Assembly (NCBI GenBank): GCA_029781035.1
Contig: JAKOXK010000005.1
Span: 1-32,789 of the forward strand
Source of the DNA: Armatimonadota bacterium
GTDB taxonomy: Bacteria; Armatimonadota; Fimbriimonadia; Fimbriimonadales; Fimbriimonadaceae
Reading direction: 5' to 3'
DNA: 32,789 nt
Part shown: in pieces, positions 1-32,789 of the stretch
Layout of the letters: every line of letters begins with the position of its first letter
Numbering within the stretch: the stretch's first letter is position 1
Translations under genes and position numbers: made by a program
The notes under the pieces: generated by a model
The model's database searches: none
Seen by the model: the letters and a program-made list of their open reading frames with translations, nothing else
What the model was told of the DNA's origin: nothing

Positions 1-626
1 ATCCTCGTCATGGCCGGTAGCTTGACATTCATGCCGTCAAAGATGTCTTTGAATTTCGGCAGAACAAAACTGAACAAGACGAACAGCATGATCTGGGAGA
101 AGATCAGGACGAGCACCGGGTACATGAGGGCGCTCTTGACCTTGCCTTTGACCTCGGCTTCGTACTCAAGGAAGCCCGAGAGCCTGTCCAGGATCAGGTC
201 CAAGATGCCACCGAGTTCGGCAGCCCGGATCATGTTCACGTAGAGCTTGTTGAAAATGCTCGGGTGTTTGGCCAGAGCTTCGTTGAGCGTGAGGCCGCCC
301 TTGACGTCGATCTTGACTTGCTCAAGGACCGGTTTGAGGATGGGATCCTTGGTCTGCCCCACGAGAATGTCCAGGCACCTCAGGATCGGAATGCCGGCAT
401 CGATCATCGTGGCGAACTGACGGCTAAAGACCACGAGCGCTTTCGGCTTCATCTTGCCGCGTGCGCTCAGTGCCTTGCCTGCTCTCTTGTTGGTCTTCTT
501 GAGCTCAAGGACCTGGAGCGATTCAGCCCGTAGGTGCTGCAGCACCAAGGCCTCGTTGTCGGCCTCCATGACCGAGTGGACCTTCCTGCCGGTCTTGTCG
601 ACGGCGGTGTAAGCGTAGTAAGGCAT
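1..626 (-). CDS. Type IV pilus/type II secretion inner-membrane platform protein, PilC/GspF family (C-terminus cut by window edge)
   Basis: Reverse-strand translation from the ATG at 626 gives 208 residues with no stop before the window edge, about half of the usual ~400 residues. It begins MPYYAYTAVDKTG, the typical PilC/GspF N-terminus. The first cytoplasmic GspF domain follows, with the family signature SRQFATMIDAGIP at residues 68-80 and an RAAELGGIL motif near 134-142. The first transmembrane helix lies at about residues 168-190 and ends at VLPKF. These proteins form the inner-membrane platform that contacts the assembly ATPase of type IV pili or type II secretion. The window cannot show which of the two, because the neighbouring ATPase and pilin genes lie outside it. 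The reading frame is clear; the start has no strong Shine-Dalgarno sequence. The 229 bp separating it from the upstream gene are noncoding. Confidence 0.9.
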   Translation of the reverse strand, partial: MPYYAYTAVDKTGRKVHSVMEADNEALVLQHLRAESLQVLELKKTNKRAGKALSARGKMKPKALVVFSRQFATMIDAGIPILRCLDILVGQTKDPILKPVLEQVKIDVKGGLTLNEALAKHPSIFNKLYVNMIRAAELGGILDLILDRLSGFLEYEAEVKGKVKSALMYPVLVLIFSQIMLFVLFSFVLPKFKDIFDGMNVKLPAMTR

Positions 627-753
627 AGCGAGCGAACCTTGGCGAGCCCTGTGACCCTGGGCTTCTATGCTGAATTGTCGGACGGCCCGCATCCAAAACA
701 CCAGGGGGAGTTGCTGGTTTTGTGGGTGGCTCAGAATGGACTGGGCCCAAGAG

Positions 754-782
754 GTTCAGGTGCGGGCCAGTCGAACCTGAAC
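754..782. repeat. Inverted repeat between NHL gene and gspF
   Basis: GTTCAGGT (754-761) and ACCTGAAC (775-782) are perfect 8-nt arms around a 13-nt loop, about 75 nt past the stop of the NHL gene on the minus strand. No T-run follows on either strand, so this is not a convincing intrinsic terminator. It may be an operator or a Rho-type end for the upstream gene. The rest of 627-855 shows no gene. Confidence 0.35.
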
Positions 783-855
783 GCTGGTCATCGCGATCTC
801 AGGTCGCACCCTTGCGTGCTCCCAGCGAATGTTGCCGTTACGGGCTCCAAGGCTC

Positions 856-1878
856 TCAGCGGGCTCTCTTGAGAAGAGTCACACGTCCAATCGGCACCCA
901 TTCGGCCACCAAGATGTCTCCATTGCGAAGGTACATGGCATCGTGGGGATGAATGAACTTGCCCGGGATGAAGTCCGATCGCGGGTGGTTCCTCAGGTCC
1001 GATGGAGCGCCGTCGCCAAGCTGGACAACGACCTTGTTATGGCCGTCAAGGATCGTGACGACCGACTCGAGGTCGGGGACGAGCATCTCATGTCCTCTAA
1101 TGTCGAAATCGCAAGGAAGCCTCATTCCAGCCGTAACGAAGCTGTGGTGCTTGCCGTCAAGGGTGAAATACTGGATCCGTCTGTTGGCCCGGTCTGCCAC
1201 CGCAAGGAGCGGTTCCTTACCCCGACTGTCCAGCCAAACGCCGTGCGGCTGTTGGACCTTTCCTGGGTCTTTCCCTGGACCCCCAAACGTCCGGATCCAG
1301 TTCCCCTTGATGTCGTACTGGTGAATCCAGTTCGATCCATACCCGTCGACGATGTAGAAGTCGCCGTTCGGGGAGAAAGCTGTGTTCGTGGGAATGAAGG
1401 GATCCTTCTCGCCGTAGACCCCCGCTTCCTTGGGCAGTCCCTGCTCCCAAAGGACTTTCCCGTCAAGAGTCGTCTTGCAGAACAACCTGCGATTGATGTC
1501 GCAGTGGTAGAGGTACTCCGTGTCCCCCTCCTTCCTCAGGTCGAGACCGTGCGATCCGTTCCGGAACTGCGGACCCCATGACGTGATGAACTTGCCGTGC
1601 TCGTCGAAGACGCACACACCGTCCGGGCATTCGCTCGTCGGGTGCACCGTGTGGCACAAGTAGATCCGTCCATGTGAGTCTTGCACCAGACCATGGGTGT
1701 CTCCGTATTTGATCGAGCTCGGGGGAGTCAGCCAGTCAGGCACCCATTCGTACCTGTGGTCTCCTTCGCCAAGGATGATCTTGTCACCCCTTCCCCAGGC
1801 CAGTCGTCCGACTCTGAGGGCGGCACTGGCAGCGATTGACTGAGCCAGGAACTGTCGGCGCGACGTCTGGTTGGGCAT
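856..1878 (-). CDS. Tat-exported NHL-repeat beta-propeller protein
   Basis: A 340-residue protein. The N-terminus carries a twin-arginine signal (SRRQFL, residues 6-11) followed by a hydrophobic Ala-rich stretch, so export in folded form through Tat is predicted. The rest is made of NHL-like blades: repeated units in which a 'HGxxxD..G..YV.D....R.I..F' pattern recurs (for example HGLVQDSHGRIYLCH, FSPNGDFYIVDGYGSNWIHQYD, HGVWLDSRG, ADRANRRIQYF, HPHDAMYLRNGDILVAEW). This is the fold of peptidyl-amidating lyases and many carbohydrate- or protein-binding propellers. No catalytic assignment can be made from sequence alone. A TAAACT hexamer lies 6 nt before the ATG, suggesting its own leaderless promoter even though the S9 peptidase ends only 48 bp upstream. 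Confidence 0.85.
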   Translation of the reverse strand: MPNQTSRRQFLAQSIAASAALRVGRLAWGRGDKIILGEGDHRYEWVPDWLTPPSSIKYGDTHGLVQDSHGRIYLCHTVHPTSECPDGVCVFDEHGKFITSWGPQFRNGSHGLDLRKEGDTEYLYHCDINRRLFCKTTLDGKVLWEQGLPKEAGVYGEKDPFIPTNTAFSPNGDFYIVDGYGSNWIHQYDIKGNWIRTFGGPGKDPGKVQQPHGVWLDSRGKEPLLAVADRANRRIQYFTLDGKHHSFVTAGMRLPCDFDIRGHEMLVPDLESVVTILDGHNKVVVQLGDGAPSDLRNHPRSDFIPGKFIHPHDAMYLRNGDILVAEWVPIGRVTLLKRAR

Positions 1879-1884
1879 GGCGAA

Positions 1885-1890
1885 AGTTTA
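1885..1890 (-). promoter_or_regulatory. Candidate -10 element (TAAACT) for the NHL gene, leaderless spacing
   Basis: TAAACT on the minus strand, 6 nt before the ATG at 1878. There is no Shine-Dalgarno sequence. The spacing would put the transcription start at or next to the start codon. Confidence 0.45.
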
Positions 1891-1926
1891 CTTCCGAGTC
1901 ACGTCCATGATCGCATCAGAGAACGT

Positions 1927-4194
1927 TTACGGCCCACCCTTCTTCTCCGTCGGGCCGGGGAAGGACGTGCTGGCTTTGTTCCAGTCAGGCGGCTCGGCTC
2001 CGAGTAGGTTGCGGACAAAAAAGTCGCGGCGCTTGCGTTCACCGTACGGTCCACCGTCGGTGTGGTTGGAGCCCGGGAACACCATGAACTCAAAGTCCTT
2101 GCCGGCCTTCATCAGTGCGTCGACAAGCCGATAGGTGGACTCCGGCGGCACGTTCGTGTCCATTTCGGCGACGTACAGCATCAGCTTGCCCTGGAGCAGC
2201 TTGGCGTTCGTGATGTTTGATTGCTCGGCGTACTGGGGGCCGACCGGGTAACCCATCCATTGCTCGTTCCACCACACCTTGTCCATCCGGTTGTCGTGGC
2301 ACCCGCAACTCGAAACTCCTACCTTGTAGAACTCCGGGTGAAAGAGAAGCGCAGCGGTTGAGTTCTGGCCGCCAGCGCTCGTGCCGTACACCCCGACTCG
2401 ACCAACGTCAACTTGAGGGTACTTCTTGGCCAGCGCCTTCATCCACAGAATGCGATCAGGAAACCCCGCGTCGGCGAGGTTCCTCCAGCACACGTCGTGG
2501 AAGGCCTTTCCTCGGTTGTCGGTCCCCATGCCGTCCATCTGGACGACGATGAAGCCCAACTCCGCCAATTCCTGCATACGCGTGATCGGAGTGAACCTCT
2601 TGGGCGTAAAACTATCCTGGGGCCCAGCGTAGATGTTCTCGATGATCGGATACGACTTCTTCGCGTCGAAATGGGTCGGACGACACACAATGCCCCAGAT
2701 GTCCGTCCGTCCGTCTCGTCCTTTCGCGACAAACACTTCGGGTGGGCGGAGGCCGAGAGACTTGAGCCCGCTGGAGTCGGCTCGTTCGAGCACGGAGACC
2801 AGTGAACCGTCAGACGTTCTCCGAAGTTCGTGAACCGGTGGTGAATCGACTGTGGAGTACGTATCCACATAGAGCGAGCGGTCCGGCGACCATGCGACTT
2901 CGTGATCGCCCGGTCCGGGTGTAAGGTCGATGAGCCCGGTTCCGTCGAGATGGATCCGGTAGACGTGAATGAAGTAGGGGTTGCCGGGTTCCCGCCCGTT
3001 GGCGGTGAACGTCATGGTTCCGGCATCCTCGTCCACACTGACGATTGACCGAACAACCCACTGGCCCTTGGTGACCTGGTTCTTCACCGTTCCGTCGGGC
3101 GCTATCCGGTAGATGTGTCCCCAGCCGTCTCTCTCAGAGCGCCAGAGGATGTCCCCCGACTTCCTCAGCTGTCGGAGGATCGTCGCTCCTATATCGACAA
3201 ACGTGTCGGATTTCTCGTCGACGACTGTCGTTGTGACGCCGTTCGAAGGGGCGATGGTGACGACCTTGTATTCTTGGTATCCGCGCACGGGGAAGGAGAC
3301 CAGGAGTCGACCGTCGCTGGGTCGCCACTGAGCTTCGGGTGGATCGTTCCAAGGAGCTCCTGAAGTGATCATCGGGCTGAGATCGGCTTTGACTTCCCTG
3401 GCGGCCGCAGGCTCAAACACCCGGACTTCATACTGGTCAATCTTGTCCCCGGGAAGGTCGTATGTCTGACTGTGGAGAACGGCCCGACCCCCCGACCTCG
3501 GCGAGGACTCGATCGTGTAAACCAGCTTTCGGTCTCCCGGCAGCACATGAAAGGCGGCGAGGTACCGGCCGTCTGGAGACCATGAAGGAGCCACCATGTC
3601 AGGGTCAGCGCTCTTCATCACTTCCGTTCCCTCTTTGTCAGAGATCACGAGACGTCCCTCCTTGAGCATAGCTATGTAGCGGCCGTCCGGTGATGACCAA
3701 CGGGTTCGGGCTCCGCCACCTTGTTGCCCGCCCCCTTGAGTGGTCTCGCCAACCTTGGAACAGGAGTACGTCCCGAGGTCACACTTCCAGCGAGTCCCGA
3801 ATGCATCGAACTGTACGCTCTGCTGCTCGTCGTCCCAGGTGATCGACTGGAAAGGAAGGCTCTCGGGCTTGACCTCTTTGCTGGAAGCAGCGGCTAGAGC
3901 CTTTGCCAAGCGGACATGGTCAAACGCATCACCTTGCTTGCCCGTGTTCGTGTCGACAAGGATGAACCGACGACCGTCGGTCGTCTCTCGCAAGTACCAC
4001 ATTTCTTTCTTTCCAAAGAAGTGGGGGCTGAGGGACATGTTCTTGACCGCACTCCGTGCCTTCGTTGCGAGCATCTCCGCCCGCGCATAGTTGGAAGCCA
4101 CTTCCTGGGGCGTGGGACGGTAGGGCTGCTGACCGATCGCCGACAGGGCAAGGGCGGTCGCCGCCAAGAGGAATGAAGGGTGACGGGCCGACAT
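1927..4194 (-). CDS. Secreted S9 family (DPP IV-like) prolyl peptidase
   Basis: A 755-residue protein with a Sec signal peptide (about residues 1-21, ending near SAIGQQ). Residues ~60-500 are a DPP IV-type N-terminal propeller, with repeated 'SPDGRYLA' and '[10 protein letters not shown]' blades. Residues ~510-745 are the alpha/beta-hydrolase domain. The catalytic triad is readable: Ser606 in the elbow YGTSAGG, Asp679 in AEMDTNVPP, His711 in PGSNHTDGG. The elbow differs from the GWSYGG of classical DPP IV. It resembles a bacterial S9 subgroup in which an 'HDNR' segment follows the nucleophile; here that segment is CGCHDNR. It would cleave peptides, probably after proline or alanine, outside the cytoplasmic membrane and feed peptide uptake. 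A TAGAAT hexamer lies 7 nt before the ATG. The preceding lipoprotein gene ends only 21 bp away, so partial read-through is possible. Confidence 0.93.
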
Positions 4195-4201
4195 GGCCCG
4201 G

Positions 4202-4207
4202 ATTCTA
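4202..4207 (-). promoter_or_regulatory. Candidate -10 element (TAGAAT) for the S9 peptidase gene, leaderless spacing
   Basis: TAGAAT on the minus strand, 7 nt before the ATG at 4194, in the 21-bp gap after the lipoprotein gene. No Shine-Dalgarno sequence lies between them. Confidence 0.5.
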
Positions 4208-4215
4208 CAGTGGAG

Positions 4216-4941
4216 TCACTGCTGAAGTCTGACTTCGATGCTCCAATCGACCAAGTTGAGGTCGGGATCGTTCGAACCGTTCACGTCGTTTCCCGGCGGC
4301 TCCAAGCCAGTTTGGTTGTTCGTGATCACGCGGCTAGACCGCAGGTCGAACGTCAGATAGGTGTTGTCCTGTGACGAAATCCGTGAGTTGCCCAGAGCGT
4401 CCCACGAGTGGCCCGACGAGTCGAGGGCGTACCGGTCCATCGTGAACAAGTTGGCTTGGATGCTCTGAATCGAGTCCACATCACCGGCGGGGACAAGTTG
4501 GCTCAAGTCGATCTCACACTGCAAGACGGCGGGTTGGCTCCCTTGGCGAGGGTCTTGATAGTTGATGGCGTAGCCCGTCAGGAAGCGGTCGTTCATGCTC
4601 GTGTCCCTGAACTGCCAAATCTCATAGGGGTTGGCGGCCGAAGGGTTGAACAGGATGAAATGGGTACAGTTTCCGGCGACAAAGCCGTTGCCACCGTAGT
4701 TCGTGACCGGCTCGGGGCCCGAGTCCTTCGGGTTTTGATCTGTCGAGAGCCTGAGGGCCATGACGTAGATGTAGGGCAGTTGCCCGAGATCCTGGCCGTA
4801 ACGGACTTTGCCTTCCAGCTTGATGGTCAGGATCAGTCGCTTGGTGATCAGGCTGTTGCCGCCAGCCGGATATTTGGCGCAACCGTTGCTCAAACAGAAC
4901 CCCAAGACGGCCAGCCATCCAAGTACGTTGCCCAGTTTCAT
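4216..4941 (-). CDS. Predicted lipoprotein of unknown function
   Basis: A 241-residue protein. The N-terminus (MKLGNVLGWLAVLGFCLSNGCAKYP) has a hydrophobic core followed by a lipobox-like Ser-Asn-Gly-Cys, so lipid attachment at the Cys near residue 21 is predicted. The mature part is rich in Asn, Tyr and beta-strand-like segments and has no motif I recognise. Its ATG overlaps the stop of the upstream DUF164 gene (ATGA, 4938-4941), so translation is probably coupled. The two genes are in one transcript together with the small Cys protein. Envelope location is inferred from the signal; the function is unknown. Confidence 0.8.
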   Translation of the reverse strand: MKLGNVLGWLAVLGFCLSNGCAKYPAGGNSLITKRLILTIKLEGKVRYGQDLGQLPYIYVMALRLSTDQNPKDSGPEPVTNYGGNGFVAGNCTHFILFNPSAANPYEIWQFRDTSMNDRFLTGYAINYQDPRQGSQPAVLQCEIDLSQLVPAGDVDSIQSIQANLFTMDRYALDSSGHSWDALGNSRISSQDNTYLTFDLRSSRVITNNQTGLEPPGNDVNGSNDPDLNLVDWSIEVRLQQ

Positions 4942-5651
4942 CCCTGTTGAAGACGGAAGAGGATCCGTCGGCAGTTCTCACACTGCTCCACCCTGTCCTC
5001 GATGATGTGCTCGAACGCCTTTTCCGGGACGTGCATGCCGCACGCCTCGCACCGGTGGTCGTCTGTCACCATCGCCATCCCAACTCCGAGCTTTTCGCGC
5101 AATTTGTCGTAGGCGGCGAGCAGTGGGGCGGGCACGCCCTTGAGCGCGGCAGGCCGCTCCGCAGCCTTGGCTCTGTAAGCGCTTTGAAGAGCCTCATGGT
5201 CGGCTTTCGCCTTAGTTTGCTTTTTGGCGATTGTCTGTCGGAGCGCCGCAATCTGTCCCTCGATGGACGCGGCCTTTTCCTTGGCGACGGGCACCTCCTC
5301 CCACAGCTCGAGTATCCGGGCGTCGTTGTTGTCCCTCCTCTCGCGGATGTGGGACTTCTCCTTCTCAATGTTCTCAACCTCTCGTGGGTTGACAATGCTC
5401 CCACCATACAGGTCGGCGTCGAGCTTCTTAAGCTTGTCGTCGAACGACTTCTGTTCAAGCTCGAGGTCTTTCAGTTCGGCCGAGAGGCTCCTGGCGGTGG
5501 CAAGCACGCCGTCGGGGTCGGCCTCCAGTTCCTTGATCTTCGCTGCTTCAGCTTTGCCGAGATCCAAGGCGGCCGCCCGTTGCTTCATTTCATAAAGGGC
5601 GGCATCGATGAGGTGGAGCTTGTAGAGGGCAAAGAGCCCGCCGCCAGACAT
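4938..5651 (-). CDS. DUF164/C4-type zinc-ribbon coiled-coil protein (CT398-like)
   Basis: A 237-residue protein starting MSGGGLFALYKLHLID. An in-frame ORF runs 101 codons further upstream, but those residues look like out-of-frame translation and overlap the real upstream gene, so the ATG at 5651 is chosen. Residues ~8-190 form a long antiparallel coiled coil, with many Lys/Glu/Leu heptads and the family motif IVNPREVENIEKE. The C-terminus holds a zinc ribbon with Cys201-x2-Cys204 and Cys224-x2-Cys227. Family members such as chlamydial CT398 and helicobacter HP0958 bind partner proteins in sigma-54 control, flagella or secretion; the partner here is unknown. It follows the small Cys protein by 7 bp and overlaps the lipoprotein start by 4 bp. 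No clear Shine-Dalgarno sequence precedes the ATG. Confidence 0.88.
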   Translation of the reverse strand: MSGGGLFALYKLHLIDAALYEMKQRAAALDLGKAEAAKIKELEADPDGVLATARSLSAELKDLELEQKSFDDKLKKLDADLYGGSIVNPREVENIEKEKSHIRERRDNNDARILELWEEVPVAKEKAASIEGQIAALRQTIAKKQTKAKADHEALQSAYRAKAAERPAALKGVPAPLLAAYDKLREKLGVGMAMVTDDHRCEACGMHVPEKAFEHIIEDRVEQCENCRRILFRLQQG

Positions 5652-5658
5652 AGGGCCA

Positions 5659-5871
5659 TTATGGCTTGTGCCGTGGCATGTCGCCGGCCTGTCGCGGGCC
5701 AGGCGAATGCGCATTGACCAAGCGCTCGCGATGGTCGTTGAACACGCAGACGCTTCGCAGCCCGAACAGGCGGACGACATCGATGGCTTGGTCCCAGCGG
5801 GCAGGGTTGAGCTTGCCGTCTCGGCAAGCTTCTCGCTCGAGGTCGTATCGCGGACAATCCTGACAATGCAT
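5659..5871 (-). CDS. Small Cys-containing protein of unknown function (70 aa)
   Basis: A 70-residue protein beginning MHCQDCPRYDLEREACRDGK. It has four cysteines (3, 6, 16 and 42) in a Cys-x2-Cys-x9-Cys...Cys layout that could bind zinc or an Fe-S cluster, and a compact central part (WDQAIDVVRLFGLRSVCVFNDHRERLV) that looks like folded protein. The last ~15 residues look unstructured. It is preferred over two overlapping frames because it is compact, sits 7 bp upstream of the DUF164 gene on the same strand, and has a natural composition. The divergent secreted-protein gene starts only 17 bp away. I recognise no family. It may be the first gene of the run ending at 4216. Confidence 0.65.
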   Translation of the reverse strand: MHCQDCPRYDLEREACRDGKLNPARWDQAIDVVRLFGLRSVCVFNDHRERLVNAHSPGPRQAGDMPRHKP

Positions 5872-5888
5872 ACTCGTCTTGAACTCTG

Positions 5889-6959
5889 ATGGTCTCTGCG
5901 CTGTTGCTTCTTACCGCCTTTGGACAGGCTACCACTCCCAAACTCACATTTCAAGGCGGGGCGTTTGTCGTCAACGGCGCAAGCGGCCCTGAAAAGGTGC
6001 TGCTCAGCACCGCCAGACCGGCGACTGGGCTCGATCGTTCTCGGGGTCGCCTAACCCTGACGCTGGAGAAGAAGACAGTCACGTTCGACGCGAGGGGGCT
6101 GACGTTCGCCGTCAAGGGAACAAACTACACCAATCGGCTGCAGGCGGTGCCCGTGAGCGGAAAGATCGCCACCAAGGAGTCTAACGAAGCCCTTATAAGG
6201 GCGGTCAAGGACGGATCCAGGAAGTTGGAGGTCTCGGCCCTTTCAGGCTGGGCCGTTCAAGGAAAGGAACTGTTCCTCTTGGTCCGCTGGGACGATAAGT
6301 CGGGCAAACCCTGGCTCGAAGCCCTTGTGAAAGTGGACATGGGTTCACCACGGCCCAAGCCCGATTTGGTCGGCAAGTTCGACGGCCTTTCGTACGCACG
6401 CGGGGTGGTCGACGACGTGCTTCGGATAAAGGACGGAACCTTGTGGTTCCTCGCAGGAAAAGAGGACAGCTTTGGCGTTGCCAGCATGAAGACGGACGGG
6501 AGCGACGCGGTGCACAAAAGGATGGGTGACCCGGTAGCCAAGGCTGAACTCTTGCCAGGGGATTCGACGGCCTGGACCCTGACGCCTTCGGCCTATGGGA
6601 CATCGATCCTTGGCTTCGCGACGCTGGACAAGAACGAGTACCACCTCGTAGCAGAAGTGAGGGGACAGATGAGGTCGATCGTACCGCCTTGCCTGGCCGA
6701 GTATCGGTCAGCAAATGGGGAGGAAGTGGTCAGCCTCCGCACAGGTGCGTTGACGTCAATGGACGCGAATGCCGAGTGGCGGGCGACTTCCAGCGGACTC
6801 CTGTGCTGGTGGCCCGCCAAGGCTCCGACCAAAGCCGTGCTCTATGACGACGACTTCCGCAAGTTGGCCACCTGGGACTCCCGCGCGAAGGCGGCCACCC
6901 TCGGTGCGAAACCCAAAATCGAAGTCACCAGCAAGCCTCACAAAGTAGGCAGGGGCTAG
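5889..6959 (+). CDS. Secreted protein of unknown function, beta-rich
   Basis: A 356-residue protein with a short signal peptide (MVSALLLLTAFGQATT). The body is dominated by short alternating hydrophobic strands separated by charged or Gly turns, as in a beta-propeller or beta-sandwich (for example 'KDGTLWFLAGKEDSFGVASMKTDG'). I recognise no catalytic motif or Pfam-type family. It ends 6 bp before the GTG of lpxB, so the two genes are likely cotranscribed. Its start codon lies 17 bp from that of the divergent small Cys protein, so its promoter must overlap that gene's 5' end. No Shine-Dalgarno sequence or TAnnnT hexamer at leaderless spacing is visible. Confidence 0.75.
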   Translation: MVSALLLLTAFGQATTPKLTFQGGAFVVNGASGPEKVLLSTARPATGLDRSRGRLTLTLEKKTVTFDARGLTFAVKGTNYTNRLQAVPVSGKIATKESNEALIRAVKDGSRKLEVSALSGWAVQGKELFLLVRWDDKSGKPWLEALVKVDMGSPRPKPDLVGKFDGLSYARGVVDDVLRIKDGTLWFLAGKEDSFGVASMKTDGSDAVHKRMGDPVAKAELLPGDSTAWTLTPSAYGTSILGFATLDKNEYHLVAEVRGQMRSIVPPCLAEYRSANGEEVVSLRTGALTSMDANAEWRATSSGLLCWWPAKAPTKAVLYDDDFRKLATWDSRAKAATLGAKPKIEVTSKPHKVGRG

Positions 6960-6965
6960 CGCCGC

Positions 6966-8261
6966 GTGCGAGTCTTCCTTTCGGCGGGCGAAGCAAGTGG
7001 TGACGCCTACGGCGCTGAACTCGTCCGGGCCCTAGAAGCGGTCGGTGCGTTCACCGAGCGCGAACTGGCCCAAGACCTCGTGACCGAGTTCACCGGGGAA
7101 GGGCGCGGCCGATCCAACGCCGCCAAAGAGATCGCGTCGATCTATGGTGGACGTGCTGTGCGCGGTCGCGACGGCGAACTGAGCCAAGGCGAACTCGTGG
7201 AGGCCGTCACCTCGGACATTCAAGCAGGCTTGATCGATGGTCAGCGGCTACGGAAGGAGACCCTGTCCGCTGTTGGCGGTCGGCGTCTGCGGGACGTCGG
7301 GGTCGGGCTGACTGTGGATTCGTCGACATGGGGAGCCGTCGGGATCATCGAGAGCCTCTTCGTGGCTCCCAAGGTCATCGAGGGATTCTTGACTGCGCGG
7401 AGCCTGCTTCGGATCGCTGGCCCCGGTCTCTTCGTCCCCATCGACTTTGGCTACGTCAACGTCAAGCTGGCGCGCGAGGCCAAAGACCACGGATGGAAAG
7501 TTCTCTACTTCGTTCCCCCGGGAAGTTGGAGAAAGGACAAGCAAGGTGCAGACCTGCCTAGAGTCACTGACGCCATTGTCACTCCGTTCCCTTGGAGCGC
7601 CAAGATCCTTCAAGACATGGGAGCCAACGCCCACTTCTTCGGTCATCCGCTCCGACAGATGGTGGCGCGCAGTCAGGCTGCCGGAGAGCGCACCGGGATT
7701 GCCGTCCTCCCAGGAAGCCGGTCTCACGAGGTCGCGCGCAATCTGGAGGCGATCGTCGAAGCAGTCAGAGGGTTCGGGTCTCCCCTCAAATTCGCGGTGG
7801 CTCCGAACCTGGACGCCCTCGAGGTCGAGCGATTGTGGTCCGATCTGGGCGGAGGACCAGCCGAGTTTTCTCGGGACACATACACCGTGCTCAAATCCTC
7901 TCAAGCTGCCATCGTCTGCAGTGGCACGGCCACGCTCGAGGCAGCCCTATGCCGGTGCCCTATGGTCGTCATGTACCGGTTTTCGAGGATCATGGAGATC
8001 GAAGCCCTGATCCGACGCCCAAAGTTTGACTACATCAGTTTGCCGAACATCGTTTTGGGGAGAAGGGTCGTTCCTGAGCTGATCCAGCACGATGCTTCGC
8101 CCGAGCGGATCAGGGCGGAACTGGAATCCATTGCCGTCGAGACATCGGCCCGTAAAGCACAACTTATGGCGTTCGAGGAACTCGCAGGGGCCCTGGGGCC
8201 CGAAGACTGTTTTCAGAGGTCGGCCGAGTTGGCCCTGGGTTTGTTTGGACGACCGTCCTAA
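6966..8261 (+). CDS. lpxB: Lipid-A-disaccharide synthase LpxB with a large N-terminal insertion
   Basis: A 431-residue GT19-type glycosyltransferase starting at GTG. LpxB condenses UDP-diacylglucosamine with lipid X to make the beta-1,6 disaccharide of lipid A at the cytoplasmic face of the inner membrane. Signatures: SAGEASGD (residues 6-13), VDSSTWGAVGI (118-127), PIDFGYVNVKLA (158-169), FFGHPLR (224-230), VLPGSRSHEV (247-256) and the donor-site SGTATLEAAL near 320. Between the first helix (ELVRAL, 18-23) and the strand normally found next (SAVGGRRLRDVG, 101-112) there are about 55-60 extra residues. They are charged and apparently helical, and standard LpxB lacks them. The gene follows the secreted-protein gene by 6 bp. 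Its presence implies a lipid-A-type outer membrane. Confidence 0.9.
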   Translation: MRVFLSAGEASGDAYGAELVRALEAVGAFTERELAQDLVTEFTGEGRGRSNAAKEIASIYGGRAVRGRDGELSQGELVEAVTSDIQAGLIDGQRLRKETLSAVGGRRLRDVGVGLTVDSSTWGAVGIIESLFVAPKVIEGFLTARSLLRIAGPGLFVPIDFGYVNVKLAREAKDHGWKVLYFVPPGSWRKDKQGADLPRVTDAIVTPFPWSAKILQDMGANAHFFGHPLRQMVARSQAAGERTGIAVLPGSRSHEVARNLEAIVEAVRGFGSPLKFAVAPNLDALEVERLWSDLGGGPAEFSRDTYTVLKSSQAAIVCSGTATLEAALCRCPMVVMYRFSRIMEIEALIRRPKFDYISLPNIVLGRRVVPELIQHDASPERIRAELESIAVETSARKAQLMAFEELAGALGPEDCFQRSAELALGLFGRPS

Positions 8262-8299
8262 CGGGGTCCCAGAGTTGGGAACGGTCCCCATACCAAGGG

Positions 8300-8446
8300 C
8301 GTTCTAAGTAATTGATCCTCCTGAGACCAGGGACGACCGGAATCCAAAAAGAACCGGCGATCCCCTACCAGAGCCAGGCGAAGTACGAAAGAGAACAAGC
8401 GAGTATCAGCCGGACTTGTCCTCCAGGACGGTCCGGCCTCTTTTTT
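8300..8446 (+). ncRNA. Putative structured small RNA A (or long lpxB 3' UTR)
   Basis: The segment starts after an A/T-rich patch (TTCTAAGTAATTGAT, about 8302-8316) that could hold a -10 element. It contains a symmetric hairpin at 8330-8364: GGGA/TCCC and CCGG/CCGG pairs separated by a CGA/CGA internal loop, with an A-rich apical loop. It ends at the intrinsic terminator 8409-8446. The A-rich unpaired stretches around 8345 and 8390 resemble loops of regulatory RNAs. I match it to no known RNA class. The alternative is an extended lpxB 3' UTR. Boundaries are approximate. Confidence 0.35.
8409..8446 (+). terminator. Intrinsic terminator 1 downstream of lpxB
   Basis: GCCGGAC (8409-8415) pairs with GTCCGGC (8431-8437). 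Inside, GTCC pairs with GGAC around a short loop. The tail CTCTTTTTT runs to 8446. This is a textbook plus-strand Rho-independent terminator about 150 nt after the lpxB stop. Confidence 0.85.
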
Positions 8447-8449
8447 CGC

Positions 8450-8639
8450 TAATCTGGGGTTCGGCATGAGGTATCGTGGCCGCTCTTGCCCTAAAGGAAG
8501 CTCGGAATGGGCCGACCATAGGAATAGAGAGTCCGCAGGGCACTGGTTGGAACACCCATCCTAGCACCAGCGGACAACCACTAGAAACAAAGATTAGCCG
8601 CTCCGGATCTGTCCTCTCCGTCCGCGAGCGGCTTCTTTT
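8450..8639 (+). ncRNA. Putative structured small RNA B
   Basis: It follows directly after terminator 1. TAATCT (8450-8455) and TATCGT (8472-8477) are possible -10 hexamers. A composite stem lies at 8531-8575: GTCCG/CGGAC stacked on CTGGT/ACCAG with a one-sided 7-nt bulge. It ends in a second hairpin with a T-rich tail. A second terminator so soon after a strong one implies transcription restarting in between. No match to tmRNA, RNase P, SRP or 6S signatures was found by eye. Boundaries are approximate. Confidence 0.4.
8597..8639 (+). terminator. Intrinsic terminator 2
   Basis: GCCGCTC (8597-8603) pairs with GAGCGGC (8626-8632), with an inner CGGA/TCCG helix, followed by TTCTTTT. It resembles terminator 1 in layout, and both hairpins enclose GTCCTC. 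It may also serve the convergent M42 gene in reverse, although the minus-strand tail is less T-rich. Confidence 0.75.
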
Positions 8640-8727
8640 GCCCAAAATCTTAGAGAAAGTTTAAGGAAGGGAAACAGCCCTGTTGTGCAATGGGCCTACC
8701 GCCCTCAGAGAAGAAGGCGACTGACAA

Positions 8728-9774
8728 CTAATCTTCAATCAAGTATTCAGCGATGAGGGCCGCTGTATCGCGTAAAGCGTCGACATGCGTCCTTTCGTAT
8801 CCATGACTCGTGTCCACACCGGGGCCAATGAGGGCGACTTGTGCCTTGCCTCCTGCCTGCCAGTACATGGTCCCGTCTGACCCGTAGTGCCGGTAGACGT
8901 CAGGCCGCAGTTCGATTCCGTTCCTGTCTGCCAAGCTTCGGAGACGCTCCGTGAAATCGCGGCTATAGGGGCCGCCGCTGTCCTTCGTGCACACAGAGCA
9001 GTGGAACTCGTCTCCATTTTGACCCTCGCCGACGCAAGCCATGTCCAGAATCAGGAGCTCGACGATGTCTTCCGGGAGGCCGTCGGCGCCGCCGTGACCG
9101 ACCTCTTCATAGTTACTGAACAAAACGTGCGAACGCTGTGCCGGGCTTACCCCGGCATCATGCAGCGCCTTGAGCGCAGCCAGGATGCAGGCGACACACG
9201 CCTTGTCATCGAGGAACCGGGACCGAACAAAGCCGGCTGGGCCCGTCTCGAACCGGGGATCGAACGCCACGAAGTCTCCGACGTCGATGCCGAGCAAGCG
9301 AGTCTCCTCCGCACTCCGGGTTCGCTCATCGAGGCGGACCTCCAAGGTGTCCGCGTTCCTCTCAGTCGTCTTGGCGTCCTTGTTCACGTGCACAGAGCCG
9401 TTCTGAAGCACGATGGAACCCCTAAAGTGGTCGCCTCGACGCGTGTTGACTGTCACGCTTTCGCTTTCGACAGTCGGCCACATGACTCCATTCAAAGCGG
9501 TGAGTTTGAGCCGACCACTCGGCTTGATCTCACTGACCATGGCTCCGAGGGTGTCCAGGTGGGCGGACATAGCCCTCGGCCGGTCGTTCCTGAGGCCCTC
9601 GAAGTAGGCGATCAAGGCACCTTTGGTCGTTTTGACGCTGTGGATGCCGAACGACTCCAGCTCGGCCTGCACGAAGCTCACAGCCCAGTCGGTGTCACCG
9701 GTCGGACTGGGAGTGTTGATCAAATCCTGCAAGAACCGAACCAGATAGTCGGTCGAAATGTCGAACCGCGGCAT
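8728..9774 (-). CDS. M42 family metalloaminopeptidase
   Basis: A 348-residue cytoplasmic peptidase of the M42 (glutamyl aminopeptidase/PepA, TET) family, of usual length and with no signal peptide. Di-metal site residues are in place: His72 and Asp74 (AHLDTLG), Asp189/190 (RFLDDKA), the catalytic and metal-binding pair Glu223-Glu224 (NYEEVGHGG), Asp244 (LDMACVG) and a C-terminal His (324 or 330, in TSHGYERTH). The PDZ-like inserted domain spans about residues 80-170. M42 enzymes form dodecameric shells that trim short peptides, and could finish peptides released by exported proteases such as the S9 enzyme. TAAACT lies 8 nt before the ATG. It converges with lpxB across the structured region. 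Confidence 0.92.
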   Translation of the reverse strand: MPRFDISTDYLVRFLQDLINTPSPTGDTDWAVSFVQAELESFGIHSVKTTKGALIAYFEGLRNDRPRAMSAHLDTLGAMVSEIKPSGRLKLTALNGVMWPTVESESVTVNTRRGDHFRGSIVLQNGSVHVNKDAKTTERNADTLEVRLDERTRSAEETRLLGIDVGDFVAFDPRFETGPAGFVRSRFLDDKACVACILAALKALHDAGVSPAQRSHVLFSNYEEVGHGGADGLPEDIVELLILDMACVGEGQNGDEFHCSVCTKDSGGPYSRDFTERLRSLADRNGIELRPDVYRHYGSDGTMYWQAGGKAQVALIGPGVDTSHGYERTHVDALRDTAALIAEYLIED

Positions 9775-9782
9775 CGCGTGTC

Positions 9783-9788
9783 AGTTTA
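9783..9788 (-). promoter_or_regulatory. Candidate -10 element (TAAACT) for the M42 gene
   Basis: TAAACT on the minus strand, 8 nt before the ATG at 9774. The same hexamer lies before the NHL gene. Confidence 0.45.
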
Positions 9789-9879
9789 GCCCGAAGGAAG
9801 CCAAGATGGCTGTCAGCACGAATCATCTCTCCACAGTCCGGCGCAACGGGGTCGAGTGCTTGGCGTATTCAAGATCAGG

Positions 9880-10149
9880 ATGGAACAGAAGGTCAGGACC
9901 GAGGAATGCCGCGTGGACGGTTCCAAGCTGATGGAGGAACTGAAAAAGATCATCCATGAAGGGAACGTCCAGCGTGTCGTGATCAAGTCGAAAGCAGGGC
10001 GGACGCTACTCGACATGCCTTTAGTGGTCGGAGCGGTTGGAGTCCTCCTCTTGCCGTTCTGGGCCGGTGTTGCCGCCATCGTGGGCCTCGCGAACGAGTA
10101 CTCCCTGGTGATCGAGCGGGTCGAGACTCCAGCCAGCACCAGCCACTGA
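9880..10149 (+). CDS. DUF4342 domain protein
   Basis: An 89-residue protein from the ATG at 9880; an in-frame GTG at 9856 would add eight residues. It matches the DUF4342 pattern: an N-terminal amphipathic helix (GSKLMEELKKIIHEGNVQRV), two strands (VIKSKAGRTLLDMPL), a hydrophobic segment (VVGAVGVLLLPFWAGVAAIVGLA) and a final strand (YSLVIERVE). Some longer homologues carry an extra UBA-like helix, absent here. The function is unknown; one membrane-associated hydrophobic hairpin is likely. An AGG immediately precedes the ATG, and TATTCA lies 8 nt upstream. It is followed by rimO after 47 bp. Confidence 0.8.
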   Translation: MEQKVRTEECRVDGSKLMEELKKIIHEGNVQRVVIKSKAGRTLLDMPLVVGAVGVLLLPFWAGVAAIVGLANEYSLVIERVETPASTSH

Positions 10150-10185
10150 AACACCAGCTGTCAGGGCCGTCACCTGGCCGTTTGC

Positions 10186-10191
10186 CATAAT
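10186..10191 (+). promoter_or_regulatory. Candidate -10 element (CATAAT) for rimO, leaderless spacing
   Basis: CATAAT lies 5 nt before the GTG at 10197. There is no Shine-Dalgarno sequence. This supports the GTG over the in-frame TTG at 10191 as the start. Confidence 0.45.
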
Positions 10192-10196
10192 TGACC

Positions 10197-11528
10197 GTGG
10201 CCCTGCGAAATGTCCGGATCGTGACCCTCGGCTGTGCCAAGAACGAGGTGGACAGCGAAGAGATAGCAGGCGTCCTTTCACAGGCGGGTTTCACGGTCGA
10301 TGGTCAAGCCAGTGCCGACGTGACTGTCATCAACACGTGTGGCTTCCTTGAGGCGGCCAAAGCCGAGTCTGTTGCGGCGATCAGGAAGGCAGTGGCCGAA
10401 AAGGGACAGGGCAAGGTAGTGGTTGCTGGATGCCTGACTCAGCGGCTTGGAGAAGAACTGGTGCGTCTGGCCCCAGGTGCCGACGCTTACGTCGGAGTCG
10501 GCCAAATGGGCCGGTTCCAAGAGGTGGTTGAAGGTGTGTTCAATCGGGCCCAGCCGACATTGGACGTCAAGCCGCCCCACCACCGATGGGCCGATGTACC
10601 GAGCCGAGCGCGGACGGGAAGGCCATGGAGCGCCTACCTCAAAGTGAGCGAAGGGTGCGACCATCGTTGCACCTTCTGCACAATCCCGAGCTTCCGCGGA
10701 TCCCACCAAAGCAAGCCGATCGAGAGGGTTATGGCCGAGGCACGGCACTTGGCACAGACAGGAGCCAAGGAACTGAATCTGATCGCGCAAGACGTGACGC
10801 AGTACGGCTATGACCTTTACCGCGAATTCACGCTTCCCCGACTCCTGCGCGAGTTGGACCGTGTGGAGGGCGTGGAGTGGATCCGGCTTCTCTACTTCTA
10901 TCCCAACCGACTGACGGACGAGGTGATCGAGGAGATGGCAAGCCTGCCGAAGGTCTTGCCCTATGTAGACATTCCGCTTCAACACGTCCATCCCGACACT
11001 TTGAGGCGGATGAAACGGCCGTGGGACGGCGAGAGATACCTTGCTGTCTTCGAGAGACTGAGGGCTGCGATGCCCGACGTGGCGATCCGGTCGACCTTTA
11101 TCGTGGGCTTTCCAGGCGAGTCCGACAGCGAGTTCCAGGCCCTGCTGGAGTTCGTCCGGCAAGCAAGGCTTGATAGAGTTGGGGCTTTCACTTTTAGCCG
11201 TGAGCCAGGTACGCCTGCAAACGACATGGAGGGCCAAGTCCCGTTCAAGGTGAAGCGTGAGCGCTATGACCGGCTCATGAGGCTTCAGGCCGCAATGTCG
11301 TTGGAGCGGAACCGTAGTTGGGAAGGACGAGAACTGAGCGTCCTGGTCGATGAAGTGAAGGACGGCCACATCGCAGGTCGTTCGTTCCGAGACGCTCCGG
11401 AGATCGATGGCTGGGTGTACGCCGAGGGTGCGGCTGAACCTGGATCCTTTGTCACGGTCAGAGTCATGAGGGGCGGCGAACATGACCTTCATGGCGTAAT
11501 AGCCGACGCCCAGTCTCGTCACCATTGA
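10197..11528 (+). CDS. rimO: Ribosomal protein uS12 (Asp) methylthiotransferase RimO
   Basis: A 443-residue radical-SAM methylthiotransferase that adds a methylthio group to the conserved aspartate of ribosomal protein S12. The N-terminal UPF0004 domain has the auxiliary-cluster cysteines Cys13 (TLGCAKNEVDSE, the RimO form), Cys48 (INTCGFL) and Cys79 (VAGCLTQR). The radical-SAM cluster is Cys154-x3-Cys158-x2-Cys161, followed by IPSFRG, which distinguishes RimO from MiaB. The C-terminal TRAM-like domain (about 375-443) binds the target. Length and motifs are normal. The start is taken as GTG 10197, because a -10-like CATAAT sits just upstream; TTG 10191 would add two residues. Confidence 0.95.
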   Translation: MALRNVRIVTLGCAKNEVDSEEIAGVLSQAGFTVDGQASADVTVINTCGFLEAAKAESVAAIRKAVAEKGQGKVVVAGCLTQRLGEELVRLAPGADAYVGVGQMGRFQEVVEGVFNRAQPTLDVKPPHHRWADVPSRARTGRPWSAYLKVSEGCDHRCTFCTIPSFRGSHQSKPIERVMAEARHLAQTGAKELNLIAQDVTQYGYDLYREFTLPRLLRELDRVEGVEWIRLLYFYPNRLTDEVIEEMASLPKVLPYVDIPLQHVHPDTLRRMKRPWDGERYLAVFERLRAAMPDVAIRSTFIVGFPGESDSEFQALLEFVRQARLDRVGAFTFSREPGTPANDMEGQVPFKVKRERYDRLMRLQAAMSLERNRSWEGRELSVLVDEVKDGHIAGRSFRDAPEIDGWVYAEGAAEPGSFVTVRVMRGGEHDLHGVIADAQSRHH

Positions 11529-11592
11529 ACCGGCGCATACCGTCGTCGCTGCCGAGCCCGTCATGTTCGAAACAGGCGCCCGGGGGCCCTGG

Positions 11593-11631
11593 AAGAGGTC
11601 TTCGTTCCCCTGAGGAAGTGTTTGACCTCTT
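11593..11631. repeat. Inverted repeat downstream of rimO
   Basis: AAGAGGTC (11593-11600) and GACCTCTT (11624-11631) pair over 8 bp around a 23-nt loop. Only TG follows, with no T-run, so an intrinsic terminator is doubtful. The rest of 11529-11717 shows an A/T-rich stretch that may hold the next promoter. Confidence 0.35.
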
Positions 11632-11687
11632 TGAAACGATCAAGGCTTCTTCGCAGGATTTAATGATCTAAAGAGTAGAGAATCCTG

Positions 11688-11693
11688 TATGAT
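11688..11693 (+). promoter_or_regulatory. Possible -10 element (TATGAT) for the FkbM gene
   Basis: TATGAT lies in an A/T-rich patch 24 nt before the TTG at 11718. No good -35 is seen. Unlike most unit heads here, the spacing allows a short leader. Confidence 0.3.
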
Positions 11694-11717
11694 TTACTAG
11701 CTTCTGTCTCAGGTTGC

Positions 11718-12440
11718 TTGCCTGAGGTGATTGGATTGGACTATTCACGGCCCCTCTTCCTGCGTGTCAGAACCATTGGTCAACGCTTGGGCGTCCTGCG
11801 GCCCGTCGTGCGGCTCTATCGTCGGTTGATTCGGCCGAAGTACGAGGAGTCCTTCGACAAAATGATGCTGAAAGAGATTCGTCCGGGTGACACCGTGTGG
11901 GACGTCGGGGCGAACACCGGGTACTTCACCCGTGGCTTTGCCCAGATTGTAGGGGACACAGGCAGCGTCATCGCATTTGAGCCAGCGCCCATACCGCTTG
12001 AGATCGCACGGAAGGAAACCGACGGACTGCCCAATGTCTCTCTCGAGAGCCTCGCCCTTGGAGCGGAAGATGGCTTTGCCGACTTTTTCCTCGAAGAGAA
12101 CACGTCGACCAACAGCCTGTTCATGAAGGGGACGGGCCTTCCCACGACGGTCCAGGTTGTGGCAGGCGACTCGTACGTCTCGGATCACGGAGGTGCAACG
12201 CCCTCGAGCATCAAGATCGACGTAGAAGGGTTTGAGCTCGAAGTGCTGCAGGGCCTCGACCGTACCTTGTCCGACCCGAAGCTCCGAGCCGTCTTCGCAG
12301 AGATCCACTTCCAAATCCTGCGCGAGCGCGGCGTCCCGGAGAACCCTGGGAAGATCGTTGACCTCCTCCGCTCAAAAGGGTTCTCGGTGTCGTGGACGGA
12401 TCCATCCCATCTCGTCGCTAAGCGGACGCGGTGTGACTAG
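11718..12440 (+). CDS. FkbM family SAM-dependent methyltransferase
   Basis: A 240-residue protein with the Rossmann methyltransferase motif I VWDVGANTGYFT (about residues 60-71), the acidic end of strand 2 in VIAFEPAP (about 88-95), and the FkbM hallmark IKIDVEGFELEVLQGL (about 164-179). FkbM enzymes usually methylate hydroxyls on sugars or polyketides. With no sugar genes adjacent, the substrate is open; surface glycan is plausible. The start is uncertain: TTG 11718 with a weak CAGG before it, or GTG 11727. Its stop TAG shares the palindrome CTAG (12437-12440) with the stop of the convergent acpS. Confidence 0.85.
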   Translation: MPEVIGLDYSRPLFLRVRTIGQRLGVLRPVVRLYRRLIRPKYEESFDKMMLKEIRPGDTVWDVGANTGYFTRGFAQIVGDTGSVIAFEPAPIPLEIARKETDGLPNVSLESLALGAEDGFADFFLEENTSTNSLFMKGTGLPTTVQVVAGDSYVSDHGGATPSSIKIDVEGFELEVLQGLDRTLSDPKLRAVFAEIHFQILRERGVPENPGKIVDLLRSKGFSVSWTDPSHLVAKRTRCD

Positions 12441-12766
12441 GGGGTCTGCTCCCAGACGGCGAGGCCGACCGCGTGATCCCTTTCATGAGAGATCGAAACG
12501 TGGAGCCGAGTCCCCAATGGGATCGGAGCCGTCACGAGCGGTCCTCCTAGCGCATCGCGAAGGACTTCGACTTCGTGCCAGTTCAATGACCGGGAAAGAG
12601 CCTTTGCGACGGCTTCCTTGACGGCCCATCGGCCGGCCACGAACTCAGGACCGGAGCCGAGGGCTCTCTCACGAGGCGTCAGGATCCGCTTGACGAACCG
12701 TGGGTTGTCCATGGCACGCATGATCCTGCGCACATCCACGATGTCGATGCCGACCCCTAGAATCAC
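12437..12766 (-). CDS. acpS: Holo-[acyl-carrier-protein] synthase AcpS
   Basis: A 109-residue phosphopantetheinyl transferase that moves 4'-phosphopantetheine from CoA to a serine of acyl carrier protein. The magnesium/CoA motif GIDIVDVRRI holds Asp8, and the second motif WAVKEAVAKAL holds Glu51, both at the expected positions. The start is GTG 12766, which overlaps the stop of the upstream Fe-S oxidoreductase gene as GTGA (12763-12766). A longer in-frame ORF reaching 12865 overlaps that gene and gives a non-native N-terminus, so it is rejected. acpS converges with the FkbM gene with no spacer. Confidence 0.92.
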   Translation of the reverse strand: MILGVGIDIVDVRRIMRAMDNPRFVKRILTPRERALGSGPEFVAGRWAVKEAVAKALSRSLNWHEVEVLRDALGGPLVTAPIPLGTRLHVSISHERDHAVGLAVWEQTP

Positions 12767-14820
12767 GCGTTCGCTTCCTGGAGCATTTCGGCCAGGTCGA
12801 CCAAGCGGATCGAGTCGTCGAACTGCTTGACGCTTGCATCCAACATGATCCGGCAGAACGGACATGCGACAGCTATCGTCCCGGCTCCCGTGTCAAGGAG
12901 CTCTCGCACCCGCCGTTCGCTCGGCCTCTTGCCAGGTTCCTCGTCCATCCACATCCGTCCTCCGCCAGCCCCGCAACACAGAGTCTTGCGACCGCGGTGC
13001 TCCGGCTCAGCCAAAACTGTGGCACCTTCTGGCTCCTTGACGATTTCCTGGACAAGGGCAGTTGTCGTGAAATTGAGGTTCGACTCCTGTCCGACCAACG
13101 ATCTTGGGGCGTCGCTTTCATTGTTGACGCGCGCCAGGTAGCAGGGATCGTGATACGTGACTTTTCCCGCACCTGGCTCCGCCGGCTCGAGACGACCCTG
13201 CCGAACCAAATCTGCGAGAAGCTGGGTGTGGTGCACGACTTCGAGTTCGGCTCCAAACTGCCCGTATTCGTTCTTCAGCGTGTTGAGGCAATGAGGACAT
13301 GGCGTGACTACCTTGCGCACTCCGTATCTCTTGAAGGTCTCAATGTTGGCTTCGGCAAGGGCTTGGAACGTGAACTCGTCGCCCAGCCTACGAGCCGAGT
13401 CACCAGTACAGGTCTCTTCGTGGCCGAGACAAGCGAAGGACACACCGGCCTTCAGCATGAGTTGGGTCACGGCTCTCGTCGTCTTGACTGCTCCGGGATC
13501 CGTCGCCCCGGCGCAACCGACCCAGAACAGATACTCGAATGGGGCACCTTCCCGGGCCAAGGGGACTTCAAGCCCCTTCATCCAGTCCTCGCGGCTACTG
13601 GCTGGGGTCCCCCAGGAATTCCCGGTCGAACCGACCTGCCGCAGCATTGTCGCGCCAGACCCCGAGAGCTTTCCTTCCGCGATCAAGTTTCTGCGTGTGT
13701 CGACGATCAAGTCGACGTGCCGAATGAGGACCGGGCAGGCTTCGACGCAGGCGTTGCACGTGGTGCAAGCCCACAGGGCCTCTTCACCGACCCGGGTGGC
13801 CACCGACTCGTTGGTGACCAGTGCTTCATGGACATCGGCGATCACCTGCTTCGGGTTGAGGATCTTCCCAACGTTGTACGCTGGACAGACCTCGGTACAC
13901 CGTCCACACGACATGCAGGCGTCCAAGGAAAGGAGGTGCCAACGAGAGAAGTCGGTGGCCATCGTGACGCCGATCTGCCCTGTCTCCTCGACTTCCTTCA
14001 TGCTGATCGGCACGAGTTCGCCCAACGGACGCTCCTCGGAGCCGGCGACGGTCATCGTCGCCGTGACGATGTGTTTGAGCCGCATTTGAGGCAGGAAGGC
14101 AAAGAACGAGAAGACCCAGGCGTAGTGGAACCACCACACTCCGATGTAAGCGCCGTCGGGCAGCGCCGGGAACAAGCCGGCGAGCCAGCGCCCAACGGGC
14201 GAACACCAGTCCCACGTCTGCGGACGGTTGGCGATGCGGGCGGCTTCGAGAAGAAAGCCCGTCGACCCGAGCATGAACAGAATGAGAAGCGCGATATAGT
14301 CTTTTGTCTCCGTGGTCAGCGGATTCAGACTGAACACGGGCTTGCCGGTTTCCTGTGAAACGCCGGGCCGACCCCATCGGCGGTCGAACGAAAGGCGGCG
14401 GACAAACGCCCAGGTGACGCCAGCTAGGAAAAGAAGGCCGCAGGCGTCGAAGACGGTCTCGTAGACAAGGTAGTACGTTCCGTGATGGAAGTTCGGGATA
14501 CCAACGAGGGGGCCATACGTCGCGACGGCGAGGAGGGTCGTCGCCAGCAGCAGGGCGAGGAAGCCGTAGAAGATGAGCAGATGCATGGGCGCCCCGCTCT
14601 TGGGCCGACTTCCTTGAACTTTGAACTGCCCCAAGACATACTTCGCGACATTGCCGATGTAGTTGGGCCGCCAACGGATCGGTCGGCCCTTCATCCACAG
14701 CCGAGCGGGCGCAAGGAACTGCCAGACCATGAGCGCCAAGCTGACTGCAGTGAGAGAGTAGAAGACAGCACGGAAGACAGGCTGCTCCATGTGGAGAAAC
14801 TCAGGACGGTTTGGTTCCAC
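12763..14820 (-). CDS. Membrane Fe-S oxidoreductase, heterodisulfide reductase-related (HdrD/EtfD-like)
   Basis: A protein of up to 685 residues. The N-terminal half has about five transmembrane helices (near 15-37, 79-101, 118-140, 174-193 and 224-246), like the NarI/HdrE cytochrome-b type module. Two 4Fe-4S ferredoxin motifs follow: Cys302/305/308/312 and Cys352/355/358/362. The C-terminal half carries two CCG-type cysteine domains ending in CPHCLNTL and LCCGAGGGRMW...CPFC, as in HdrB/D and GlcF. Such fused proteins pass electrons between a soluble partner (for example electron-transfer flavoprotein) and the quinone pool; the partner is not in this window. The start is GTG 14820, or ATG 14790 (MEQPVFRAVF); neither has a good Shine-Dalgarno sequence. 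It is coupled to acpS by a 4-nt overlap. Confidence 0.9.
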   Translation of the reverse strand: MEPNRPEFLHMEQPVFRAVFYSLTAVSLALMVWQFLAPARLWMKGRPIRWRPNYIGNVAKYVLGQFKVQGSRPKSGAPMHLLIFYGFLALLLATTLLAVATYGPLVGIPNFHHGTYYLVYETVFDACGLLFLAGVTWAFVRRLSFDRRWGRPGVSQETGKPVFSLNPLTTETKDYIALLILFMLGSTGFLLEAARIANRPQTWDWCSPVGRWLAGLFPALPDGAYIGVWWFHYAWVFSFFAFLPQMRLKHIVTATMTVAGSEERPLGELVPISMKEVEETGQIGVTMATDFSRWHLLSLDACMSCGRCTEVCPAYNVGKILNPKQVIADVHEALVTNESVATRVGEEALWACTTCNACVEACPVLIRHVDLIVDTRRNLIAEGKLSGSGATMLRQVGSTGNSWGTPASSREDWMKGLEVPLAREGAPFEYLFWVGCAGATDPGAVKTTRAVTQLMLKAGVSFACLGHEETCTGDSARRLGDEFTFQALAEANIETFKRYGVRKVVTPCPHCLNTLKNEYGQFGAELEVVHHTQLLADLVRQGRLEPAEPGAGKVTYHDPCYLARVNNESDAPRSLVGQESNLNFTTTALVQEIVKEPEGATVLAEPEHRGRKTLCCGAGGGRMWMDEEPGKRPSERRVRELLDTGAGTIAVACPFCRIMLDASVKQFDDSIRLVDLAEMLQEANA

Positions 14821-14886
14821 GGCTGAGTCCGATTCTTACCCATGCAGGACGTGAATTGCCAATCCAGGAGGATGTCCGACCCTGGC

Positions 14887-15582
14887 CTAAACGAGTTTGA
14901 GGGTGCCCGGCGAGTGGCTGGCCACGACTTGGGCACCTTCTGACACGGTCACGACCTCAAGGAGTTCACGCATCGTCGTCAGCCACTGGCAGAACTCAAG
15001 GTGATCTGAGGAATCGATGGCCCTGTCGCCTACCCCGACTCCATCAAAGGCGAGCACGAGCCAATCCTTGCGTCTCAGACTGGCGCGCGTGATCTCGATC
15101 ATGGCCGTGGCCCCGACATCGTAGACGTGGGCGCATTTCAGAAAGGCTAAATCGAGGCTTGTGAGATCGTTTGAGCCCTGTACGCCGGACCGACAGACCC
15201 GGTGGCACTGTTCGATCATGGGGCGCACGTCTCGCAACTCGGCCCCATTGCCCTCGGTCCAAGGGTATCCGAAGCTGAACGCAGTCTGGCCCGGAAACAG
15301 CTCGAGGAGGAGTTCGTCGGTCTCTTGGATGTCGGCCACGATCATGTCCGCGCTCCACGCGTCCATCAGTCCACAGGTCGTCATACATCCGTTGCCGATT
15401 TCATGGCCCTCCTGTACGGCTCGGCGCCATTTGGGGAGATTGTCAAGCAGAGGGACAGGATCAGCGTAAAAGGTGCCGGTCAGTCCTGTCTTTTCCAGGT
15501 GGCGCAGAACCGTCTCGGAGTGGCAGATCTGTGTGCCATCGTACGTGAGTGAGAGAAGAGCCTTCGCCTTACCTTCACGCAT
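14887..15582 (-). CDS. NodB-fold (polysaccharide deacetylase-like) protein with degenerate metal site
   Basis: A 231-residue protein with the layout of carbohydrate esterase family 4: strand 1 SLTYDGTQ (residues 11-18), RHLEKTGLTGTFYADP (27-42), GHEIGN (59-64), and late strands ending in VVASHSPGTLKLV. In active CE4 enzymes motif 1 is TFDDG and motif 2 is H-S/T-x-x-H after 'GHEIGN'. Here the second Asp of motif 1 is Gly16, and the two His positions after GN are replaced (GNGCMTTC). Metal binding as in classical deacetylases is therefore unlikely, and the protein may be a binding domain or have another activity. It has no signal peptide. TATCTT lies 8 nt before the ATG. Confidence 0.75.
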   Translation of the reverse strand: MREGKAKALLSLTYDGTQICHSETVLRHLEKTGLTGTFYADPVPLLDNLPKWRRAVQEGHEIGNGCMTTCGLMDAWSADMIVADIQETDELLLELFPGQTAFSFGYPWTEGNGAELRDVRPMIEQCHRVCRSGVQGSNDLTSLDLAFLKCAHVYDVGATAMIEITRASLRRKDWLVLAFDGVGVGDRAIDSSDHLEFCQWLTTMRELLEVVTVSEGAQVVASHSPGTLKLV

Positions 15583-15590
15583 CCTGATAC

Positions 15591-15596
15591 AAGATA
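15591..15596 (-). promoter_or_regulatory. Candidate -10 element (TATCTT) for the NodB-fold gene
   Basis: TATCTT on the minus strand, 8 nt before the ATG at 15582. A GG directly before the ATG is too close to act as a Shine-Dalgarno sequence. Confidence 0.4.
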
Positions 15597-15622
15597 CGTC
15601 ACTTCTCTCCAGATCGGCTCTG

Positions 15623-16117
15623 TTATCTGCCCGACCCGGGGTGAAACACGACGGGTGGCGAGCCTTTTGGCCCTGCCCAAGTCAGGGTCGCCTTGTTCGC
15701 ATCAAAAGTGAGCTGGACGGGTTGGTCGAACAACGTCAAGTCAATGAATGACCTGCCCTTGTCGCGGTTCTCTTTGTCAGCCTCACTGCGGGACTTACCC
15801 AGAACCTTGACCACCTTCAGCACGACCGTGTCTCCAGACTTCGACCATGTGCCCACCTCATCGAGCCCACGCAAGCTGGCTTTGAACTGCCCCTGACTGT
15901 CGAGCGACAAGGCATAGCCGCCCAAGTGCTCAGCAAGGTAGTTGCTCGTCGTACCCGAATCCGCTTGTTCTGCAGACTTGGGATACTCGCCAGTCCAATC
16001 CCCCACCAAGGGGTCTTGAGGAGTTGACTTCTTGACGACAGGAACTGAAACCGACTCTCGCCGAGCGGCGCACCCGACGGCAACCAGGAGGATCAGGATG
16101 ACCCCAATACGGTTCAT
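15623..16117 (-). CDS. Predicted lipoprotein of unknown function
   Basis: A 164-residue protein with a lipoprotein signal (MNRIGVILILLVAVGC; lipobox Val-Ala-Val-Gly-Cys16). After a short linker, the mature part opens with DPLVGDWTGEYP and continues as beta strands: YALSLDSQGQFKAS, GTWSKSGDTVVLKV, QLTFDANKATLTW. This pattern ('G.W.G......L.....G.....G.W...GD.L.L') resembles small lipocalin-like stress or copper-resistance domains, but I claim no family. It has its own TATAAG element 8 nt upstream. It lies between queE and the NodB-fold gene on the same strand. Confidence 0.8.
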   Translation of the reverse strand: MNRIGVILILLVAVGCAARRESVSVPVVKKSTPQDPLVGDWTGEYPKSAEQADSGTTSNYLAEHLGGYALSLDSQGQFKASLRGLDEVGTWSKSGDTVVLKVVKVLGKSRSEADKENRDKGRSFIDLTLFDQPVQLTFDANKATLTWAGPKGSPPVVFHPGSGR

Positions 16118-16125
16118 GGCTTTGA

Positions 16126-16131
16126 CTTATA
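16126..16131 (-). promoter_or_regulatory. Candidate -10 element (TATAAG) for the lipoprotein gene
   Basis: TATAAG on the minus strand, 8 nt before the ATG at 16117, in the short gap after queE. Confidence 0.45.
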
Positions 16132-16140
16132 CAACACGGC

Positions 16141-16833
16141 TCACGTGCCCCGCTGGTTCCCATAGAGGTGAACATGGAGCCGAGGTGAGAGGCGCCACCC
16201 CTTTTCGATGAGGACTGGGGCAAGCACCGCTTCTCGACGGTGGAGGGTCTCCGAATCAGTGCCTTCGGCCATCAGGAAGATCCGGTCGGCGGACAAGTCA
16301 GGCAACTGGGACAATAGGCGGTCGATTTCCGAGATGTCGCCGAAACCGGGATCCGGATTCACGACGAACTTGAGCTGGCAAGAGTACGTCTCGAGCAAGC
16401 GAATCAGGGCACCCCTGTCTTGACGAAGTTCTTCGTGGCGTCCGTGCCACTCGCCTTCCGGTGTCGAATTCGCCAGTTTAGGGCTCACGGACATGAGGTC
16501 ACACTCGACGTCTCGATAGACTGTCCCTGCCGTCTCGATCGTCACGGTATGCGCAGCCTGCTTGAGCCCTGCTGACAGTTCCTGGATCGGCTCGAAGAGC
16601 ATGGGCTCGCCGCCAGTCACAACGACGTGGCGTTGCTGGGACTCCGAGGCAAGGCGGACGAGTCCTTCCACATCCAGTAGAGGTCCCTCCGGCTGCCAAC
16701 TCGCATAACGCGTGTCACACCAAGAGCATCGCAGGTTGCATCCCGACACGCGGATGAAGAAGGAAGGCGTTCCCGCCCACAAGCCTTCGCCCTGGATGCT
16801 GGTGAACGTTTCGGCGATCCTGAGCTTCGGCAT
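16141..16833 (-). CDS. queE: 7-carboxy-7-deazaguanine synthase QueE
   Basis: A 230-residue radical-SAM enzyme that ring-contracts carboxytetrahydropterin to 7-carboxy-7-deazaguanine in queuosine/preQ0 synthesis. The cluster motif is Cys32-x3-Cys36-x2-Cys39 (GCNLRCSWCDT), preceded by SIQGEG (12-17), with TGGEP near 79 binding SAM. The start ATG 16833 is chosen over GTG 16842 because a perfect AGGAGGT lies 7 nt upstream of the ATG, inside the 3' end of queC. The gene begins 5 bp after the queC stop, so the two are cotranscribed. The C-terminal part (LHVHLYGNQRGT) is typical of the family. Confidence 0.95.
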   Translation of the reverse strand: MPKLRIAETFTSIQGEGLWAGTPSFFIRVSGCNLRCSWCDTRYASWQPEGPLLDVEGLVRLASESQQRHVVVTGGEPMLFEPIQELSAGLKQAAHTVTIETAGTVYRDVECDLMSVSPKLANSTPEGEWHGRHEELRQDRGALIRLLETYSCQLKFVVNPDPGFGDISEIDRLLSQLPDLSADRIFLMAEGTDSETLHRREAVLAPVLIEKGWRLSPRLHVHLYGNQRGT

Positions 16834-16838
16834 GCGTG

Positions 16839-17510
16839 TCACCTCCTCTGTGCCGGATCCCGCATGCCTAACTCCTCAAACGCACGCGCTCTGATCAGAC
16901 AAGAGTCGCAATGGCCACAAGCGGAGCCGTTGAGCAAGGGATCGTAGCAAGAGTGAGTCAGGCTGAAGTCCACGCCCAATCGGAGTCCCTCCTCAATGAT
17001 CCTCCGCTTGGACCAGGAAATCAGTGGTGTCTCGATCGAGAGGGGCCGACCTTCCACTCCCACCTTGGTTGCGAGCGACGCCAAACGTTCGAAGGCGGCT
17101 ATGAACTCTGGTCGGCAGTCCGGGTAACCGCTGTAGTCCACGGCGTTGACCCCAGCGTAGATCGCCTCCGCACCCAGAACTTCAGCCAAGCCAAGGGCCA
17201 GAGACAGGAGGACCGTGTTCCTTGCCGGGACGTAGGTGACTGGAATCCCTGTCTCGCTAAGGTTGTCTTTGGGGACGTCGATCTCAGCTGTGAGAGCCGA
17301 GCCACCGATCTCTCTCAAATCGACTGACACGAGCCGGTGACTGGCTGCACCGATCGCTTGCGCGATCCGCTTCGCCGCTTCGATCTCAACAGCGTGCCTT
17401 TGACCGTAGGCGACCGTGAGGCACTGGCACTCGTAGCCCAGGGAACGTGCAATCGCGAGAGAGGTCGCGGAATCCAGACCTCCGCTCAGGAGGACGACGG
17501 CTTTTGGCAT
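16839..17510 (-). CDS. queC: 7-cyano-7-deazaguanine synthase QueC
   Basis: A 223-residue ATP-dependent amidotransferase-like enzyme that converts 7-carboxy-7-deazaguanine to preQ0. The PP-loop is [14 protein letters not shown] (residues 5-18). AYGQRH (about 34-39) is also conserved, and the zinc site is the CYDP...CGHCDSC segment near the C-terminus. The start is ATG 17510; 25 further upstream in-frame codons do not look like QueC and approach the rnj 3' end. It lies 26 bp downstream of rnj. Its last codons contain the Shine-Dalgarno sequence for queE. QueD and FolE-type genes are not in this window. Confidence 0.95.
16841..16847 (-). promoter_or_regulatory. Strong Shine-Dalgarno sequence that sets the queE start
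   Basis: AGGAGGT on the minus strand, 7 nt before ATG 16833, lying across the queC stop region. It excludes GTG 16842 as the main start. Confidence 0.85.
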
Positions 17511-17536
17511 CAAGGTGTCAATGGTAGCGCGGGAGC

Positions 17537-19186
17537 TTAGTCTGACTCCAGGATAGAGACCACGACGACGGGTCTTTGTTGACACCGTCGGTTGATGGTC
17601 TTCCGGACGGCCTCCGAGACGGCGGCTCGCACTTTGTCCAGATCCTTGAGGTTCGTAGACGTCAAACGGGAAAGGACGTCGTTGGCCGAGTCGATCGCGT
17701 CTTCGACAGCAGAGACTGGGCCCGAGAACCCGCGGATCTGCGCTTCAGGACGGGACACGATGTCTCCCAACTCGGTGTCCAAGGCCATGGAAACCACCAC
17801 GACTCCGTCCGCCCCCAGCGAAGTCCTTTCGGCTAGGACGGTCTCGTTCACGGCGACGTTGCCGTGCTGGTCGATCAGAACCTCGCCTGCAGTCACCGAT
17901 TCGCCGATCCAAGCCTGTTCGTCGTCCATGTGGAGGACAGTCCCATTGGACAAGGTGAACAGCCGGTGGTCAGGCCAACCCATTGCCGACGCAATGCGGT
18001 TGTAAAGAAACTGGTGGCGTGGCTCGCCGTGTACCGGGGCGAGGTAGAAGGGCTGTACGAGATTGATCATCATCTTGAGCTCTTCCTGGTAGGCGTGGCC
18101 GCTCACGTGGATCGGGCTGTCTGAGTCGTAAACGACTTCAGCACCCATCTTGACGAGCCGGTTGACCGTTCTCCAGATTGCCCCTTCGTTGCCTGGGATC
18201 GGACGCGCCGAATAGACGATGGTGTCTCCTTCGACGATCTTGAGTCGACCGTACTCAGCCCGAGACATCTGTGACAGGGCAGCCATCGGCTCGCCTTGGC
18301 TACCGGTCGTCAAGATGAGCAGTTCGTTCGCGGCGAATTTGCCGACATCGTCGAGCCGTACGTAGGTTCCTTCAGGAATACGCAGGTATCCGAGTCTTCG
18401 GGCGATGTCGATCGTCTGCTCCATCCGACGCCCGGTGACGGCGACACGCCGACCATTCTCGGCGGCCACGTCGATCGCCTGCTGCATCCGGTGGATGTTG
18501 CTGGCGAACATCGTTACCAAGACGCGGCCCTGGGCGTTCTGAACGACCTTGCGCAGTCCTTCGGTCACCCGCCGTTCACTTGGCCCCCAGCCAGGACGGT
18601 CCACGTTTGTGGAATCACTGACGAGCAGGACCACGCCCTCCTGGCCCAACTCAGTCAACCGTCCGACGTTGGTCAGCTTTCCGTCTACAGGAGTGAAGTC
18701 GAATTTGAAGTCGGCAGTGAACAGGACGATGCCGTGGACTGTGTGTACGGCGAGGGCGCACGTCTCTGGGATCGAGTGGGTCACTCGGACGAACTCGACC
18801 TTCAGCGCACCCCTGTCGACCGTCGCCCCTGGCTCGACGACCTCGATCGTGGAGCCCTGCAGGTGTGCCCGTTCCTCCAGTTTCATCCTCACCATGGCCG
18901 CGGTGAACGGCGTGCAGAAAACGGGTGCCTCCAGTTGCGGTAGCAGGAACGAGAGGGCTCCGACGTGGTCCTCATGGGCATGGGTCAGGAAAATCCCCTT
19001 GAGCCTGTGTTTGTTCTCCAGCAGGTAGGTGAAATCCGGAACGACGATATCGACACCGTAGTGCTCTTCGTGTGGGAACGCAAGCCCGACGTCGATCACG
19101 ACCAGGTCGCCGTCTTGCTCGACGACGGTGCAGTTCTTGCCGATCTCGCCCGCGCCGCCGAGCGGGATCACCTTGACTTGGGACAT
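17537..19186 (-). CDS. rnj: Ribonuclease J
   Basis: A 549-residue metallo-beta-lactamase/beta-CASP ribonuclease with 5'-3' exo- and endonuclease roles in RNA decay and rRNA maturation. The N-terminus ([12 protein letters not shown]) is typical of RNase J. The dinuclear zinc motif is THAHEDHVG with His69, His71, Asp73 and His74. [17 protein letters not shown] and the beta-CASP motif [11 protein letters not shown] follow in order, and a C-terminal domain completes the chain at the expected length. It heads a minus-strand run with queC and queE; the link to deazaguanine synthesis may just be cotranscription. TACCCT lies 8 nt before the ATG. Confidence 0.96.
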
Positions 19187-19194
19187 GAGTGCGT

Positions 19195-19200
19195 AGGGTA
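19195..19200 (-). promoter_or_regulatory. Candidate -10 element (TACCCT) for rnj
   Basis: TACCCT on the minus strand, 8 nt before the ATG at 19186. No Shine-Dalgarno sequence is seen. Confidence 0.4.
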
Positions 19201-19209
19201 CCGGGAAAA

Positions 19210-19224
19210 CGCCCTCAAAGGGCG
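19210..19224. repeat. Short hairpin in the rnj promoter region
   Basis: CGCCCT and AGGGCG pair over 6 bp around a CAA loop. If transcription starts at the rnj start codon, this lies near -25 to -40 and would be a DNA operator, not a leader RNA. Confidence 0.4.
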
Positions 19225-19240
19225 CTGAAAGCAGGAGCTG

Positions 19241-19268
19241 CCCAGGTAGCCGTCGCCCGTTACCTGGG
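19241..19268. repeat. Inverted repeat in the divergent rnj / small-ORF-ychF intergenic region
   Basis: CCCAGGTA (19241-19248) and TACCTGGG (19261-19268) are perfect 8-nt arms separated by 12 nt. The repeat covers the expected -35 region of the plus-strand promoter and lies upstream of the minus-strand one. This is typical of a dimeric regulator site controlling both. Confidence 0.45.
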
Positions 19269-19280
19269 TCGTCCGCCCGG

Positions 19281-19286
19281 TATCCT
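19281..19286 (+). promoter_or_regulatory. Candidate -10 element (TATCCT) for the small membrane ORF and ychF
   Basis: TATCCT on the plus strand, 9 nt before the GTG at 19296. No Shine-Dalgarno sequence precedes that GTG. Confidence 0.45.
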
Positions 19287-19295
19287 TAGAGGCCT

Positions 19296-19424
19296 GTGAA
19301 GCCCCGATCGTTCCCCTGGTTGCCACTCGTGCTCCTCATCCTGTCCGCACTTGCGTTCTGGGTGCTGCCCAACCAGTGGAAGGGTCAGCCGATCAAAGTC
19401 GAATTCGAAGGAGTACAGAAGTGA
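19296..19424 (+). CDS. 42-residue single-span membrane protein coupled to ychF
   Basis: GTG at 19296 opens a 42-codon frame: a basic N-terminus (MKPRSF), one hydrophobic helix (PWLPLVLLILSALAFWVLP, about residues 6-24) and a short polar tail (NQWKGQPIKVEFEGVQK). The N-in topology follows from the positive charges. Its stop overlaps the ychF start as GTGA (19421-19424), and the ychF Shine-Dalgarno sequence lies in its last codons. This arrangement favours a real translated gene over chance. No family is recognised. The tail resembles periplasmic tails of tiny membrane anchors, but the function is unknown. Confidence 0.65.
   Translation: MKPRSFPWLPLVLLILSALAFWVLPNQWKGQPIKVEFEGVQK
19408..19413 (+). 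promoter_or_regulatory. Shine-Dalgarno sequence that sets the ychF start
   Basis: AAGGAG lies 7 nt before GTG 19421, inside the coding end of the small membrane ORF. It supports this GTG over the in-frame GTG at 19376. Confidence 0.8.
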
Positions 19425-20470
19425 AGGTCGGCATCATCGGCTTCCCTCAAGTCGGCAAATCGACTCTGTACCGGGCAGCAGCGCTTGGTCATGCGAAGGG
19501 AAGCGTCACCGCGGTTCCGGTTCCAGACGAGCGGTTCGACCGGATCGTGGCTCAGGTCAAACCCAAGAAGGCGACGCCCGCGACAGTAGTCCTCGACGAC
19601 GATCTCGAACCGATCCAGACGAGCGGAAAACTGTTCAGCCAGCGCTTTCTCGATGCAGCACGGCAGTGCGATTTGCTGTTGCACGTGGTCCGCGCATTTG
19701 ATGCACCCATTGCGCCCTACCATGATTCCGTCAGTCCGTTGCGCGACCTGGAGAACGTGGACGTTGAAATGGTCCTGACCGACCTTGGCATCGTCGAGAA
19801 CCGGTTGGAGCGCCTTCAGCGATCGATGAATGTCAAGACTCCCGGACATCCCGAGTACCTGGAAAGGGCTTTGTTCGAGCGCCTCCATGGCCCCTTGCAG
19901 GACGGTGTTCCCATCCGTTCGCTAGGGCTCGACGACGAGGAGATGAAGATCGTTCGGAACTACCAGTTCCTGAGTGGCAAACAGTGCGTCGTCGCGTTCA
20001 ATGAGGGGGAGAGCCGCATCAATCCAGAGGCCGTCGACAGCAAGATCAAAGAGCTTGCCTCACATGGAACGCAGGCGTTTGCGGTCTGCGCTGAGCTCGA
20101 AGAGGAGATCGCGTCGCTCGAACCCGCCGACCAGCCCGAGTTCCTAGCTTCGATGGGGCTCAGCGAGCCAGCCTCGGCCCGATTGATCCGAGCGGTCTAC
20201 GATGCACTCGGGCTGATCACCTTCTTCACGGCTGGCGAGAACGAGACCAAGGCTTGGCCGCTAAAGAGAGGTTCTTCGGCGCTCAAAGCAGCGGCCACCA
20301 TCCACAACGACATTGCCAAAGGGTTCATCAGAGCCGAAGTGGTCTCGTATTCGGACTACTGTGAGCACGGCTCGCTCGATGCGGCGTACAAGGCTGGAAA
20401 GATGAAACTCGAAGGCAAAGACCACGTCATAGAGGACGGCGACCTGATCCACATCCGCAACAAGTCGTAG
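19421..20470 (+). CDS. ychF: YchF/OLA1-type ATPase, divergent
   Basis: A 349-residue member of the Obg-like ATPase family. The P-loop is GFPQVGKST (about residues 6-14). The nucleotide-specificity motif NxxE (FNEGE) is typical of the ATP-preferring YchF branch. The C-terminal TGS-like (DUF933) domain is well conserved (FFTAGENETKAWPL...IHNDIAKGFIRAEV...KDHVIEDGDLIHI). Between P-loop and NxxE the protein is unusual. The usual switch I block before 'VPDxR' is shortened (here GSVTAVPVPDERF). The switch II motif, normally D-x-A-G-L-V...GLGN-x-F-L, reads DDDLEPIQTSGKLFSQRFL. Hydrolysis may be altered. YchF binds ribosomes and affects stress translation. The start is set by AAGGAG and the GTGA overlap with the 42-residue ORF. 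Confidence 0.85.
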   Translation: MKVGIIGFPQVGKSTLYRAAALGHAKGSVTAVPVPDERFDRIVAQVKPKKATPATVVLDDDLEPIQTSGKLFSQRFLDAARQCDLLLHVVRAFDAPIAPYHDSVSPLRDLENVDVEMVLTDLGIVENRLERLQRSMNVKTPGHPEYLERALFERLHGPLQDGVPIRSLGLDDEEMKIVRNYQFLSGKQCVVAFNEGESRINPEAVDSKIKELASHGTQAFAVCAELEEEIASLEPADQPEFLASMGLSEPASARLIRAVYDALGLITFFTAGENETKAWPLKRGSSALKAAATIHNDIAKGFIRAEVVSYSDYCEHGSLDAAYKAGKMKLEGKDHVIEDGDLIHIRNKS

Positions 20471-20557
20471 AGCCGTAAATCAGGCGGATTCGTTGTCGTT
20501 GCGCGACACCTGGGAACTCAAGGCGGTACGGTTCAGGTTTCCAAAGGCCTAGGAGCC

Positions 20558-21361
20558 ATGGCTGCCAGACTTCGTCGTTGGATTCCTTATCCCATTCGGG
20601 CGTGGTTCGTAAGACTCAAGCGCGCGCCTGGAATGGCCCGAGAGCGAGCGACGGTAGCCCATATGCGTGCCGAGGATCCAGATGCGTTTCCATGGATCCT
20701 CTCCAGCCATGTGACGCCCTTGAAGCGCGCGACAGTGACGTACAGTCAGGAGGTCCAACACGCAAAGGAGGTCAATGTCGCCCGCGCGGCTTGCCTTCTC
20801 GACGGACTTGTCATCGAGCCAGGCCAGACGTTTTCCTGGCTTCATGCGGTCGGCCCAACAACGAAGAGAAGGGGGTTCCTTCGAGGGCCGGAAATGCACG
20901 ACGCAGAGTTGACAGAGGACTGGGGAGGAGGCGTCTGCTCTGTGTCGAACACCCTCTATCTGGTCGCCCTATTGTCGGGAATGCAGATCACGGAACGGCA
21001 CCGACATGGATTGGATCTGTTCCCGGATAACGGCAGGACCGTTCCGTTCGGCTGTGGTGCAACCGTTGCCTACCCGACATCCGACTTGAGGTTCATCAAT
21101 CCTCACTCCTTCCCAGTGACCCTGAGCTTCCTGGTTCAAGAAGGAAGCTTGTGCGGGTCGGTGCGTGCCCGTGAGCCGGCTGGGTGCAGCTGGCAGATCT
21201 ATGAGTCCGAGCACCACTTCGAGCAAACGGCGAGCGGCCCGGTACGTGAAAACCGCATTCGGCGCAAGGCGGTCCGTGACGACGGGACAATCCTCGCCGA
21301 CGAGGAAGTCGCTCACAACCGGGCCATCGTGCTGTACGAGCTTGACGAGGTGTATCGATGA
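20558..21361 (+). CDS. VanW family protein
   Basis: A 267-residue protein matching VanW-type domains: TFSWLHAVGPTTKRRGF (91-107), GGGVCSVSNTLYLVALLSG (123-141), ERHRHGLDLFPD (146-157) and FGCGATVAYPTSDLRFINP (164-182). VanW occurs in some vancomycin-resistance clusters but is widespread in bacteria without them. Its biochemical role is unsettled, and nothing here suggests glycopeptide resistance. There is no signal peptide; the N-terminus is strongly basic (about 25 residues). An AGGAG sits only 2 nt before the ATG. Its stop overlaps the next ATG (ATGA, 21358-21361), so it is coupled to the methyltransferase. Confidence 0.88.
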   Translation: MAARLRRWIPYPIRAWFVRLKRAPGMARERATVAHMRAEDPDAFPWILSSHVTPLKRATVTYSQEVQHAKEVNVARAACLLDGLVIEPGQTFSWLHAVGPTTKRRGFLRGPEMHDAELTEDWGGGVCSVSNTLYLVALLSGMQITERHRHGLDLFPDNGRTVPFGCGATVAYPTSDLRFINPHSFPVTLSFLVQEGSLCGSVRAREPAGCSWQIYESEHHFEQTASGPVRENRIRRKAVRDDGTILADEEVAHNRAIVLYELDEVYR

Positions 21362-22305
21362 CACGTGCCGGCGCAAAAGCAAGCCTGCAATGGGTGTTCG
21401 GTCGAGCTCCAGGTGGTCCTTCTGCCTATCGCTGGTTGACTCGCGTTGCCGGGGGGACCCAAGCGACGCACGTCGACAAGCTGGCTCGTGTCGTTCCTGG
21501 CTATATAGAGGTCTGGGAACGCCGGTGCGACGTCGATTGGTCGACCGCGAAGGTCACGATCCTCGAACCCGGTTACACGCCGTTCTGGGCTTTGTCGCTG
21601 TACCTTAATGCGGGTCGTGGCCCGACCCTAGTGAACCACGAGGCCAGGTTCCTGGACCGATACGTCGGTCACGCTGTCGATGAAGCCGTTCGTACTGCAA
21701 AGGACGCCCCTGAGGAGCGCGTCAACGTTGTCAAGGGTCTACGGGACGCGGGCGTTCACGAAGCGCTGAGCCAAGTCGGAGCAGTCGTCCATGAGGCGGC
21801 CTCGCTCACGAGCCTGTCCATCGAAAGCGGATCACAGACTCTGGTTCACTCGGGAGGCATCCTCGAGCACTTTCGGCCCGAAACCCTGTCTTTGATCCTG
21901 GCCGAATGTCGACGTGTTCTGGCTCCAGGTGGAATCGTGTCACACGTGATCGACCATCGAGACCACCTCTACCACGCCGACAAGTCGATCGAGCCGATGG
22001 ATCACTTGAGGTTCGGCTCACACGACTACGAGTTCCGGTTTGGACACCGGCTCGGTTACCACAATCGGCTGTCGCCCACCCAGGTGACGAAGCTGTTCAA
22101 AGCCAGTGGTTTCGAGCCGATTGCAGTTCGACGTATGATCCTGCCTGACCAGAAGTATGTCGATGAGGACACAGCTATGTCGGGCCTTCTCGGTTGCTCG
22201 AAGCTGCATCAGGACTTCGCCGACTGGTCAGAGGTCGACCTTCGCACGGCCGCTTGTCACTACCTGTTCCGCCTGCCCTCGAGGGACGACGCCGCTGGAC
22301 ACTGA
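21358..22305 (+). CDS. Class I SAM-dependent methyltransferase
   Basis: A 315-residue protein. The first strand and loop read VTILEPGYTPFWAL (about 66-79), a loosened motif I. The later parts are typical of sugar or envelope methyltransferases: a QTLVHSGGILEHFRPETLSLILAECRRVLAPGGIVSHVIDH segment, in which 'GILEH' and 'RVLAPGG' are motif post-I/III signatures, then DHLYHADKSIEPMDHLRF and SPTQVTKLFKASGFEPI. Translational coupling to the VanW gene suggests both act in the same surface-glycan or envelope pathway. The substrate is unknown. Confidence 0.82.
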   Translation: MTRAGAKASLQWVFGRAPGGPSAYRWLTRVAGGTQATHVDKLARVVPGYIEVWERRCDVDWSTAKVTILEPGYTPFWALSLYLNAGRGPTLVNHEARFLDRYVGHAVDEAVRTAKDAPEERVNVVKGLRDAGVHEALSQVGAVVHEAASLTSLSIESGSQTLVHSGGILEHFRPETLSLILAECRRVLAPGGIVSHVIDHRDHLYHADKSIEPMDHLRFGSHDYEFRFGHRLGYHNRLSPTQVTKLFKASGFEPIAVRRMILPDQKYVDEDTAMSGLLGCSKLHQDFADWSEVDLRTAACHYLFRLPSRDDAAGH

Positions 22306-22447
22306 GCCCAACGGCGTCCGAACATGTCAGGCTATCTCAAGCTCAAGGCTTCCTCTGACGCCAACTGGCGAGCGATAAGGTGATATAGGCCTTCGCTAAC
22401 GAGGGGCGACCCGCCTTCAGGATGTGCGACTGAGAGGGAGTCGAGAC

Positions 22448-22453
22448 TACAAT
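22448..22453 (+). promoter_or_regulatory. Candidate -10 element (TACAAT) for the DUF3298 gene, leaderless spacing
   Basis: TACAAT lies 6 nt before the ATG at 22460, with no Shine-Dalgarno sequence. The rest of 22306-22447 shows no gene. Confidence 0.5.
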
Positions 22454-22459
22454 CCAAAC

Positions 22460-23170
22460 ATGACGGCTCCGCTCTTGTGTTGCCTCGCTGCGCTGACGAT
22501 GGGACAGGACGCGACCCCGGTGTGGTGGAAGACGCTCTCCGAGATCAAGCCAGACTGGTGGTCTGTCAAAGCGAAGTACCCCGTCCTCGCCAAGCACTGG
22601 CCCTTGGGAGACCTAGCCGGATCCGTTGTGGCACGAAAAGAATCCGCTGCCTGGTCTGAGTTCCTCCAATCCGCGCGACAGGAGATGCCCGATGTCAAGA
22701 AGAGCGGAGCCGCCGGGACGTATGAGTACGACGCGACCACGACCGTCAAGATGAACGACAAAAGGCTCCTGAGTTTCACGACCGACTGCTACGTGTACAC
22801 GGCAGGGGCGCACGGGATCGGGTTCACGAAGACCTACGTCTTTGGCCTAGTCGAGGGCAAGCCGAAGCAGCTCCGTGTTTGGGACATTCTTCGATCCGGA
22901 GAGAGCGACAAGCGGGACCTGCAGTTCCAGTTACTCGGCAAAGCCAAAGACGAGGAGACGGCGGAGTGGGTCCAGGACGGAGAGGTGACAGAGTTCGATG
23001 AAAGGCAGCTCGAGAACTTCTGGATAGCGAAAGACGGCATTCGGTGGGAGTTCGCGCCCTACGAGCTTGGCCCCTATGTTTCGGGCCCGTTCACCTTAAA
23101 GCTCACCTGGAAGGAACTGGGGCCGCTTGTCAGAAGAAACGGCCCAGCGGGTTTTCTCGTTAAAGAGTGA
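22460..23170 (+). CDS. Secreted DUF3298-type protein
   Basis: A 236-residue protein with a signal peptide (MTAPLLCCLAALTMGQ). The mature part matches the DUF4163/DUF3298 layout seen in the extracellular part of RsiV-like anti-sigma factors and in PdaC: TDCYVYTAGAHGIGFTKTYVFGLVEGKP, then LRVWDILRSG, and a C-terminal FWIAKDGIRWEFAPYELGPYVSGPFTLKLTWKEL. The 'Y..GAH' and 'YE.GPY..GP' signatures are the family hallmarks. There is no transmembrane anchor or catalytic domain, so it is a stand-alone exported domain, perhaps a ligand- or lysozyme-binding protein. The start ATG 22460 was chosen over upstream in-frame codons because of the signal peptide and the TACAAT just upstream. Confidence 0.82.
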   Translation: MTAPLLCCLAALTMGQDATPVWWKTLSEIKPDWWSVKAKYPVLAKHWPLGDLAGSVVARKESAAWSEFLQSARQEMPDVKKSGAAGTYEYDATTTVKMNDKRLLSFTTDCYVYTAGAHGIGFTKTYVFGLVEGKPKQLRVWDILRSGESDKRDLQFQLLGKAKDEETAEWVQDGEVTEFDERQLENFWIAKDGIRWEFAPYELGPYVSGPFTLKLTWKELGPLVRRNGPAGFLVKE

Positions 23171-23174
23171 TGTC

Positions 23175-23205
23175 GGCGCGGACTCTGGCGGGCAGAGTCC
23201 GCGCC
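23175..23205. terminator. Bidirectional terminator hairpin between convergent genes
   Basis: GGCGCGGACTCT (23175-23186) and AGAGTCCGCGCC (23194-23205) form a perfect 12-bp stem with a 7-nt loop, in the 42-bp gap between the convergent DUF3298 and cytochrome genes. Tails are only moderately T-rich (CTCTTACT on plus, CTCTTTAA about 10 nt off on minus), but stem strength and position fit a shared terminator. Confidence 0.65.
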
Positions 23206-23212
23206 CAAGCTC

Positions 23213-24253
23213 TTACTGCGGCGGGGCAAAGAGCTTTGAATCCACTTTGGTCTCGACTTTGGCCGATCTGAAGTCCATGACCCACCGCTCGCCGCCAGCG
23301 AACGTGACCACGATCTTCATCGGCACTTTGACCCCGGCGACCGTCTTCCAGTTCAGGTAGTCGAAAACGCTCACGACCGTTCCCATTGTGCTGGGCGTCC
23401 GGTTCACGAAGCGTGTCAGGAGTCCGGACTTCTCGTCGAACCAGAGTTCCTCGGTGGAGCCGGTCGCTGTCCGAGTCCCCCGGATGATGAGGGAAGTGGA
23501 CTTGCCAACGGTCTCCTTTCCCGTTGCCGAGAGGTTGTCGAGGCCCATGAAGGCGTCTTGTCCGCGCCATGACCTTCCCATCCGGTCGAAGATGGCAGCC
23601 GGTTCGTCTTGCATGACGATGCCGTTGCGCCAGATGTGGCTCCCATCGGACCCAAACTTGTCGCCATCGGAGCTCACGACGAACTGGCCGCCTTTGGCTT
23701 GAATCATTTGAAGGGGTTTGGTCTCGTCCTTACCCTCGCTTTCAGGTGGTGTCGTCAGTGTTCCCGTTCTGACCAAGGCGACTGGATCGGGGCCGACGGC
23801 GGCCAGATGCTTCTTGATGAGGTCGTTGGGATCCACCCGGCCTGTGAGTCGATCGTGCCGGAACTTGAGCCCCTCGGGCGCCGGGGTCGAACTTGGCGAC
23901 TCATGACCGTTGTGGCAACTCATGCAAGTGACGCCTCGGCGATCGCCAAAGTGTCGCTGGTTGATGTCCCGCACCATCAGGATCATCTTGCGGGCGGTGT
24001 CCTTGGCCCGTGTGTCCTTGGAGTAGTCATCCTTGTCGTGGCAAAAGCTGCATTGGGCCTTGAGGGAGGCCGCCATGAACTCCATGGACGGAATGAGGTC
24101 TTTGGCGGGCACACCCTTGAACACTTGTATGTTCTTGTAGACCTGGTCTGCGGTCGGGCCCGACGGCTCGCTAGGGGTCGCTTGCTGGGCGGCCAGCACG
24201 AGCGGCGCGACGGCAAGCAACGGCAGCGTGCGTTTCAACCAGTTGCAGGGCAT
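23213..24253 (-). CDS. Exported di-haem cytochrome c, reaction-centre cytochrome subunit-like
   Basis: A 346-residue protein with a signal peptide (about 1-22). Residues ~35-125 match the photosynthetic reaction-centre cytochrome c subunit family as found in non-phototrophic Acidobacteria-like bacteria: KNIQVFKGVPAKDLIPSMEFM, then haem site CSFCH (68-72), TARKMILMVRDIN, and a second haem site CMSCH (110-114). Classical reaction-centre subunits carry four haems; here there are two. The second half (about 170-346) is a separate beta-rich region (LWFDEKSGLLTRFVNRT...VSVFDYLNWKTVAGVKVPMKI...WVMDFRSAKVETKVDSKLFAPP) that looks like an outer-membrane lipoprotein-sorting (LolA-like) fold. It is probably periplasmic and its electron partner is unknown. 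CATAAT lies 6 nt before the ATG. Confidence 0.88.
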   Translation of the reverse strand: MPCNWLKRTLPLLAVAPLVLAAQQATPSEPSGPTADQVYKNIQVFKGVPAKDLIPSMEFMAASLKAQCSFCHDKDDYSKDTRAKDTARKMILMVRDINQRHFGDRRGVTCMSCHNGHESPSSTPAPEGLKFRHDRLTGRVDPNDLIKKHLAAVGPDPVALVRTGTLTTPPESEGKDETKPLQMIQAKGGQFVVSSDGDKFGSDGSHIWRNGIVMQDEPAAIFDRMGRSWRGQDAFMGLDNLSATGKETVGKSTSLIIRGTRTATGSTEELWFDEKSGLLTRFVNRTPSTMGTVVSVFDYLNWKTVAGVKVPMKIVVTFAGGERWVMDFRSAKVETKVDSKLFAPPQ

Positions 24254-24259
24254 GCGCCG

Positions 24260-24265
24260 ATTATG
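24260..24265 (-). promoter_or_regulatory. Candidate -10 element (CATAAT) for the cytochrome gene
   Basis: CATAAT on the minus strand, 6 nt before the ATG at 24253. The same hexamer precedes rimO at similar spacing. Confidence 0.45.
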
Positions 24266-24280
24266 ACCCGCGCCGCGTTT

Positions 24281-25267
24281 TCAGCCCTGGTTGATTTGGC
24301 CGCTTGTGTGAGTGGAAATCGGGTCGAGCGGCAGGTTCGCCAACTCAAATGGACTGGTCTTGTTTGCTGACACACGGAGCGAAGCGATCACACTCGGGTC
24401 GATCGCGCAGCGCACCTCCATCTTGCCAGTCCTAGCCGGAGTCAAGCTCAAGTAGGGCATGGTCATGCGGGCAAAGCCGCCTCCCTGGCCCAGGGTCGAG
24501 GGCGCAGTGCCGCCCCTTGGTGGTACGGGGTTGTATTCGAAACTCCGGAATGGAGCCGGCTTGCCTTCCTTGTCCGTGTTCATGATGACGTTGCCGTCCT
24601 TGCCAACCGCCACCATGGAGAGGCCAACATCGCTGGCCTTCTTGACGTCGACCAGGAGCTTCCAACTCGCTTCGGAGTTCATGAGCTTGGGGTCGTTGGT
24701 GATCCGACTGAAACCCAGGATTTCGATTTCCGCCCCGCCGCAGCGGAACGTTGTGCCGGGCCGTGGCGATACCCCGTTTGCCTGATCAACGGTTTCGGTC
24801 ACGCTGCCCTCAAACGAAGCCGTGCTCTGATCGCTGCCAGCGGCGAAGGAATAGAGTTCGGTTCGTTGGCTCTCCGAACCATCGACGTCAACGACCCACC
24901 GGCTGCTTATCGATCTCTGCGACAGCCAGGAAGAGTTGCCGTTGATCCCCCTCAGGTAAACGCTGGTGCCCACCGGTGACCTCTGAACGGACCGCACGAT
25001 CGCCATCCTCGTCTTCTTGCCTGGGACAAGGTAGAACCCGGCGTCATTCTGTGTCTGGGACAGCGATCTGTTCACTTGTTGTGTCAGGTCGTCGGAGGGC
25101 CGACCATCGGGTGTCCAGCAGGTCAGGACGCCATCCGCCAACTTGCACACTCCAAGAACTTCGATTGACTGCCTGTTCTTCTCGAACACAGCGCGAACGG
25201 CCTGTGTACTGGGCAATCCGACGGCCAGGAAGGCGGGCAATGCCAGCACACTCAGTGTCGGTTTCAC
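24281..25267 (-). CDS. Secreted protein of unknown function, paralogue B of a tandem pair
   Basis: A 328-residue protein with a signal peptide (MKPTLSVLALPAFLAVGLPSTQA). Near the N-terminus it has VLGVCKLADGVLTCWTPDGRP, which matches the VTGVCRVDSDSVSCWDASGHP segment of the upstream neighbour. The C-termini also match (AIDPSVIASLRVSANK...LPLDPI against VDPSQIGGIGVSGSQ...IPLEPI). The two conserved Cys residues of the first motif may form a disulfide. No known family is recognised. The start is GTG 25267, overlapping the neighbour's stop as GTGA, with GGGAGGT 5 nt upstream. Differences in the middle third suggest different ligands. Confidence 0.78.
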   Translation of the reverse strand: MKPTLSVLALPAFLAVGLPSTQAVRAVFEKNRQSIEVLGVCKLADGVLTCWTPDGRPSDDLTQQVNRSLSQTQNDAGFYLVPGKKTRMAIVRSVQRSPVGTSVYLRGINGNSSWLSQRSISSRWVVDVDGSESQRTELYSFAAGSDQSTASFEGSVTETVDQANGVSPRPGTTFRCGGAEIEILGFSRITNDPKLMNSEASWKLLVDVKKASDVGLSMVAVGKDGNVIMNTDKEGKPAPFRSFEYNPVPPRGGTAPSTLGQGGGFARMTMPYLSLTPARTGKMEVRCAIDPSVIASLRVSANKTSPFELANLPLDPISTHTSGQINQG

Positions 25268-26220
25268 GAATGACCTCCCTCGCGGATTGGCTCAAGTGGG
25301 ATTCCCGCGATTTCGATCCACTGGTCTTGGCTTCCCGAGACACCAATTCCACCGATTTGAGACGGGTCGACGTACATCATGGCCGTGACCTTTCCGTCTG
25401 TCGTCGGACCCTCTGTGTAGATGGAGTACTGGATGATCCTCTGCGGATCTCTGGGTGAGGCTATCTGTTTGGCGTACTGCTCTTGGGTGGCGGGCTTGCC
25501 ATTCTCGTCGACGAGTTGGATGTAGTGGTGCGCCTTGTCTTCGACAAAGAAATTGAGCGAAGGCGGTTGCTCGGGGCCGGTCATCGTCGCCTGCAACTGC
25601 CAGACCTTGTGGCGGACCCGCGAGTCGTTGACCGTCACGTCGTCCAACTTCTTGAACCCGGTCAGAGTCAGGGTCCAGTCTCCGACTTGGCACGTTGACC
25701 CAGGTACGGGTTCGAGCCTCTTGGTGACGAGGAAGTCGGACGACTTTCTGGCAAAGATCGAGCCCGCGGTCTGCGCGGGGGGAACCTCGATGCCGAACAG
25801 CATTTCACTTTTGGAGTAGCGCTCGTCGCCGTCTTGAACCTGCTCAGAGCGGAGCATTTGGTTCCAAACAAAGCCGTCGCGGGACTGTCGGGGATGGAGC
25901 TCCTGTTGCGTGTTTCTGTTGGAGTCGTAGTGAATGACGGTCTCGACGACCACGAGCCTGAGTTTGGAGCCCGCGTGAACGGCCACGGGTTGGACCGACT
26001 TCATCTTTGCCAGAGTCGCTTGAACCCTTGTTGTCAACGCTGCGTCGGGGTGGCCCGACGCGTCCCAACAGGAGACTGAGTCCGAATCGACACGGCACAC
26101 GCCCGTCACTGTCGTCGTCGTGCTCCCATCTTTGTAGCTCAGGTCGACCCTTTGTGGCGGTCTGGCTTGCGAGGCACCCAGCGCACAAAGGGACAGGATT
26201 GCCCAAGTCCTTGTCATCAT
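25264..26220 (-). CDS. Secreted protein of unknown function, paralogue A of a tandem pair
   Basis: A 318-residue protein from ATG 26220 (MMTRTWAILSLCALGASQA signal peptide). An in-frame TTG seven codons further upstream is less likely. It shares the 'GVC...CW.....P' motif and the C-terminal 'DPS.I' and 'PL.PI' motifs with the downstream gene, so the pair arose by duplication. A middle segment (TCQVGDWTLTLTGFKKLDD) aligns with TFRCGGAEIEILGFSRITN of paralogue B. No enzymatic motif is visible. It is the first gene of the two-gene run. The 92 bp upstream also carry the divergent GH89 promoter, so the two directions may be co-regulated. Confidence 0.78.
   Translation of the reverse strand: MMTRTWAILSLCALGASQARPPQRVDLSYKDGSTTTTVTGVCRVDSDSVSCWDASGHPDAALTTRVQATLAKMKSVQPVAVHAGSKLRLVVVETVIHYDSNRNTQQELHPRQSRDGFVWNQMLRSEQVQDGDERYSKSEMLFGIEVPPAQTAGSIFARKSSDFLVTKRLEPVPGSTCQVGDWTLTLTGFKKLDDVTVNDSRVRHKVWQLQATMTGPEQPPSLNFFVEDKAHHYIQLVDENGKPATQEQYAKQIASPRDPQRIIQYSIYTEGPTTDGKVTAMMYVDPSQIGGIGVSGSQDQWIEIAGIPLEPIREGGHS
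25273..25279 (-). promoter_or_regulatory. Shine-Dalgarno sequence for paralogue B
   Basis: GGGAGGT on the minus strand, 5 nt before GTG 25267, within the end of paralogue A. It confirms the GTG start. Confidence 0.8.
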
Positions 26221-26261
26221 GGCTGTAGGTCTGACGCCCAAGAGCGACGATTGTTTCGAAT

Positions 26262-26292
26262 CCTGGGTTCCCCCCCCCGGACGGAACCTAGG
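26262..26292. repeat. Inverted repeat with a nine-C loop at the GH89-GH3 promoter
   Basis: CCTGGGTTCC (26262-26271) and GGAACCTAGG (26283-26292) pair with one mismatch in ten. The intervening bases include a run of nine C (26270-26278). The repeat ends 8 bp before the candidate -10 element and so covers the -35 region. It could be an operator for the glycosidase operon and perhaps for the divergent secreted-protein pair. Confidence 0.5.
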
Positions 26293-26300
26293 GACAGGTG

Positions 26301-26306
26301 TAGACT
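26301..26306 (+). promoter_or_regulatory. Candidate -10 element (TAGACT) for the GH89-GH3 operon
   Basis: TAGACT lies 6 nt before the ATG at 26313. No Shine-Dalgarno sequence lies between them. Confidence 0.5.
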
Positions 26307-26312
26307 CCAGCC

Positions 26313-28904
26313 ATGCGCAGAGTGGCGTTGTTCGTCTTGGCTCTTGGCGTCACGGTTTCCGCCCAGGCGGGCCCCTTGGACGCGGTCTATGGTGTGGTGC
26401 GGCGCACCATCGGCGAAAAGTATGTTGGCAAGATCGGCGTTTCCCTAGCACCGGCTCCAAGGGGCGACGGTAAGGACTGGTACGACGTCGAGGCCCACGG
26501 TGGGCGTCTGACGATCCAAGCCAGCAGCCCGACGGCTGCGACGCGGGGCTTCTACGACTATCTGAAACAGGCGTGCCATTGCCAGGTGAACTGGTCGGAG
26601 TCGAACCTGACATTGCCTGCGACCCTGCCGGACTTCAAGGAGTCACGCATCGTCAGCCCCGCTCACTTCAGGCATTACTACAACATCTGCACCTTTGGCT
26701 ATACGACGGCCTTCTGGGACTGGAAGCGGTGGGAGAAGGAGATTGACTGGATGGCCCTGCACGGCATCAACATGCCCCTCAGCTTGAACGGTCAGGACTA
26801 CGTGTGGTTGAAGACGTTTCGTTCCTTTGGACTTCCGGACGAGTCGATCCTGAAATTCTTCAGCGGTCCTGCGTTTCGACCCTGGCACTGGATGGGCAAC
26901 CTTAATGGCCACGGCGGGCCCCCGTCGATGGACTGGTTAGAAGGACAAGCGGCGCTTGAGAAGAAGATCCTGGCACGTGAGTTGGAACTTGGCATGACGC
27001 CCGTCGCCAGTGGCTTCAGCGGTTTCGTGCCGGTGGACTTCGCAAAATTCCACCAGGGTGTGAAGCTCTTTTCACCGACAAGTTGGGCTGGATTCGATCC
27101 CACGACCTTCGTCGATGTCCGCGACCCACTTTTCGTCGAGATCGGAAAGAAGTACATCGAGAAGTACCACGAGGAGTTTGGCGACGGCGTCCATTACTGG
27201 CTGTGCGATACGTTCAACGAGCAGAACCCTCAGTTCCCAGACGCGACCAAGCTCGCTGACCTGAAGGCTTGCGGACAGGCTGTGTACAAAGCGATCCACG
27301 AGGGCGACCCCGACGGCGTCTGGGTCATGCAAGGCTGGCTCTTCTACAACGCTCAAGATTATTGGCATCGACCGGAAGTCGAAGCGTTGCTCAGTGGTGT
27401 GCCAGAAGGAAAGATGATCATCCTGGATCTGGCGACGTACCAGTACCCGGTTTATCAGAGGCAACCTGCAGTGGCGCAGAAGGGCTGGATCCTCAACACG
27501 CTGCACAACTATGGCCAGAACACGGCCCTGGGCGGCGACTTACAGGGGTTCGCTGACACCGTCGCAACGGCCTTGACGTCGCCGGACAAGGGCCGAATGC
27601 TCGGTATGGGATTGACGCCTGAGGGAGTGGATCAGAACGCCGTCGTCTACGAGCTGATGACGGACCTGATGTGGACAGACAAACCCTGTAACGTTCCGGA
27701 GTGGTTGGTCGCGTTTGAGTCGTCGCGGTACGGGGCGGGTGTGGCCCCGGGGCCAGCGTCGAAAGCGTGGCAAGTCCTCTATGACGGGGCGTATTCACCT
27801 AAGGCGACTTGGGGCAACTCTGCCTGGCGCGATCGTCCAAACATGGGAAGAGCCAGCGATCCGGGCCAACGCGTCGTCGCTGCCCGACTTGCTGCCTCGT
27901 CATTGGATGAAGCGGGGACGCGACTCAGGGACAACAGGTTGTACACGCGAGACCTGGTCGACGTCGCCAAGACATGGCTCGGTATGCAGGCCGACACCTT
28001 TCTGGCGGCCACGCTGATGTCCTGGCAGGACAACAAAGCGAGCTATCAGAAGTACAAGGCCAAGTTCCTGGGTTGCCTCGACGACGTCGATGCCGTCATG
28101 GCGTGTATGCCGGAGCACCGGCTCAGCACGTGGATCGCCATGGCGCGCTCGTGGGGCAAGACCCCTGCAGAGAAAGACCTGATGGAGCGCAACGCGCGCA
28201 TGCAGATCACGACTTGGGACACGAAGGACGTGCTCACAGATTATGCGAACAAGGAATGGGCGGGGTTGACTGAAGAGTTCCTAAAGGGACGTTGGGAGTT
28301 CTTCTTCTCCAAACTTGAGGCGTCGGGGCCTCCGAGCTCTGTTGATCAACTCAAGTGGGAGCTCGCCTGGGTGAACTCGACCAAGCCGCCAAGAGAGTCG
28401 AAGCCGCAAGACCCTGTCAAGCTCGTGGCCCGACTTCTCGACAAGTACCCGGTCCAGGGATCTCGCCTCTCCGACATGCTCGATGTGCCGCGGGAAGATC
28501 CAGGCATCGCCGTGGGCAAGCCTGTCACGAGTTCCCCGGGCCAAGAGGCTGGCTCGAGCGCAGATGTGGTCACCGACGGCGACACGATGGGGGCGTGGTG
28601 GTCGGCCTCGCCGCCTCCCCAGTGGGTGCAAATCGACCTTGAGACAATCAAGAAGGTCCACGAGATTGACCTCTTCTGCTATTGGCGCGACCAACGCTAT
28701 TACCAATACCAGATCGATGTGTCCACTGACGGCCTTGAGTGGAGGACTGTCGTCGACGCTTCGAACAACACGGCACTGTCAACATACCGAGGTTACCGGC
28801 ACAAGTTTGAGCCGGTCGCGGCCAGGTATGTTCGAGTCACGATGCTCAAGAACAGCGCGAACATCGGACAGCACATTCATGAGGTGAGGGTGTATGGCAA
28901 CTAA
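26313..28904 (+). CDS. Secreted alpha-N-acetylglucosaminidase, GH89, with C-terminal F5/8-type C (CBM32-like) domain
   Basis: An 863-residue protein with a signal peptide (cleavage near SAQAG, residue 20). The order matches NAGLU/GH89: an N-terminal alpha/beta domain (about 25-110), a TIM-barrel (about 115-450; FRHYYNICTFGYTTAFWDW, WMALHGINMPLSLNGQ) and an all-helical domain to about 730. The likely acid/base is Glu303 (YWLCDTFNEQNP) and the nucleophile Glu437 (GMGLTPEG), by analogy with human NAGLU. Residues ~738-863 are a discoidin/CBM32-like beta sandwich (WVQIDLETIKKVHEIDLF...YVRVTML). GH89 enzymes remove terminal alpha-GlcNAc, for example from heparan-type glycans or gastric mucin. The true substrate here is unknown. 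The stop overlaps the next gene by 11 bp. Confidence 0.94.
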   Translation: MRRVALFVLALGVTVSAQAGPLDAVYGVVRRTIGEKYVGKIGVSLAPAPRGDGKDWYDVEAHGGRLTIQASSPTAATRGFYDYLKQACHCQVNWSESNLTLPATLPDFKESRIVSPAHFRHYYNICTFGYTTAFWDWKRWEKEIDWMALHGINMPLSLNGQDYVWLKTFRSFGLPDESILKFFSGPAFRPWHWMGNLNGHGGPPSMDWLEGQAALEKKILARELELGMTPVASGFSGFVPVDFAKFHQGVKLFSPTSWAGFDPTTFVDVRDPLFVEIGKKYIEKYHEEFGDGVHYWLCDTFNEQNPQFPDATKLADLKACGQAVYKAIHEGDPDGVWVMQGWLFYNAQDYWHRPEVEALLSGVPEGKMIILDLATYQYPVYQRQPAVAQKGWILNTLHNYGQNTALGGDLQGFADTVATALTSPDKGRMLGMGLTPEGVDQNAVVYELMTDLMWTDKPCNVPEWLVAFESSRYGAGVAPGPASKAWQVLYDGAYSPKATWGNSAWRDRPNMGRASDPGQRVVAARLAASSLDEAGTRLRDNRLYTRDLVDVAKTWLGMQADTFLAATLMSWQDNKASYQKYKAKFLGCLDDVDAVMACMPEHRLSTWIAMARSWGKTPAEKDLMERNARMQITTWDTKDVLTDYANKEWAGLTEEFLKGRWEFFFSKLEASGPPSSVDQLKWELAWVNSTKPPRESKPQDPVKLVARLLDKYPVQGSRLSDMLDVPREDPGIAVGKPVTSSPGQEAGSSADVVTDGDTMGAWWSASPPPQWVQIDLETIKKVHEIDLFCYWRDQRYYQYQIDVSTDGLEWRTVVDASNNTALSTYRGYRHKFEPVAARYVRVTMLKNSANIGQHIHEVRVYGN

Positions 28905-31404
28905 GTTGGCAGTTCGCAGATGGCAGTTCGCGGTCGGGATGTTCCTGATCGGTTTGGGGGGCCACGCTCAGGTGCAGAGCGTTGCTCCGAGTACGAAGAC
29001 AGACCCCAAGGTCGAAGCGCGCGTCGAGGCGCTCCTGAAACAGATGACTCTCGACGAGAAGATCGGACTGATCCACGGGGGGCCGGACGGTTTCTCAATC
29101 GGCCCGATCGATCGCCTCAAGATTCCCAAGATCACGATGACCGATGGTCCAATGGGAACTCGGAACGCCGGTCCAGCGACCGCCTTTGCAGCCGGAGTCT
29201 GTCTGGCGAGCACCTACGACCCCGACCTCGCCTTCAAGATGGGGCAGGCCATGGGGCGCGAAGCCCGGGCGCGCGGGAATGCGTTCCTCCTCGCTCCGGC
29301 CGTCAACATCAACCGCGGACCGTGGCTGGGCCGCAACTTCGAATACTATGGCGAAGACCCCTATCTGGCCGGACAAATGGCGGCCGCGTTCATCCGCGGA
29401 GTCCAGAGCGAAGGTGTGATCGCCACGGTCAAGCACTTTGCCCTCAACAACCAAGAGAACGAGCGCAATACAGCGAATTCCGTCTGTGACGAACAGACGA
29501 TGCGAGAGGTGTATTTGCCGGCATTCGAGGCTGCTGTCATGGAAGGCGGAGCCTGGGCCGTGATGTGCTCCTACAACAAGGTCAACGGCACGTATGCCTC
29601 GGCCAACACGCACTTGCTGACCGACGTTCTCAAGAAGGATTGGGGATTCCAGGGCCTCGTGATGTCGGACTGGGGGGCGGTGCACGAGACGACCGGCCCG
29701 ATCAATGCTGGGCTCGACCTTGAAATGCCTACTGGCGCCTTCTTCAACAGTCAGGCGCTGAACCCGCTGATCCAAGGGGGGCAAGTCAAGGAGACGACGA
29801 TCGACGACAAGGTTCGTCGCATCCTGCGTACGCTCGTTACCTTTGGACTTCTCGACCGTGCCCAGAAACTTGCGGAATCGCCGCAGCAAGTGAATCTCGA
29901 CCGCGAGGTCAGCCTCCAGTCGGCTCGCGAGGGCATCGTTCTCCTCAGGAACACGGCCAACGCGCTCCCATTCGATTCCGGTAGCGTGAACAAGGTTGCC
30001 GTTGTTGGTCCCAACGCTGATCCGTCACCATGGGGCGGCGGTGGCAGCAGCTTCATCGATGCTGACCACAGGACGAGCGTTCTTCAAGGCATGAAATCCG
30101 TCGCCCCTGGAGCAGCGTTCAGCGCCGTGCCCTACAAGTTCGTGGGCGGGGGCGAGATGTTCTCAAACTCCATCTGGAAGACGAACCAGGGGGCCGACGG
30201 CCTGACGGCTGAGTACTTCGACAACATGAAGCTCGAAGGTGCCCAGCCACGGGTATGGATCGACCAGTTCATCGACCACGACTGGCACAAGGCAGCTCCC
30301 TTCAATGGTGCAAAGACCGACGGCTTTAGCATCCGATGGACAGGAACAATGACTCCCAAAGAGACGGGAGACTACGAGTTTGTGCTCGGAAGCGACGATG
30401 GATCACGGATGTACATCGATGGAAAGCTCGCTATCAACATGTGGAACGATCAAGCCTATACGGAGGGCAGGGCCGTGGTGCACCTTGAGGCCGGCAAGCC
30501 GGTTCCGGTCAAGATCGAGTACTTCGAGAACAGCGACAATGCATCCTGTCGGTGCGGATACCGGTTTCTGCCGAAAGACCCGTTCACGACCGAGGAACAG
30601 GCAGCGAAAGGGGCTGACGCTGCGGTTGTCTGTGTTGGCTTCAACCCCAATTCCGAAGGCGAAGGTTTCGACCGCTCGTTTTCGCTGCCTGAGGGCCAGG
30701 ACGAACTGATTCAAGCTGTCGCGGCAGCCAACAAGCGGACTATTGTCGTCGTGAACGCTGGGGGGCAAGTGGACGACCACCTGTGGCGCGAGAAAGTGTC
30801 GGCGATCGTCTATGCCTGGTACCCAGGCGAGGACGGCGGACAGGCGGTTGCTGAAGTTCTTTGGGGCAAGATCAATCCGAGCGGACATCTGGTCTCCACC
30901 TTCTACAACGAGGGTGAGATCGCCGACGTCGAGGCGCTGTTCCGGCCGGACGGCGGCACGGTTCATTACACCGATCGGCTCAGCGGCGGATATCGACGCG
31001 ACTACCGTCGCAACGGCCCACCCGACCATGCCTTTGGCGACGGTCTCAGCTATACGACCTTTGCCTACAGCGACTTGAGCGTCTCCAAGTCGGCCGCTGG
31101 CCTCGACGTTACCTTCAAGGCAAAGAACACGGGCAAGATGGCAGGTGACGCGGTCCCGCAGGTGTATGTGAAGAGGCCTTCCGAAGCAGATGGCCGGAGC
31201 CCACACTGGTGGTTGCGTGGCTTCACTCGTGTGGCCCTAAAGCCGGGCGAAGAGAAGCTCGTCAAGGTGCACGTGGACAAGCAAGGTCTGTCGTACTGGG
31301 ATCCGGTCAGTAGTAGCTGGATCCTGGATCCGGGCAACTATGCGGTTCACGTGGGAGGCTTGCTTGACCCGACCGCCTTGGAATCCAAGGTTCAGTGGCC
31401 GTAG
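28894..31404 (+). CDS. Secreted GH3 beta-glycosidase with PA14 insertion
   Basis: An 836-residue protein with a signal peptide (about 1-26). The GH3 TIM-barrel (about 40-320) holds KHF (180-182) and the nucleophile Asp259 in VMSDWGA. An alpha/beta sandwich domain follows, interrupted by a PA14 domain at about 435-558 (GLTAEYFDN...YEFVLGSDDGSRMYIDGKLAINMW). A fibronectin III-like domain lies at about 740-830. This layout matches PA14-bearing beta-glucosidases; xylosidase or beta-GlcNAc activity is also possible. The start ATG 28894 follows GAGGTGAGGG within a few nt and overlaps the GH89 stop, so the genes are cotranscribed and probably act on the same glycan. Confidence 0.94.
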   Translation: MATKLAVRRWQFAVGMFLIGLGGHAQVQSVAPSTKTDPKVEARVEALLKQMTLDEKIGLIHGGPDGFSIGPIDRLKIPKITMTDGPMGTRNAGPATAFAAGVCLASTYDPDLAFKMGQAMGREARARGNAFLLAPAVNINRGPWLGRNFEYYGEDPYLAGQMAAAFIRGVQSEGVIATVKHFALNNQENERNTANSVCDEQTMREVYLPAFEAAVMEGGAWAVMCSYNKVNGTYASANTHLLTDVLKKDWGFQGLVMSDWGAVHETTGPINAGLDLEMPTGAFFNSQALNPLIQGGQVKETTIDDKVRRILRTLVTFGLLDRAQKLAESPQQVNLDREVSLQSAREGIVLLRNTANALPFDSGSVNKVAVVGPNADPSPWGGGGSSFIDADHRTSVLQGMKSVAPGAAFSAVPYKFVGGGEMFSNSIWKTNQGADGLTAEYFDNMKLEGAQPRVWIDQFIDHDWHKAAPFNGAKTDGFSIRWTGTMTPKETGDYEFVLGSDDGSRMYIDGKLAINMWNDQAYTEGRAVVHLEAGKPVPVKIEYFENSDNASCRCGYRFLPKDPFTTEEQAAKGADAAVVCVGFNPNSEGEGFDRSFSLPEGQDELIQAVAAANKRTIVVVNAGGQVDDHLWREKVSAIVYAWYPGEDGGQAVAEVLWGKINPSGHLVSTFYNEGEIADVEALFRPDGGTVHYTDRLSGGYRRDYRRNGPPDHAFGDGLSYTTFAYSDLSVSKSAAGLDVTFKAKNTGKMAGDAVPQVYVKRPSEADGRSPHWWLRGFTRVALKPGEEKLVKVHVDKQGLSYWDPVSSSWILDPGNYAVHVGGLLDPTALESKVQWP
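28907..28931 (+). repeat. 11-nt direct repeat in the GH3 signal-peptide codons
   Basis: TGGCAGTTCGC occurs at 28907-28917 and again at 28921-28931, 14 nt apart. The two copies are read in different frames and encode parts of the basic region and early hydrophobic core of the signal peptide. Confidence 0.6.
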
Positions 31405-31442
31405 GGCTTCAGATGCAGTGTATCATGGGGCCAATAAGCCCT

Positions 31443-31457
31443 CCGGCGCACCGCCGG
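31443..31457. repeat. Short GC hairpin after the GH3 gene
   Basis: CCGGCG and CGCCGG pair perfectly over 6 bp around a CAC loop, 39 nt past the GH3 stop. No T-run follows. It may be an RNA 3'-end stabiliser or part of the leader of the next gene. Confidence 0.45.
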
Positions 31458-31491
31458 TCAGCTTGGGAGTCATAGTCTTTCGCAGTAACAA

Positions 31492-31523
31492 CGACACTTC
31501 GCCACAACTGGGGCGGAGTGTCG
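31492..31523. repeat. Long hairpin between GH3 and the class V aminotransferase gene
   Basis: CGACACTTCGCC (31492-31503) pairs with GGCGGAGTGTCG (31512-31523): 12 bp with a single T-G wobble and an 8-nt loop, 46 nt before the next ATG. There is no T-run. It is either a leader structure of the aminotransferase mRNA or a Rho-assisted 3' end of the GH3 mRNA. Confidence 0.5.
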
Positions 31524-31569
31524 CCGCGTTGAAGGCTGGTTAGAGCCACACAAGGAGCCTGTAAAAGGA

Positions 31570-32789
31570 ATGAACGACTTGAGGAGCGAGGTGGTCGGAG
31601 CGGACGTGAAAGTTCCGTTGCTGGACGGATCATGGAAGACCTACGTCAACTTTGACAATGCCGCGTCAACCCCCGCTCTGACGCGAGTCCTCGACAAGGT
31701 CAACGGCTTCATGCCTTGGTACTCCTCAGTCCATCGAGGCAGCGGCTACAAGTCGCGTCTCGCCACGCAAGCCTATGACGACGCCCACCGCAAGGCAGGC
31801 GAGTTTGTCGGTTACGACCCTGACCACCACGCTGTCGTGTTCGGCAAGAACGCGACGGAGGCGATCAACAAGCTGTCCTACCGACTGAACATCCCCGAAG
31901 ACGCGGTGATCATCGTTTCCGAGATGGAGCACCATTCGAACGACTTGCCGTGGCGCGAAAAGGCCTGCCTGCTTTTTGCCCCGGCCAGACCGACCGACGG
32001 CACCCTTGACCTGGAAGCCCTTGCGAAGATGATCGAGGAGACCAAGGGGCGCCTGTTCCTGGTCAGCGTAGCGGGTGCGTCCAACGTCACGGGCAACCTC
32101 AACCGCCTTCCTGAAATCGCGCGCATGGTTCACGAGGCCGGCGCTCACTTCATGGTGGACGGTGCCCAATTGGTGCCTCATAAGCCCGTGAGCATGGGCC
32201 GGCCCGGAGAGCCCGAATCGATCGATTTCATCGCCTACTCCGCCCACAAAATGTACGCACCCTTTGGAACCGGGGTCCTTGTGGCCAGGGCGGACCTGCT
32301 CAAACAAACCGTCGGCCCCGAATACAGAGGTGGTGGAACCGTCAAGATCGTCACTCACGATGAGGTCTTCTGGGCGGACGATCCGGACATCGATGAAGCC
32401 GGCAGCCCGAATGTCGTCGGGGCAGTGGCGTTGGCCGAGGCCATCAACTTCTTCCAGGAACGGGGGTTCGAGGCGATCGAGGAACATGAGAACTCCTTGG
32501 CCAAAAAGCTTCTTCGGTCTCTCTTGTCCATGCCCGAGATCGAAGTGTACGGGCTCAAAGATCCCGACAACTTCGTGGATCGACTGGCCGTCGTCCCGTT
32601 CAATGTGAAGGCGGTGCCTCACGCGCTTGTGTCCGCCGTCTTGGCCTATGAGCACGGAATTGGCGTCCGGTCGGGTTGTTTCTGTGCGCACCCATATATC
32701 AAACTCCTCTTGCACGTGGTTGGCAAGAGCGAGCGTGAGTTGATCCACAGTGTGCTGCAGAACGATCGAAGCCGGATTCCGGGCGCTGT
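31570..32789 (+). CDS. Class V aminotransferase, cysteine desulfurase-like (C-terminus cut by window edge)
   Basis: Open from ATG 31570 to the window end, 406 complete codons. PLP-fold motifs: NFDNAASTP (27-35), FGKNATEAIN (91-100), EMEHHSN (118-124), the strand-end Asp197 (FMVDGAQL) and the Schiff-base lysine Lys227 (SAHKMYAP). Near the C-terminus GIGVRSGCFCAHPY (363-376) holds Cys370 and Cys372, where cysteine desulfurases carry the persulfide-forming Cys region. It is related to SufS/CsdA-type enzymes but differs in surrounding motifs, so desulfurase activity is likely, not certain. AAGGAG lies 12 nt before the ATG and a second AAAAGGA is directly adjacent. No suf or isc genes are visible here. 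Confidence 0.85.
   Translation, partial: MNDLRSEVVGADVKVPLLDGSWKTYVNFDNAASTPALTRVLDKVNGFMPWYSSVHRGSGYKSRLATQAYDDAHRKAGEFVGYDPDHHAVVFGKNATEAINKLSYRLNIPEDAVIIVSEMEHHSNDLPWREKACLLFAPARPTDGTLDLEALAKMIEETKGRLFLVSVAGASNVTGNLNRLPEIARMVHEAGAHFMVDGAQLVPHKPVSMGRPGEPESIDFIAYSAHKMYAPFGTGVLVARADLLKQTVGPEYRGGGTVKIVTHDEVFWADDPDIDEAGSPNVVGAVALAEAINFFQERGFEAIEEHENSLAKKLLRSLLSMPEIEVYGLKDPDNFVDRLAVVPFNVKAVPHALVSAVLAYEHGIGVRSGCFCAHPYIKLLLHVVGKSERELIHSVLQNDRSRIPGA

What the first reader, a model, noticed from the sequence alone, without database searches (positions are those of the whole stretch)
8262..8727. Two tandem structured-RNA-like modules, each with its own intrinsic terminator
The largest gene-free stretch holds two plus-strand modules. 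Module A has a symmetric hairpin (8330-8364, with a CGA/CGA internal loop) and a strong terminator (8409-8446). Module B has a stacked stem with a one-sided 7-nt bulge (8531-8575) and a second terminator (8597-8639). Both terminators enclose GTCCTC. A second terminator right after a strong one makes sense only if transcription restarts between them, as TAATCT or TATCGT could allow. The flanking genes converge, so these are not leaders. This suggests one or two undescribed small RNAs.
Basis: partly seen in the sequence, partly recalled or inferred. Interest (0 to 1): 0.68.

Follow-up and report, generated by a model that had tools for sequence, protein, structure and literature searches.

The report
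Two conserved small RNAs beside lpxB
The gap after lpxB in this Fimbriimonadaceae genome (phylum Armatimonadota) very likely holds two back-to-back small regulatory RNA genes absent from Rfam: one behind a stress-type promoter, the other ending in a hairpin whose 11-letter loop is kept almost unchanged across the family while its stem changes in matched pairs.

Summary
In detail: both modules and terminators are at the stated coordinates and fold better than shuffles. Comparison turns the guess into a strong inference. The two-module unit recurs in relatives. Module A follows GGAAC-N18-GTT (N19 once), kept in 17 of 18 loci and matching the actinobacterial SigE/SigH-type ECF consensus (PMC10012870). 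Module B ends in a terminator with a near-invariant (C/U)UGUCCUCUCC loop on a freely covarying stem: 51 copies, 93.9% of cells paired versus 64.8% shuffled, 11 of 11 pairs with compensatory change. B occurs in about 35 of 85 Fimbriimonadaceae genomes, with a second locus next to an endonuclease-IV-like gene, also in this genome. Weak hits inspected outside the family are plain terminators. Rfam gives no match; Hfq is encoded. Best reading: two trans-acting sRNAs that bind ribosome-binding sites through CU-rich seeds, A under ECF stress control. Corrections: the proposed TAATCT/TATCGT promoter is at chance level, a different element before B is conserved, and GTCCTC in A's loop is not conserved. 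No target was established; expression is untested.

The parts
8278..8303 (+). ECF-type promoter of sRNA A: -35 GGAAC (8278-8282), 18-nt spacer, -10 GTT (8301-8303)
   Evidence: GGAAC-N18-GTT/GTC (N19 once) in 17 of 18 homologous loci; equals SigE/SigH-type consensus GGAAC-N18-19-GTT (PMC10012870)
8311..8447 (+). sRNA A (module A), about 135 nt; 5' end inferred from promoter spacing, plus or minus 3 nt
   Evidence: Conserved in g1 and g11 genera; start not measured
8314..8322 (+). Candidate seed of A, GAUCCUCCU (complement of an AGGAGG ribosome-binding site)
   Evidence: GAUCCUC(C/A) kept near the predicted 5' end in G000, G001, G003, G013 and G090; variant AUCCUCU in G002
8330..8364 (+). Hairpin A with symmetric CGA/CGA internal loop
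   Evidence: z -2.3; same CGA/CGA arrangement with changed flanking pairs visible in G003 and G001, different internal loop in other relatives
8373..8406 (+). A-rich conserved linker GCCAGGCGAAGTACGAAAGAGAACAAGCGAGTAT
   Evidence: Most conserved stretch of A in six relatives
8409..8446 (+). Intrinsic terminator of A; loop not conserved
   Evidence: -21 kcal/mol, z -4.1; stem kept in relatives
8489..8498 (+). Conserved promoter-like element before B (CCCTAAAGGA; consensus CCCTCNAGAA)
   Evidence: Motif search in 16 loci, score 51.6 versus at most 27.4 in six shuffles; sigma factor unknown
8527..8640 (+). sRNA B (module B), about 110-130 nt; 5' end uncertain
   Evidence: Family-wide hairpin plus conserved upstream element; start not measured
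8531..8575 (+). 5' stem of B with one-sided bulge
   Evidence: z -3.4; GUCCGC/GCGGAC here is GUUCGC/GCGAAC in G003
8597..8639 (+). Terminator hairpin of B with strongly covarying stem
   Evidence: Model R1 hit 6e-14 here; 11/11 pairs with changes on both sides over 51 copies
8609..8619 (+). Near-invariant 11-nt loop CUGUCCUCUCC, candidate seed of B
   Evidence: CCUCUCC kept in all 51 confident hits, UGUCCUCUCC in nearly all

Best explanation
The gap encodes two trans-acting small RNAs. sRNA A (about 8311-8447) is started by an ECF sigma factor of the GGAAC-N18-GTT kind and stops at its own terminator. sRNA B (about 8527-8640) has its own start signal and ends in a terminator hairpin that displays a near-invariant CU-rich loop. 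Each RNA carries a CU-rich stretch (GAUCCUCCU at A's 5' end, CUGUCCUCUCC in B's loop) complementary to a purine-rich ribosome-binding site, with an A-rich linker and a U-tail that suit Hfq. Likely mechanism: the stretch pairs with the Shine-Dalgarno region of target mRNAs, helped by Hfq, and blocks translation; A is raised by an ECF-sensed (probably envelope-type) stress. Shown: sequences, conserved promoter pattern, conserved loop, stem covariation, second locus, an Hfq gene. Inferred: transcription, the ECF assignment, Hfq binding, target mode and direction of regulation.
For: Unit conserved in order and spacing. Promoter pattern in 17/18 loci identical to a published ECF consensus; 23 Sigma70_r4_2 proteins in the genome. 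B hairpin in about 35 of 85 family genomes with 93.9% versus 64.8% paired cells and 11/11 compensatory pairs. B at a second locus near an endonuclease-IV-like gene in eight genomes, here divergent from its upstream neighbour. Unit also found next to an FAA hydrolase gene in G032 instead of lpxB. Conserved element before B. Hfq gene, 99 bits. No conserved reading frame. LhrC shows that a CU-rich terminator loop can bind an SD region.
Against: No expression data. No conserved target found with the exact complement of either seed. A's seed and linker are not conserved outside genera g1 and g11, although a promoter is. The ECF pattern is not enriched genome-wide. Sigma-70 promoters before B are no better than chance. 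Hfq binding is only assumed.
Confidence: 0.62

Rival explanations
1. B is a real small RNA, but its UGUCCUCUCC loop binds a protein or sponges another RNA; it does not pair with mRNAs.
For: The loop is kept almost letter for letter at two or more loci and in 16 genera while no target gene recurs; such constancy is expected of a protein site.
Against: The loop is an almost perfect complement of purine-rich ribosome-binding sites, as in proven CU-rich sRNAs; no candidate protein is known.
Confidence: 0.2
2. The elements are only the 3' end of the lpxB transcript: processing or decay hairpins and a backup terminator.
For: The unit lies just after lpxB in most loci of the first type.
Against: Unit without lpxB in G032 and no lpxB match beside it in G002; B at the endonuclease-IV-like locus; promoter and loop conserved while the rest drifts. 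A backup terminator needs no fixed loop.
Confidence: 0.08
3. The B hairpins are copies of a mobile repeat (REP- or MITE-like).
For: Several copies per genome and tandem copies in L060 and L095.
Against: Stems differ freely while loops stay fixed, the reverse of recent copying; positions are syntenic across genera; no transposase or target duplication was seen in passing (not searched systematically).
Confidence: 0.03
4. A encodes a small protein from a TTG start at its 5' end.
For: A 46-codon TTG frame is open here, and a GTG frame in G013 shares residues SQAK.EREQA.
Against: No matching frame in G001, G002, G003 or G090: stop codons or a one-base indel intervene.
Confidence: 0.03

Closest known systems
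LhrC multicopy sRNAs of Listeria monocytogenes (PMC4132741)
   Same: Multicopy RNA, CU-rich motif displayed in the terminator loop, complementary to Shine-Dalgarno regions; envelope-stress theme (for A)
   Different: LhrC has UCCC motifs at three sites, is controlled by LisRK, and needs no Hfq; no sequence relation was seen (no Rfam match). B has one near-invariant loop, and its control is unknown
Sigma-E-dependent sRNAs (MicA, RybB; FoxI/FoxJ of Fusobacterium, PMC11005410)
   Same: ECF-type promoter directly before a terminator-ended RNA with a conserved pairing-type stretch (5' end in RybB from general knowledge; cytosine stretch in FoxJ)
   Different: Different phylum, no Rfam match, promoter of SigE/SigH actinobacterial type, targets unknown
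SigE/SigH (SigR-type) ECF promoters of Corynebacterium and Mycobacterium (PMC10012870, PMC4803200)
   Same: GGAAC-N18-19-GTT
   Different: Only the DNA pattern matches; the sigma factor in this genome is not identified

Membership tests
Any Rfam 15 family | Covariance model match at gathering score | tested here: not met
   Window and 20 homologous loci; only a neighbouring c-di-AMP riboswitch in L095; permissive search gave chance hits
6S RNA | RF00013 match | tested here: not met
   No match anywhere in the genome
Trans-acting bacterial sRNA | Own transcription unit with terminator, conserved apart from neighbouring genes | tested here: met
   transcript itself not measured
Trans-acting bacterial sRNA | RNA-level selection (compensatory change) | tested here: met
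   Terminator B helix; A only weakly tested, 2 of 12 pairs
Trans-acting bacterial sRNA | Conserved base-paired target | tested here: inconclusive
   No gene recurred with the exact complement
Hfq-dependent sRNA | Hfq encoded | tested here: met
   99 bits on C77
Hfq-dependent sRNA | RNA binds Hfq | not testable with these tools
   Needs co-immunoprecipitation
ECF-sigma-dependent sRNA | Promoter match conserved at fixed spacing | tested here: met
   17 of 18 loci
ECF-sigma-dependent sRNA | Expression depends on that sigma factor | not testable with these tools
   Needs a mutant or reporter
LhrC family | Sequence or covariance homology to LhrC | not tested
   LhrC sequence was not compared directly; only the Rfam search bears on it

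The most novel reading that the evidence does not exclude
B defines a family-wide, multi-locus regulatory RNA in a little-studied phylum whose only conserved sequence is an anti-SD-like terminator loop: either a broad binder of ribosome-binding sites with many targets or the docking site of an unknown RNA-binding protein, paired in one locus with an ECF-stress RNA of parallel design.
Probability: 0.3. Interest if true: 0.72.

Novelty: new member of a known kind. Interest (0 to 1): 0.55.

Why it matters
I found no paper in the held library on small RNAs of Armatimonadota (with narrow search terms). This gives concrete, testable sRNA genes there: one with an ECF-type promoter beside a lipid A gene, and one family-wide RNA with an obvious candidate seed. 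If confirmed, it extends the ECF-controlled and CU-loop sRNA designs to a phylum far from the model bacteria.

Tried and rejected
(1) Rfam on the window, at permissive threshold, and on homologues: nothing relevant. (2) 6S RNA: absent. (4) Targets by exact complement of the loop or of A's seed near start codons: no gene recurred between genomes; a few single hits encode signal-peptide-like proteins, too few to weigh. The reversed-pattern control for these is itself purine-rich, so a poor control. (5) ECF regulon by pattern: no excess over the reversed control. (6) Small ORF: not conserved. (7) Homologues outside the family: seven weak hits read, all plain terminators without the loop, six of them outside the family. 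(8) Two weak hits in this genome's contig C21 are a GC-rich tandem repeat. (9) Plasmid collection: no match. (11) Searches failed on wrong frames and were repeated.

Full report
WHAT WAS CHECKED. The window is contig C63 of a 3.42 Mb, 98-contig genome. Named relatives are Fimbriimonadaceae or Armatimonadetes records: the length of G003's contig equals that of JAFDWS010000002 (SZAS-3), and pattern hits include CP075364 (Fimbriimonadaceae ACE_ARM1) and JAIUNY010000011. The gap 8262-8727 lies between lpxB (+) and an M42 peptidase (-). Terminator A (z -4.1), terminator B (z -4.45) and stem B (z -3.4) fold far better than shuffles; hairpin A moderately so (z -2.3).

CONSERVATION. BLAST of the gap in 60 relatives found both modules, in order and at similar spacing, in congeners G003 and G001 and in G013 of another genus; G002 also matches. 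For A the alignment shows a conserved 5' GAUCCUC, a re-paired hairpin and a nearly fixed 34-nt linker. For B it shows a terminator whose 11-nt loop CUGUCCUCUCC is identical although the stem is not.

MODULE B AS A FAMILY. A covariance model of the B terminator from eight sequences hits 46 of 85 family genomes at E <= 0.5 and, by my count of the table, about 35 genomes in 16 genera at E <= 1e-4. Many genomes hold two or more; this one has the window copy (6e-14) and one on contig C71 (1e-7). Over 51 hits (48 distinct), 93.9% of cells pair versus 64.8% when partners are shuffled, all 11 pairs show changes on both sides, and sliding the register by one base drops pairing to 44-45%. That alignment was fitted to the model, which favours the structure, and shuffling ignores relatedness; but an unfitted MAFFT alignment of eight already shows 9 of 13 pairs with compensatory change. 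In the phylum (291 genomes) strong hits are confined to this family; seven weak hits were read, six of them from outside the family, and are terminators without the loop.

TWO SYNTENIC HOMES. lpxB precedes the unit in most loci of the first type. The second home is beside a TIM-barrel AP-endonuclease gene (endonuclease IV-like by my reading) that converges on B; it is seen in eight genomes, and in this genome the upstream gene diverges (L082). In G032 the promoter-A-B unit follows an FAA hydrolase gene in place of lpxB, and no lpxB match lies beside the unit in G002. So the RNAs are units of their own, not the tail of lpxB. Downstream neighbours also differ (M42 peptidase here, a YbjQ-domain gene in the congeners), so they are not leaders.

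PROMOTERS. 17 of 18 loci have GGAAC, 18 bases (19 once), then GTT or GTC, ahead of A. GGAAC-N18-19-GTT is the SigE/SigH-type promoter of Corynebacterium and the mycobacterial SigE promoter (PMC10012870; compare PMC4803200). This genome has 23 matches to the ECF-type Sigma70_r4_2 domain, so a suitable sigma factor is plausible but not identified. Ahead of B a motif search found a CCCTCNAGAA-type element 87 to 108 nt before the hairpin in 16 loci, score 51.6 versus at most 27.4 in six shuffles; in the window it is CCCTAAAGGA at 8489-8498. Some of those loci are close relatives, which inflates the score. Sigma-70 matches are no better than in shuffles. In G010, G088 and G023 no terminator is evident between the ECF promoter and B, so B may be reached from that promoter there; this is unresolved.

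MECHANISM. Both RNAs have the parts of trans-acting sRNAs: a structured 5' region, an A-rich linker, a terminator with U-tail and a CU-rich stretch complementary to ribosome-binding sites. Hfq is present. LhrC of Listeria shows by experiment that a CU-rich terminator loop can bind a Shine-Dalgarno region, in a multicopy sRNA induced by envelope stress (PMC4132741). I therefore commit to SD-blocking antisense sRNAs, with A under ECF control. The step from conserved loop to mRNA pairing is inference. Exact complements near starts turned up no gene twice. In single genomes they sit on the ribosome-binding site of genes such as a signal-peptide-like protein in this genome (L235) and others in G010, G002 and G104, which is suggestive only. 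A protein-binding loop remains a real rival.

The GTCCTC shared by both terminators is coincidental for A. The proposed promoter hexamers are at chance. The rest, including two units with separate starts, is supported.

NOVELTY. No Rfam match and no paper found in the held library for small RNAs of this phylum. The RNAs are new families of a known kind; the near-invariant loop on a free stem in a multi-locus family is the most interesting part.

Noticed in passing
L060 (G097:C60) 1271, 1501, 1816; L095 (G017:C5) 1501 and 2873: B-type hairpins occur in tandem, three within 600 bases in L060; the L095 pair lies beside a c-di-AMP riboswitch (RF00379).
   Followed up: partly
L032 (G036:C12) 158-209: A B-type hairpin lies next to a gene that looks like a diadenylate cyclase (by eye), a second hint of a c-di-AMP neighbourhood.
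   Followed up: no
L235 (G000:C85, about 42503): In this genome GAGAGGACA sits 4 bases before the ATG of a 397-aa signal-peptide-like protein: a candidate target of B.
   Followed up: no
L083 (G000:C21:64107-64219): Tandem GC-rich repeat TTTTTCCGTCCGCCGCGGACA near a contig end; false positive of the model.
   Followed up: no
whole genome G000: No 6S RNA found by the Rfam model.
   Followed up: no
window 9856-10149: Small DUF4342 protein gene (Pfam PF14242) beside the M42 peptidase.
   Followed up: no
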